Positions 1 through 50,595 of a DNA stretch of 50,595 nt are shown piece by piece (positions within the stretch are counted from its first letter, which is position 1; each line of letters begins with the position of its first letter). Origin of the DNA: Halanaerobium kushneri (GTDB lineage Bacteria; Bacillota; Halanaerobiia; Halanaerobiales; Halanaerobiaceae). A program made the position numbers and the translations under genes. The stretch is from assembly GCF_900156285.1 (NCBI RefSeq), contig NZ_FTNC01000019.1, positions 1 through 50,595 of the forward strand, given 5' to 3'. Under the pieces are notes generated by a model, which saw nothing but the letters and a program-made list of their open reading frames with translations, was not told the origin of the DNA and searched no databases.

Positions 1-707
1 GGTCTGTCCTTATCAGATTTAGCCTGACCCAATGCCTCTCTTACCTGATCAATATTATGTCCATCTACATTCTCTATTACCTGCCAGCCGTAAGCTTTAA
101 AACGATCGGCTACTGATTCTGTAAATGCCAGGTTGGTATTACCGGCAATAGAAATTTCATTATCATCATAGATAGCTATCAGCTTATCTAAACCTAAATG
201 ACCTGCCAGTGATGCTGCCTCAGAGGTAATCCCCTCCATCATACAGCCATCACCCATTATTGTATAGGTATAGTGGTCTACAATTGTGTGCTGATCTGTA
301 TTATATTTTGCTGCCATCATCTTTTCTGCCAGTGCCATACCTACTGCATTAGCAAAACCCTGTCCTAAAGGTCCTGTTGTTGTTTCTACTCCATCTGTTT
401 CTCCAAATTCTGGATGACCCGGTGTTTTAGAATGTAACTGTCTAAAGTTTTTTAAGTCCTCCATTGAAATTTCATAACCTTTTAAATGTAAAAATGAGTA
501 TAAAAATGCTGAGCCATGTCCTGCTGATAGTACAAAGCGATCTCTATCAGGCCAGTCTGATTTTGATGCATCTAAATTCATTACTTCTCCAAATAGTAGA
601 GCACCAATATCAGCACAGCCAATTGGCATTCCTGGATGTCCGGAATTTGCCTTTTCTACAATGTCTGCAGATAATCCTCTAACTGTGTTCGCAATTTTTT
701 TTAGCAA
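1..707 (-). CDS. tkt: Transketolase, N-terminal part (cut by window edge)
   Basis: This is the thiamine-diphosphate enzyme of the non-oxidative pentose phosphate pathway, or its N-terminal half; the gene runs off the left edge, so about 235 residues are visible. The rc reading shows SGHPGMP near residues 22-28, [10 protein letters not shown], the [14 protein letters not shown] loop and the ThDP motif GDGCMMEG. The start is TTG at 707, preceded by AGGAG (716-720) eight bases upstream; the next in-frame codons are [14 protein letters not shown], the usual beginning of the family. It closely resembles the complete transketolase at 6861-8816, so the two are paralogues. It is divergent from the DeoR gene at 892, its most likely local regulator. 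Whether the full gene encodes one chain or a split enzyme cannot be seen. Confidence 0.93.
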
Positions 708-891
708 ATTAATCACTCCTGTTATTTTTTATAAATAAGATAATTATAAACTTATGTTCTTTAGTTTATCCTGTTTTTATGATATAATTAAACAAAATCA
801 AATGGATTAAATCATCAAAATTAAACTTTTGACTTTATTTATAAATTTATTTTTTATTACATTATAATCAATTTAGAATGGGTTGGTGATT
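708..891. promoter_or_regulatory. Divergent promoter region, transketolase / deoR
   Basis: AT-rich spacer between divergent genes. A TATAAT lies at 863-868 on the plus strand, 23 bases before the deoR ATG, and a minus-strand TATAAT at 743-748 lies upstream of the transketolase TTG. Neither has a strong -35 at 16-18 bases, so both promoters are tentative. No clear operator palindrome was recognised. Confidence 0.35.
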
Positions 892-1641
892 ATGTTAAAA
901 GAAGAACGACAACAAAAAATCTTGGAAATTTTAAATGCTGAACAAAAAGTAATTACTAGTGATCTCAGTGAACGTTTATCTGTTTCTGAAGATACTATTC
1001 GTCGGGATCTAAAAGAACTCGATAATCAGGGCTTAATTAAAAGAGTCTACAGTGGAGCACTTAGAAAGGGTCCACCGGTTGTTGATTTTTTTTCGAGACA
1101 GAATATCGCCAGTGATATAAAAACTAAATTAGCTCAAAAAGCACTTCGCTTTATCGAAGATGGTCAGGTTTTATTAATAGATGGAAGCACAACTAATCTC
1201 CATCTTGTAAACCAACTTCCTCTTTCATTAAAAGCCACAATAATAACAAATAGTCCCCCGATTAGTATGGCTTTGTCTAATCATAAAGATGTTGAGGTAA
1301 TAATGTTAGGTGGAATTTTATTTAAACAATCAATGATAAATCTTGGCATCCAGACGGTAGAATCTTTAAATACAATGGTAGCTGACTTATATATTATGGG
1401 CATCTATAATATTGATGCAGAAATGGGAATCAGTGTTCCAACTTTGTCAGAATGCCTGGTAAAAAGAAAAATGGTTGAAGTTTCAACTGAAAAAATTGGT
1501 CTGGTAACTAAAGATAAGTTAGGAACAGTATCCAGTCAGATTATCTGCCCTTCTGAAGAGCTAACTTATATGATAACAGAGGATATTGATTCTGATATCA
1601 AAAATTTATATCAGGAAAAAAATATCGTTGTTGTTACATAA
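892..1641 (+). CDS. DeoR/GlpR-family transcriptional regulator
   Basis: This is a cytoplasmic DNA-binding repressor of sugar metabolism. Residues 1-55 (LKEERQQKILEIL, then a helix-turn-helix around 20-42 with SEDTIRRDLKELD) form the DeoR N-terminal domain. The C-terminal domain (about 75-245) is the ISOCOT-type sugar-phosphate sensor, with LIDGSTTNLHLV and a VEVIMLGG strand. ATG 892 is preferred to the TTG at 883 because GGTTGGTGAT fits as its ribosome-binding site and the protein then begins like the family, giving 249 residues. It is the only plus-strand gene in the left third and diverges from a transketolase, so it probably controls that gene, the HPr/mannitol operon, or both. The effector is unknown. 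Confidence 0.88.
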   Translation: MLKEERQQKILEILNAEQKVITSDLSERLSVSEDTIRRDLKELDNQGLIKRVYSGALRKGPPVVDFFSRQNIASDIKTKLAQKALRFIEDGQVLLIDGSTTNLHLVNQLPLSLKATIITNSPPISMALSNHKDVEVIMLGGILFKQSMINLGIQTVESLNTMVADLYIMGIYNIDAEMGISVPTLSECLVKRKMVEVSTEKIGLVTKDKLGTVSSQIICPSEELTYMITEDIDSDIKNLYQEKNIVVVT

Positions 1642-1655
1642 CTAAATAAACTTAT

Positions 1656-1692
1656 ATAGTCTCAGTTTTAAATTATTTAAAACTGAGACTAT
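1656..1692. terminator. Bidirectional terminator between deoR and HPr
   Basis: A long perfect inverted repeat (1656-1673 with 1675-1692; arm begins ATAGTCTCAG) lies between two convergent genes ending at 1641 and 1702. It is followed by AT-rich sequence on both sides and suits termination in either direction. Confidence 0.8.
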
Positions 1693-1701
1693 TATTTATA
1701 A

Positions 1702-1968
1702 TCATTCTTCCATTTCAGTTTTAATAAAGGACTCCAGTTTATTGATCGCTTCTTCTTCATCTTCTCCTTCTGCTTTAAGTATAATTTCGGTCCCCTGACT
1801 AATTCCCAGACTCATTACCCCCATAATACTCTTGGCATTAACTTCTTTTTCTCCAAACACAATTTCAATTTTTGATTTAAATTTATCAGCCTTTTTAACA
1901 AATTGCGAAGCAGGTCTTGCATGTAAACCAGTTTCGTTTGTTATGGTTACCTTTTTTTCAAAAGCCAT
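1702..1968 (-). CDS. ptsH: Phosphocarrier protein HPr (paralogue 1)
   Basis: HPr passes phosphate from enzyme I to the EIIA domains of the PTS in the cytoplasm. The 88-residue protein has the catalytic His16 in TGLHARPAS and the regulatory Ser47 in AKSIMGVMSLG, the site used by HPr kinase in Firmicutes. Both sites are intact, so both sugar transport and catabolite control are possible. It follows the mannitol-type operon by about 140 bases but lies beyond that operon's terminator, so it may be reached by read-through or have its own promoter. A second HPr at 8830-9099 is about 60% identical by eye and shares a 39-base identical stretch with it. No enzyme I gene is in the window. Confidence 0.96.
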   Translation of the reverse strand: MAFEKKVTITNETGLHARPASQFVKKADKFKSKIEIVFGEKEVNAKSIMGVMSLGISQGTEIILKAEGEDEEEAINKLESFIKTEMEE

Positions 1969-2049
1969 TTTATTTACTCATCCTTTCTAATCATTTTATT
2001 AGTAGTCAATATTATTGGTTTATATCAATTTTTCTAATTTTAAAGTTAA

Positions 2050-2092
2050 AAGAAAACCCCACTAAAAATGTTTAACTATATTTTTAGCAGGG
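2050..2092 (-). terminator. Terminator after mtlA
   Basis: On the minus strand a hairpin (CTAAAAAT at 2062-2069 with ATTTTTAG at 2080-2087, extended by CCC/GGG across a small bulge) is followed by GGGGTTTTCTTTT. It lies just downstream of the EIICB stop. Confidence 0.75.
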
Positions 2093-2111
2093 AGGTCTCA
2101 GGACCAATTTA

Positions 2112-3551
2112 TTATTTTAATTCAGCAAGCAGACTTTCAAGATTAGGATCACCAATAAAGTTCTCTATAGTAACAATTCTCTTATTCTGATGTGAACGTC
2201 TGGCTCTATCTGCCAGATTTTTATGCACAACTATAACATCTGCATCTTCAGGAACATCCTCAATATTATAATGCTCTACTTCAATACCTTCAATATTATT
2301 TTTCTTTAGCTTCTTTCTGAAGGTTGTAGCACCAAGAGCACTACTGCCAGCCCCTGCGTCACAGGCAAAAGCAATTTTACTAATATTTTCAGCTGCAATA
2401 GTACTGCTTCCACCCCTGGAATTAAGAACCTTTTTACCTTCTTCTTTCATCGATTTTGACTTTTCGGCAGCCTGTTCAAAGCTTTCTTTGTCATCTTCTT
2501 CTTTTTCAGCACCAATAGCCTTTAAGGTAAAGGAGGTGATTATAAAGGAAACTACTGTAGCTACCAGTACTCCAGCAATAATACCTAAAAAATTACCTTT
2601 AGGTGTCAGAGCAAGATAGGCAAAAATAGACCCTGGACTGGGACCTGCTACCAGACCAACATTAAATAGTTGGAAAGTTGCGATACCTGACATTGCACCA
2701 CCAATCATACCGATAATTGTAATCGGATTCATTAAAACATAGGGGAAATATAGTTCGTGAATTCCACCAAAGAAATGAATAATTATAGCACCTGGAGCAG
2801 TACGCTTGGAAGTTTTAGAACCAAAGAATGTATAGGCTAACAGCAAACCAAGACCCGGGCCAGGATTTGAAGCCACTGTAAAGTAAATTGATTTTCCAAC
2901 TTCTGCAGCTCTCTGCATACCCAGAGGATAATAAATACCCTGGTCAATCGCATTATTTAGAAACAGAACTTTTGCAGGCTCATTGATCAGAGATAATAAT
3001 GGCAGCATACCGGTATCAATCAGGACCTGAATTCCACCTTTAACTAAATTATTAGCAAATTCAATAGCCGGTCCTGTAAAAAGATAAGATGAGATCATTA
3101 ATAAGAAACCTAAAATACCCAGAGAGAAGTTATTAACGATCATTTCAAAACCAGCTGGAACTTTTCCGTGAATGGCCTTATCAAACTTTTTAATAATCCA
3201 GCCACCCAGTGGTCCAACAATCATTGCCCCCAGGAACATCGGGATATCTGCACCTACTATTAAACCAAAGGTACCAACGGCACCCATTACTGCACCTCTT
3301 TTACCCCCAACCATTTTACCCCCAGTATAAGCAAGAAGTAAAGGTAGTAAGTAATTAATTGCCGGACCAACTATGTTAGCAAGACTCTCATTGGGGATCC
3401 AACCTGTAGGTATAAACAAAGCTGTTAAAATACCCCAGGCGATAAAGGCGCCAATATTAGGTAAAACCATATTTGTTAAAAATCCACCAAATGCCTGAAC
3501 TTTAGCACGAATACCAGAAGACTGATCTGGAGATGGAGCTATATCTTTCAT
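2112..3551 (-). CDS. mtlA: PTS mannitol-type transporter, EIICB
   Basis: A membrane permease that phosphorylates its sugar alcohol during import. Residues 1-345 are the multi-spanning EIIC domain, with many hydrophobic helices and the GGIHELYFPYVLMNP stretch typical of mannitol EIIC. After a charged linker (about 350-385) comes the EIIB domain with the phosphocysteine in FACDAGAGSSALGA near residue 396. There is no fused EIIA; it is supplied by the gene at 3606. ATG 3551 is chosen over an in-frame GTG at 3560 because AAAGGTG lies at proper spacing before it. Substrate specificity for mannitol is inferred from family and from the adjacent mtlD; the epimerase and isomerase in the operon leave other hexitols possible. 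Confidence 0.92.
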   Translation of the reverse strand: MKDIAPSPDQSSGIRAKVQAFGGFLTNMVLPNIGAFIAWGILTALFIPTGWIPNESLANIVGPAINYLLPLLLAYTGGKMVGGKRGAVMGAVGTFGLIVGADIPMFLGAMIVGPLGGWIIKKFDKAIHGKVPAGFEMIVNNFSLGILGFLLMISSYLFTGPAIEFANNLVKGGIQVLIDTGMLPLLSLINEPAKVLFLNNAIDQGIYYPLGMQRAAEVGKSIYFTVASNPGPGLGLLLAYTFFGSKTSKRTAPGAIIIHFFGGIHELYFPYVLMNPITIIGMIGGAMSGIATFQLFNVGLVAGPSPGSIFAYLALTPKGNFLGIIAGVLVATVVSFIITSFTLKAIGAEKEEDDKESFEQAAEKSKSMKEEGKKVLNSRGGSSTIAAENISKIAFACDAGAGSSALGATTFRKKLKKNNIEGIEVEHYNIEDVPEDADVIVVHKNLADRARRSHQNKRIVTIENFIGDPNLESLLAELK

Positions 3552-3605
3552 ATTTATCACCTTTCTTAAAATAATTTTTTAATAAATTTTGATGATCTAT
3601 CAAAA

Positions 3606-4046
3606 TTACTCTTCTACTGTTTTAATAAGCTCTATTAACTCTTTTTCACTTTCAACATTTTTAAACTTAGTCAAAACTTCTTCATCAGCTAAAATAGAAG
3701 ATAAGTCAGCTATTAATTCCAGATGTTCAGAATTATCCTTTGCTGCCAGCACAAAGATTATTTTGACTTCTTTCTCTTCGGGATATTCTACTGCTTTTTC
3801 CAGCTTTAAAAAAGACATCCCTGTTTTATTAACACTTTCTTCATCCTTGGCATGAGGCATAGCAATTCCAGGCACTAAAACAATATAGGCACCATACTCA
3901 TGGACATTATCAATCATTGACTTAATATATTTTTCTTTGATAAAATTCTTGGCGAGCAATGGCTCTGCTGCTATTTTGATTGAATCTTCCCAGGATGAAA
4001 CTTCTCCCATAAATTTAGTATTCCCCTTTAAATATTGACCTAACAT
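3606..4046 (-). CDS. mtlF: PTS EIIA component, mannitol/fructose family
   Basis: A soluble phosphotransfer protein of 146 residues that receives phosphate from HPr and hands it to the EIIB domain of the neighbouring EIICB. The phosphorylated histidine is His65 in GIAMPHAKDEE, and the fold markers YGAYIVLVPG and the C-terminal LSSILADEE segment are present. ATG 4046 has the ribosome-binding site GAAAGGGGTGAAG. It sits between mtlD and mtlA with short gaps, so the three are co-transcribed. The sequence also resembles ascorbate-type EIIA proteins, so the name rests on context. Confidence 0.88.
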   Translation of the reverse strand: MLGQYLKGNTKFMGEVSSWEDSIKIAAEPLLAKNFIKEKYIKSMIDNVHEYGAYIVLVPGIAMPHAKDEESVNKTGMSFLKLEKAVEYPEEKEVKIIFVLAAKDNSEHLELIADLSSILADEEVLTKFKNVESEKELIELIKTVEE

Positions 4047-4083
4047 TTCTTCACCCCTTTCATTTTTAATATTCAGACAGATA

Positions 4084-5265
4084 TTAAGCCTCGTTTTTAA
4101 TTAACTCTCCAATTTCTGTATTCTCTAATTTAAGATAATATTTTTCAATTTTATTTATAAGTTCTTCCTCTACAATCCCGGTAAAATGCGGTATTGCCTG
4201 TTCTATTCCCTTTTCCTGAATATACTTCTGTAAGCGGACAGCTTCTTCGTCTTCCGAATTATCAAATCTAAAGGCAGCTGCAATTACAATAGTTAAAGAT
4301 TCTAAAGGTAAGTCTAATTCAAATAAATTTCGCAGTGGTTTTACTAAACGCTCATCAGAACCCAATTTCCTGATTGGAGCTCTTCCAACTCTTCGAACAT
4401 CATCACTAATATTTTCATTTTTAAAGCGACTGATTGTTTTTTCAATATAAGCATCTAATTCCTCAGCCGAAAAATGTGAATCTATCACGATATATTTTTT
4501 TACTTCATTTAGGACTGATTTAATAAATTCTCTCATTTTAAGATCTGCCAGAGTGCTCTGAATTGTTTTTTCTCCTGCCCTAAAGCCAACATAAGCAGTT
4601 GCAGCATGGGCCATATTAATCATATAAAACTTCCTATTAATATATGCTTCTAAATCATCAACATAAATAACATCTGCTATTGGCGGAAGATCGGTATTCT
4701 TCATTTCCGATTTATTAATTACCCACTCATAAACTGGTTCAACCAGAGCAACCTCTTCTCCATCAATTTCTTTTGATAAAGCCAGGCGATCAATAGCTGA
4801 ATTGGGAAATCCTACATATTTTGATATTTCCTCTATTTCTTCTGCCGAGAGATTCTTTTCAACTTCTTTTTTTAAAGTTGAAGAGGCATTAACAGCATTT
4901 TCATTTGCTATTACATCAATCTCTGTTTTATTATTCTCTATTCTTTTTAGCAGTCCTGCAGCCATCAATCCAGCAATTTTCGGTAAATTTTCGACTCCTA
5001 CTGAAGTTGTAATTAAATCGGCTTCTGTAATAGACTCAATTACTCTGTCTTTCTGCTTAATGCTGTTTAAAGCCGAAACAGGCGAAATAATTTCTCTGGT
5101 TGAATCATCATCAAGCAGCTCAATTTTATAACTATTAGTCTTATTTATAGATTCAATAATATCTTGATTAACATCAACAAAACAAACTTCATAGCCGGTT
5201 TTGTTTAACAAATAACCAATAAATCCTCTTCCTATGTTCCCAGCACCAAAATGTAGTGCCTGCAT
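4084..5265 (-). CDS. mtlD: Mannitol-1-phosphate 5-dehydrogenase
   Basis: An NAD-dependent cytoplasmic enzyme of the polyol-specific long-chain dehydrogenase family that oxidises mannitol 1-phosphate to fructose 6-phosphate. The Rossmann motif GAGNIGRGFIG is at residues 8-18. The catalytic domain shows the family motif NMAHAATAYVG, and the length (393) is normal. ATG 5265 has AAAGGAGGAACT ahead of it. It follows the SIS-domain gene by 13 bases and precedes the PTS EIIA, making a polyol uptake and oxidation unit. In an operon with a hexulose-phosphate isomerase and an epimerase, a related hexitol phosphate could also be a substrate. Confidence 0.93.
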   Translation of the reverse strand: MQALHFGAGNIGRGFIGYLLNKTGYEVCFVDVNQDIIESINKTNSYKIELLDDDSTREIISPVSALNSIKQKDRVIESITEADLITTSVGVENLPKIAGLMAAGLLKRIENNKTEIDVIANENAVNASSTLKKEVEKNLSAEEIEEISKYVGFPNSAIDRLALSKEIDGEEVALVEPVYEWVINKSEMKNTDLPPIADVIYVDDLEAYINRKFYMINMAHAATAYVGFRAGEKTIQSTLADLKMREFIKSVLNEVKKYIVIDSHFSAEELDAYIEKTISRFKNENISDDVRRVGRAPIRKLGSDERLVKPLRNLFELDLPLESLTIVIAAAFRFDNSEDEEAVRLQKYIQEKGIEQAIPHFTGIVEEELINKIEKYYLKLENTEIGELIKNEA

Positions 5266-5278
5266 TAGAGTTCCTCCT

Positions 5279-5842
5279 TTATTCTAAATTAGCATGATAC
5301 TGCCAGAGACTTTCCATCTCAATATCTCTTTCTCTGACCATCATTAATGCTATTGTGTCCCCGAATAATAATAAAGCCTGTTCAAATAAACTGGTCATTG
5401 GCTGTACTGATTCTACTCCTTCAACTTCCAGGTTAGCTTCCTTACTGGCAGGTATTCTAACAAAGAAATCCGAAAACTCTGCCATTGGGCATTCTGGATT
5501 TCTTCCGATATGAAAAACAGTTGCATCATACTGCTTTGCTTTTTCGGCAATTGCCAGGGGAAATGCAGTTCCTCCACTTCCTGAACCAACAATTAGTAAG
5601 TCATTTTCGGTAATTGCCGGTTCTGTTACCTGACCAACAATATAACAATCCACACCTAAGTGTGCCAGCCGCTTTGCAACCGATTTAAGAGAAAGCAGCA
5701 CTCTTCCTACAGCTACAAAGAAGACTTTTTCTGCTTTTTTAATCTCTTCTACTAATTGATTAGTTTCTTCTGAGTCTACTTTTTCTAAAGTTTTTTCAAG
5801 TTCTGAAACTATATCTTTTTGTGCTTCGTAATATTCTGACAT
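5279..5842 (-). CDS. hxlB: SIS-domain sugar-phosphate isomerase, 6-phospho-3-hexuloisomerase-like
   Basis: The 187-residue protein is a single SIS domain. VFFVAVGRVLLSLKSVAKRLAHLG near residues 40-63 and IVGSGSGGTAFPLAIAEKAK near 85-105 match the 6-phospho-3-hexuloisomerase family, which interconverts arabino-3-hexulose 6-phosphate and fructose 6-phosphate in the ribulose monophosphate pathway. No partner 3-hexulose-6-phosphate synthase is visible. Its stop is one base from the start of the gene before it and 13 bases from mtlD, so it is part of the mannitol-type operon. The family is well supported; the exact substrate is inferred, and it may act on another ketose phosphate made from the imported polyol. 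Confidence 0.8.
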   Translation of the reverse strand: MSEYYEAQKDIVSELEKTLEKVDSEETNQLVEEIKKAEKVFFVAVGRVLLSLKSVAKRLAHLGVDCYIVGQVTEPAITENDLLIVGSGSGGTAFPLAIAEKAKQYDATVFHIGRNPECPMAEFSDFFVRIPASKEANLEVEGVESVQPMTSLFEQALLLFGDTIALMMVRERDIEMESLWQYHANLE

Positions 5843-5843
5843 C

Positions 5844-6551
5844 TTAGTTGTCCTCCCTTAATTTTAATCCTTTTTCTATTCCTTCTTCCATAATTTTTTT
5901 ATTCTCAGAAAGATTTCTTTCTGTTCTGAAAAGACTTGTACTTCCTGCTACCAGCATATTTGCTCCAGCTTCAACAAGATCCGGAATAACTTCTAAAGAA
6001 ACTCGACCATCCACTTCAATATTAGTATCCAGACCTTTTTTCTGAATCATCTTATATAAATCACTGACTTTCTCTTTCGCATAATCGACCTGAGTCTCAT
6101 TTTTATCGGCTGCAAAGCCAGGATTCATTAACATTAACATCACTGTATCACACATCGGCAGTACATAATCTAGATCATTAAGTGAGGTAGCTGGATTCAA
6201 AGCTATTCCTGCTTTAATTCCATTTTTCTTGATTAATTTTAAATGACGATCAATATGAGTACTGCTTTCATAGTGAAATGTAATCTGCTGCACACCAATG
6301 TCGATCATTTCTTTGATGAAAAATTCATTATTGTTTGACATTATATGAACATCAAAATCCATATCTGTAATTTCTCTAAGAGCTCTAATTGTACCTATAC
6401 CTAAGGGCATACTCGGGCTAAATGCTCCATCTAATACATCAATATGAAGGGTGTCAATTCCTTCACTTTCAATTTTTCTAACACTTTCTTCCAGATTAAC
6501 TAAATCTGCACACATAATTGACGGGCTAATTGTAACTTTTTCTCTGCTCAT
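5844..6551 (-). CDS. Ribulose-phosphate 3-epimerase family (allulose-6-P epimerase-like)
   Basis: A TIM-barrel, metal-dependent epimerase of 235 residues. SPSIMCADLVNLE near the N terminus, HIDVLDGAFSPSMPLG (metal-binding His and Asp), the VHIMS strand, LMLMNPGFA and EVDGRVS are the signatures of the Rpe/AlsE family. The phrasing SIMCADL and the operon partners favour a hexulose-phosphate epimerase such as allulose 6-phosphate to fructose 6-phosphate over housekeeping Rpe, but this cannot be settled by reading. It is the first gene of the operon, with a good promoter upstream, and its stop almost touches the next start (5842). Either role feeds the fructose-6-P and pentose-phosphate pool used by the nearby transketolases. 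Confidence 0.8.
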   Translation of the reverse strand: MSREKVTISPSIMCADLVNLEESVRKIESEGIDTLHIDVLDGAFSPSMPLGIGTIRALREITDMDFDVHIMSNNNEFFIKEMIDIGVQQITFHYESSTHIDRHLKLIKKNGIKAGIALNPATSLNDLDYVLPMCDTVMLMLMNPGFAADKNETQVDYAKEKVSDLYKMIQKKGLDTNIEVDGRVSLEVIPDLVEAGANMLVAGSTSLFRTERNLSENKKIMEEGIEKGLKLREDN

Positions 6552-6580
6552 TTTTTTCCTCCTTTATTTAATCCATCTTC

Positions 6581-6609
6581 ATTATAAAACAATAATTACG
6601 AAAAGTAAA
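6581..6609 (-). promoter_or_regulatory. Sigma-A promoter of the mannitol-type operon
   Basis: On the minus strand TTTACT (6604-6609) and a perfect TATAAT (6581-6586) are separated by 17 bases, about 30 bases upstream of the epimerase ATG at 6551. The 309-base gap 6552-6860 otherwise holds the operator-like repeats at 6618-6644, a TGGCAC-containing sequence at 6659-6677, and the terminator of the preceding operon. Confidence 0.7.
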
Positions 6610-6617
6610 GCACAAAC

Positions 6618-6644
6618 ATGCATATTTTTTAACTTTTTATGCAT
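6618..6644 (-). promoter_or_regulatory. Twin ATGCAT sites upstream of the -35
   Basis: Two copies of the palindrome ATGCAT at 6618-6623 and 6639-6644 lie exactly 21 bp apart, just upstream of the -35 element, where an activator dimer could bind one face of the helix. The PRD regulator at 9196 and the DeoR at 892 are candidate binders; this is inference only. Confidence 0.4.
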
Positions 6645-6786
6645 TTTTTATAGTTTTTTTGCGTTTTGTGTGCCAATTCTAACAATTATTCTGAAATATT
6701 TTACTTATTTTGCCAGTAAAATATTTTGATATACCTATTTTGAAATATTTATTTTAAAATTATTCGACTAAAATTTTTATAAATAA

Positions 6787-6821
6787 AAAGCCTGGCAATA
6801 AAAATCAATTTGCCAGGCTTT
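6787..6821 (-). terminator. Terminator after transketolase
   Basis: A perfect 11-bp stem (6787-6797 with 6811-6821; arm AAAGCCTGGCA) lies downstream of the transketolase stop and is followed on the minus strand by TTTTTATTTAT. Confidence 0.88.
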
Positions 6822-6860
6822 AAATTTAATATTATATTTTTATTTTAATTAATTGCAAAA

Positions 6861-8816
6861 TTATAAACTAGCCTTTATTTTTTTTGCTATTTTTTCTGCT
6901 GTCAGGCCAAATTCTGCTGCTATTTGATCTCCATCAGCACTAAATCCAAAATCTTCAACTCCAAAAGCCAGTGCTTTTCCCTGCAGCACTCTGTACCAAC
7001 CGTTTGGATTACCTGCTTCTATAGCTGCACTTAATTTTACATTCTTAAACAGCTGCTCCAGATATTCCGGCTTATGATATAATTTTTCTTTTTCAGGAGC
7101 AGAAATTATTCTAACTTTATAATCCTTTTTTAGAATCTCTTTAACTTTTAGAGCAGTCTCAACTTCACTTCCAGCAGCCATGATAGCAATATCAGGATTA
7201 ATTTCATCAGATACTATAAAGGCTCCCTTATCAAATTCTTCATTATTAATTTCGTTATTATAGGCTTTTACAGCCTGTCTGGCCATAACCAGAGCAACTG
7301 GTCCACCTTTTTCGTTAGCCACAGATTTCCAGGCCAGTTTAACTTCAGCAGCTGTGGATGGTCTAATGACTCTCAAATTAGGAATCATTCTTAAAGACTC
7401 CAGCTGCTCTATAGGTTGATGAGTTGGACCATCCTGGCCAACATGGATTGAATCATGAGTAAATACATAAATAACCGGCAGCCCCATCATTGCTGCCATC
7501 CTGATTGAAGGCCGCATATAATCAGAAAAGGTTAAATAAGTTGCAATAACAGGTCTTAAACCCCCATGCAGCATTAAACCTCCTGCTGCTGCAGCCATTG
7601 CGTGTTCTCTAACCCCAAATTTGATATTTCTGCCAGCAAAATTTCCTCTTTTAATATCAGCATACTGATCCAGATTTATTCTTGTTGAGGCAGAAAGATC
7701 TGCGGTTCCACCAATTAAATAAGGTAGTTTTTCCGCCAGTTTCTGATAATATTCACCTGCATAATTTCTAATTGCTTTAATTTCATTTAAATCATTTTTT
7801 AAATCATCGAAATTAATATCCACTTTAAGTTCAATTCCAGATTTAAATTCCTGATAATCTCTGTCAAATTTAATCGCATAATCGCTTTTTATTTCCTGCC
7901 ATTCAGCAAATCGACTTTTGCAATCAGAAAGATGTGCTTTAAAATAATCATAAACTGCTGTCGGAACTTCAAACTCTTCTGTAGGTAGACCGGCTTTTTT
8001 CTTCATTTTAATTATTTCTTCTTTTCCCAGAGGAGAAGCATGGGCTGAGCTGTCACCTTCTTTGGCTGCTATTCCTTTTGCAATTACTGTATCTGCAATT
8101 ATTATAGTTGGCCGCTGCTTCTCTTCTTTAGCCTTCTTAAAAGCTGACTCTAAATCGGAAAAACTGCTGCCGTCTATAGCCGAAATCACCTGCCAGTTAG
8201 CAGAAGAAAACCTTTTTTTAATATCGTCTATAAAAGTTATGTCGGTTGGACCATCAATTGAAACCTGATTATGATCATAGATGACTATCAGTTTATCAAG
8301 CTCCAGACTTCCAGCCAGAGAAGCAGCTTCATAACTAATGCCTTCCATTAAATCACCATCACCGGCAACAACATAAGTATAATGGTCAACTAAATTGTAA
8401 TTTTTTTTATTATATTTTTTGGCTAAAATTTCTTCAGCCAGTGCCATTCCTACTGCATGAGCAAACCCCTGGCCCAGAGGACCAGTTGTCATTTCAACTC
8501 CAGGTGTAACTTTATATTCCGGATGTCCGGGAGTTTTAGATTGAAACCTCCTATACTGCTTTAGATCTTCAAGACTGAGATCATAACCGGCAAGATGAAG
8601 CAGTGAATAAAGCCAGATAGATCCATGTCCGGCAGATAAAACCAGCCGATCTCTATTGAACCAATCTGGAGCTTCTGGATTATATTTGATCTCTTTTGCA
8701 AATAAATAAGCACCAATTTCTGCACAGCCCAGCGGCATCCCGGCATGACCTGAGCCCGCAGATTCAACCGCATCAGCCGAAAGTGCCCGGACTGTATCAG
8801 CAATTTTCTGTAGCAT
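6861..8816 (-). CDS. tkt: Transketolase (complete, paralogue 2)
   Basis: A 651-residue cytoplasmic thiamine-diphosphate enzyme that moves two-carbon units between ketose and aldose phosphates. Visible motifs are SGHAGMPLG at 22-30 (Ala where most relatives have Pro), SAGHGS at 61-66, TTGPLGQGF, the ThDP motif GDGDLMEG at 152-159 with DHN following, and in the pyrimidine-binding domain FGVREHAMAAAAGG and THDSIHVGQDGPTHQP. ATG 8816 follows GGGAGTG. It is the last gene of the operon that begins with the ascorbate-type EIIA and lies 13 bases after an HPr gene. Its place there suggests that the imported sugar is funnelled to pentose phosphates. Confidence 0.96.
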   Translation of the reverse strand: MLQKIADTVRALSADAVESAGSGHAGMPLGCAEIGAYLFAKEIKYNPEAPDWFNRDRLVLSAGHGSIWLYSLLHLAGYDLSLEDLKQYRRFQSKTPGHPEYKVTPGVEMTTGPLGQGFAHAVGMALAEEILAKKYNKKNYNLVDHYTYVVAGDGDLMEGISYEAASLAGSLELDKLIVIYDHNQVSIDGPTDITFIDDIKKRFSSANWQVISAIDGSSFSDLESAFKKAKEEKQRPTIIIADTVIAKGIAAKEGDSSAHASPLGKEEIIKMKKKAGLPTEEFEVPTAVYDYFKAHLSDCKSRFAEWQEIKSDYAIKFDRDYQEFKSGIELKVDINFDDLKNDLNEIKAIRNYAGEYYQKLAEKLPYLIGGTADLSASTRINLDQYADIKRGNFAGRNIKFGVREHAMAAAAGGLMLHGGLRPVIATYLTFSDYMRPSIRMAAMMGLPVIYVFTHDSIHVGQDGPTHQPIEQLESLRMIPNLRVIRPSTAAEVKLAWKSVANEKGGPVALVMARQAVKAYNNEINNEEFDKGAFIVSDEINPDIAIMAAGSEVETALKVKEILKKDYKVRIISAPEKEKLYHKPEYLEQLFKNVKLSAAIEAGNPNGWYRVLQGKALAFGVEDFGFSADGDQIAAEFGLTAEKIAKKIKASL

Positions 8817-8829
8817 TTATTTCACTCCC

Positions 8830-9099
8830 TTATTCTTCGGCCATTTGTTCGTGCAGAAAGTTAATCAGTTCTTCCAGCGCTGTTTCAGCATCTTCACCTT
8901 CACATTTTATTTTTATTTGATTGCCCTGACTTACTCCCAGACTCAAGACCCCCATAATACTCTTGGCATTAACTTCTTTTTCTCCATAAACAATTTTCAC
9001 ATCCGATTTAAATGTACCTGCTTTCTGAACAAATTTGGAAGCAGGTCTTGCATGCAGACCAGTTGCGTTAGTAATTTCAACATTTCTTTCTGCTTTCAT
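8830..9099 (-). CDS. ptsH: Phosphocarrier protein HPr (paralogue 2)
   Basis: An 89-residue HPr with phospho-His16 in TGLHARPAS and regulatory Ser47 in AKSIMGVLSLG, both intact. It carries phosphate from enzyme I to EIIA. ATG 9099 has GGAGTGTTA ahead of it. The gene lies between the PRD regulator and transketolase inside the ascorbate-type PTS operon, so it is probably made together with that transporter; the other HPr is near the mannitol-type operon. The 39 bases at 8948-8986 are identical to 1817-1855 in the other HPr gene, which points to recent duplication or gene conversion around the Ser47 loop. Confidence 0.95.
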   Translation of the reverse strand: MKAERNVEITNATGLHARPASKFVQKAGTFKSDVKIVYGEKEVNAKSIMGVLSLGVSQGNQIKIKCEGEDAETALEELINFLHEQMAEE

Positions 9100-9195
9100 A
9101 TTAACACTCCTTCTACTTTGTAATACTATTAATTTTATGGTCTTACAAATAAATAATATTTGCTATCATTAATCAATAAGTTTATCAATCACTTG

Positions 9196-11418
9196 TTATC
9201 TGGCAAAATCTTTTTCAAGCAGCTCATAAACTTCTGCTTCTGACTTAGCCGCTGTTATCCTGTTTCTTAATTCTTGGTTGTTTGCAAATTCCATAATATC
9301 CGTCAGTGCTGGCATATGACCTTTTTTATCAATAGGTGCCAGCACAAAAACAAATTTTATTGGATCAAATTGATGACCAAGTTTAATTCCATTTTTAATC
9401 ACCAGCAGACTAATTGCTGGCTGCCTGACACCATCTTCAATCCCTGCATGAGCAAGACAGATCTCCGGTGCAATTGCAATATATGGACCTTTATCCTCAA
9501 CAATTTCGATCATTCTTTTAACATATCTGGCTTCAATAAAACCTTTATCCAAAAGCAGCTGGCCGGCTTTTTTTATCGCCTCTTTCCAGTCAATTGCCTG
9601 ATCTATAATTTTAATTTGATCTCTTTTTAACAATTTTAGGAGATCATGTTTCTGGTTTTCAATTTGATAATTAACTGCTTTCCGATTTTTTTCTGCAGCA
9701 AAATAATTTTTTATTTTCTCTAAAGCTGCAGGAATCTGATTCTGATTCAGAAATGGGCGCAGTAAATCAATTATTTCTTCAGGTTTTAGATTATAATTTT
9801 TTGCCAGCAGAGACTTATAATCATTAGAGAATCTATCCTGACTTGCTTCTAGTTTGTCTTCAGTAAAAATGCCATATTCCATTTTTCTCTGCTGGAGATA
9901 GGATTTAATTTTATCAATATCATTTTCTTCCAGAAAAGGATTGACCTCAATTACATCCTTGGCCTCCAGACTTAAAGGAATAGTAGAGATCACAAAATCT
10001 ATTTCTTTCAGGATATCGCTATTCTCTAAATCAAGACTTGAGAGACTTTCAATTATTTCAATTGCCTTAAACTCATTTTTTAGACGAACCTCTAAAAGAT
10101 TGGTAGTTCCTACCCCACTTGAGCAGACAATTGCAACCTTTGCTTTTTTCTTTTCCTGATAGTTTATTCTCTCCAGGGCCGCCCCAAAGTGAATGGTAAG
10201 ATAACCGACTTCATCTTCACTAATTTCTACATAAAACTCACTCTGAATTAACCTTGCTGCCAGTCTTGAGGCCTGAAACACCTCTTTATATTTTTCTTTA
10301 ATATCTTCTAGAAGAGGATTCTGGATTGGCAGATCAAAAATAATACGATTTACAATCGCCTGCAGATGAACAAGCAGTCCTGAATATAACTTCTGATCCC
10401 CAGCCAGACTGGTAGAAAAATATTTTTCTACAACTCTAATCATTTCTTTGACCAGATATTTAAGCTCACTTTCTTTTAGTTCAGTGTTAATTTTTCCTTC
10501 TCGCATTTTTGCTCCCAGAAGATGAATTGTTATAAATCCGATCTCATCTTCAGGAATTTCTACTGGAAATTTGCCTTCCAGTAAATTTGCTATTTTTGCA
10601 GCAATTTCAAATTCCTTTTTCTTTTTTATAATTTGTAATCTTTCAGCACCAATTTTAATATCCTGTTCTGCCAGAAGTCTTGAGATTGCAAAAGCTATGT
10701 GAACAATCAGCCCGGTAAAAGCACTATCAGTAAAGCGGATGCCAAGATCATTTTCTGCTACTTTTACAACAGCTTCGATTTCCCCCAAATTTAGCTCACC
10801 TAAAAGATTTTTTATTTCTTCATTATAACCGTGCTCCAGGCGACTTTTAAAATTCACCTTTTTATTACTTTTATTTAAAAGCTCAATCATATTACCTGTT
10901 TCATAACTTTCATTAAGCAGACTTTTCATGGCATGCCTGATATCAATTTCCGCTCCTTCAATTTGGACTCCATAATTTCTGCGTCTGATCAAAGCCAGAC
11001 CTCTTTTAGTCAGCCATTCTTCCACCTGATCTAAATCTTTGCTAACTGTTGCAGAACTAACATCTAAAAGATCTGCCAGCTCAAAAATTAAGATTGGTTC
11101 CTTTTTCTGAAAAAGTCTGTATAAAATTAAATATTTTCTCATCTTAGCCGAACGAAAATGACGGCTATTATAAAATTCATTGAATTCTGCAAAAACTTTA
11201 AACTGTTCTTCCGCTTCGCCCTCTAAGAGTACACCAAAATTAGGTTTTTTAATCAGCTTTAACTCGTATTTTTGAATCAAGTCTTCAATCTCATTCAGGT
11301 CATAGCGAATTGTTCTACTGCTTACATCCAGAATTTCAGAAAGAACCTGTATAGATACAGGCTCTTTCTGATCAACCAGATATTTATATAACTCAAATAA
11401 CCTTGTACTCTTTTTCAT
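9196..11418 (-). CDS. PRD-containing transcriptional activator (MtlR/BglG type) with EIIB and EIIA domains
   Basis: A 740-residue PTS-controlled regulator. Domain order is an N-terminal winged helix (SIQVLSEILDVSSRTIRYDL), a second helix-turn-helix (FELADLLDVSSATVSKDLDQ), two PRD domains (about 190-410, with IVHIAFAISRL, FITIHLLGAKM, LLVHLQAIVNR and YLTIHFGAALER carrying the phosphorylatable histidines), an EIIB-like domain (VAIVCSSGVGTTNLL, about 420-510) and a C-terminal EIIA domain with a likely phospho-His in EICLAHAGIEDG (about 590-740). The DNA-binding N terminus makes it an activator rather than an RNA-binding antiterminator. It starts one base after ulaA's stop, so it is translationally coupled and likely controls its own operon. 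Confidence 0.92.
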   Translation of the reverse strand: MKKSTRLFELYKYLVDQKEPVSIQVLSEILDVSSRTIRYDLNEIEDLIQKYELKLIKKPNFGVLLEGEAEEQFKVFAEFNEFYNSRHFRSAKMRKYLILYRLFQKKEPILIFELADLLDVSSATVSKDLDQVEEWLTKRGLALIRRRNYGVQIEGAEIDIRHAMKSLLNESYETGNMIELLNKSNKKVNFKSRLEHGYNEEIKNLLGELNLGEIEAVVKVAENDLGIRFTDSAFTGLIVHIAFAISRLLAEQDIKIGAERLQIIKKKKEFEIAAKIANLLEGKFPVEIPEDEIGFITIHLLGAKMREGKINTELKESELKYLVKEMIRVVEKYFSTSLAGDQKLYSGLLVHLQAIVNRIIFDLPIQNPLLEDIKEKYKEVFQASRLAARLIQSEFYVEISEDEVGYLTIHFGAALERINYQEKKKAKVAIVCSSGVGTTNLLEVRLKNEFKAIEIIESLSSLDLENSDILKEIDFVISTIPLSLEAKDVIEVNPFLEENDIDKIKSYLQQRKMEYGIFTEDKLEASQDRFSNDYKSLLAKNYNLKPEEIIDLLRPFLNQNQIPAALEKIKNYFAAEKNRKAVNYQIENQKHDLLKLLKRDQIKIIDQAIDWKEAIKKAGQLLLDKGFIEARYVKRMIEIVEDKGPYIAIAPEICLAHAGIEDGVRQPAISLLVIKNGIKLGHQFDPIKFVFVLAPIDKKGHMPALTDIMEFANNQELRNRITAAKSEAEVYELLEKDFAR

Positions 11419-11419
11419 T

Positions 11420-12697
11420 TTAAGCGAACAGCTTCGCTATATAACCAATTATTATACCAACTACTCCGAAATCTGCATCACCAAAGGTTGTATTTGCAAA
11501 ACCCAGTGATCCAAGAACTGGTAGCAAGAGAGCTGGTAAGAATGAGATTAAGATACCATTAACAAAAGCCCCCAGCATTGCTCCTTTTTTACCACCTGTG
11601 GCATTACCAAATACTCCGGCGGTTGCTCCAGTAAAGAAGTGGGGAACCATACCAGGAATAATTAAGGCAAGCCCTATTGGACCAAGTAAGAACATGCTGA
11701 TAAGCCCACCTAAAAAGCTGAATAAAAAACCAATAATTACTGCATTTGGTGCATAGGTAAAGGTAATCGGGCAGTCCAGTGCAGGTTTTGCATCTGGAAC
11801 TAACTTTTCGCCAATACCCTGGAAGGCCGGAACAATCTCACCAATAATCATTCGTACACCAGTTAGGATAATGTGTACACCTGCAGAAAAAGTAATACCC
11901 TGCATCAGTGAGAACATAAATATACTCTGACCATTTGAATATTGAGAGTAAATGTCACGGCCAGCAATTAAGGAAACTATAAAGAAAATAATTATCATAG
12001 TCAGCATTGTAGAAAGAACTGATTCTTTTAAGAAGCTTAAAGTTTTAGGAACTTCAATATCTTCAGTACTATCTTCCGGATCTCCAACTAAGTTACCAAC
12101 CAGACCGGCTGCAACATAACCTGTGGTTCCAAAGTGTCCAAGTGCGACATCAGTACCTCCAGTTATTTTTTTCATAAATGGTTCTGCCAGAGCCGGGAAG
12201 AGAACCATTACAAATCCTAAAATCACAGCTCCAGCAACTATTAATGGTACTCCTGTTAAACCTGCAGTACTTAAAACAGCTGATAATAAAGCTGCCATAA
12301 AGAAAATATGATGACCGGTCAAAAACACATATTTTAATGGAGTAAATCTGGCAAAAAGAAGATTGGCTATAAAACCAAATGCCATTATTAAAGCTGTTTG
12401 AGTACCAAGCGTCTGCTGTGCAAGAGCAACTATTGCCTCATTGGTTGGAATTACTCCCTGAATATTAAATGCATCCTGGATCATTGGTCCTAAATTATTT
12501 AGACTTCCGATTAAAACATTGGCACCTGCACCCAGAATTACAAATCCTAAAATACTCTTTAAGGTTCCTGACATTATTTTAGAAAATGGTTTTTTTAGCA
12601 ATATTAGTCCTAAAAATGCCATTAAACCAACTAAAGTTGCAGGTTGATTTAAAACCTCGTAAACTAAAAAATTAACAAAAGACATTAAAAAATCCAT
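11420..12697 (-). CDS. ulaA: PTS ascorbate-type EIIC permease
   Basis: A membrane component of 425 residues with about ten hydrophobic segments, of the UlaA/SgaT type. Typical features are the N-terminal LVYEVLNQPATLVGLMAFLGL, the SILGFVILGAGANVLIGSL loop, and the GHFGTTGYVAAG and GMVPHFFTGATAGVFGNATGGKKGA stretches. Ribosome-binding site AAGGAGGGG precedes ATG 12697. It works with the EIIB at 12713 and EIIA at 13054. Members of this family carry ascorbate and also other substrates, and no lactonase or decarboxylase of the ula pathway is in the operon, so the substrate is open; the transketolase at the operon end hints at a pentose, pentitol or sugar acid. Confidence 0.9.
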   Translation of the reverse strand: MDFLMSFVNFLVYEVLNQPATLVGLMAFLGLILLKKPFSKIMSGTLKSILGFVILGAGANVLIGSLNNLGPMIQDAFNIQGVIPTNEAIVALAQQTLGTQTALIMAFGFIANLLFARFTPLKYVFLTGHHIFFMAALLSAVLSTAGLTGVPLIVAGAVILGFVMVLFPALAEPFMKKITGGTDVALGHFGTTGYVAAGLVGNLVGDPEDSTEDIEVPKTLSFLKESVLSTMLTMIIIFFIVSLIAGRDIYSQYSNGQSIFMFSLMQGITFSAGVHIILTGVRMIIGEIVPAFQGIGEKLVPDAKPALDCPITFTYAPNAVIIGFLFSFLGGLISMFLLGPIGLALIIPGMVPHFFTGATAGVFGNATGGKKGAMLGAFVNGILISFLPALLLPVLGSLGFANTTFGDADFGVVGIIIGYIAKLFA

Positions 12698-12712
12698 ACA
12701 CTATTCCCCTCC

Positions 12713-12982
12713 TTAAAGTTTTTTATAAGCAGCTAATACTTTTTCTCTAATCTCGTTTTTATCTGTCATATTTTTGACACTGATTACTTCTGCTGGATGT
12801 TCAATTTTTTCTCCAATTTCTTCACTGGCAAAAATATAGTCTGCCTGTTCCCCCTGAATTGAAGATAAATCCTTAACCTCGACTGACCCTTCAATACCTT
12901 CCTGTTCCATAATTTTTTCTATATTCATTTTTAAAACAAGACTGCTACCCAAACCCATTCCACATACTGCTAAAACTCTCAT
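12713..12982 (-). CDS. ulaB: PTS ascorbate-type EIIB
   Basis: An 89-residue cytoplasmic phosphotransfer protein. The phosphocysteine is Cys7 in VCGMGLGSSLVLKMN, the P-loop of the ascorbate/galactitol EIIB family, and the rest has the expected alternating strands and helices. ATG 12982 is preceded by GAGGAGAAAAG. It sits between the EIIA and EIIC genes with short spacers, as is usual in ula-type operons. Confidence 0.92.
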   Translation of the reverse strand: MRVLAVCGMGLGSSLVLKMNIEKIMEQEGIEGSVEVKDLSSIQGEQADYIFASEEIGEKIEHPAEVISVKNMTDKNEIREKVLAAYKKL

Positions 12983-13053
12983 GCTTTTCTCCTCCTATTT
13001 TCTTTTTGATTGTTTTATAAAATTTAAGAATTTTAAAATTATTTTAAATAAAA

Positions 13054-13509
13054 TTATTGCTGTGCCAGAATATCTTCAATATAGGTTAAGATTTCCTCCG
13101 CACTTCCCTTTTCAGCTATGTTATCAACTGCTGAATCTTCCATTAAAACTACGGATAGTTCTGAAATTGTTTTAACGTGTTTTTCATTATCCACTGTACC
13201 AAAAGCAAAAGCAATTTTTACAGGATCATTATTTTCATTCCCAAATTCAACTGGCTCTGCAAGTGTAATTAAACTGAGACAATTTTCTTTAACACCATCC
13301 TCCGGTCTGGCATGTAAAAGTGCAATCCCTTTTCCGATTACCACATAGGGGCCATTATCAATTATTGACTGTTTCATTGCTTCAATATATTTTTTTTCAA
13401 TTTGACCAGCTTCCAGTAATAGCTTTCCAGTTTCATCAACTACTTCTTTCCAGTCGGCTGCTTTTACATTTACTGCAATGTTTTTCTTTTTCAAAAGATC
13501 TAAAATCAA
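13054..13509 (-). CDS. ulaC: PTS ascorbate-type EIIA
   Basis: A 151-residue soluble EIIA that takes phosphate from HPr. The active His66 is in GIALLHARPEDGV, and GPYVVIGKG precedes it as in UlaC/MtlF-type domains. The start is TTG at 13509, supported by a strong AGGAGGTG six bases upstream; no ATG is available nearby. It is the first gene of a six-gene operon (EIIA, EIIB, EIIC, PRD regulator, HPr, transketolase) with a promoter at 13556-13585. Confidence 0.92.
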   Translation of the reverse strand: MILDLLKKKNIAVNVKAADWKEVVDETGKLLLEAGQIEKKYIEAMKQSIIDNGPYVVIGKGIALLHARPEDGVKENCLSLITLAEPVEFGNENNDPVKIAFAFGTVDNEKHVKTISELSVVLMEDSAVDNIAEKGSAEEILTYIEDILAQQ

Positions 13510-13555
13510 ATCTTTTCACCTCCTGATTTAATTCTTTTCTTTAACTTCTGTTTAT

Positions 13556-13585
13556 ATTATACTCCCAGGATCCCTGAGATGGCAA
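13556..13585 (-). promoter_or_regulatory. Promoter of the ascorbate-type PTS operon
   Basis: On the minus strand TTGCCA (13580-13585) and TATAAT (13556-13561) are 18 bases apart, 47 bases before the EIIA start. The spacer holds an imperfect palindrome centred on GGATCC that could bind a regulator. Confidence 0.7.
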
Positions 13586-13644
13586 GAGTTAATAAACTAG
13601 TTCTTTTTCTAACCATTGTGGCAAAGCACTTTATTTATTAAAAA

Positions 13645-13690
13645 AAAAGACACCCTGTTGCCGGATTTTAACCGAATTTAAGGTGTCTTT
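13645..13690 (-). terminator. Terminator after the SMP-30 gene
   Basis: Arms AAAGACACC (13646-13654) and GGTGTCTTT (13682-13690) flank a loop with a small inner hairpin. On the minus strand the stem is followed by a run of nine or so T. It separates the oxidoreductase operon from the PTS operon promoter. Confidence 0.85.
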
Positions 13691-13739
13691 AAATCTAATT
13701 ATTTAACTATTTAGTATTAAACTTTGAGATATTTTAGCT

Positions 13740-14642
13740 TTAATTTTTATTTTTTATTTTAAAACGATCAGCTCTTAAACCCTTTACTCCGGCCTGATGC
13801 TTAAAAATTCCACCCGCCAGCGGCTGCTCTCTCTTTTCCTGCTCGCTAAGTCCAACACTGGCTGTAGTGATATATAATTCATCTAAATTTCTACCGCCAA
13901 AACTGCAGGAAGTAACATTTGAGACCGGTAAATCAACTCTGTCTATTTTTTCTCCAGTTTCCGGATCCCACCTTGAAACTTGAGCTCCCCCAAAGTGAGC
14001 GATCCAGAGCTTACCCTGATTATCAATTGTCATTCCATCAGGCACTCCTTTTCCTTCAGCAACTTTAATTATTTCCCTTTTATTTGAAATTTCACCAGTC
14101 TCTAAATTATAATCAAAGGCAACAACTTTTTTGGTCGGAGAATCTATATAATACATTGTCCTATTATCCAGGCTCCAGGCCAGACCATTAGAAATTTTTA
14201 TGTCTTTAGCTTTCTCTTCTAAGGTTAAATTCTGATTCAAGCAGTATAAGGAGCCGATAGGTTTATCTTCTTCTAAATCCATCGTCCCTACCCAGAAGCG
14301 TCCATCTGGATCACATTTTCCATCATTAAATCTGGTCTCTTCAGTATTTGATTCTGGATTAACTAAAAACTGCTTTTCCAAAGTTTCCAAATCAATTATG
14401 TAAAGACCATCTTCCAGAGCTGTCAGCAATTCCCCTGGCTCAGTGGTAGGAATAAGAGCACCTATCATCTTATCCAGCTGAATAATTTTATTTTTAGCAG
14501 CTGCAGGATCATAGATATTTATTGTCATTTTTAAAATATCTATCCAGTATAATAATTGTTTTTTCTGATCCCAGAAAGGGCCCTCTGCAATTTGAGCTCC
14601 AGCATCTAAAACTAAATCAAGTTTATCAGTAATTTTTTTCAT
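13740..14642 (-). CDS. SMP-30/gluconolactonase family lactonase
   Basis: A six-bladed beta-propeller of 300 residues that in its family hydrolyses aldonolactones to sugar acids. The metal ligands appear as Glu20 in AEGPFWD, Asn in SNGLAWS and Asp in GVPDGMT; FNDGKCDPDGRFWVGTMD is the family's central signature. ATG 14642 is chosen over a GTG at 14651 because AAAGGTGAG stands before it. It is the last gene of a three-gene set with an Fe-type alcohol dehydrogenase and a 2-hydroxyacid dehydrogenase, which suggests oxidation of a sugar to a lactone or acid. No signal peptide is visible, so it is cytoplasmic. Confidence 0.9.
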   Translation of the reverse strand: MKKITDKLDLVLDAGAQIAEGPFWDQKKQLLYWIDILKMTINIYDPAAAKNKIIQLDKMIGALIPTTEPGELLTALEDGLYIIDLETLEKQFLVNPESNTEETRFNDGKCDPDGRFWVGTMDLEEDKPIGSLYCLNQNLTLEEKAKDIKISNGLAWSLDNRTMYYIDSPTKKVVAFDYNLETGEISNKREIIKVAEGKGVPDGMTIDNQGKLWIAHFGGAQVSRWDPETGEKIDRVDLPVSNVTSCSFGGRNLDELYITTASVGLSEQEKREQPLAGGIFKHQAGVKGLRADRFKIKNKN

Positions 14643-14657
14643 TAAACTCACCTTTTA

Positions 14658-15938
14658 TTATTCCATATTTTTGATTAAAGATAAATCACCAGTTTTCGCA
14701 GCTTCCAGTATTGGAGCCATATATTCATCTACCATTGAGGCATCAAGTGGGATCGGCATATTTTTTAATTTCATCTCCAGCTGGGGATCTTTAGCAGCTT
14801 TTAAAGCTCTTTCGATATGTCGATCAGTAAACCCATCTAATTCGGAAAGTTTTGTAGGAAAATTAATTTCTCTGGCAAAATTAATCATTCCCCGGGCCAC
14901 CGCTTCTCCTAGTTCTCGCCCCTCCAGGCCATCGATCTTTTCTTCTAGATAAGCATTTCTTGCAAAAATATCGCCGATCACCTGAAGCTGGTCTTCTATC
15001 GCTGGCGCAAAAAAGACTGTATAATAAATATTCATTATTCCACAGGCCCGACCATGACTGCTGACATCTACTAAAGAAAAACTTGTCAGATGGCCGCCAT
15101 TTGTACCACCAACCATAATCGAATAGGCACCTAAATCTGTGGCCAGCCCAAGTGCTTCCCTGGCTTTAGTATCTTTTAAGTCATTTATTAATTTTGGCGT
15201 ATTTTCAACTATTAATTCTACTGCAGTTGAAGCAATTTCTTTTTCTAAATCATAATTTTCCGGATCAATACCATAAAAGACTTCCAGACAGTGGGCCATT
15301 CCATCAAAGGCACCATCTAAAGTTACCTTTAAAGGCATAGTTTCACTTATTTGATAATCAAAAAAAGATTGATCTGGAATTATCGCCTGATCTACAATCA
15401 ACTTCTTCTGACCGCTGATTAAATCAGTTACATTAGAATATTTAGTCAGATGGGCACCGGAGCTGGAAGCAGTCTGCACAGCAATAGTTGGTATTAGATG
15501 ATTTTTGCTGTGTTTTAAGGCCTCAGTTACCATTCCGGTCCCAAAATAAGTATCGATCTCCGGACTGTAGTGTCCGAGGGAGGCCAGTATATTTGCAGCC
15601 TTAAGGGCATCAATTGTGCTGCCACCACCAACAACTATTATACTATCAGGCTCAAAAGTATGAATATATCCTGCCAGCCGATAAACATCCTCTCGAGGTG
15701 CATTTGGATCTGCTCCGCGAAAAACTCTATTTCCTGCCAGCTTTAATTTATTCTGTTTAAGTGATTTTTTAATTGGCCTTACCGCTGAATCAAGATAAGT
15801 ATCGTTGGAAATTAATAACACACTTTTACCATAATCTTCAGCATAATCACCAATTTCATTTAGAATGCCTATTCCTAAAGCATAATCATCTCCTCTAAAT
15901 TCAGATAATAATTTTCTGGCTTTATCTTTTAAACTCAT
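14658..15938 (-). CDS. Iron-containing alcohol dehydrogenase
   Basis: A 426-residue NAD(P)-dependent dehydrogenase of the type III (Fe-ADH) family. VVGGGSTIDALKAA near residues 100-113 binds the nucleotide. The metal site is formed by Asp and His in DGAFDGMAHCLE, His in GGTNGGHLTSF and His in SSHGRACGI. ATG 15938 has GAGGTGATGA upstream. The substrate is not evident; relatives act on butanol, lactaldehyde, hydroxybutyrate and glycerol. Between a lactonase and a hydroxyacid dehydrogenase it may reduce or oxidise a sugar-acid-derived aldehyde or ketone. Confidence 0.88.
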   Translation of the reverse strand: MSLKDKARKLLSEFRGDDYALGIGILNEIGDYAEDYGKSVLLISNDTYLDSAVRPIKKSLKQNKLKLAGNRVFRGADPNAPREDVYRLAGYIHTFEPDSIIVVGGGSTIDALKAANILASLGHYSPEIDTYFGTGMVTEALKHSKNHLIPTIAVQTASSSGAHLTKYSNVTDLISGQKKLIVDQAIIPDQSFFDYQISETMPLKVTLDGAFDGMAHCLEVFYGIDPENYDLEKEIASTAVELIVENTPKLINDLKDTKAREALGLATDLGAYSIMVGGTNGGHLTSFSLVDVSSHGRACGIMNIYYTVFFAPAIEDQLQVIGDIFARNAYLEEKIDGLEGRELGEAVARGMINFAREINFPTKLSELDGFTDRHIERALKAAKDPQLEMKLKNMPIPLDASMVDEYMAPILEAAKTGDLSLIKNME

Positions 15939-15995
15939 AAATTATCATCACCTCTTTAAAAATTATTTTTATCAATTTTAGCTGACTTAGTTTTT

Positions 15996-16949
15996 CTAAC
16001 TGACCACATTCTGAGGCTCTTCTTTAAGCCAGGCTTCAATATTATTAAAGACAATTTCCGCCCGCTTAATGAAGGCTTCTTCGGTCGCAAAAGCTGTATG
16101 AGGAGTTAAAATAGTATTTTTAGCATTTAAAAGTGGGTGATCTGATGGAATTGGAGGCTCCATCTCAAAAACATCAATACCTGCTCCAGCAATCTTTTCT
16201 TTATTTAAAGCTTCAGCCAGCGCTTCACTGTTTACAACCGGACCGCGGGCTGTGTTAATCAAAATTGCATCCTTTTTCATTAGTCCAATCTCGTCTGCAC
16301 TTATTAAATCTACAGTTGAATCTTTAAGTGGTACATGGAGACTTATAATATCACTCTTCTGCATCAGCTCAGGAATTGAAAGATACTCTACTCCCAGCTC
16401 CTCACCCAGCTGATGTTTTTTATGGTCATCAACCAGAATATTACAGCCGAAGGCAGCGGCAATTCGGGCAGTTTTCTGGCCAATTGAACCAAAACCAATT
16501 ATACCAAAATTTTTGCCTGCCAGTTCATTACCAATTAGCCCGGCTCTTGTTTTACCAGCCCTCACAGCCTGATCGGAATCCTTAATCTTGCGCATTAAAT
16601 CAATGGTCAGTCCAAAGGCAAGTTCTGCTACCGCCTGATTGGCATAACCGGAAGAATTGGAAACTAAAATATCATTTTCCCTGCAGGCATCCATTGCTAT
16701 GTGATCAAAACCGGTAAAAGCAACTGAAATCATCTTTAAATTTTCTGCAGCCCTGATAACCTCTGACGGTAAGGGCTGATTGGCAATAATTAAAATATCC
16801 GCATTTTTAATTCTTTTAATCATTTCCTGATCATCTTCTGCCCGCGTGGAATAAGCAATTAGCTCATGTCCCTCAGCTTCCATTCTCTGCCTGCACTCTT
16901 CAATCTTCATCATTGAAATATTAATTGGCTCTATCATTACAATCTTCAT
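15996..16949 (-). CDS. D-isomer-specific 2-hydroxyacid dehydrogenase
   Basis: A 317-residue NAD(P)-dependent enzyme of the phosphoglycerate/hydroxypyruvate reductase family. GIIGFGSIGQKTARIAAAFG near 145-165 is the Rossmann loop, and the catalytic Arg, Glu and His are in NTARGPVVN, FEMEPP and TPHTAFAT. ATG 16949 follows GGAGGC. It heads the operon with the Fe-ADH and the SMP-30 lactonase. Likely substrates are glyoxylate, hydroxypyruvate or a sugar-acid ketone; the sequence does not decide. Its promoter must lie in or beyond the J-domain remnant directly upstream. Confidence 0.88.
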   Translation of the reverse strand: MKIVMIEPINISMMKIEECRQRMEAEGHELIAYSTRAEDDQEMIKRIKNADILIIANQPLPSEVIRAAENLKMISVAFTGFDHIAMDACRENDILVSNSSGYANQAVAELAFGLTIDLMRKIKDSDQAVRAGKTRAGLIGNELAGKNFGIIGFGSIGQKTARIAAAFGCNILVDDHKKHQLGEELGVEYLSIPELMQKSDIISLHVPLKDSTVDLISADEIGLMKKDAILINTARGPVVNSEALAEALNKEKIAGAGIDVFEMEPPIPSDHPLLNAKNTILTPHTAFATEEAFIKRAEIVFNNIEAWLKEEPQNVVS

Positions 16950-16970
16950 TTTTTGCCTCCCAAATTTAAT

Positions 16971-17078
16971 TTAAGCACCCTTTTCTTCTTTTATTTTCTC
17001 ATAGGCCTCATTGATTTTTTTGAATTCCTGTTCAGCAAAATCAACAAATTCTTCCGGCAGTCCCTTAGCAGTTAACTT
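16971..17078 (-). pseudogene. Remnant of a DjlA-type J-domain gene (C-terminal end)
   Basis: On the minus strand 35 codons ending in TAA (16971-16973) read KLTAKGLPEEF, then FAEQEFKKINEAYE and KIKEEKGA. This matches the end of the DjlA/TerB-type J-domain (HPDKLvAKGLPee...eINeAYE), whose HPD motif and everything upstream are missing. An in-frame TAA at 17079-17081 closes the reading frame, and the first residues overlap the last codons of the ABC permease. The reading frame has no start or ribosome-binding site. I infer that the exporter genes replaced the 5' part of this gene; the family match is recalled, not searched. Confidence 0.7.
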
Positions 17079-17839
17079 TTAACCTTATATCCTATTTTGA
17101 AGAGATAGGTAACTATAACAAGTAAAAATACCGCCAGACTGAAAATGACCAGCGCTGAAAAGTAAGGAGACATATCCGATTGTCCGATAAAAGCAAAGCG
17201 AACTGCATCCACCATATAAAATACCGGATTAAATAGAGAAACTTCACTCCAGATTCCAGGCAGACCCTTGACTGAATAAAAAACTCCACTTAAAAAAGTC
17301 AGGGGGGTGATAAAGAAATTAGAAAAAATCGAAACATGATCAAACTTTTCCGCCCAGAGACCAGCAATAATCCCAAAGAGGGAAAATATCGAAGAAACTA
17401 AAATAGCAAAAAATAGAGCTAAAAACGGATGTGCAATTGCTCCTCCGTAAAAATAAATTGAAACTAGATAAGTTACAGTAGCAACCAGCAAACCTCTAAC
17501 CATTCCCCCAATCATAAAACCCAGACTCAATTCAATATAGGAAAATGGGGCCAGCAGAAAATCAATGATAATCCCATTATATTTAGCTCCAATTAAGGAA
17601 GAAGATGTATTGGCAAATGAATTCTGAATTAAGCTCATCATAATTAAACCCGGAACAATAAAACTAATATAGGGAACTCCATATCCTGCAACTTCCCGAT
17701 TCTGAAAAGAATAGGAAAAGATTATTAAATAAAGACCGGTGGAAATTAAAGGGGCAAAGATAGTCTGAATAGCGACTTTGGTAAATCTAGCAACCTCTCT
17801 TCTAACCAAACTTAAAAAGGTAATAGAATTAATTGTCAT
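17072..17839 (-). CDS. ABC-2 type transporter permease
   Basis: A 255-residue integral membrane protein with six predicted helices, of the ABC-2/NodJ-DrrB group, which exports drugs, lipids or polysaccharides. Hydrophobic spans begin at about residues 27, 55, 100, 130, 165 and 230, and GVFYSVKGLPGIW between helices 5 and 6 is the ABC-2 signature loop. It overlaps the end of the ATPase gene, whose TAA is at 17829-17831. ATG 17839 is used; AGGAGG is only two bases before it, so coupled translation or a slightly later start is possible. Its 3' end overlaps the J-domain remnant. The cargo is unknown. Confidence 0.88.
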   Translation of the reverse strand: MTINSITFLSLVRREVARFTKVAIQTIFAPLISTGLYLIIFSYSFQNREVAGYGVPYISFIVPGLIMMSLIQNSFANTSSSLIGAKYNGIIIDFLLAPFSYIELSLGFMIGGMVRGLLVATVTYLVSIYFYGGAIAHPFLALFFAILVSSIFSLFGIIAGLWAEKFDHVSIFSNFFITPLTFLSGVFYSVKGLPGIWSEVSLFNPVFYMVDAVRFAFIGQSDMSPYFSALVIFSLAVFLLVIVTYLFKIGYKVKS

Positions 17840-18749
17840 CACCTCCTAAGCTGGTAAGCTTAATAAAGACATCTTCTAATTTAGCACTTTCAATATTCAT
17901 ATCAACAATATCTAAATTTAACCTATTTATTTTTTTCAGAATCTTATCTAAATCCTGTTTGGCAGTTTCAATTTCAATCTCTCTTTTATCCTTATTTAAA
18001 TCAAAATTAATTTCCTGCAGTTCATCTTCCAATCCCTGGACTGAATCAGCAAATTGAATTTTGATCAGCTTTTTATCAATGGAGTTAATCAGATTCTCTT
18101 TGGTGTCAACCTTAACTATTTTACCCTTGTTCATAATAGCAATTCGATCACATAAGGCCTCCGCTTCTTCCAAATAATGAGTCGTTAAAATAATTGTTTT
18201 GCCCTGATTATTAAGATTAATTACATATTCCCAGAGGCTATTGCGCAGCTCAACATCCACTCCCGCCGTTGGCTCATCTAAAACAATAATCTCCGGATCA
18301 TGAACAAGAGCTTTGGCAATCAAAAGCCTCCGCTTCATTCCACCTGATAGCTGCCGCGGACCAATCTCTGCTTTATCTGATAAACTTAAAGCATTGAGCA
18401 GTTCATCTATTTTTTGATCATTATCTTTAATGCCAAAATAACCAGAATGAATCTCTAAAGTTTCTCGCACAGTAAAATAGGGATCAAAGGTTATCTCCTG
18501 GGGAACAATTCCCAGAGATTTTTTAGTTTCCCTGTAATTTTTAATAATATCCTTACCTAAAACTGTCACATTACCCGAATCTTTTTTTACCAGCCCTCCC
18601 AGAATTCCAATCAGAGTACTTTTACCGGCCCCATTGGGACCCAAAAGCCCAAAAAATTCACCCTTTTTAATATCTAAATTCACATCATCTAAAGCCTGTA
18701 ATTCTCCATATGTCTTATTAATATCTCTAATTTTAATTGCAGTCGTCAC
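17829..18749 (-). CDS. ABC exporter ATP-binding protein
   Basis: The 306-residue ATPase that drives the ABC-2 permease next to it. Walker A is GPNGAGKST near residue 40, the signature is LSGGMKRR, Walker B is IIVLDEPTAGVD and the switch histidine is in TTHYLEEAEALCD. The C-terminal 80 residues form the extra domain common in DrrA/CcmA-like ATPases. The ATG at 18794 gives a longer frame, but GTG 18749 is preferred because GGAGGGG lies just upstream and the protein then starts directly at the ABC domain (TTAIKIRDINKTYG). Confidence 0.9.
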   Translation of the reverse strand: MTTAIKIRDINKTYGELQALDDVNLDIKKGEFFGLLGPNGAGKSTLIGILGGLVKKDSGNVTVLGKDIIKNYRETKKSLGIVPQEITFDPYFTVRETLEIHSGYFGIKDNDQKIDELLNALSLSDKAEIGPRQLSGGMKRRLLIAKALVHDPEIIVLDEPTAGVDVELRNSLWEYVINLNNQGKTIILTTHYLEEAEALCDRIAIMNKGKIVKVDTKENLINSIDKKLIKIQFADSVQGLEDELQEINFDLNKDKREIEIETAKQDLDKILKKINRLNLDIVDMNIESAKLEDVFIKLTSLGGDDN

Positions 18750-18844
18750 AAAATCCCCTCCATAAATATCTCTCAATCTATCTGAATAAACCATATTTGT
18801 TTACTAATTTAATACTTTCAATTACAGACAACAGTCTATAATAA

Positions 18845-20212
18845 TTACAAAGTTTCTCTCATTTCGGCTACTGACTTTTTAATAACATAACTCAGCCAGA
18901 TTGCAAGAATCACAAACGAAATTGATTCAGCCATCGGAAAAGCAAACCAGGTGGCATCAAGGCCGGATAACTCTCCCAGAATATACATCCCGGGGACTAA
19001 GAGAATTGCCTGTCTTAAAAATGTAATAGCAAAACTGGGCATTCCTTTACCAACAGCCTGAAATGTAGCGACTCCAATAATATTTAAAACCATAAAGAAA
19101 TAGGAAAGACTAACCTTCTGTAAAGCTTCAACTCCTATATTTAAAAGTTTTGGGTCACTGTTAAATAATTTAATGATCGCTGTTGGAAAAAGTTGGAAAA
19201 CAATAAAACCTAAAGTACCAAAGGCAAGAGCAGTTGAACTTCCAATTAAAATTGTCTTTTTCATTCTCTCCGGATTATTATGTCCATAATTATATCCTAC
19301 CAGCGGCAGATATCCCTGGGTCAGACCAAAAACCATCATTAAAAAGAAAGACTGCATTCTAAAAATCAAACCCATTACTGCAATGGCGGTCGAATTAAAG
19401 GCACCAAGAATTAAATTAATAAATACAATTGAAACACTAAACAGAAGTCTATTAGCCATTGCCGGAATACCTACATTATAGATTTCTTTAATAATCTGAA
19501 AATCGAATTCAAAATCTTCCAGTCTTAAAGTCAGCTCATTCTTATCACTAAATAAGACAGAAATAATAAAGATTCCACCTATAATCCGAGAAAAAACTGT
19601 TGCATAGGCAGCACCAGCTACCCCCAGCTGTGGAAAAGGACCAAGTCCAAAAATTAAAAAAGGATCAATAATCATATTCAAAACTGCTCCAATAATCATT
19701 GTCAGCATTGGTAAAAATGTGTTTCCCTCTCCCCGCAGAATATAATTAAAAGTAGCGGGTATAAAAATTGCAATTGAGCCAGTTAAAATAATATTTATAT
19801 ACTGATAACCAAGATCAATCAAAACTGGATTATCAGTAAACAATCTTATAATATTTTCAGAAAAGAAAATACCAATTAAACCACCCAGAATTCCATAAAT
19901 AATAGCGATAAAAAAGACATGTTCCGCTACATTATTCGCCCTGCATTTTTCTCCTCTACCTAAAAGTCTTGATATTAAAGAACTTGTTCCCACACCGGTA
20001 CCTACCCCAATTGCAATTAAAAACATCTGGACCGGAAAAGAAATAGATAAAGCCGAAAGAGCATCTGTGCTGAGGCGGCCCACATAAATACTGTCAACAA
20101 TATTATACATTGCCTGAATAATCATTCCAATTATTGCAGGTACCGATAATTTAAAAAGCAACTTTAAGATTGGTTCATTACCCATCCGAGCAGATTTTGA
20201 TTTTAATGCCAT
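18845..20212 (-). CDS. MATE family efflux transporter
   Basis: A 455-residue inner-membrane antiporter with twelve hydrophobic segments in two homologous halves. The N-terminal ILKLLFKLSVPAIIGMIIQAMYNIVDSIYVGRL and the middle VGIPAMANRLLFSVS are typical of the MepA/NorM-like multidrug and toxin extrusion group. ATG 20212 follows GGAGGGTTAGT. It begins 16 bases after the hybrid kinase's stop and may be the last gene of that operon; a link with export of a polymer or precursor is possible, but drug or cation export is just as likely. Confidence 0.92.
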   Translation of the reverse strand: MALKSKSARMGNEPILKLLFKLSVPAIIGMIIQAMYNIVDSIYVGRLSTDALSALSISFPVQMFLIAIGVGTGVGTSSLISRLLGRGEKCRANNVAEHVFFIAIIYGILGGLIGIFFSENIIRLFTDNPVLIDLGYQYINIILTGSIAIFIPATFNYILRGEGNTFLPMLTMIIGAVLNMIIDPFLIFGLGPFPQLGVAGAAYATVFSRIIGGIFIISVLFSDKNELTLRLEDFEFDFQIIKEIYNVGIPAMANRLLFSVSIVFINLILGAFNSTAIAVMGLIFRMQSFFLMMVFGLTQGYLPLVGYNYGHNNPERMKKTILIGSSTALAFGTLGFIVFQLFPTAIIKLFNSDPKLLNIGVEALQKVSLSYFFMVLNIIGVATFQAVGKGMPSFAITFLRQAILLVPGMYILGELSGLDATWFAFPMAESISFVILAIWLSYVIKKSVAEMRETL

Positions 20213-20228
20213 ACTAACCCTCCATTAT

Positions 20229-22667
20229 TCAATCAAGATATTCATTTATCGTTTTATAAAGTTTTTCCTTTTTTATTGGTTTAGTTAAATGACCGTCAAA
20301 ACCAGCCTGAAGAGCTTTTTCTTTATCAGAATCCAGTGCATAAGCCGTTAGCGCAATTATTTTATTCCTGTTAATTTTATCTGCTTTTTCCATTTCTCTA
20401 ATTCTTCTAATTGCCTGGTATCCATCCAATTTAGGCATCTGAATGTCCATCAGCACAAGATCATAATTATTTTTTTCAATTTTTTCTACACCTTCAAGCC
20501 CATTTACCGCCATTTCAACCTCATAATCTGATTTACTTAAATAAGCCCTAATTAACATTCTATTATCTGCATTATCTTCTACTATTAGTAATTTCTTTTC
20601 TTTATCCCCTAAATCAGAGGCTGCAGTTGTTTTTTTATCTAACTCTAGGGCCCCTTGATCTGATTTTTTATTCTTTTTACTTGCTTTATTCCTGCTTTTC
20701 CCAATTTCATCAGTTAACCTGTTTAATAAAGAAAAAAGCTCCTTTTTTCTGATTGGTTTCATAATATAATCATCAATATATTCTTTTTGAGCCTCAATAT
20801 ATTTATTTTCAAAATCAGATGAAGTAATAACTATTTTAATGTTATTTAATTCATATTTTTCTTTAATCTCACGGGCAGTTTCTAATCCAGTTTTTTGAGG
20901 CATAAAATTATCCATCAAAATTATCTTAAAAGGATTATTACTGCTAATACTTTTTTTCAGAGCAGATAGAGCTTCCTCTCCACTACCTGCAGTCTCAACT
21001 ATTGCTCCCTTGTCAGAGAGCATTTCTTCCAGTATAAATAAATTAGTTGGATTATCATCTACAGCCAAAATACTTATGCTATCAAAATTAATATTTTTCT
21101 TTTTCTCAAATTTAACTGTGGTTTTTTCAGCTACCTTAAATGGTATTGAAAAATAAAAAGTACTGCCCAGACCTGGTTGACTTTTTACCCAGATTTTACC
21201 TCCCATAAGTTCTACTAACTGTTTAGAAATAGTCAGACCTAAACCAGTTCCCCCATATTTTCGGGTACTGGACGAATCTGCCTGAGTAAAATGATTGAAT
21301 ATTGTTTCCTGCTTTTCTTCTTCAATACCAATGCCGGTATCTTTTACCATGAAAGTAATCATCTTTTTACTTTCAGATTTAAAATTAGATTCTATTCTTA
21401 AATCTAAAAAGATTTCTCCTTGCTCAGTAAATTTCACCGCATTACCCAGCAGGTTAATTAATATCTGTCTCAGCCTTTCTGGATCGCCTATCACACATTG
21501 AGGAACCTCAGAAGAAATTCTTAAAGGCATCTCAAGCCCTTTTTTATAAGCTCTAACCGCTATCATCTCTGCAATACTTTCCACAGTTTCAATCAGATTA
21601 AATTTCTTCTTTTCTAATTCTATCTTTCCCGCCTCAATTTTTGATAGATTAAGAATATCATTTATTAAATTTAAAAGACTTTCCCCTGCCTTCTGAAAAA
21701 TATCAACATATTTTTGCTGCTGTTTACTCAAATCAGTTTCTAAAAGCAATTCTGCCATTCCAATAATAGAATTCATCGGAGTCCTTATTTCATGACTCAT
21801 TGTAGCCAGAAATTCAGATTTAGCTCTGGAAGCTTCCCAGGCTTTATCTCTCGCCTGCTCTAATTCAATATTTTTTATTTTAAGTTCCTTCGAATATTCT
21901 TCCAAACCTTTTAAGGCCTTAACTTTTTCAGTAATATCATAATTTACCCCAATAACTTTCTTACCACTGTCATAAATTGATTTACCAAAAGCTTTGATAT
22001 GTTTTATCTTACCGGAATCTGTTTTGATTCTAAACTCATCTTCAAAAATATTCTCCTTATCCAGGGCGCGATTAAATTTAGCGACTACTCTTTCTTTATC
22101 TTCGGGGTGAAGATGTTTAACCCAGGCCTGGAAAGTTTTATTTTCTTCAGAAGTTAATTCATAAATCTTATTCATCTGCTGATCCCAGAGCAAAAAATTG
22201 TCTTTTAAATCTAATTTCCAGACACCTATTCCAGCAGCCTCTGTAGCCAGCTTATAGCGCTGACTTAGCTCTCTATTTTCCATTTCTAACTTCTTTCTTT
22301 CAGTTATATTTCTGGCACTACCAACAATATGAGTAACTTTTCCTTCGTTTATAACAGGACTCAATTGGGTAGCCCAGGTTTTTTTGCCAGAGGGTAGATC
22401 TAAAACTTCTTCATAACTTATGGTTTCTTTTTTCTCCAGACATTCCCGATAATGTGACTCTACAATTTCTCCAATCTCCGGGCCAACTGCTTCTACTGGT
22501 GTTTTACCGGCAACATCTTCGGTTTTTAAACCTGTTAAATTCTCATGAGCTGGATTTAATTTCAAAAATCGAAGATCCTGATTTTCATCCACTTCCATTA
22601 TAAAAAGTGCATCCTGAGTATTATTAAATAATATTTGATAACCCTGCTCAAAATTAAGCTCTACCAC
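20229..22667 (-). CDS. Hybrid sensor histidine kinase, PAS-PAS-HisKA-HATPase-REC-REC
   Basis: An 812-residue cytoplasmic kinase without membrane segments. Two PAS domains span about 7-125 and 135-255, each ending with an NITE/DITE motif. HisKA has the phospho-His292 in SHEIRTPMN; the ATPase N box, G1 (DTGIGI) and G2 (GGTGLGL) follow up to about 515. Two receivers come next, with Asp586 in LMDNFMPQ and Asp741 in LMDIQMPK. GTG 22667 follows AGGGGGG. The Hpt protein encoded just upstream at 22678 is the expected phosphate shuttle to the stand-alone receiver proteins in this operon. The signal it senses is unknown; its cytoplasmic location points to an internal cue. Confidence 0.94.
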   Translation of the reverse strand: MVELNFEQGYQILFNNTQDALFIMEVDENQDLRFLKLNPAHENLTGLKTEDVAGKTPVEAVGPEIGEIVESHYRECLEKKETISYEEVLDLPSGKKTWATQLSPVINEGKVTHIVGSARNITERKKLEMENRELSQRYKLATEAAGIGVWKLDLKDNFLLWDQQMNKIYELTSEENKTFQAWVKHLHPEDKERVVAKFNRALDKENIFEDEFRIKTDSGKIKHIKAFGKSIYDSGKKVIGVNYDITEKVKALKGLEEYSKELKIKNIELEQARDKAWEASRAKSEFLATMSHEIRTPMNSIIGMAELLLETDLSKQQQKYVDIFQKAGESLLNLINDILNLSKIEAGKIELEKKKFNLIETVESIAEMIAVRAYKKGLEMPLRISSEVPQCVIGDPERLRQILINLLGNAVKFTEQGEIFLDLRIESNFKSESKKMITFMVKDTGIGIEEEKQETIFNHFTQADSSSTRKYGGTGLGLTISKQLVELMGGKIWVKSQPGLGSTFYFSIPFKVAEKTTVKFEKKKNINFDSISILAVDDNPTNLFILEEMLSDKGAIVETAGSGEEALSALKKSISSNNPFKIILMDNFMPQKTGLETAREIKEKYELNNIKIVITSSDFENKYIEAQKEYIDDYIMKPIRKKELFSLLNRLTDEIGKSRNKASKKNKKSDQGALELDKKTTAASDLGDKEKKLLIVEDNADNRMLIRAYLSKSDYEVEMAVNGLEGVEKIEKNNYDLVLMDIQMPKLDGYQAIRRIREMEKADKINRNKIIALTAYALDSDKEKALQAGFDGHLTKPIKKEKLYKTINEYLD

Positions 22668-22677
22668 TATATCCCCC

Positions 22678-22983
22678 CTAATCTTCCTGATAAATAATCT
22701 CTAAATTATCCAGATAATTCTCTAATTTATTAATAATTAGCTCAATATCTTCTCTGTTTTTTAGTTCTGCATTTTTTTCTATCTGACTCCCTAATTCAGT
22801 TAAATAATCAAAACCATAGCCACCACCAGACCCCTTAAGACTGTGTCCAATTATTCTTATTTTTTCATAATTTTCTGCTTCTATTAAAGTCTTTAATCTT
22901 CTAATATCTTCTTCTCTATTATCTAAATATTGAGGGATTAAAGTCTCAAGATCCTGATCAATATATACTTTATTTTTCTTCAT
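22678..22983 (-). CDS. Hpt-domain phosphotransfer protein
   Basis: A 101-residue single-domain helical protein. The phosphorylated histidine is His47 in IIGHSLKGSGGGYGF, the standard Hpt signature, preceded and followed by amphipathic helices. It lies between the REC-GGDEF gene and the hybrid kinase, ten bases from the latter. The family relays phosphate from a hybrid kinase receiver to another receiver, so likely targets are Asp61 of the diguanylate cyclase and Asp57 of the receiver protein at 26517. Confidence 0.92.
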   Translation of the reverse strand: MKKNKVYIDQDLETLIPQYLDNREEDIRRLKTLIEAENYEKIRIIGHSLKGSGGGYGFDYLTELGSQIEKNAELKNREDIELIINKLENYLDNLEIIYQED

Positions 22984-23000
22984 TTTAAAACTCCTTAAAT

Positions 23001-24002
23001 TTATTCAAAGTCAAGATAAACTACTCTATTTTTTCCTTTTTCTTTAGCCTGATACAATGCCTGATCAGCCTTTTCTATAAAGGAATTAACCAGTTCTTCC
23101 GTTATTTCTCTTTTTACTTTAATACAGCTTACTCCCAGACTTAAAGTAACATATTTATCGGTATTCGAATTTTGATGTTCAATTTCTAATTCTCTAATAT
23201 CTTCTCTAATATTTTCAGCAACTTTTACTGCCCCATCTTTATCTGTATCAGCCAGAATAACAGCAAATTCTTCTCCACCATAACGGGCGGAAAAATCCGA
23301 AGCTCTTTTGGCATTTTTAGCTAAAACTGAAGCAACTTTTTTTAAACACTCATCTCCCTGCTGATGACCATAAGTATCATTATAAACCTTAAAATTATCT
23401 ATATCAGCCATAATTAAAGCTAAACTATTTTTATTTCTTTTAGCTCGATTTAGTTCATCCTTTAAAGTTTTATCAAATAGCCTTCGATTTGCCAGACCTG
23501 TTAATCCATCCTGAAGAGCTATTTTTTCTAATTTTTTATTTACTGCTTTCAATTTAGCTGATATTTTAAGCAGCTCTTCTTCCCTTTTTATTCTCTTTTT
23601 CATTTCTTTTCTTAATTTTATGGCAGAATTAATTCTGGCCATAAACTCAATCTTATTTATTGGTTTTTTTATAAAGTCAAAGGCACCAGCCTCAAAAGCC
23701 CTCTTTAAAAATTTTGAAGCTTTTTGGGCAGTCACCATTATTACAGGAATTTCTTGATAAGTTTCTGAACTTTTTATTTTTTTACAAATTGCAATCCCAT
23801 CTTCATCCTCTAAAATGATGTCCAGAATAATTAAATCAATTTTAGCTTCATTATTTTTATCCTTTAAATTCAGGAATTCATAGGTTTCGGCCGCAGTTTC
23901 TGTAAAATGAATCCTATCAACTTCTAATTTTTTTAAATAACTCTCTAATAACAATTTAATATCCCGGTCATCATCAACAACTAAAATGTTTATTTTTACC
24001 AC
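23001..24002 (-). CDS. Receiver-GGDEF diguanylate cyclase
   Basis: A 333-residue cytoplasmic response regulator that makes cyclic di-GMP from GTP. The receiver has the acidic pocket VVDDD and phospho-Asp61. A coiled linker (about 125-160) leads to the GGDEF domain, with DGLTGLANRR, and an active GGEEF at 242-246. The inhibitory I-site RASD (233-236) stands five residues before it, so product inhibition is likely. GTG 24002 is the start read here, but a GAGGTGG overlaps it, so the true start could be slightly downstream. It probably supplies cyclic di-GMP to the neighbouring glycosyltransferase system under control of the phosphorelay. Confidence 0.93.
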   Translation of the reverse strand: MVKINILVVDDDRDIKLLLESYLKKLEVDRIHFTETAAETYEFLNLKDKNNEAKIDLIILDIILEDEDGIAICKKIKSSETYQEIPVIMVTAQKASKFLKRAFEAGAFDFIKKPINKIEFMARINSAIKLRKEMKKRIKREEELLKISAKLKAVNKKLEKIALQDGLTGLANRRLFDKTLKDELNRAKRNKNSLALIMADIDNFKVYNDTYGHQQGDECLKKVASVLAKNAKRASDFSARYGGEEFAVILADTDKDGAVKVAENIREDIRELEIEHQNSNTDKYVTLSLGVSCIKVKREITEELVNSFIEKADQALYQAKEKGKNRVVYLDFE

Positions 24003-24028
24003 CTCAGCAAAGTTTAAATATCTAATTA

Positions 24029-25441
24029 CTAATCATTAAATTTTTTTCTTTTTTGACTTCCCCAGCTTTCTTTTTTAGAAAATAGATCAAATAAACCTCT
24101 CAATCTCCAGAAAGTATGCAGCTGGCGGTAGCCAAAATTTTCTAAAAAAGCATAGAAGACCAAGCTTAATTTATCTTTCAATTTTGTGTATTTATGAAAA
24201 GTCATCTCTTCAAAAAACAGTGAGAGAATAGATAAGAGTACCCCCATTAAAATAGCTGTTATAAAAAAGAGGATAACTACCTCATTGATTCTACCCCTGA
24301 TAACTACTGTTAAAATAATGCTTATATAACCCAAAATTTCAATAACAGGCCCTAAAAGTTCTACAAAAAAGTAAAATGGATAGGTAAAGAGACCCAATAA
24401 TCCATAATTTTTATTAAAAAATATTTCTTTATTCATCAACAGACTCTGTCCCAGGCCTCTCTGCCAGCGCCTTCTCTGGCTGGAAAGAATTTTAATCTCT
24501 TCTGGAACCTGAGTCCAGCAGACAGGGTCCGGAAAAAACAGCACTCGATAATCTCGATCACTTTTCTGCATCTCTTTATTTAGTTTTAAAACGAGTTCCA
24601 TATCTTCGCCAACTGTCCTGGTGCTGTAGCCACCTACTTTAAGTAAATATTTACGTTTGAAAACTCCAAAAGCACCCGAAATAATCAATAAACTGTTAAG
24701 AGAAGCCCAACCTACTCGTCCAAATAAAAAAGCTCTTAAATATTCTAAAACTTGAAACCTGACAATTGGTTTTTTAGATAACCTGACTTTTTTAACCTGC
24801 CCACCTTTAATTCCACACTCATTAGCAACCCTGATCGTTCCTCCTGCAGCTATAACCCGCCAGTCACGAGAAAAAGGTTCTACAATTTTTTGTAATGCCT
24901 GATCATCTATCAGAGAATCTGCATCTATATTACAGACCAGGGGAAATTGAGCAATATTTATGCCTGCATTGAGCGAATCAGCTTTACCTCCATTTTCTTT
25001 ATCAATAACTACTAGATTTGGATAATCAAGAGAGTCATAAACTTTCTTTACCGGCTGAGTTGCTAGATCATCTCTGTAAGTTCTGCTTGATTCAACTAGA
25101 CTGAAATAATCTTTTAATTCTTCAATTGTATTATCTTTTGATCCATCATTAACAACAATCACTTCCAGTTCCGGATACTGCAGTGATAAAATAGAAATAA
25201 TATTATCGACAATTGTTAATTCCTCATTGTAGGCCGGAATTATAATTGACACCGGTTTATAGAACTCACTCTGAAATAAATTTTCAATATCAATTATCTC
25301 TCTGGAAGTCCAGTAATTTTTAATTGAAAAAAAGGCCTTCACATTTAAAAAAATATATGTCCCATTAACTAAAAAGAAGTATAAAACTGCAAAATAGTCA
25401 AATACTAATAAAAAATAATAGAAGTTCTCCACTACCTTCAC
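24029..25441 (-). CDS. Family 2 membrane glycosyltransferase (polysaccharide synthase-like)
   Basis: A 470-residue processive-type glycosyltransferase of the inner membrane. A long hydrophobic N terminus (about 5-35) precedes the GT-A domain, with SIIIPAYNEE, VVNDGSKDNT, the DxD-type motif NIDADSL and the acceptor motif QRRRWQRG (QxxRW). Three to four membrane segments follow from about residue 345. The pattern matches PgaC/IcaA, hyaluronan and cellulose synthases, and YaiP-like enzymes. GTG 25441 is assumed; GTG 25432 has a better spaced AGGTG. No PilZ domain is visible, so cyclic-di-GMP control would have to act through a partner. The polymer made is unknown. Confidence 0.9.
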   Translation of the reverse strand: MKVVENFYYFLLVFDYFAVLYFFLVNGTYIFLNVKAFFSIKNYWTSREIIDIENLFQSEFYKPVSIIIPAYNEELTIVDNIISILSLQYPELEVIVVNDGSKDNTIEELKDYFSLVESSRTYRDDLATQPVKKVYDSLDYPNLVVIDKENGGKADSLNAGINIAQFPLVCNIDADSLIDDQALQKIVEPFSRDWRVIAAGGTIRVANECGIKGGQVKKVRLSKKPIVRFQVLEYLRAFLFGRVGWASLNSLLIISGAFGVFKRKYLLKVGGYSTRTVGEDMELVLKLNKEMQKSDRDYRVLFFPDPVCWTQVPEEIKILSSQRRRWQRGLGQSLLMNKEIFFNKNYGLLGLFTYPFYFFVELLGPVIEILGYISIILTVVIRGRINEVVILFFITAILMGVLLSILSLFFEEMTFHKYTKLKDKLSLVFYAFLENFGYRQLHTFWRLRGLFDLFSKKESWGSQKRKKFND

Positions 25442-25449
25442 CTACGTTT

Positions 25450-26514
25450 TTAAATATTATTTTGAGCTAAAACATATTCGCTCATTTCTTTCCCCTTTTT
25501 TTCACTCTTAATGATATCTTTTAAAACATCTATATTCCCAGTTTTTAAAATAGCCCAGGCAGAATAATAGCGAACCCACCAGTTTGAATCGTTAATTAAA
25601 ACCTGCAGTTCTTCTAAATACCCGTCAGCGTTTATCACACCAATATAACGAGCGGTCTGACTTCTTACAACCCAGTCATCATGACTTAAAAAAACACTTA
25701 AATCTTTATCAACTGGATATTCCATCTTTACCAGTGATTTAAATATATGAATTAATACTTCATTATTATATTCCGGTATTAAAACTGGCTCCATTAATTG
25801 AACTCCTGGATGATATCTATAATAGCCAAATATGTCAAAAAACAGAGAAAGAGCTTGATATTCTGGTACCCCGAGAATAACTTCTAATTTATTTTCTTGA
25901 TAAAAATTTTCTTTTAAAAAAGTCTCTATTTCTCCACAGATATCTCTACCAAATCTAATTAATATTTCCGTTAAAATTTCAAACGTAAATCTGCTTTCCT
26001 TCAAAACGATTTTTAAAATCTTAAAGAAAAGACGCTGTTCTCCAATGTCAGCAATCGCCCAGATACTGACTGTCTGTAAATCTTTATTATCTGAATCAAG
26101 ATAAATTTCCAGTAATGGCAGTGCCTTTTTTTCTTCAACTTTACCCAGAAAAACAGCTGCTTTTATTTTTTCTTCTTTTCTCCCCTGCTCCAGCTTTTCT
26201 AAAAAAAATTTATTCATTCCATTTTCTTTTACAAGTTGCTTTATTTTTTCAAAATCATCGCCCTTTAAGTTTTTTAAATAAGGTTTTATAAAATCATATA
26301 AATAAAAATAATTACTGTTTAATTTTAAAGCTGCTTCTTCAACATTTATTTCTTCTGCCAGATATTTAAATAAATAATGCTCCCACTTTTTCTTTTGATT
26401 TTGATATTTTTTTTCTTTTCTCCTGTTTTTTAAATGATAAACTATAATAGTTAATATCACCAGGACTATTAAAAACATTATGACCGAAGCAGCATAATAT
26501 AAAATAGTGCGCAA
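25450..26514 (-). CDS. Membrane-anchored HEAT-repeat protein
   Basis: A 354-residue protein of unknown exact role. Residues 4-28 are a strong hydrophobic helix, followed by a basic stretch (HLKNRRKEKK), so the bulk is probably cytoplasmic. HEAT-like repeats are visible, for example AVFLGKVEEKKALPLLEIYLDS and the tandem WVVRSQTARYIG and WWVRYYSAWAIL units near the C terminus. TTG 26514 is the start, with GGAG upstream. It lies between a receiver protein and the glycosyltransferase with near-touching ends. I infer a scaffold or regulator role for the synthase complex. Confidence 0.85.
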   Translation of the reverse strand: MRTILYYAASVIMFLIVLVILTIIVYHLKNRRKEKKYQNQKKKWEHYLFKYLAEEINVEEAALKLNSNYFYLYDFIKPYLKNLKGDDFEKIKQLVKENGMNKFFLEKLEQGRKEEKIKAAVFLGKVEEKKALPLLEIYLDSDNKDLQTVSIWAIADIGEQRLFFKILKIVLKESRFTFEILTEILIRFGRDICGEIETFLKENFYQENKLEVILGVPEYQALSLFFDIFGYYRYHPGVQLMEPVLIPEYNNEVLIHIFKSLVKMEYPVDKDLSVFLSHDDWVVRSQTARYIGVINADGYLEELQVLINDSNWWVRYYSAWAILKTGNIDVLKDIIKSEKKGKEMSEYVLAQNNI

Positions 26515-26516
26515 AA

Positions 26517-26897
26517 TTAATCAACTCCATCCAGCAGCATTTTTAATCTAATAATTAATTCCTCCGGTCTAAAAGGTTTGGTTAAGTACTCATCAGCTCC
26601 GCTTTTAAGTGCTTTGAGTATATCTTTTTCCTGGCTCCTGGCCGATAATATTAAAACTGGTATTTCAATATTATTCTCCCTAATTTTATTTAAAATACTC
26701 ATCCCATCTAAAACCGGCAGCATGAGATCTAAGATTAAAGCATCATAGACACCCTTTTCTATTTCCGGCAGCACCTGATCACCATCAGTAACTACTTCAC
26801 TTTCCAAATTTTGATTTTTAAACTTATAAGATATTAATCGTGAAATTGACTCATCATCTTCAGCAATCAAAATCTTATAATCTCTCTCATCTCCCAT
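26517..26897 (-). CDS. Single-domain response regulator (receiver only)
   Basis: A 126-residue CheY-like receiver. The acidic pair is in LIAEDDES, phospho-Asp57 is in ALILDLMLPVLDG, then the Ser in ILSAR and Lys in YLTKPF. ATG 26897 is preferred to the upstream ATG at 26918 because AAAGGTGGGG lies five bases before it. There is no output domain, so it works by protein contact, probably with the HEAT protein or glycosyltransferase encoded next. It is a likely end point of the kinase-Hpt relay. Confidence 0.9.
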   Translation of the reverse strand: MGDERDYKILIAEDDESISRLISYKFKNQNLESEVVTDGDQVLPEIEKGVYDALILDLMLPVLDGMSILNKIRENNIEIPVLILSARSQEKDILKALKSGADEYLTKPFRPEELIIRLKMLLDGVD

Positions 26898-26925
26898 TAT
26901 AACCCCACCTTTAAACATTTTCTTT

Positions 26926-28089
26926 TTATCTTAAATTTAATCTAAAATCTAAATTACCAGTCTGCTGATTATTAAACCAGAGATTAAGATTTTCGAAAGA
27001 ATATTTATGCTCAGAAAATAGATTAGAAAATTCAAAACCGACTCTAAATAAATTTTCTCCATCCTGATAATGACTTATTCTAAAATTTAAAAGATAATTA
27101 TCACGCGGATAATAAAAATCTAAATGCTGGGAAAAATCAGAAATCCAACCAGTGGAATAATGCCTTGACGAATTTTTTAATACCATTATTATTTTTTTAA
27201 ATCTATGTTCATATTCTAATTCAAGGTTTTGATAACTAGCATCATCTTTTACTATCTCAAAGCTGATGCCGGCTCTATTTTTGGAATTAAAGAAGTAATT
27301 AAGACTGTTATTTAATTCAATTTTATCCTTACTATCCCCCTGATAGAAGTTAAAAGTAGAACTAAAATTTGTTTTATTAAAAAGCAAAGGAGGAGCTAAT
27401 TCAATTTCTGCGCCTAAAAGCAAATTAAACTCATCTTTAAAATGATTTACACCAGCAGAAATTTCAGAATTAATACCATCATTTAATGGCTTTTCTAAAC
27501 CAAGTCGCAAACTTATATCGTCCCTGGCAGCTGGAGAATAAATAAATTTACCTTTTATAAATAATTCTGTCCTGATTTTCTGATTAATTATCTTTAATCG
27601 GCTTTGATATTCATTTTTTAATTCATTTGATTCTGCTTTAGTTAGAGCGATTTTAATCAATTTTTGTGCTTCAAACCAGTTACCCTGCCATTCTGCATGT
27701 CTGGCTAAAAGAGCCATTCTGGTTGAAGAATATTCCCTTTGCTGGGCTCTTGCAATAATTTTTTTGGCCTTTTCAAATTTCCGCTGCCAGCCATATATCC
27801 GGGCTAAATGATTATAAAATTCAAGCCTTTCCGGATAATCATCAATTAATTGCAGCAAAATTTTTTCGGATTCTACATATTCTTTTTCCCAGCTCAACAG
27901 AAGAGCTTTGTAATAGAGAAGATCAGGATTATTATTCAGATTATTCTCTGTCAAAATTTCTAAGGCCTGCTTATTATTATTTTCTGCAATTAATTTCTGT
28001 ATATTTTCTAAACTTATATCTGAAGCTAATATACAGCTGCTACTTAAAAACACAAAAATAAAGAGCAGAATTATTATTTTTTTCAGCAT
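26926..28089 (-). CDS. TPR plus outer-membrane beta-barrel protein (YaiO-like)
   Basis: A 387-residue exported protein. Residues 1-22 are a signal peptide (MLKKIIILLFIFVFLSSS, then CILAS). TPR-like helix pairs cover about 25-170 (LLYYKALLLSWEKEY, FYNHLARIYGWQRKFEKAKK). The rest (about 175-387) is rich in alternating strands with aromatic residues, typical of an outer-membrane barrel such as YaiO. This implies that the organism has an outer membrane. ATG 28089 follows AGGGTGAT. It is the first gene of the exopolysaccharide-like operon and is the best candidate for the outer-membrane export pore. Assignment is by architecture; the barrel sequence itself is not recognisable. Confidence 0.82.
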   Translation of the reverse strand: MLKKIIILLFIFVFLSSSCILASDISLENIQKLIAENNNKQALEILTENNLNNNPDLLYYKALLLSWEKEYVESEKILLQLIDDYPERLEFYNHLARIYGWQRKFEKAKKIIARAQQREYSSTRMALLARHAEWQGNWFEAQKLIKIALTKAESNELKNEYQSRLKIINQKIRTELFIKGKFIYSPAARDDISLRLGLEKPLNDGINSEISAGVNHFKDEFNLLLGAEIELAPPLLFNKTNFSSTFNFYQGDSKDKIELNNSLNYFFNSKNRAGISFEIVKDDASYQNLELEYEHRFKKIIMVLKNSSRHYSTGWISDFSQHLDFYYPRDNYLLNFRISHYQDGENLFRVGFEFSNLFSEHKYSFENLNLWFNNQQTGNLDFRLNLR

Positions 28090-28291
28090 CTACTTATCAC
28101 CCTATATCTGGTATAGATTATTATTTTTAAATCCATAATTGCTATTATATATAAACTTATTTATAAATTCTGTATTTCCTCTTTTTATTCTGGAACTAAT
28201 ACTTAATCTGCTTTTATCTTCTTTTAGGTTATTATACCATTATTATATTAAATTTACTAAAAAAAGTCTGTAAGATTGATAACTATAGAAA
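28090..28291 (-). promoter_or_regulatory. Upstream region of the exopolysaccharide-like operon
   Basis: This region has no gene. The best promoter candidate is an extended -10, TGGTATAAT (TATAAT at 28231-28236 on the minus strand), which would give a leader of about 140 bases. A second TATAAT at 28144-28149 lacks a -35. No cyclic-di-GMP riboswitch motif was recognised. Confidence 0.35.
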
Positions 28292-28315
28292 AAGCCTACC
28301 AGTTAAGGTAGGCTT
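28292..28315 (-). terminator. Terminator after the ribonucleotide reductase gene
   Basis: A 9-bp stem (AAGCCTACC 28292-28300 with GGTAGGCTT 28307-28315) is followed on the minus strand by TTTTTCTATAG. A weaker hairpin, AAAAATGT with ACATTTTT, lies nearer the gene at about 28338-28362. Confidence 0.85.
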
Positions 28316-28394
28316 AGAATTAAATTATATTATCTAATAAAAATGTTTTTCGACATTTTTATTCATAAATCAAGTTTTACACGGCACCTGTACT

Positions 28395-30785
28395 TTATCT
28401 TACCGGACAGGCTCCTCCTTCACAGGAAGATTCATCGAGTTCTCTTTCTAAATACTCTGTTTCGTACTTAGATACTAAGGAAGGATTAAAGCGCTCCATC
28501 TCTTCCACCCGCTGATTGTATTCTTCCTCTGTAATTTCTTCATAAGGCATCAGATCATAGAAGTTATCATTGTAGGAAATAAAGGAAATACCAACTACGC
28601 TGTTCCAGTTTTCCCAGAGCCATTCTTCTACATCTTCCCATTCATCATCACGAACATGAACAGTAATTGAAGCATTATGATCAACATAATTTTCCATAAA
28701 CATCTTATAAGTTTCCAGCTGATCAATTGCATTCACATCTCCTTTAACCTGTCCTTCAGGAGCTTTAACAGGGAATTCTACCACTAAAGTTTCTGGATCA
28801 TCTGGATCCTGACCCACTTCTGGATGAATAGGATAGTCCAATTCTTCACAGACCCGGGCCAGCGGATCAGAAGCAGAAATTCTTACCCGGCGAACATAAT
28901 GGGCACTGTGTGAATAATGAAGACCACTGGAAACTGTAGGCATCTGAGTCTGAGTTCCCTCAGGTTTAACAGTTGTAATCAGTTTAGGTTCATTATCTCC
29001 CACCTCTTTGGCAATTTCTCTTGCAGCCTGATGTGCAATCTCACGCAGTTCTTCCAGCAGCTGAGCTTCCTGAGCTTCATTTAAATCAGCAGCATTTTTC
29101 ATGTCCTGCCAACCAGTCAGAGAAGTTCCAATCAATCGATCCCGTTTGTTGATCTGATCCCACTCCGGTAATTCAAACTCGATTAGAGCCATTCTGTAAC
29201 CAGCTCTGGCAGAAAGTTTCTGAGATTCAAACATTGATTTTTTATCCAGATTACCTTCCTCATCAACAAAGGCCATCACATTTAAAGAAGTTAAATTGCA
29301 GACCCCTCTGGAATCAAGCAGAATTTCTGCACAGGGGTTAACTCCTTTGAAGTTTTCACGGCGGCGACTTCCTTCCACAGCATTGATAAAGCCAGGTTCA
29401 CCACTAAAGCGCATCTGCTTAACATGCCACTTTAATTGTTCTTTAGAAGGCTTACCTTCGTAGAAAATACTATTGTTGCTCATCTGGCGGTGAGAAATTT
29501 CCTTATTAATTACCCACTCATCATCTTCTTTGACATATAAATTACTTTTAGCCTGAGCAATTTCTTTATCATCAGCACTAAAGAGACAGATCTGAGATGA
29601 GCGTCTAACTCCACCTGAAACCACATTTTCCGCTACAATATTGGCTAAATCCATAGCATCAATTGGCTTTAGTTTAACCCGATTAATATCATCTAAATCA
29701 CGGTCCGGCTTTTCTTTTAATAATTTATCAATCTTAGTAAACATCCGCTTTAAACTCTGATGTCCAGAAGCTGTACCACCAAAAGTCTTAAGCTTTTCTC
29801 CCTTTGGACGCACAGAATCATAATTAAAAATAATTCTTTTTAGCGGACGATAGGCATGGTCAACCAGGAACTTAAAATAATATTCCAGTGACTGAATCCA
29901 GCCTTCTTTTGAGTCACCAACATTAATTGTTACTACATCATCTTCATCAAAATCAAAATCTGTATATTCTCTTCTTTCTTCTTTATCTACAGGCTCATAA
30001 TATTTATGAATAACTTCAATATCCGTTCTAATTTTAGGCAACTTCTCCACATCACGCGGAAGCACGCGGAAGCCAACACCTGAACCAATCATTAAAAGAT
30101 AAAACAAATCCTGATAGGCTTTAAAACTGTCAATAACTGTAAAAGAACAGTTGTAGTTTGACATTCCATATTTCTTAGAGGACTCTGTAGAAGCTGTCCA
30201 GAGTGTACGACCTGCCAGAAAGTTTCTTAAGTTATAAACATTATCATAAAGTTTTTCTGCTTCTTTTTTTGTTGTCTGAGCTAAGGAACAGTTATATTCC
30301 ACAGCTCTTTTTACAGTTTCCCACCAGTACTCACGACGCTGCTCCTCTTCTAACCAGCGTGAATATGTTCTATAATAAATAAATTCTCCCAGCTCAGTTG
30401 GAAAAGGATTGGGCTGGTGTTTATACTTACTTAAAAATTCATTTGTTAAGAGCGGATTTTCTTTCTCCTGTTTTCTGGATAATCTTGACTGCTGTCTTTT
30501 ATTTCTGTATAAAATATAAGCTTTGGCTGTTGTTACATAGGCAGCCTTCATTAATTTTTCTTCCACTAAATCCTGAATTTCTTCCACTTTTGGTATCTGA
30601 TCCTGATTATAAAACTCTGTAATAAGTTCTGTTTCTACATCTAAGGCAACCTGTTCTGCATCATCTTCAGTCGCATCTTCACCAGATTCGACCATTGCCC
30701 GGTAAATCGCCTTAGTTATCTTATCCCGACTGTAAGCTACTTCTCTCTCATCCCGCTTGATTACCGTCATGTCGGATTTACTCAA
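28395..30785 (-). CDS. nrdJ: Adenosylcobalamin-dependent ribonucleoside-triphosphate reductase (class II)
   Basis: A 796-residue enzyme that makes deoxyribonucleotides with a B12 cofactor and no oxygen requirement. Residues 1-100 form an ATP-cone (TVIKRDEREVAYSRDKITKAI), the usual allosteric activity site. The reductase barrel follows, with the substrate-side cysteine in NYNCSF, the radical Cys and Glu in VNPCAEI and the second redox Cys in RGVCNLTSLN. The C-terminal CEGGACPVR is the shuttle cysteine pair. TTG 30785 is chosen because AAGGAGG lies eight bases ahead; the first ATG is five codons later without a site. The single-chain layout resembles the Lactobacillus RTPR group. The leader is too short for a cobalamin riboswitch. 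Confidence 0.94.
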   Translation of the reverse strand: MSKSDMTVIKRDEREVAYSRDKITKAIYRAMVESGEDATEDDAEQVALDVETELITEFYNQDQIPKVEEIQDLVEEKLMKAAYVTTAKAYILYRNKRQQSRLSRKQEKENPLLTNEFLSKYKHQPNPFPTELGEFIYYRTYSRWLEEEQRREYWWETVKRAVEYNCSLAQTTKKEAEKLYDNVYNLRNFLAGRTLWTASTESSKKYGMSNYNCSFTVIDSFKAYQDLFYLLMIGSGVGFRVLPRDVEKLPKIRTDIEVIHKYYEPVDKEERREYTDFDFDEDDVVTINVGDSKEGWIQSLEYYFKFLVDHAYRPLKRIIFNYDSVRPKGEKLKTFGGTASGHQSLKRMFTKIDKLLKEKPDRDLDDINRVKLKPIDAMDLANIVAENVVSGGVRRSSQICLFSADDKEIAQAKSNLYVKEDDEWVINKEISHRQMSNNSIFYEGKPSKEQLKWHVKQMRFSGEPGFINAVEGSRRRENFKGVNPCAEILLDSRGVCNLTSLNVMAFVDEEGNLDKKSMFESQKLSARAGYRMALIEFELPEWDQINKRDRLIGTSLTGWQDMKNAADLNEAQEAQLLEELREIAHQAAREIAKEVGDNEPKLITTVKPEGTQTQMPTVSSGLHYSHSAHYVRRVRISASDPLARVCEELDYPIHPEVGQDPDDPETLVVEFPVKAPEGQVKGDVNAIDQLETYKMFMENYVDHNASITVHVRDDEWEDVEEWLWENWNSVVGISFISYNDNFYDLMPYEEITEEEYNQRVEEMERFNPSLVSKYETEYLERELDESSCEGGACPVR

Positions 30786-30898
30786 AATAAAAACCTCCTT
30801 GGAATTTCAATAAATATTTCTGAAATATAATTATAACATATAAAAGAAGTCAATTTAAGTCTAAAATTAATAATTTTATGTAATTCTTCTTTTTTCAT
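30782..30898 (-). CDS. Possible small ORF (38 aa) upstream of nrdJ
   Basis: On the minus strand ATG 30898 is preceded at six bases by AGGAGT (30905-30910) and opens a 38-codon frame beginning MKKEELHKIINF. Its TGA (30782-30784) overlaps the TTG start of nrdJ, so the two could be translationally coupled. However, an extended -10 promoter lies inside it, which would exclude the ORF from transcripts started there. The product is not recognised. It could be a leader peptide, the remnant of a lost gene, or chance. Confidence 0.3.
   Translation of the reverse strand: MKKEELHKIINFRLKLTSFICYNYISEIFIEIPRRFLF
30830..30835 (-). promoter_or_regulatory. Extended -10 promoter for nrdJ
   Basis: The minus strand reads TGTTATAAT, a TGnTATAAT extended -10, about 45 bases before the nrdJ TTG; TTAAAT lies 17 bases upstream as a weak -35. 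No tandem NrdR-box pair was recognised next to it. Confidence 0.5.
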
Positions 30899-30940
30899 AA
30901 AAACACTCCTAAAGATCATCGATTATTTAATATTTAGATA

Positions 30941-33205
30941 TTAAATTTCTAAAACATTTATCAAAGCTTCTGCTACATCCGGCGCAAATTGTAAACCTTT
31001 ATTATCTTTGATTTCTGCCAGAGCATGATTAAAAGTAAGGGGTTCTCGATAAGTTCTTTTAGAACGCATTGCATCCCAGGCATCCGCTGCACAGATAACC
31101 TGAGATTCAATTGGAATCTGATCACCTTTAAGTCCATCCGGATAGCCTCTTCCATCCCAGCGTTCATGATGATAGCGTACATAATCAGCTAACTGTTTTA
31201 ATGAACTTGAGCTTTTTAGTGCATTACTGCCAAGAACCGGATGTTCTTTAATAAGCTCATATTCGCTTTTGCTAAGTTTTCCCTCTTTGTTTAATACTTC
31301 CAATGGAATTAACATTTTACCAATATCATGAACAAGACCGGTCCAGTATATATTATCAACAATGTTTTGTGATAGCCCCATTTCTTCCGCTATTTGTACT
31401 GCCAGTTCTGCTACATTTTCCGAATGCCCCCGGGTATATAAATCATACATTTCTAGCATTTTAATAGTAGACGAGATAATCTCCCGGGTAAAATTGTTCT
31501 GAAGCAGGTTATATTCTTTTAATTTATAAAAAGAAGATGCTATATTATAAAAAGCTCTAAATATTTTTTTCGAATTAATAGTAAATGTATTTGTGCTGTC
31601 AGCTTTGATATCCAGAGTGACACCGGCCTTTTTTTCTCCATTTAGTTCTAAATCAAAATACATTATTTCTTTAATCTTATCCAAACTTTCCGCCTTTAAA
31701 CTTTCAAAATCTTCCGGCTGCATATATTGTTTATTTCTCGCTTTAATTTCGGCGGCTGTCATAGTTTCTATAGCTGAATTGTAATTATAAAAAGCTTCAT
31801 TTTTAATCTCATTCTGCTTTAAATTGCCAAGATCATACCCAATACAATCTACAAATTGAACATTTTCCTGTCCAAAAGTATAAACACTGCCTGCAGCAGC
31901 CTCCGGAATTATTGTAACAGCCTGTTTTAAAATTTTACTCAGAAATTCTTCTTCACTTATTGTACTTAAATTTTCTATATCCGAAACTAAACTAATCATT
32001 TTTTCAAATCTATTATTTAAATCTGCCAGCTCTTTAAAAGAATCCTCAAGTTCTTCATTCATTGACATAATTTCCTCATTATAGGCCTGCAGCTGCTGGT
32101 TTGAAGCAGATAATTCTTCCTTTCTTCGCTTAATTTCTTTTTCATACTCTTTTTTTTCACTAATATCAAAAACAAAACCCTCTATGATAAAGCTGCCGTC
32201 ATTATTTCTTTTAATAATTTTGGCATTCATATTAAGCCAGATATGTTCACCATTCTTCTTTTTAGCTTTAAATTCAAAATTCTCAACTTCATCGTTATTT
32301 CTCAATTCAGTTAAAAAATCATTTCTCCGCTCAAAGTTAACATAAAATTCAGTACCAAGATTATCGTATTTTTTGATCACTTCATAAACACTATCATAGC
32401 CAGCTATTTTTGCCATTCTCTGATTTATATGCAGCACTTTCCCCCGAGAAGTAGTTTTGATAATTCCTACCGGTGAATTATTAAAAAGTCTTAAATATCT
32501 TTTTTGACTCTGATTAATAGCCTTTCTATAAAGACTTTCTTTTTTTTGATATTCACTAATATTTTTGAGCCAGCTTTTTATTTCATATTCTTCTATTTTA
32601 TTCTGGCGATAACCTTCGGGATCAATATAATAAGGATTTTCATGTAATTCTCCTCTCCAGACAATGTAGTCATGGAGTTCAACTGCCGCCTTGATTATTT
32701 GATTATCAAACTGATTAATATTATATCTACAAAGTGCAGTTACAGGATATTTTTTAAAAATTCGATCGTTAAGCTGCCACTCATATTTTATTATTTCTTC
32801 CTTGCCCCCACTAAAGTCAACTACTCCCGTTAATTCTCCCGTAATACTTAAACCACTATAGCCTTCATTTTCAGCTAGAATAACGCTTTCTTCAAGTAAA
32901 TTTAACATTTTCTGAGCGTTAAAATTTGAAGGAGTTCCATAAATTTCTTCTTTTTTTAAACAGAGAAATTGCCCGGTTTCTAGATATTTCTCCAGATCCA
33001 GATCTGTATTTTTTAATTCTGCTAACAGAAGCTCCTGATTTTCTTCCTGATCAATATAATAGCATTTTTGATTTTCTTTTAAAGAATTAATTACAAAGTC
33101 TCGTACAGAATTTAAACAATCACTGTTTTTTTCATAAAATAAAACTGCATGGTCTCCCTGAGAAAGTAAATCAATATTCTTTATTTCTTTCTCCCAATTA
33201 GGCAT
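30941..33205 (-). CDS. MEDS-PAS-HD-GYP protein, probable cyclic-di-GMP phosphodiesterase
   Basis: A 754-residue cytoplasmic protein. The N-terminal part (about 10-200) matches the MEDS/DcmR sensory domain, with GDHAVLFYEK and CYYIDQEENQ. A PAS domain (about 240-350, SPVGIIKTTSRGKVLHIN), a coiled coil (about 360-400) and a GAF-like stretch follow. The C-terminal HD-GYP domain has HSENVAELA, VHDIGK, EHP and HHERWDGRGYPDGL, all intact, so it should hydrolyse cyclic di-GMP. ATG 33205 is preferred over the upstream GTG because AAGAGGTGA precedes it. It is divergent from the GGDEF-EAL gene at 33612. Confidence 0.9.
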   Translation of the reverse strand: MPNWEKEIKNIDLLSQGDHAVLFYEKNSDCLNSVRDFVINSLKENQKCYYIDQEENQELLLAELKNTDLDLEKYLETGQFLCLKKEEIYGTPSNFNAQKMLNLLEESVILAENEGYSGLSITGELTGVVDFSGGKEEIIKYEWQLNDRIFKKYPVTALCRYNINQFDNQIIKAAVELHDYIVWRGELHENPYYIDPEGYRQNKIEEYEIKSWLKNISEYQKKESLYRKAINQSQKRYLRLFNNSPVGIIKTTSRGKVLHINQRMAKIAGYDSVYEVIKKYDNLGTEFYVNFERRNDFLTELRNNDEVENFEFKAKKKNGEHIWLNMNAKIIKRNNDGSFIIEGFVFDISEKKEYEKEIKRRKEELSASNQQLQAYNEEIMSMNEELEDSFKELADLNNRFEKMISLVSDIENLSTISEEEFLSKILKQAVTIIPEAAAGSVYTFGQENVQFVDCIGYDLGNLKQNEIKNEAFYNYNSAIETMTAAEIKARNKQYMQPEDFESLKAESLDKIKEIMYFDLELNGEKKAGVTLDIKADSTNTFTINSKKIFRAFYNIASSFYKLKEYNLLQNNFTREIISSTIKMLEMYDLYTRGHSENVAELAVQIAEEMGLSQNIVDNIYWTGLVHDIGKMLIPLEVLNKEGKLSKSEYELIKEHPVLGSNALKSSSSLKQLADYVRYHHERWDGRGYPDGLKGDQIPIESQVICAADAWDAMRSKRTYREPLTFNHALAEIKDNKGLQFAPDVAEALINVLEI

Positions 33206-33312
33206 CAATGTCACCTCTTTTACTGTAATTAATAATCATTACTATTATAATTAACTATAGATTTATTAATTCCTTTATTTAAGCTAATAAATTTTAAATA
33301 TCTAAACAGTAA

Positions 33313-33344
33313 AAATAGTCAGTGATTAAACACTCTGACTATTT
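33313..33344. repeat. Inverted repeat in the divergent cyclic-di-GMP intergenic region
   Basis: AAATAGTCAG (33313-33322) and CTGACTATTT (33335-33344) form a 10-bp stem, and the right arm is part of a second near-palindrome, GACTATTTAGTC. Both flanking genes point away, so a terminator role is unexpected and an operator is more natural. The rest of the region 33206-33611 is very AT-rich, with several TATAAT-like hexamers, and holds nothing else I can support. Confidence 0.5.
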
Positions 33345-33611
33345 AGTCGCTGCCTTTGCAATAATTTATTTTGAGAATAATAAAAAAATTATGTTGATTT
33401 GTATTTATATAGTAATTTCTTATTAATTAATATTCTTCATTAATAGTTATTCCCCTTTTTATTTTCATTTTTTACTCTATAATATAAGACTGGAATATTC
33501 TGCAAATCTATAATATAATTAAATTGATAAATAAATATACTCGAATTGTAAAATAAGATTTTTCTCAATTTTTTATAAATCTGATATATTTATAGGGAAA
33601 GGCGTTGTTAT

Positions 33612-36002
33612 ATGGATAATAATCAGGTTAAATGGTATAAAAGTTTAATAGTTAAAGTTAACTGGATTATAATTTTAATTTTAATCATTTTTATTTCAAT
33701 TTTAAGTTGGTCAATTAATGAACTTGCTTCTGAAGAAATAAGTGATCAGGTTAAAGAAGTTAATTTAGAAAATGCAAAGTCTTTAAAAACTAATGTTAAT
33801 GACTTTTTAGATGATACTGAAAATATTATTAATTTAACAGCTTCTTTTATTGGTCACCATTTAGATAACGATCAAGAAATTCTGGAATTGTTAGAACAGG
33901 TTAAAGAAGAATATTCAGTTTTTAAATATATTTATTTTGCAGACACCAATGGTAAAATGATTATTCATCCTGGAGTATATTTAAGTTCAGAATATAATCC
34001 CGGAGAGAGAGTTTGGTATAAAAAGGCTGTTAAAAAAGATAGGTTAATCTGGACAGACTCTTATTTGGATGCAAATGACAGGTATCTTATGATCACCGTC
34101 GCTTTACCAATTAAAAATGAAAAGGGAGAGCTCTTGGGAGTTTTAGCGGGTGATATTTTACTTGATCAATTAAGCAGTACAATTGCCAGTAAAAAAATGG
34201 GGCAAACAGGTTATACATATATAGCCAATCAAAGTGGAGAAATTATAGCTCACCCCAATTTCGAACTTGTTAAAAATAAATATAATATCAATAATCTATT
34301 TAATTATGGTCAAGTTTATAATGAACAGATTGGTTCTTTGAACTATAAAAGGGATGATGAACAAATTTTAGCTTCTTTTGTATCCCTGGATCGTTTAAAT
34401 AGTATTATTTTTTCTCAAATTAACACAGAAGAAGCTTTTTTAGTCAGAGATAAATTAAAATCTCTTATTTTTAAAATAAGTTTAATAATATTATTTATTT
34501 TAATTCTAACAGTATATTTAATTAACAAAAAATATTTACTTAAACCACTTCATCAGTTAATTAATAATATTATAAAGGTAGCAAAGGGAGATTTTGAAGT
34601 CCAAATTAATAGTAATAGAGAAGATGAAATTGGCAAATTAGCTCAAAATTTTAATTATATGACAGAAGAAATTTCTGCTGCTTATCAGCAGTTAGAAGCC
34701 TATAATCAAGAAATTACTGCTTTAAATGAAAATCTAGAGTATCAGGCATATCATGATCCCTTAACTCAACTGGCTAATAGAAGAAATTTTAGGGAAAGAT
34801 TAGATTCAGTCTTAGCTAATAAAAATGAGGGTTCCATTATTTTACTTGATTTTGATAACTTTAAAGAAATCAATGACACCTTTGGCCACATATATGGGGA
34901 TAACCTATTAAAAAAATTTAGTCAGTTATTACTCAATTCTTTTTCGGATAATGTCTTTGTCGCCAGATATGGTGGGGATGAATTTTTGCTTCTTTTAAAA
35001 GGGATTAATTCGAGTTATGAAATAAAGGAATATATTTATAAATTAGAAGCTTTGGTAGCCAGGCCATTTTTAATTGAAGAAAGTGAATTTTATCTTGATT
35101 TTAGTTTAGGAATAAGCTGTTTCCCAAAAGATTCTAACGATAGTTACGAATTAATTACAATGGCAGACACTGCAATGTATCAGGCCAAAGAAAGCTACAA
35201 TCAGGATTATCTGTTTTACCAGCCTGATATGTTTAATAAAATAAAGAATAAACAGGATATCAGAAAAATTCTTCGTCTGGCACTTAAAAATAATGGCTTT
35301 AAATTGAAATATCAACCTCAAGTTAACACTAAAACCGGAAATGTGGAAACTTTAGAGGCTCTAATTAGATTAAAAAATTATTCTATATCTCCTGCAGAAT
35401 TCATTCCTGTGGCAGAAGAAAGTGGATTAATTATTGAAATATCAAGGTGGGTTACAAAGAGAGCAATTAAAGATTTAGCTGTTTTGAACAAGAAAAAAAA
35501 TAAATCTTTAAAAATCTCTATTAACTTTTCTGTGCAGCAGTTAAATGATCTGGATTATATTAATTTTATTGAGGAAAATATGAGAGCAAATAAGGTAAAT
35601 TTTGAGAATTTAGAAATTGAAATTACAGAAAGTCTCCTAATTCATCAGGAACAAAAGGCTATTAATTATTTGAATCAACTTACTGATCTGGGAATTAAAC
35701 TTGCTTTAGATGATTTTGGAACCGGATATTCTTCTTTAAATTATTTAACCTATATCTCTTTTTCAAAAGTCAAATTAGATAAGATATTAATTGAAGAATT
35801 CTTAGAATATGATAATATTAACACTATTGATAGTTTAATTAGTTTGTTCCACAGTATGGAATTACCAGTTGTAGCTGAAGGTGTAGAAACAGAAAAACAG
35901 TTAGCTAAGTTAAAAACTGCTAACTGTGATTATATACAGGGATATATATTTAGCAAACCTCTTGTCTTTTCTCAAATAATTGAAAAAATAGATCAATTAT
36001 AA
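33612..36002 (+). CDS. Cache-HAMP-GGDEF-EAL cyclic-di-GMP turnover protein
   Basis: A 796-residue inner-membrane protein. Helix 1 spans about 12-32 (IIILILIIFISILSW). The extracytoplasmic dCache sensor spans about 35-285 and includes GVYLSSEYNPGERVWYKKA. Helix 2 spans about 288-310, and HAMP and a coiled coil run to about 375. The GGDEF domain has DPLTQLANRR and a full RYGGDEF but no RxxD I-site five residues upstream. The EAL domain keeps TLEALIRLK, NFS, EITESLL, DDFGTGYSS, KLDK, AEGVETE and QGY, so both activities look possible. It is one of only two clear plus-strand genes in the window and diverges from the HD-GYP gene. The ligand sensed is unknown. Confidence 0.94.
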   Translation: MDNNQVKWYKSLIVKVNWIIILILIIFISILSWSINELASEEISDQVKEVNLENAKSLKTNVNDFLDDTENIINLTASFIGHHLDNDQEILELLEQVKEEYSVFKYIYFADTNGKMIIHPGVYLSSEYNPGERVWYKKAVKKDRLIWTDSYLDANDRYLMITVALPIKNEKGELLGVLAGDILLDQLSSTIASKKMGQTGYTYIANQSGEIIAHPNFELVKNKYNINNLFNYGQVYNEQIGSLNYKRDDEQILASFVSLDRLNSIIFSQINTEEAFLVRDKLKSLIFKISLIILFILILTVYLINKKYLLKPLHQLINNIIKVAKGDFEVQINSNREDEIGKLAQNFNYMTEEISAAYQQLEAYNQEITALNENLEYQAYHDPLTQLANRRNFRERLDSVLANKNEGSIILLDFDNFKEINDTFGHIYGDNLLKKFSQLLLNSFSDNVFVARYGGDEFLLLLKGINSSYEIKEYIYKLEALVARPFLIEESEFYLDFSLGISCFPKDSNDSYELITMADTAMYQAKESYNQDYLFYQPDMFNKIKNKQDIRKILRLALKNNGFKLKYQPQVNTKTGNVETLEALIRLKNYSISPAEFIPVAEESGLIIEISRWVTKRAIKDLAVLNKKKNKSLKISINFSVQQLNDLDYINFIEENMRANKVNFENLEIEITESLLIHQEQKAINYLNQLTDLGIKLALDDFGTGYSSLNYLTYISFSKVKLDKILIEEFLEYDNINTIDSLISLFHSMELPVVAEGVETEKQLAKLKTANCDYIQGYIFSKPLVFSQIIEKIDQL

Positions 36003-36081
36003 TCATAAATCTTTTAAAATAAACAATTTTATTATGATAAACAAACTGATTAATAAAAATCTATTTTATCAAAATCAGATT

Positions 36082-36137
36082 ATACTTCCAGAGTAGACAC
36101 TCCAAAGCAGTAAAACAGACTATCTACCTGGAAGTAT
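36082..36137 (+). terminator. Terminator after the GGDEF-EAL gene
   Basis: A 15-bp stem with one bulge (36082-36096, ATACTTCCAG then AGTAGA; 36123-36137, TCTACCTGGAAGTAT) and a 26-base loop precede TATTTTTTAA on the plus strand. It separates two convergent genes. Confidence 0.8.
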
Positions 36138-36143
36138 TATTTT

Positions 36144-37103
36144 TTAACGATGGATTTCATCTTTTTTACCCTGATATACCTCAACCTGTTCCCAGGTGGG
36201 CAGCCCCTCTATGTCACCCTTAACAGTAATACAGAGAGCTCCAACTAAATTAGCAAGTTCCACAGCTTCTTTAATTGGTAATTCTCTTAAGAGACCGCTG
36301 ATTAGACCGGCTGCAAAAGCATCTCCAGCTCCAATTAAATCCACAATATTATCAACACAGTACGGTTCAACATGCTCGATCTTATCCCCCTGATAATATA
36401 ATGCTCCTTCTGCTCCAATTTTTAATACTATCAGAGAACCGGGGTCCATCATTTCATAAAAGCCCTTAATAATCTCTTCTGGATCAGAAAGTCCAAGTAA
36501 TATTTCTCCTTCTTCAACTCCCGGGAGCAAAACATTAACCTGAGGAATAATCTTTAACATGACCTCTCTCATTTCTTCAATTGAATCCCAGAGTTTAAGT
36601 CTTAAATTAGGATCAAAAGAAATTTTTAAATTATTTTCCCTGGCCACTTTTAAAGCCTCAAAAAATGCCTCTCGAGCACTTGAGCTTAAAGCGGGGGTAA
36701 TCCCTGTTAAATGAAGATGTCTGGCATTTTTTATATAATTTTCATCTATATCTTCTTTGCTGAGATGACTGGCAGCAGAATTATCACGATAATAAAAAAC
36801 TTTTGGTTCCTTGGTTGTATGCATCTCTTTGATCAATAATCCGGTTCTGTGATCTTTATCCCTTTTAACCTGAGAGACATCTACTCCCTCACCCCGCACA
36901 AAAAATTCTACATAATCTCCAAGAGGGTCCTTACCCAGTTTACTAATCCAGCCAGAATTGAACCCAAGTCTTCTGACCCCAATTGCAACATTGGATTCTG
37001 CTCCTGCTATATATTTAGAAAAATTATTTAAATACTTTAAAGATCCTACTTCACCTGGTGCCATAGCCGCCATTGTCTCTCCAATAGTAACAAGATCAAT
37101 CAT
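36144..37103 (-). CDS. PfkB-family sugar kinase (2-dehydro-3-deoxygluconate kinase-like)
   Basis: A 319-residue ribokinase-fold enzyme that phosphorylates a sugar or sugar acid with ATP. The N-terminal TIGETMAAMAP and GAESNVAIGVRRLG, the middle ITPALSSSAREAF and FDPNLRLKLW, and the C-terminal GAGDAFAAGL (anion hole and catalytic Asp) fit the KdgK subgroup. ATG 37103 follows AGGAGGA. It is the last of three genes with another KdgK-like kinase and the KDPG aldolase, though a hairpin separates it from the kinase upstream. Having two such kinases suggests that one uses a different acid, such as 2-keto-3-deoxygalactonate or a 5-keto acid. Confidence 0.85.
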   Translation of the reverse strand: MIDLVTIGETMAAMAPGEVGSLKYLNNFSKYIAGAESNVAIGVRRLGFNSGWISKLGKDPLGDYVEFFVRGEGVDVSQVKRDKDHRTGLLIKEMHTTKEPKVFYYRDNSAASHLSKEDIDENYIKNARHLHLTGITPALSSSAREAFFEALKVARENNLKISFDPNLRLKLWDSIEEMREVMLKIIPQVNVLLPGVEEGEILLGLSDPEEIIKGFYEMMDPGSLIVLKIGAEGALYYQGDKIEHVEPYCVDNIVDLIGAGDAFAAGLISGLLRELPIKEAVELANLVGALCITVKGDIEGLPTWEQVEVYQGKKDEIHR

Positions 37104-37158
37104 TTGAAATTCCTCCTAAAAAAATAAAAATTTGTATTTAATGCTAAAATTGAAAAAA

Positions 37159-37184
37159 AGGCCACAGCCTGAAGCTGCAGCCTT
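37159..37184 (-). terminator. Terminator between the two sugar kinases
   Basis: A 10-bp stem with two G-U pairs (AAGGCCACAG 37159-37168 with CTGCAGCCTT 37175-37184) is followed on the minus strand by TTTTTTC. It follows the kinase ending at 37211, so the next kinase may depend on read-through or its own promoter. Confidence 0.75.
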
Positions 37185-37210
37185 CTTTAAGGAATAGAAT
37201 TATTAACTAT

Positions 37211-38233
37211 TTATCTTTTAACTCTACCGGAAGCATTTCCTCCAGCTAGAGTTTCTACCTCTTTAACACTCACATGGTTAAAGTCACCAGGGATTGACTG
37301 TTTTAAAGCAGATGCGGCAGCACCAAACTCAGCAGCTTCCTGAAGTTCTTTACCAGTTACTAGAGAATAAATTAAACCACCGGCAAAAGAATCTCCTCCA
37401 CCCACACGGTCAATAATAGTGATTTCATATTTGGTTGACTGAACAAAGTTTTCTCCATCAAAGAGAACAACTAACCAGCCATTATTAGAAGCACTGTGAC
37501 TAATTCTTAAGTGACTTCCTACTAATTCTAAGTCAAAGCGGTCAATTAACTGTTTAGCAACATCCTTATAACCTTCAACATTGAGGTCACCACCAGTAAT
37601 ATCAGAACCACTCTTAATATCAAATACCATTTCGGCATCTTCTTCATTGGCAATTACAACATCTGTATATTCCATTAAACCTTCCATTACCTTACCAGCT
37701 CTTTCTCGGCTCCAGAGCTTAGCACGGTAGTTAAGGTCACAGCTTACTTTTACACCATGTTTTTTAGCAGCCTTAACAGCTTCTAAAGTAACATCAGACA
37801 TCTGCTCACTTAAAGCAGGAGTAATACCAGTATAGTGGAACCAGTCTACATCAGCAAAAATTTCTTCCCAGTCAAAATCTGCACTTTCAGCTTCAGCAAT
37901 TGCAGAATGAGCTCTATCATAAACTACGTTAGATGGTCTCTGACTGGCACCATTTTCACAATAGTAGATTCCTAAACGGTCTCCACCACGAGCAATATAA
38001 TCTGTTTTAACACCAAAACGACGTACTTCATTTAAAGCTGCCTGACCAATTGGGTTATCAGGTAACTTAGTAACAAAGCGAGCATCTAAACCATAGTTAG
38101 CTAAAGATACTGCAGTATTTGCTTCTCCACCACCATAAATAACGTTAAAAGTATCTGCCTGAATAAAACGCTCATGATCCGGTGGGGTCAAACGTAACAT
38201 AATTTCTCCAAAAGTAACAACTTTCTTAGACAT
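37211..38233 (-). CDS. kdgK: 2-dehydro-3-deoxygluconate kinase
   Basis: A 340-residue PfkB kinase making 2-keto-3-deoxy-6-phosphogluconate, the substrate of the neighbouring aldolase. TFGEIMLRLTPPDHERF, YGGGEANTAVSLANYGL, HYTGITPALSEQ, CDLNYRAKLW and GGGDSFAGGL are characteristic of the bacterial KdgK group; in the last motif Gly replaces the usual Ala, but the catalytic Asp is kept. ATG 38233 follows AGGAGG. It has a good promoter at 38288-38316. Together with eda it forms the lower ketogluconate pathway giving pyruvate and glyceraldehyde 3-phosphate. Confidence 0.92.
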   Translation of the reverse strand: MSKKVVTFGEIMLRLTPPDHERFIQADTFNVIYGGGEANTAVSLANYGLDARFVTKLPDNPIGQAALNEVRRFGVKTDYIARGGDRLGIYYCENGASQRPSNVVYDRAHSAIAEAESADFDWEEIFADVDWFHYTGITPALSEQMSDVTLEAVKAAKKHGVKVSCDLNYRAKLWSRERAGKVMEGLMEYTDVVIANEEDAEMVFDIKSGSDITGGDLNVEGYKDVAKQLIDRFDLELVGSHLRISHSASNNGWLVVLFDGENFVQSTKYEITIIDRVGGGDSFAGGLIYSLVTGKELQEAAEFGAAASALKQSIPGDFNHVSVKEVETLAGGNASGRVKR

Positions 38234-38287
38234 AATATAAAAACCTCCTGATAATTTTTGAATTAAATTTGATTTAAATAAATGATA

Positions 38288-38316
38288 ATCCTATATTAAA
38301 AACTTAACAGTGTCAA
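38288..38316 (-). promoter_or_regulatory. Promoter of kdgK
   Basis: On the minus strand a perfect TTGACA (38311-38316) and TAGGAT (38288-38293) are 17 bases apart, 55 bases ahead of the kdgK ATG. The -35 overlaps ACAGTGT (38308-38314), a motif also present in the palindrome upstream of eda. Confidence 0.6.
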
Positions 38317-38418
38317 AATGAACAATTCAAAATAGAATCTACATCTGCCAGTAAAATTGATCTTTCAGCTGGCTAAACTTCTCAGAGATATGAGGGCAAC
38401 CAACCCACCCTTCTTAAC

Positions 38419-38632
38419 TAGAAGAAATGATATTAAATTTTTATGAATTAGAATTTTTACTAGAATAACTTAATGAATATCTCCGCTAACTCAGCTCGAA
38501 AGACACGATGTCTTGAGCTGACCGCAGCACAGGAGGTGCTGATCGGGAAGGTAAGCTGAGTTAGCTGAGAGATGAATTTTAGTTATTCTTAAAAATTATT
38601 CTGAAATAAAAATTTAATTCATTTCTGCTCTG
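38419..38632. repeat. Nested palindromic element with GC-rich multi-hairpin core
   Basis: Most of the eda-kdgK gap is one large, imperfect inverted repeat. The AT-rich outer arms (for example AGAATAACT 38462-38470 and AGTTATTCT 38581-38589) extend outward to GAAGAAATGATATTAAATTT on the left, facing the eda 3' end on the right. The core 38485-38565 (81 bp, about 54% G+C by count) closes with a perfect 12-bp stem, GCTAACTCAGCT/AGCTGAGTTAGC. It holds two inner hairpins: AAGACA-CGA-TGTCTT at 38500-38514 and CAGCAC-AGGAG-GTGCTG at 38525-38541. AGCTC (38493-38497) can pair instead with GAGCT (38515-38519). It may be a mobile palindrome or a structured RNA; I do not recognise a family. Confidence 0.7.
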
Positions 38633-39264
38633 GCTTCCTTAATCAATCTAATAAACTCTTTAGCTGTTTCTGTTACCTGCTCATAGTCTCCTGTCTTAGC
38701 ACCTTTACTTAGAGAACTACCAACACCAACTGCTAAACTACCAGCTTTAATCCAATCTTTAACATTATCTAAACTAACTCCACCAGTAGGCATTAGAGGT
38801 GCCTGTGGTAGAGGACCTTTAACAGCCTTAATAATCTTAGGACCAAATAAAGTAGCAGGGAATATCTTAACAATATCTGCACCAAATTTCATAGCTTTAA
38901 CTACTTCAGTTACACTCATTGCACCAGGCATAACAGCTTTTTGATAGCGGTTACACATCGCAATAGTTTCTTCATCAAGTGATGGAGAAACTATATACTC
39001 TGCACCAGCTAAAATACAGGCACGAGCAGTTTCAGCATCTAAAACTGATCCAGCACCAATTAAAATTTCATCTCTGCTGTACTCATCAGTTAACTGCTTA
39101 ATTACATCTACAGCTCCAGGAACAGTCATTGTAATTTCAATTGCATCAATACCACCAGCTTTTACAGCTTCAGTAATTTTTAATGCTTTTTCCGCATTTT
39201 CAGCTCTAACAACAGCCACAATCCCAGTCTCTTCAATTCTCTTTAAATCTTCAACTTTACTCAT
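38614..39264 (-). CDS. eda: KDPG/KHG aldolase
   Basis: A 216-residue class I aldolase that cleaves 2-keto-3-deoxy-6-phosphogluconate to pyruvate and glyceraldehyde 3-phosphate (and often 4-hydroxy-2-oxoglutarate). VAVVRAENAEKA near residues 17-28, the catalytic Glu in AIEITMTVPGA, GAGSVLDAETA, the Schiff-base Lys in DIVKIFPA and PTGGVSLDN are all in place. ATG 39264 follows AAAGGAGGC. It is the first gene of the ketodeoxygluconate set, with a palindrome at 39346-39370 upstream. Its last codons form part of the right arm of the large inverted repeat. Confidence 0.96.
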   Translation of the reverse strand: MSKVEDLKRIEETGIVAVVRAENAEKALKITEAVKAGGIDAIEITMTVPGAVDVIKQLTDEYSRDEILIGAGSVLDAETARACILAGAEYIVSPSLDEETIAMCNRYQKAVMPGAMSVTEVVKAMKFGADIVKIFPATLFGPKIIKAVKGPLPQAPLMPTGGVSLDNVKDWIKAGSLAVGVGSSLSKGAKTGDYEQVTETAKEFIRLIKEARAEMN

Positions 39265-39345
39265 TAAATAAGCCTCCTTTTAATTTTAAAACTTTCCAGA
39301 AACAGCTCAGCATCCTATTCGAATCTCTCAGCCGGTATTTTAAGA

Positions 39346-39370
39346 CAGTGTTTCTAATAGTAAAACACTG
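39346..39370 (-). promoter_or_regulatory. Operator-like palindrome upstream of eda
   Basis: CAGTGTTT (39346-39353) and AAACACTG (39363-39370) form a perfect 8-bp inverted repeat with a 9-base spacer, 82-106 bases upstream of the eda ATG. A KdgR-type regulator is a natural candidate, but none is encoded in the window. Confidence 0.4.
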
Positions 39371-39462
39371 TTTTATTTATATCTCGTTTTATATTATTCT
39401 ATACTCAAAGCCATATTCCTTCTTTTTTTAGAAAAAAATTTAAAATTTTATTTAAAAAACAG

Positions 39463-39486
39463 AAAGAGCCCTAAAAAGGGCCCTTT
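39463..39486 (-). terminator. Terminator after serS
   Basis: AAAGAGCCCT and AGGGCCCTTT (39463-39486) form a 10-bp stem with one G-U pair, followed on the minus strand by CTGTTTTTTAAAT. Confidence 0.85.
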
Positions 39487-39518
39487 TAATTACAATATTA
39501 TCTTTTTAAGTTAAAATA

Positions 39519-40790
<1,272 letters not shown>

Positions 40791-40871
40791 TTATTCCCCC
40801 TTAAAATTTATTTTTAATCAAAATTGATATAGATCTGATTTTTAAAAAAAATTAAAAAATCATCTTAAAAA

Positions 40872-41115
40872 CAAAAAAATCTCTCCCTAAAAAAGGGACG
40901 AGATTGCTCGTGGTGCCACCCTAATGACAGAAAAACTGCCGCTTAAATAGTTTTAACGGGCCCAACCGGTTCAGCTTAATCATTATATTTTCAGCTTCAC
41001 AGCTCCAGACTGGATTCGAAAAATTAACTGACTGATTTGCAGCAGCCATCAGCTCTCTAATTTCAGTTAATTAATCTACTAATGTCTTTCTCAGCTTTTA
41101 TAAAATTGGCTATTT
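40872..41115 (-). ncRNA. T-box riboswitch controlling serS
   Basis: The minus strand carries the conserved T-box sequence AGGGTGGCACCACG (40909-40922), directly followed by a terminator stem (AATCTCGTCCC with AGGGAGAGATT) and a T run at 40872-40907. Stem I is upstream, with AGAGAGCTGATGG and related elements around 41045-41100. A GAA-TCC-A segment puts the serine codon UCC at 41012-41014 as the probable specifier. Uncharged tRNA-Ser would pair at both points and prevent termination. Together with the rest of 40788-41312 this accounts for the gene-free stretch; 41158-41312 shows nothing else. Confidence 0.92.
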
Positions 41116-41128
41116 AATTATTATGCCT

Positions 41129-41157
41129 ATTATATTACAGCAGATTTCTAAATTCAA
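41129..41157 (-). promoter_or_regulatory. Promoter of the T-box/serS transcript
   Basis: TTGAAT (41152-41157) and TATAAT (41129-41134) on the minus strand are 17 bases apart, just upstream of stem I of the T-box, giving a leader of about 335 bases. Confidence 0.7.
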
Positions 41158-41312
41158 GTTAAAATAATAATTTATAAAAATAACTGCACTGAAAAAGAAT
41201 ATTTTTTTATTTAATTTTAGATTTTTTAATTCTGCTGCTCTAAAATAAACTATTATAAATACTTTTTACAGTACAGTCATTTTGTTTTTTACAAATCTTA
41301 AAAAAATGTTAA

Positions 41313-41780
41313 TCATTTATTTTCTGTAATATTATCATGAATTATTTTCATAAATTCTTCAAACTGCTTATAATAACTTGCTGTATTAAATTCTACAACA
41401 AAATTTTCCTTACCTCCAGTTATTACTCTAAAATTTCCATTTAACATGCAGATATCTAACTCCACACTATCAATTTTATCATAATAAATTCTCTTTAATT
41501 TATAACCAAGATAATTATCATTTATTTCTTTAAATCCTTCCTCCATAAACAAAATACCATAATTAGTTGCTATTAAAAGCTTGGCTGGACTAATTGTCTC
41601 TGGTTTTAAATCAGGAGAATCCATACTTTTTCTTTGAATAAAGATTACATCTATAATATCTTTATTTTCCAAAAACAGGGTGTCATTTTGCAGCACTCTT
41701 CTCAACATATAATGAGCCTCATAGCCTTTTTCCAGGATTCCAGTTACCTTTTTGTTAACTCTTTCTTTATCTTTTATCAT
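41313..41780 (-). CDS. Hypothetical protein with PH-like domain
   Basis: A 155-residue soluble protein. The middle and C terminus (LLIATNYGILFMEEG, YKLKRIYYDKIDSVELD, FRVITGGKENFVVEF, then a helix ending in FMKIIHDN) have the strand pattern of bacterial PH-like (YokE/bPH) domains: a short protein with several strands and one C-terminal helix. ATG 41780 follows GAGGAGGC. It lies upstream of serS and downstream of alr, separated by gaps of about 100 bases or more, so no firm operon link exists. No function can be given. Confidence 0.75.
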   Translation of the reverse strand: MIKDKERVNKKVTGILEKGYEAHYMLRRVLQNDTLFLENKDIIDVIFIQRKSMDSPDLKPETISPAKLLIATNYGILFMEEGFKEINDNYLGYKLKRIYYDKIDSVELDICMLNGNFRVITGGKENFVVEFNTASYYKQFEEFMKIIHDNITENK

Positions 41781-41881
41781 ATTTGCCTCCTCATAATTTA
41801 AAAAATTATTATTAAATTCTAAGCAAAAATTTGAGAACTTATTAAAAGTTTATCAATCTCAAATGCAAAAATCCAATTTAA

Positions 41882-43009
41882 TTACAAATATATCCTTTTT
41901 AGTCTTTCACTTAAATTACATATTATTTCATAATTGATAGTCCCTACTAAATCAGCTATCTCTGTAGCACTTATCTCTTCCTTACTCTGTTTTCCAATTA
42001 AGACAACTTCATCTCCAACTTCAACATTTTCTATCTGCTCAACACTGACAATAGTCTGTCCCATACAAACTCTACCTCTAATTGGAGCTCTCTTTCCGTT
42101 AATTAAAACCTCTCCCTGATTTGATAAAAGTCTTGGATAACCATCCTTATAACCAATTGGTAAAACTGCTATCCTCTCATCTTTTTCAGTTGTATAGGTA
42201 GAACCATAACTGACGGCTGAACCTGCAGGCAGAGTTCTAAGCTGAACAATTCTTGTTTTAAATGATAAAAGTGGCTTTAAATAGGCTTCATTTTTTAATT
42301 GATTGGATGGAAGTAGACCATAGAGCATAATTCCCGGTCTAACTAAATCCAGCGAAGTTTTAGCTAGATCTATTACAGCTGCACTGTTAGCTATATGTAG
42401 CTGAGGTAATTTAAAACCAGCGGCTTTAATTTTATTTAAAGCTGATTTAAATCTTTTTAGCTGCTTAAAAGAAAATTCCTTGTTTTTTTCATCTGCCCTG
42501 GCAAAATGGCTAAAAACACCCTCGACTTTAATATTTTTCAATTTTTCTGCTAACTGATAAATCTCAAGCAAATCCTCTGGAAAGAATCCAATTCTTCCCA
42601 TACCTGTATCAAATTTTAAATGAACTTTAATTATTTTATTCGCTTTAATTCCAACCTGATTTAAAGCTTTTAAAGTATTTATACTGGCAGCGGTCTGAAT
42701 TAAATCTCCCTTAATAATATCCTGGTACTGTGAATCCAGTACCTCAGCCAGAACTAAAATTGGTTTTTTTATTCCTGCCTCTCTTAATTCAATACCTTCA
42801 TCCGGGCTACCAACACAGAAATATTCCACTCCCAGCTGAGATAATTTTTTAGCTACCTTTGCTGCCCCATGACCATAGGCATTCGCCTTAACTACTGCTG
42901 CAATCTTAGTCTCTGAGTTGATTTTCCTGCGAATAAATTTATAATTATGCTCTAAAGCACTAAGATCAATTTCAATCCAGGCGGGTCTTTTTAAATATTG
43001 TTCCATCAT
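41882..43009 (-). CDS. alr: Alanine racemase
   Basis: A 375-residue PLP enzyme that interconverts L- and D-alanine for peptidoglycan. The PLP lysine is Lys41 in VVKANAYGHGA, and the second catalytic base is the Tyr in AVSYGSTYTTE. FDTGMGRIGF, HIANSAAV, VRPGIMLYG and RVCMGQTIV are the other family motifs. Two ATG codons begin the frame at 43009; GGAGGT suits either. The adjacent, broken alanine dehydrogenase gene completes an alanine-metabolism pair. Confidence 0.96.
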   Translation of the reverse strand: MMEQYLKRPAWIEIDLSALEHNYKFIRRKINSETKIAAVVKANAYGHGAAKVAKKLSQLGVEYFCVGSPDEGIELREAGIKKPILVLAEVLDSQYQDIIKGDLIQTAASINTLKALNQVGIKANKIIKVHLKFDTGMGRIGFFPEDLLEIYQLAEKLKNIKVEGVFSHFARADEKNKEFSFKQLKRFKSALNKIKAAGFKLPQLHIANSAAVIDLAKTSLDLVRPGIMLYGLLPSNQLKNEAYLKPLLSFKTRIVQLRTLPAGSAVSYGSTYTTEKDERIAVLPIGYKDGYPRLLSNQGEVLINGKRAPIRGRVCMGQTIVSVEQIENVEVGDEVVLIGKQSKEEISATEIADLVGTINYEIICNLSERLKRIYL

Positions 43010-43069
43010 TTTACCTCCATCAACTGCTTTAACTTATCTATATAAATACTAATCAAATTATTATACTTT

Positions 43070-44194
43070 CTACTGCCAGGATTTTAATAAATTATCTAGA
43101 CTCCTATATTCCTGCCCAAAGCTTTCTGCTACTGCCTGACAGAATACTTCTCCCTGATAAATATTTAAACCTTTAGCTAGAGAATAATCATTAAGCATAG
43201 CTTTTTTATATCCAAGAGCAGCCAATTTTTTAATATAAGGAAGTGTTGCATTGGTCAGAGCAAAGGTTGAAGTCCTGGCAACTGCTCCCGGCATATTGGC
43301 TACTGAATAATGAATTACACCATGTTTGGTAAATACTGGGTTATCGTGAGTAGTTGGATAAGTTCCTTCTATACATCCACCCTGATCAATTGCTACATCA
43401 ACAACAACAGAACCATCTGTCATAGTTTTTATCATTTTTTCTGTAACCAAATTAGGGGCTTTAGCACCCGGGATCAAAACTGCACCGATTACTACATCTG
43501 CCTGACTGACCTCTTCAGCCACATGAGCATTATTTGACATAATAGTTTTTATCTGTCCCTGGAAAATGTCATCTATATAGCGCATTGTCGACTGCTTAAT
43601 ATCCATAATTGTTACATCTGCTCCCATCCCAAGAGCAATTTTTGCTGCATTACGGCCAACAATTCCTCCACCAATTACAACTACTTTAGCTGGTTTAACT
43701 CCCGGTACTCCCCCCAGCAGCATTCCACTTCCACCTTTTGGCTTTTCCAGAAAAGCTGCCGCCGCCTGTACAGATAATCTTCCTGCTACCTCACTCATTG
43801 GAGTTAAAAGTGGTAGTTCTCCATCTTCACTCTGAACAGTCTCATAAGCAACTGCAGTCACTCCTTTTTTCTTTAAAGCCTCTGTAAGTTCCTTATCTGC
43901 TGCTAAATGAAGATAGGTAAATAGAATCTGATCTTTTTTAAATAAATCATACTCTTCTTGTAAAGGTTCCTTGACTTTAATGATCATTTCTGCCCGGTCA
44001 AAAAGTTCTTTTTTATTATTAACTATTTCTGCACCTGCTTTATTATAATCCTGATCAGAGATTCCACTCCCCTGACCGGCATTTTTTTCAATTAAAATTT
44101 AGTTTCCGGCTTTTTTCAAAATTTCAGTACCCGCAGCTGTTAAGGCTACTCGATTTTCATTATTTTTAATCTCTTTTGGTACAGCAATTATCAT
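43070..44194 (-). pseudogene. ald: Alanine dehydrogenase with in-frame stop codon
   Basis: Read from ATG 44194 (GGGAGC upstream) the frame gives MIIAVPKEIKNNENRVALT, then LKKAGN, a TAA at codon 32 (44099-44101), and continues ILIEKNAGQGSG without a frameshift to the stop at 43070: 374 positions, the normal length. Relatives have AGHxVLIEKNAG here, so both the residue before the stop and the stop itself differ. The rest is intact, with KVKEP (Lys75), FTYLHLA, the Rossmann loop VVIGGGIVGRNAAKIALG and the C-terminal domain. Reinitiation at ATG 43987 would lack the pyruvate-binding Arg of ENRVAL. It would convert alanine to pyruvate and ammonia. It may be a nonsense mutation or a sequencing error. 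Confidence 0.9.
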
Positions 44195-44270
44195 TAAAAT
44201 CAGCTCCCTATCTAATTTTTAAAATTATATCTATAACTATAATATCAGATATAAAGTCTTAATAAAAGCG

Positions 44271-44307
44271 AAAAATTCCTGCTCATTTTACTGAAACAGG
44301 AATTTTT
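44271..44307 (-). terminator. Terminator after the foldase gene
   Basis: AAAAATTCCTG (44271-44281) and CAGGAATTTTT (44297-44307) make an 11-bp stem; on the minus strand TTTTTCGCTTTTATT follows. Confidence 0.85.
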
Positions 44308-44353
44308 ACAGTTAATTATATTTATATTTGATTTATATTTAAAATTCTATTTT

Positions 44354-45406
44354 TTACAGTTTAACATCTATTTCTGCATCTTCTCTTAAGCCTTCAACAA
44401 AATCTTGAAAAGCCTGATTTTGTTTCTGACTTCTCAGCTGACTTTTAATTTGAGATTTAACTTCTTCGAAATCTCTGGTTCCTGCTTCTCTAGAATCAGT
44501 AACTTTAATTAAATGATAACCAAACTGAGTTTTTACAGGTTCAGAGCTAACTTCTCCAACACTTAATTTCATTGCAGCATCACGGAAAGTTTTATCTAGA
44601 CCCTGCTCATTAGCAGTGATAAATCCTAAATCTCCACCATTTTCTGCTGTAGGACCAGTGGAATATTCTTTAGCCATTTCTGCAAAATCAGCACCATTAT
44701 TAATTTTAGCTAAAACTTCTTCAGCTTTTTCTTTTTCATCAAATAAAATATGGCTTACTTTTTTCTGCTCAGAAGTTTCATATTTTTGCTTATTGTTATC
44801 ATAATATTCCTTAGCTTCGTCATCACTTACACTAACATCTCTTACTACTTCTTCGCGTAATTTATTAACTAAAAATCCATTCATATTATTTTCAAAAAAC
44901 ATATCTTTATACTGCTGCATGGATTCAAATCCCTGCTGCTGAATTGCTTTTTCCAGCTGTTCATCATTTAAATTATTTTGCTGCTTTAGAGCATTTACCT
45001 GCTGATCAAAAATATTGTTCATTTCCTGATCACTAACTTCAATACCTCTGTCTTTTGCTTCCTGAACAAGCAGTTCATTTGTAATTAACTGTTCCAATTT
45101 TAATTTTCTAAATTCATCTACAACATTTTTACCTGCCTCTGTCTGCAGAATTACAGATGCAAATTCCTGATTTGACTGTAATAGCTGCATTAAAATATTT
45201 CTAACTCCAGCAAACTGCTCAAGTTCCTGCATCGAAATTTCTTCACCATTTACATATGCTGCCACTTCTGGAGTTTGTTCAGTTACAGCTTCTTTAACTT
45301 TTTCAGTCTTAGTTTCCTGAGCATTTTGTTCCTGAGCCATTACTGGCATTGATAAAACTAATAGAAATACTGCTGTGATAATTAAAAAGTTTTTCTTTAA
45401 ATTCAT
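44354..45406 (-). CDS. SurA/PrsA-type peptidyl-prolyl isomerase, exported
   Basis: A 350-residue exported chaperone. Residues 1-24 are a signal peptide (MNLKKNFLIITAVFLLVLS, then VMAQ). A helical SurA-like N domain follows (ELITNELLVQEAKDRGIEVS, FESMQQYKDMF). The parvulin domain near 215-310 has KVSHILFDEKEKAEE, GADFAEMAKEYSTG, GGDLGFI and FGYHLIKVTDSR. ATG 45406 with GGGAGTG is chosen over an ATG at 45448, which would lie at the transcription start. No lipobox cysteine is seen, so it is probably periplasmic and SurA-like, helping outer-membrane proteins such as the barrel at 26926 to fold. PrsA remains the alternative. Confidence 0.88.
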   Translation of the reverse strand: MNLKKNFLIITAVFLLVLSMPVMAQEQNAQETKTEKVKEAVTEQTPEVAAYVNGEEISMQELEQFAGVRNILMQLLQSNQEFASVILQTEAGKNVVDEFRKLKLEQLITNELLVQEAKDRGIEVSDQEMNNIFDQQVNALKQQNNLNDEQLEKAIQQQGFESMQQYKDMFFENNMNGFLVNKLREEVVRDVSVSDDEAKEYYDNNKQKYETSEQKKVSHILFDEKEKAEEVLAKINNGADFAEMAKEYSTGPTAENGGDLGFITANEQGLDKTFRDAAMKLSVGEVSSEPVKTQFGYHLIKVTDSREAGTRDFEEVKSQIKSQLRSQKQNQAFQDFVEGLREDAEIDVKL

Positions 45407-45456
45407 TAATAAACACTCCCAATTTAAATATTCTAAATTTTTATCCATCGTTAATT

Positions 45457-45484
45457 ATTATACCATAAATTTTGTTATAAGCAA
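45457..45484 (-). promoter_or_regulatory. Promoter of the foldase gene
   Basis: TTGCTT (45479-45484) and an extended -10 TGGTATAAT (TATAAT at 45457-45462) on the minus strand are 16 bases apart, about 50 bases before ATG 45406. Confidence 0.6.
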
Positions 45485-45534
45485 GTCAACACAGGTGATT
45501 CTAATACTATTCTAATTATTAATAAATGGCATAA

Positions 45535-45564
45535 AAAGAAGGTATCAGAACTGATACCTTCTTT
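45535..45564 (-). terminator. Terminator after fruA
   Basis: A perfect 14-bp stem with a two-base loop (45535-45548 with 45551-45564; arm AAAGAAGGTATCAG) is followed on the minus strand by TTATGCC and AT-rich sequence. Confidence 0.85.
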
Positions 45565-45615
45565 AAATTAACTATTGAATTTAAATTTTCAGCTTGAAAT
45601 TATTAATATCTGCTG

Positions 45616-47004
45616 CTACTCCTCTAATTTTGGTTTTACTATTCTCAACATTAAAGCAGTTACTATAGTACCTGCGATAATTGCCAGAGCATAAAATCCA
45701 AGATTGCTTACAACATTAGGAATTGGAAGGACAAATATACCTCCATGTGGAGCTCTTAAACCAACCCCAAACAACATTGAGAGTGCACCTGTAATAGCTG
45801 AACCAGTCATTATTGAAGGAATAACTCTGATTGGATCAGCAGCAGCAAAAGGAATAGCACCTTCTGTAATAAATGAAATCCCCATAAACCAGGCAGGTTT
45901 ACCTGCTTCAATTTCCTGACGGGTAAATCTATTTTTAAACAGTACAGTTGCCAGAGCAAGTCCAAGCGGTGGAGTCATTCCAGCTGCCATAACTGCAGCC
46001 ATCGGACCATAAATTTCAGAACCTAAAAGTCCTACACTAAATGTATAGGCAGCTTTATTAACTGGGCCTCCCATATCAAAAGCCATCATTGCTCCTAAAA
46101 TCAGCCCCAGTAATACAGCATTAGCATCGGTCATTCCCTGCAGCCATGATTCTAAACCATTCATGATACCTTCTACTGGTGGTCCGATTAAATAAATCAT
46201 TAATAAACCAACAATCAAACTAGCTAAAAATGGTAAAATTAAAATAGGCATTAATCCCTGTAAATTTTCTGGAAGTTTGATAGTCTTTTTTAACCATTGT
46301 GTAATATAACCGGCCAGAAAACCTGCTATAATACCGCCTAAAAATCCAGCACCAATACTGCTTGCCAGCATACCACCTATCATACCAGGAGCTATACCAG
46401 GACGATCAGCAATTGAGAAAGCAATATAACCAGCCAGAATAGGAACCATCAGAGCAAAGGCAGAACTTCCACCAATCTGCATTAATGCAGCCGCAAGTGT
46501 ACCTTCCTGTTCAGCAGCATTAATACCAAAAACAAAGGACAGTGCAATTGAAAGACCTCCTGCAACAACAAAAGGAAGCATAAAAGAAACCCCAGTCATT
46601 AAATGCTTATAGGCACCGGTTCTTTTTTCTTTCCGCTTGGATTTTTCATCACTTACCTGTGAATAAAGATTAGAATCCACTTCACTTTCTTTACCAGATT
46701 CAGCACCTTCAAGCGCCTGATTAATTAAGGCTTCAGCATCATTGATAGCATCAGCTACAGCCACTTCAACAATATACTTTCCACCAAAACGGTCTTTACT
46801 AACATTGGTATCAGCTGCGATAATTACGGCATCAGCTTCTTTAATATCCTGATCTGTTAATTCATTTTCTACACCTACAGAGCCCTGGGTTTCTACTTTC
46901 ATCTGCACATCCATTTTTTTGCCAGCTTCTTCTAATGATTCAGAAGCCATATAGGTATGTGCTATTCCAGTTGGACAGGAAGTTACAGCAACAATTTTTT
47001 TCAT
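45616..47004 (-). CDS. fruA: PTS fructose EIIBC
   Basis: A 462-residue membrane transporter that brings in fructose as fructose 1-phosphate. The N-terminal EIIB domain (1-100) has Cys10 in [15 protein letters not shown] and [16 protein letters not shown]. After a charged linker (about 100-128) the EIIC domain (130-460) spans the membrane with about nine helices; [16 protein letters not shown] and [19 protein letters not shown] are family signatures. ATG 47004 follows AGGAGGAGTA. The EIIA is a separate gene just upstream (47035). Confidence 0.95.
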
Positions 47005-47034
47005 AAACTACTCCTCCTAATTTTTAAAATAGAT

Positions 47035-47484
47035 TTAAATATTTTCCAACACACTCATTACTTCTTCCTCATCTTTGGCCTCTAAGAGGCTGTTCCTAAA
47101 ATCATCATGAATTAAATTTCTGGACAGTTTAGCTAACAATTTTAAATGTTCATCATGTGATTCTTCGGGAACAGTGATTAAGAAAAATAAATAGCTTGGT
47201 TTTTCATCCATAGACCCATAATCGATACCTTTTTTAGAACGACCAAAGGCAACAGCAGGTTTTTTAACTGCATCACTTTTTACATGTGGAATAGCAACAC
47301 CTTTTCCAACCCCAGTTGTACCTTTAGCCTCTCTTTCCATTGCTTTTTTTATCACTTCATCTTTATCAGTAATTATTTCATTTTCAGCCATAATTTCTAT
47401 CATTTCTTTAATAACAGATTCTTTATCCTCACTTTTTAAATTCATTTTAATTAAATTCTGATTAATAAATTCATTTACTTCCAT
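47035..47484 (-). CDS. PTS fructose EIIA
   Basis: A 149-residue EIIA that phosphorylates the EIIB domain of FruA. The active residue is His67 in TGVGKGVAIPHVKSDAV, and the C-terminal LKLLAKLSRNLIHDD helix is typical. ATG 47484 follows AAAGGGGTA. It lies between fruK and fruA with spacers of about 25-30 bases, so it is part of the same transcript. There is no fused HPr, unlike the FruB proteins of enteric bacteria; a free HPr from elsewhere must serve it. Confidence 0.93.
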   Translation of the reverse strand: MEVNEFINQNLIKMNLKSEDKESVIKEMIEIMAENEIITDKDEVIKKAMEREAKGTTGVGKGVAIPHVKSDAVKKPAVAFGRSKKGIDYGSMDEKPSYLFFLITVPEESHDEHLKLLAKLSRNLIHDDFRNSLLEAKDEEEVMSVLENI

Positions 47485-47508
47485 TATTTTAATACCCCTT
47501 TTCTTTAA

Positions 47509-48441
47509 TTAATAAATTTTTTCAACCTTAGTACTATTTTTTATTCTTTTGATTAGTTTATCATTAATCTTAGCTATCGAGCCAATTTTTACATAAGCTG
47601 TCGCCAGTGTTGCAGCAAAAATTCCAGTTTCTTTTAAACTTTGATTATCATCTATTTCAGCAGCCAGTCCAGCAACCATAGTATCACCAGCACCAACTGT
47701 AGTCTGAGAAACTTTTACCTGCGGGGTATAAATTCTATATCCTTCAGCTTCCGAAGCAATAAAAGCTCCCTTTGCTCCCAGCGAAATCATAACAATATTT
47801 ACTCCCTGATCAAGTAAATATTTTGCTCCTTTTTTTAGATCAGCATTATTATTAATCTTTCTTCCCAATAGATTTTCAATTTCTTCTAAATTTGGTTTTA
47901 CCAAATAAGGAGCCTTTTTTAAAGCCAGTTTAAATTCTTCACCAGAACTATCCAAGATTACTTTTGCTTCTTCTTCTTTAGCCTTTTCAATTAATAAGGC
48001 ATAAATATCTTTGTCTACTCCTGTCGGTAAACTTCCTGAAAGTACAAAAGTTTTATTTTTTTTAATTGCTTTTTCAAATGATTTAATAAAATCATTAATA
48101 TTTTCCTGACTAACTCTACCCGCTTCATTAATTTCGGTCTCCCGATTGGTTTCTTTTTCTTTAATTTTTAAATTTTGTCTTGTTTCAAAATCAGACCAGA
48201 TAAAATCCGATTTGACCCCTCTGTTTTCAAGCATTGAAGTTATTCTTCTGCCATTATTACCACCAACTATCCCAATTGCTTTATTCTCAATTTCTAATTC
48301 TGTTAAAACTTCTGATACATTTATTCCCTTTCCTCCAGCTAAAACTGTTGTATCTTTTACTCTATTTAATTTTCCTACTTTTAAATTATCCAGAATTATT
48401 ATTTTATCCAGAGCCGGATTTAAAGTAACTGTTAAAATCAT
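47509..48441 (-). CDS. fruK: 1-phosphofructokinase
   Basis: A 310-residue PfkB-family kinase that converts fructose 1-phosphate to fructose 1,6-bisphosphate. ILTVTLNPALDKII at the N terminus, the AGGKGINVSEVL glycine-rich loop, FVLSGSLPTGV and the C-terminal TVGAGDTMVAGL with its catalytic Asp define the FruK/LacC branch. ATG 48441 follows GGAGGTGAGC. It lies second in the operon behind the DeoR regulator and ahead of the EIIA. Confidence 0.95.
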   Translation of the reverse strand: MILTVTLNPALDKIIILDNLKVGKLNRVKDTTVLAGGKGINVSEVLTELEIENKAIGIVGGNNGRRITSMLENRGVKSDFIWSDFETRQNLKIKEKETNRETEINEAGRVSQENINDFIKSFEKAIKKNKTFVLSGSLPTGVDKDIYALLIEKAKEEEAKVILDSSGEEFKLALKKAPYLVKPNLEEIENLLGRKINNNADLKKGAKYLLDQGVNIVMISLGAKGAFIASEAEGYRIYTPQVKVSQTTVGAGDTMVAGLAAEIDDNQSLKETGIFAATLATAYVKIGSIAKINDKLIKRIKNSTKVEKIY

Positions 48442-48463
48442 CTGCTCACCTCCATTATTAAAT

Positions 48464-49225
48464 TTATGCTAAAATTATTTCAATTTCTTCCTGTTCAAGA
48501 ACTTTTGCCTTATTTTCTTCTATTGAATCTGTAATAATAAAATCAATCTGATTTAATTCAGCAAATCGATAAAAATATATTTCCTCCCATTTACTCTGAT
48601 CAAATAAAATAAAATTCTCACCTGCTATATTTAAAGCAATTTCTTTAATTTTTGCCTCATTTAAATCAGGGGTTGTAGCTGCAGATTCCAAATTAAAGCC
48701 ATTAGAACCGATAAAACTTTTATCAACATGTAATTTTTTTAAAATATCTTCTGCCAGCGGACCGATCATTGCCTCTGTTGACCATTTGAAATTTCCTCCA
48801 ATTACAATTAATTCGCAATTAAGATTATCTTCATTTATTTTATTAATGATATGCAGAGCATGAGTTACTATTGTAATATCTTTTTTCCCTTTTAAAAAGT
48901 CAATAATATATCTGGTAGTTGTTCCAGCATCAATAAATACTGTATCTCCATCTCTTATTATTTCTGCTGCCTTTTTTCCAATTTCTCTTTTTTCTTTTGC
49001 CAGTTTATCTTCTTTTTCTTTAAAACTTGGTTCCAATTTACTGCTACCACTTAAAATAGCTCCTCCATGAGTACGACGAAGAAATCCCTCTTTTTCTAAT
49101 TCACTTAAATCTCTTCTTATTGTTGCACGTGAAACATCAAATTTACTGCTCAGTTCATTAACACTTGCTCGTTTTTGATTCTCTAATAATTTTACTATTT
49201 TCTTTCTTCTCTCTTCCGCAAACAT
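48464..49225 (-). CDS. fruR: DeoR-family repressor of the fructose operon
   Basis: A 253-residue DNA-binding repressor that in its family responds to fructose 1-phosphate. The helix-turn-helix is in SVNELSSKFDVSRATIRRDLSELEKEGFLRRTHGGA (about 20-55), and the sensor domain has DTVFIDAGTTTRYI and ELIVIGGNFK. ATG 49225 follows AAGAGGTTTT. It is the first gene of the fructose operon and so controls its own transcription. The 31-bp-spaced motifs at 49242-49308 are its probable binding sites. Confidence 0.93.
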   Translation of the reverse strand: MFAEERRKKIVKLLENQKRASVNELSSKFDVSRATIRRDLSELEKEGFLRRTHGGAILSGSSKLEPSFKEKEDKLAKEKREIGKKAAEIIRDGDTVFIDAGTTTRYIIDFLKGKKDITIVTHALHIINKINEDNLNCELIVIGGNFKWSTEAMIGPLAEDILKKLHVDKSFIGSNGFNLESAATTPDLNEAKIKEIALNIAGENFILFDQSKWEEIYFYRFAELNQIDFIITDSIEENKAKVLEQEEIEIILA

Positions 49226-49241
49226 TAATAAAACCTCTTTT

Positions 49242-49321
49242 CGTGATTGTTGTTTGTTTATGATTGTTTACTTTCGTTTGTGTTCATTTATGATTATATA
49301 TTATTCGTTTTTGTTTGTCAA
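49242..49321 (-). promoter_or_regulatory. Fructose operon promoter with three phased operator motifs
   Basis: On the minus strand a perfect TTGACA (49316-49321) and TATAAT (49293-49298) have the ideal 17-base spacer. Three ACGAA motifs (plus-strand TTCGT at 49242, 49273 and 49304) are exactly 31 bp apart, one within the promoter spacer and two downstream. Each is preceded on the minus strand by a CA-rich stretch such as GAACACAAACGAA. The layout fits cooperative repression by FruR. Confidence 0.75.
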
Positions 49322-49352
49322 CACAATTTTCAAAAAATTGTAGAAAAAAATT

Positions 49353-49385
49353 AAAACTGCAGTTATGATAATAAAACTGCAGTTT
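49353..49385 (-). terminator. Terminator after the MBL-fold gene
   Basis: Two copies of the palindrome AACTGCAGTT, 20 bp apart (first at 49354-49363, second at 49374-49383), fold into a hairpin, followed on the minus strand by TAATTTTTTTCT. It stands downstream of the gene ending at 49438. Confidence 0.75.
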
Positions 49386-49437
49386 GAGATATTTTTATAA
49401 AGTCACTTATAGAATAAACTAACCATATTAAATTATT

Positions 49438-50073
49438 TTAACTATAATTTAAAACTATAACCTGCTTATTTTCTGTCTCACCAAGATTAATTTCAGATTC
49501 ATTAACATAATTAACTTCTTCTTCATCGAATTTATCGGTGAATTTTTCTACACCCGTAATAGGAAAATCTAATATATCTGTTTTAAAATGCATTGGAATA
49601 ATTAATTTTGGTTCTATTTTTTTGGTAAGTTTATAAGCAGTCTCAGCATCAATTGTATAATTTCCTCCTACAGGAATCAGTAACAGATCAACATTTTTAA
49701 TTTTATTTATAGTCTTTTCAGCTAACAAATGACCTAAATCTCCGAGATGACAGATTCTATAATCGCCTATTTCCATTAAATAAATTAAATTTTCTCCTCT
49801 GTTTTTACCTTTGCTGCTGTCATGATAAGATTTTAATGCTTCAATGTTCAGATCATCATTTTTTAAACCTTTCTCACTATCTACCACTTTAAAATCACCA
49901 TTAACTCTTTCTACTGCATTGTGGTCAAAATGCCCGTGACTGACAGTTACATAATCTGGATAATCATCAAATTTTTTATAAGGTAGACTATCATCATAGG
50001 GATCAGTCAAGATTTTAATTCCATTTATTTCAATTGAAAAACAGGAATGACCCCACCATTTAATTTTCATCAT
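49438..50073 (-). CDS. UPF0173 metal-dependent hydrolase (MBL fold)
   Basis: A 211-residue cytoplasmic metallo-beta-lactamase-fold protein. WWGHSCFSIEINGIKILTDPY opens the family; the metal site is HGHFDHN (about 45-51), CHLGDLGH and a late His in IIPMHFKT. Start codons ATG 50073 and 50070 are both possible behind GGGGGAGTGAT. Members of the group (YtkL-like, related to UlaG) are widespread, but their natural substrate is unknown. It is a single-gene unit with its own terminator, next to the rRNA/tRNA end. Confidence 0.92.
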   Translation of the reverse strand: MMKIKWWGHSCFSIEINGIKILTDPYDDSLPYKKFDDYPDYVTVSHGHFDHNAVERVNGDFKVVDSEKGLKNDDLNIEALKSYHDSSKGKNRGENLIYLMEIGDYRICHLGDLGHLLAEKTINKIKNVDLLLIPVGGNYTIDAETAYKLTKKIEPKLIIPMHFKTDILDFPITGVEKFTDKFDEEEVNYVNESEINLGETENKQVIVLNYS

Positions 50074-50225
50074 ATCACTCCCCCTTTTAATTAAAGTACT
50101 GTAAAATCTTTTAAGCTTATGAGTAATTTATTTTCTTTATTTAATTATATAATATTTTGGGGTTAAATTTCAAAATTTAAAACTTTTTAAGTCTTATAAT
50201 TTTAACTTTAGCTCAAATAAAAAAA

Positions 50226-50242
50226 AGACCCCTTAAAGGTCT
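50226..50242 (-). terminator. Terminator after tRNA-Asn
   Basis: AGACC (50226-50230) and GGTCT (50238-50242) form a short stem followed on the minus strand by a run of T (TCTTTTTTTTATT). It ends the rRNA-tRNA transcript. Confidence 0.75.
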
Positions 50243-50253
50243 CTAAATAAAAA

Positions 50254-50329
50254 TGGCTCCCCGAGCAAGACTCGAACTTGCGACAAGATGATTAACAGTC
50301 ACCTGCTCTACCAACTGAGCTATCGGGGA
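50254..50329 (-). tRNA. tRNA-Asn (GUU)
   Basis: A 76-base cloverleaf including an encoded CCA (plus-strand TGG at 50254-50256). The acceptor stem pairs TCCCCGA with TCGGGGA. The D loop has AGCTCAGTTGGTAGAGC, the anticodon loop CTGTTAA carries GTT, and the T arm holds GTTCGAGTC. It follows the 5S rRNA on the same strand, probably as the last gene of the rRNA operon. Confidence 0.97.
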
Positions 50330-50396
50330 GTATAAAATATTAATATTTTCTTTTACTGTAATATATTGTAGCATAAATATAATTATATTTCCAGTG

Positions 50397-50421
50397 CTTT
50401 TTTAGATTTTTTCTAAAAAAG
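50397..50421 (-). other. A/T hairpin between 5S rRNA and tRNA-Asn
   Basis: CTTTTTTAG (50397-50405) and CTAAAAAAG (50413-50421) can pair as a 9-bp stem. It lies between 5S and the tRNA and could be a processing site or a weak terminator. Confidence 0.4.
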
Positions 50422-50441
50422 TCAAATTAAATAAAAAAAGG

Positions 50442-50557
50442 ACCGGCAGCGACCTACTCTCCCACATCGTTACCAATGCAGTACCATAGGCGCTGGAGGA
50501 CTTAACTTTTGTGTTCGAGATGGGAACAAGTGTTGCCCCTCCGCTATTACCACCGGA
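50442..50557 (-). rRNA. rrf: 5S ribosomal RNA
   Basis: The minus strand shows conserved 5S elements in order: CCGGTGGTAATAGCGGAGGGG, CACTTGTTCCCATCTCGAAC, GTTAAGTCCTCCAGCGCC, ATGGTACTGC and TGGGAGAGTAGGTCGCTGCC. The ends were set by terminal pairing of CCGG with CCGG and may be off by a few bases. The 23S gene should lie just past the right edge. Confidence 0.95.
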
Positions 50558-50595
50558 AATCGTTATTTACATGTGATTCTGCTCTCTTCTAAAGC

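Follow-up and report, generated by a model that had tools for sequence, protein, structure and literature searches.

A predicted FruR operator of head-to-tail 10-bp repeats at the fructose operon promoter of Halanaerobium kushneri

The DNA upstream of fruR in Halanaerobium kushneri is, we consider with good confidence, the operator-promoter of an autoregulated fruR-fruK-fruIIA-fruIIBC operon, at which a DeoR-type FruR would bind five 10-bp repeats and be released by fructose 1-phosphate. This reading draws on the sequence of the window (the whole 50,595-bp stretch of DNA that was analysed) and on analogy with relatives, from which FruR binding, repression and the effector role of fructose 1-phosphate are carried over. 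From the -10 box onwards, the minus strand reads TATATAATCA TAAATGAACA CAAACGAAAG TAAACAATCA TAAACAAACA, a run of head-to-tail 10-bp direct repeats. The array comprises five units (49300-49251, minus strand), beginning inside the -10 box and continuing downstream, and very probably binds the fructose repressor FruR.

The fru operon and its promoter

The regulator gene and the three genes behind it carry the following assignments.

fruR, 48464..49225, minus strand: DeoR-family regulator, 253 aa (PF08220, 69.7 bits, and PF00455, 170.6 bits, above cut-off)
fruK, 47509..48441, minus strand: 1-phosphofructokinase, 310 aa (TIGR03828, 294.4 bits, cut-off 292)
fructose PTS IIA gene, 47035..47484, minus strand: 149 aa (TIGR00848, above cut-off)
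fructose PTS IIBC gene, 45616..47004, minus strand: 462 aa (TIGR00829 and TIGR01427, above cut-off)

All four genes lie on the minus strand with gaps of 22-30 bp and are predicted to form an operon, and fruK stands directly behind fruR in every one of the 13 loci from the order and in 59 of the 67 loci screened overall. Among the best 25 of 28 matching NCBIfam models, none was above cut-off for FruR, and the name therefore rests on the gene neighbourhood. The sole DeoR-family match in PDB sequence searches was the sensor half of the deoxyribose operon repressor (7l6l), and three more profile matches, all weak, were to other helix-turn-helix proteins.

The promoter reads TTGACA-17-TATAAT on the minus strand, the first hexamer starting at 49321 and the second ending at 49293, and bears out the perfect consensus promoter that the first-pass annotation had seen amid TTCGT words. 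FruR was found at E 1e-60 in 13 of the 38 genomes of the order, the window's own included, giving 12 other orthologous promoters for comparison, 11 of them from the window's family; the 17-bp spacer is kept in all 13. Promoter and repeats are laid out below, the unit scores coming from a tandem model whose 29 training promoters all lie outside the window's family.

T/A-rich block TTTTTTGAAAATTGTG, 49322..49337, minus strand: abuts the -35 box upstream; 11 of 16 columns invariant in 12 family promoters (window included)
-35 box TTGACA, 49316..49321, minus strand: 12/12 in the consensus scan (both hexamers together); kept in 13 of 13 promoters
possible extra unit AAAACGAATA, 49302..49311, minus strand: in the -35/-10 spacer, 2.6 bits; contains the TTCGT at 49304
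-10 box TATAAT, 49293..49298, minus strand: 12/12 in the consensus scan (both hexamers together); kept in 13 of 13 promoters
operator unit 1, TATATAATCA, 49291..49300, minus strand: predicted, 10.4 bits; overlaps the -10 box
operator unit 2, TAAATGAACA, 49281..49290, minus strand: predicted, 7.8 bits
operator unit 3, CAAACGAAAG, 49271..49280, minus strand: predicted, 0.0 bits, the weakest of the five; contains the TTCGT at 49273
operator unit 4, TAAACAATCA, 49261..49270, minus strand: predicted, 11.7 bits; the best single unit in the window, tied with two other places
operator unit 5, TAAACAAACA, 49251..49260, minus strand: predicted, 8.3 bits
third ACGAA/TTCGT copy, 49240..49244, minus strand: touches the AAAGAGG ribosome-binding site; lattice unit of -10.7 bits

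In the 12 family promoters, the TTTTTTGAAAATTGTG block is better conserved than the DNA farther upstream. Its core joined to TTGACA matches the genome once at fewer than two mismatches, and at up to three mismatches there are 15 genome matches against 12 for a reversed control. The block resembles an UP element but could also be the site of a second regulator. An inverted-repeat operator was ruled out, as the two inverted repeats found near the promoter are either located upstream of the array or extend no farther than the spacer edge.

Farther upstream, the AACTGCAGTT palindrome occurs twice, 20 bp apart (49344-49395), and is followed by a T-run on the minus strand. The pair resembles a terminator for the hydrolase gene upstream (49438-50073, minus strand); the scan did not list it, probably owing to its loop of 10 nt. 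Near the contig end, tRNA-Asn (GTT) and 5S rRNA genes (50254-50557, minus strand) are possibly the end of an rRNA operon where the assembly broke.

A 10-bp unit shared across genera

Taken together, the five units at 49300-49251 score 38.1 bits, against 3.6 bits for the best non-overlapping place in the window, while overlapping shifts of the same array reach up to 25.0 bits. Since unit 1 shares bases with TATAAT, promoter constraint explains part of its conservation; with this unit excluded, 49290-49251 score 27.8 bits, the best other place in the window reaching 10.4 bits. With the floor set at 2 bits, a chain search passes over unit 3 and counts four units in the window. At the position of unit 3, AAACGAA is found in nine of the 12 family promoters, window included.

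By itself, the sequence of the window proves neither a 31-bp nor a 10-bp period, and relatives were therefore required. Within 49226-49325, the self-match at lag 31 is unremarkable, being equalled in 22% of 5000 shuffles, and the best self-match is at lag 10, with some lag equally good in 17% of shuffles. The 5-mer pair spectrum of the window's 250-bp upstream region is led by lag 20 (z 6.4), followed by lags 13 (z 4.3), 33 (z 4.0) and 30 (z 3.4), with lag 31 at z 1.9 and lag 10 at z 1.5.

FruR loci were gathered from 21 of 59 genomes of the class and from 50 of 398 genomes of a phylum sample. Eight of the 67 screened loci, from four genera, had no detectable fruK in the stretch and were excluded (L058, L069, L070, L071, L073, L074, L075 and L079), and the remaining 59 were reduced manually to a single locus for each genus, giving 30 genus labels plus L024, a Clostridium locus, or 31 in all. 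L015-L022 and L025-L027, which duplicate other loci, were excluded from the screen, and L023, equal in length to L065, was treated as the same contig. For one genus, L031 was chosen over L029 and L030, whose repeats sit about 220 bp before fruR. Of 22 places lacking a locus, two stayed outside the sample, a second match in G176 and another in G154.

In the resulting 31 fruR promoters, one per genus group and all from genomes chosen because they have a FruR match with fruK next to it, 128 pairs of identical 5-mers are 10 bp apart, against 19.7 in dinucleotide shuffles (z 18.2), and lags 20 (z 13.5) and 30 (z 11.1) stand out likewise, the next being lag 21 (z 5.5), with lag 31 at z 3.4. The peaks persist without the window's family (z 17.2, 12.3 and 10.5 at 10, 20 and 30 bp). 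When one promoter per group was redrawn at random from the full set of 59, lags 10, 20 and 30 ranked as the top three in 20 of 20 redraws, z ranging from 16.2 to 23.5 at lag 10, from 8.4 to 15.6 at lag 20, from 8.4 to 13.0 at lag 30 and from 1.3 to 4.7 at lag 31. Fitted to the 29 outside promoters, a four-unit tandem model gave a log-likelihood ratio of 466.8 for a 10-bp unit, against 64.8-141.0 for units of 8, 9, 11 and 12 bp; 12 shuffled sets, fitted from equally many starts, gave 30.2-45.8. The consensus of the repeat unit is WAAAYRATCA.

Of the 29 outside promoters, 26 contain a chain of three or more units and 23 one of four or more, with steps of 9-11 or 20-21 bp allowed; these counts are in-sample, the 29 promoters being the training set. 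An array of more than one or two operator-like units, roughly helically phased around the promoter of a fructose regulator, stands as the first-pass annotation had proposed, its unit being a 10-bp direct repeat in five contiguous copies and not TTCGT every 31 bp. The array cannot be called unusual, given these chains before fruR in other genera and the similar operator described for the FruR of Lactococcus lactis. Some arrays are weak: L014, in the same order, has barely one (a four-unit score of 10.8 bits and a single unit by the chain search); L038 and L077 have four-unit scores of 10.3 and 17.3 bits; and the family loci L008 and L007 have four-unit scores of just 17.0 and 22.2 bits.

The TTCGT words and the upstream reach of the array

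The first-pass annotation had read three TTCGT words at an exact 31-bp spacing, which was a miscount. Within 49226-49340, TTCGT does occur three times, and two of the positions given, 49273 and 49304, were right; the first copy starts at 49240, not 49242, and the real spacings are 33 and 31 bp. Three equally spaced TTCGT words appear in none of 5000 dinucleotide shuffles; the real ones are unequally spaced. The word itself is common, with 19 copies on the plus strand and 12 on the minus strand of the 50,595-bp window.

Across the 13 promoters, the ACGAA pair corresponding to 49304 and 49273, at -16 and +15 counted from where the -10 box ends, keeps its exact spacing in seven, whereas the third ACGAA, at +48, occurs in the window alone (one of 13), the same position being occupied in none of the 12 relatives. 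ACGAA is found instead at +35 in L011 and L012 and at +5 in L007. Three separate TTCGT-centred FruR sites, set every 31 bp on one helix face, would be consistent with the spacer ACGAA and its copy 31 bp downstream in those seven promoters, and with 31 bp being close to three helical turns. We nevertheless give this arrangement next to no credence: the words are in fact 33 and 31 bp apart, the 49240 copy is missing from the equivalent position in every relative, and the 31 genus groups show a period of 10, lag 31 being a minor shoulder (z 3.4 against 11.1 at lag 30). TTCGT falls, moreover, in the weakest unit and in a non-site. As the middle copy lies in a 0.0-bit unit and part of the 49240 copy in the next lattice position, which scores -10.7 bits, the word appears mostly to mark the seam AAAC/GA between 10-bp units and not their core, and the copy at 49240..49244 is judged to lie outside the operator.

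The 31-bp distance between the two remaining copies can be read on the array of 10-bp repeats as 11 + 10 + 10, AAAACGAATA starting 11 bp from the start of unit 1. In Halanaerobium, the array may have gained one or two further units on its upstream side (AAAACGAATA in the spacer and TTGACAAACA at the -35 box), set off by a step of 11 bp. FruR would then cover the whole core promoter, and AAACGAA would be a lineage-specific unit variant. We hold this extension to be a serious possibility that falls somewhat short of an even chance; it would add to the five-unit operator and is compatible with it, not exclusive of it. ACGAA is present in the spacer of eight of the 12 family promoters, window included, and chains reach above the -10-box unit in other genera too, for example in L036, L041, L047 and L054. 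On the other side, the spacer unit scores 2.6 bits and TTGACAAACA 0.2 bits in the window, and the spacer ACGAA is missing in L007, L010, L011 and L012 though the downstream units remain. The spacer copy and the AAACGAA variant may, on modest evidence, be particular to Halanaerobium.

Comparison of the upstream regions of L028, L031 and L032 with that in the window places a TTTTTTGAAAA-like stretch between the -35 and -10 boxes in some relatives of the class but upstream of -35 in Halanaerobium, and some 20 bp carrying a new -35 box and the spacer units might have been gained in Halanaerobium. In its fullest form, the proposal would be that the Halanaerobium array is unbroken between the -35 box and about +35, makes a step of 11 bp at the -10 box and has drifted to the AAACGAA variant, which we find rather unlikely. 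If true, it would mean a continuous row of repressor over the entire core promoter, where many outgroup genera use the downstream half only.

Specificity, known FruR operators and a proposed mechanism

The genome holds ten PF08220 matches, the best four of which, fruR and three genes of similar length, were compared. The three other full-length DeoR-type genes have no 10-bp array within 250 bp upstream, the best four-unit scores there being 1.5, -18.1 and -10.4. Far upstream of one of them (L082), at position 176, three units match with 13.2 bits. A 39-bp pattern of the downstream array, searched with up to three mismatches, occurs once each in five of 12 genus genomes and always just upstream of fruR; under this strict pattern, no second copy was found beyond the fru promoters of the 12 genomes. 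With the strict pattern confined to fruR and no array before the other DeoR-type genes, the main target of FruR here is probably its own operon, though weaker sites may exist. A short spacer/-10 pattern was dropped as a regulon probe, its 110 matches being fewer than the 284 of a reversed control. The window carries a second DeoR-family gene (907-1062, plus strand; PF08220, 68.4 bits), whose 250 bp upstream are without a 10-bp array.

These results also bear on whether a different regulator, or simply an A-rich unstructured leader, could account for the repeats, with FruR binding elsewhere. The repeats are A-rich, the block upstream of the -35 box is strongly conserved too, and the FruR of Staphylococcus aureus binds upstream of -35 (PMC10765703). 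We nonetheless judge this account very unlikely, as dinucleotide shuffles lack the peaks at 10, 20 and 30 bp, the array accompanies fruR-fruK in 31 genus groups (with the weak cases L014, L038, L077, L008 and L007), and it is missing before the three other DeoR-type genes compared in the genome.

No structure was detected in the leader RNA (z 1.14), an argument against an RNA switch. In 44000-50595, the only Rfam matches at the gathering score were 5S rRNA and one tRNA.

The LacI-type FruR/Cra of enterobacteria, a LacI-family regulator with palindromic sites, was excluded as a model, the window's regulator being of the DeoR family and its repeats direct. The operator predicted here follows a known layout for DeoR-type FruR. 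The citing papers give four adjacent, non-palindromic repeats of 10 bp as potential binding sites of L. lactis FruR (Barriere et al. 2005, cited in PMC10765703 and PMC2222622). As described, the two systems share a DeoR-type FruR and adjacent 10-bp repeats at the fruR promoter, and the window has the features of this kind: a regulator of the DeoR family (HTH_DeoR and DeoRC), fruK and PTS neighbours and at least four adjacent 10-bp repeats. The L. lactis repeats are said to overlap the -35 box, whereas those of the window start at the -10 box, go downstream and number five.

The FruR sites of Thermotoga and Caldicellulosiruptor (RegPrecise, as split in PMC7071700) read (A/G)TCATAA(A/T)NNNNNAT(A/C)ANN. 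Like the array of the window, they lie before a fru operon, and their ATCATAA core is found in the window at the seam of units 1 and 2, ATCATAAAT, and at that of units 4 and 5, ATCATAAAC; the same text likewise reads the long site as adjacent half-sites. They differ in being described as two sites of about 18-20 bp and not as a 10-bp ladder, and are prediction only.

In S. aureus, according to PMC10765703, FruR represses fruRKT and fructose 1-phosphate releases it from DNA in EMSA. It is DeoR-type, as in the window, and its footprint extends from -85 to -40, upstream of the promoter (PMC10765703); by the authors' account the 10-bp motif is missing there, whereas the window carries 10-bp repeats. 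This difference in site indicates that FruR operators are not uniform. In other sources, Corynebacterium glutamicum SugR is fructose 1-phosphate responsive too (PMC2222622), DeoR-family FruR is given for the fru genes of Caldicellulosiruptor and two Thermotoga species (PMC8579813, PMC3750489), FruR regulons are named for lactic acid bacteria, with the motif absent from the text examined (PMC3616900), and for Listeria the text examined likewise contains no motif (PMC9439231). Among the papers listed on DeoR regulators and tandem direct repeats, or on fructose, the PTS and FruR in Halanaerobium, none described this promoter, which is no proof of absence.

Regulation would then proceed as follows. 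With about one unit per helical turn, the array would span the predicted start site and some 35 bp of leader, and FruR would most likely occupy two or more adjacent units at once, cooperatively and roughly on one helix face; the cooperative binding, the stoichiometry of FruR and the position of the start site are suppositions. When fructose is absent, FruR would block RNA polymerase at a promoter otherwise expected to be strong. Fructose entering via the PTS would yield fructose 1-phosphate, which would bind the DeoRC domain and release FruR, and FruK would clear the signal.

The misread 31-bp spacing is replaced by a well-supported 10-bp unit, WAAAYRATCA, drawn from 29 promoters, each from a genus group outside the window's family. 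The unit is usable for finding fructose regulons and for designing footprint tests, and the compact predicted operator would be a usable substrate for studying how a DeoR-type protein reads head-to-tail 10-bp repeats.
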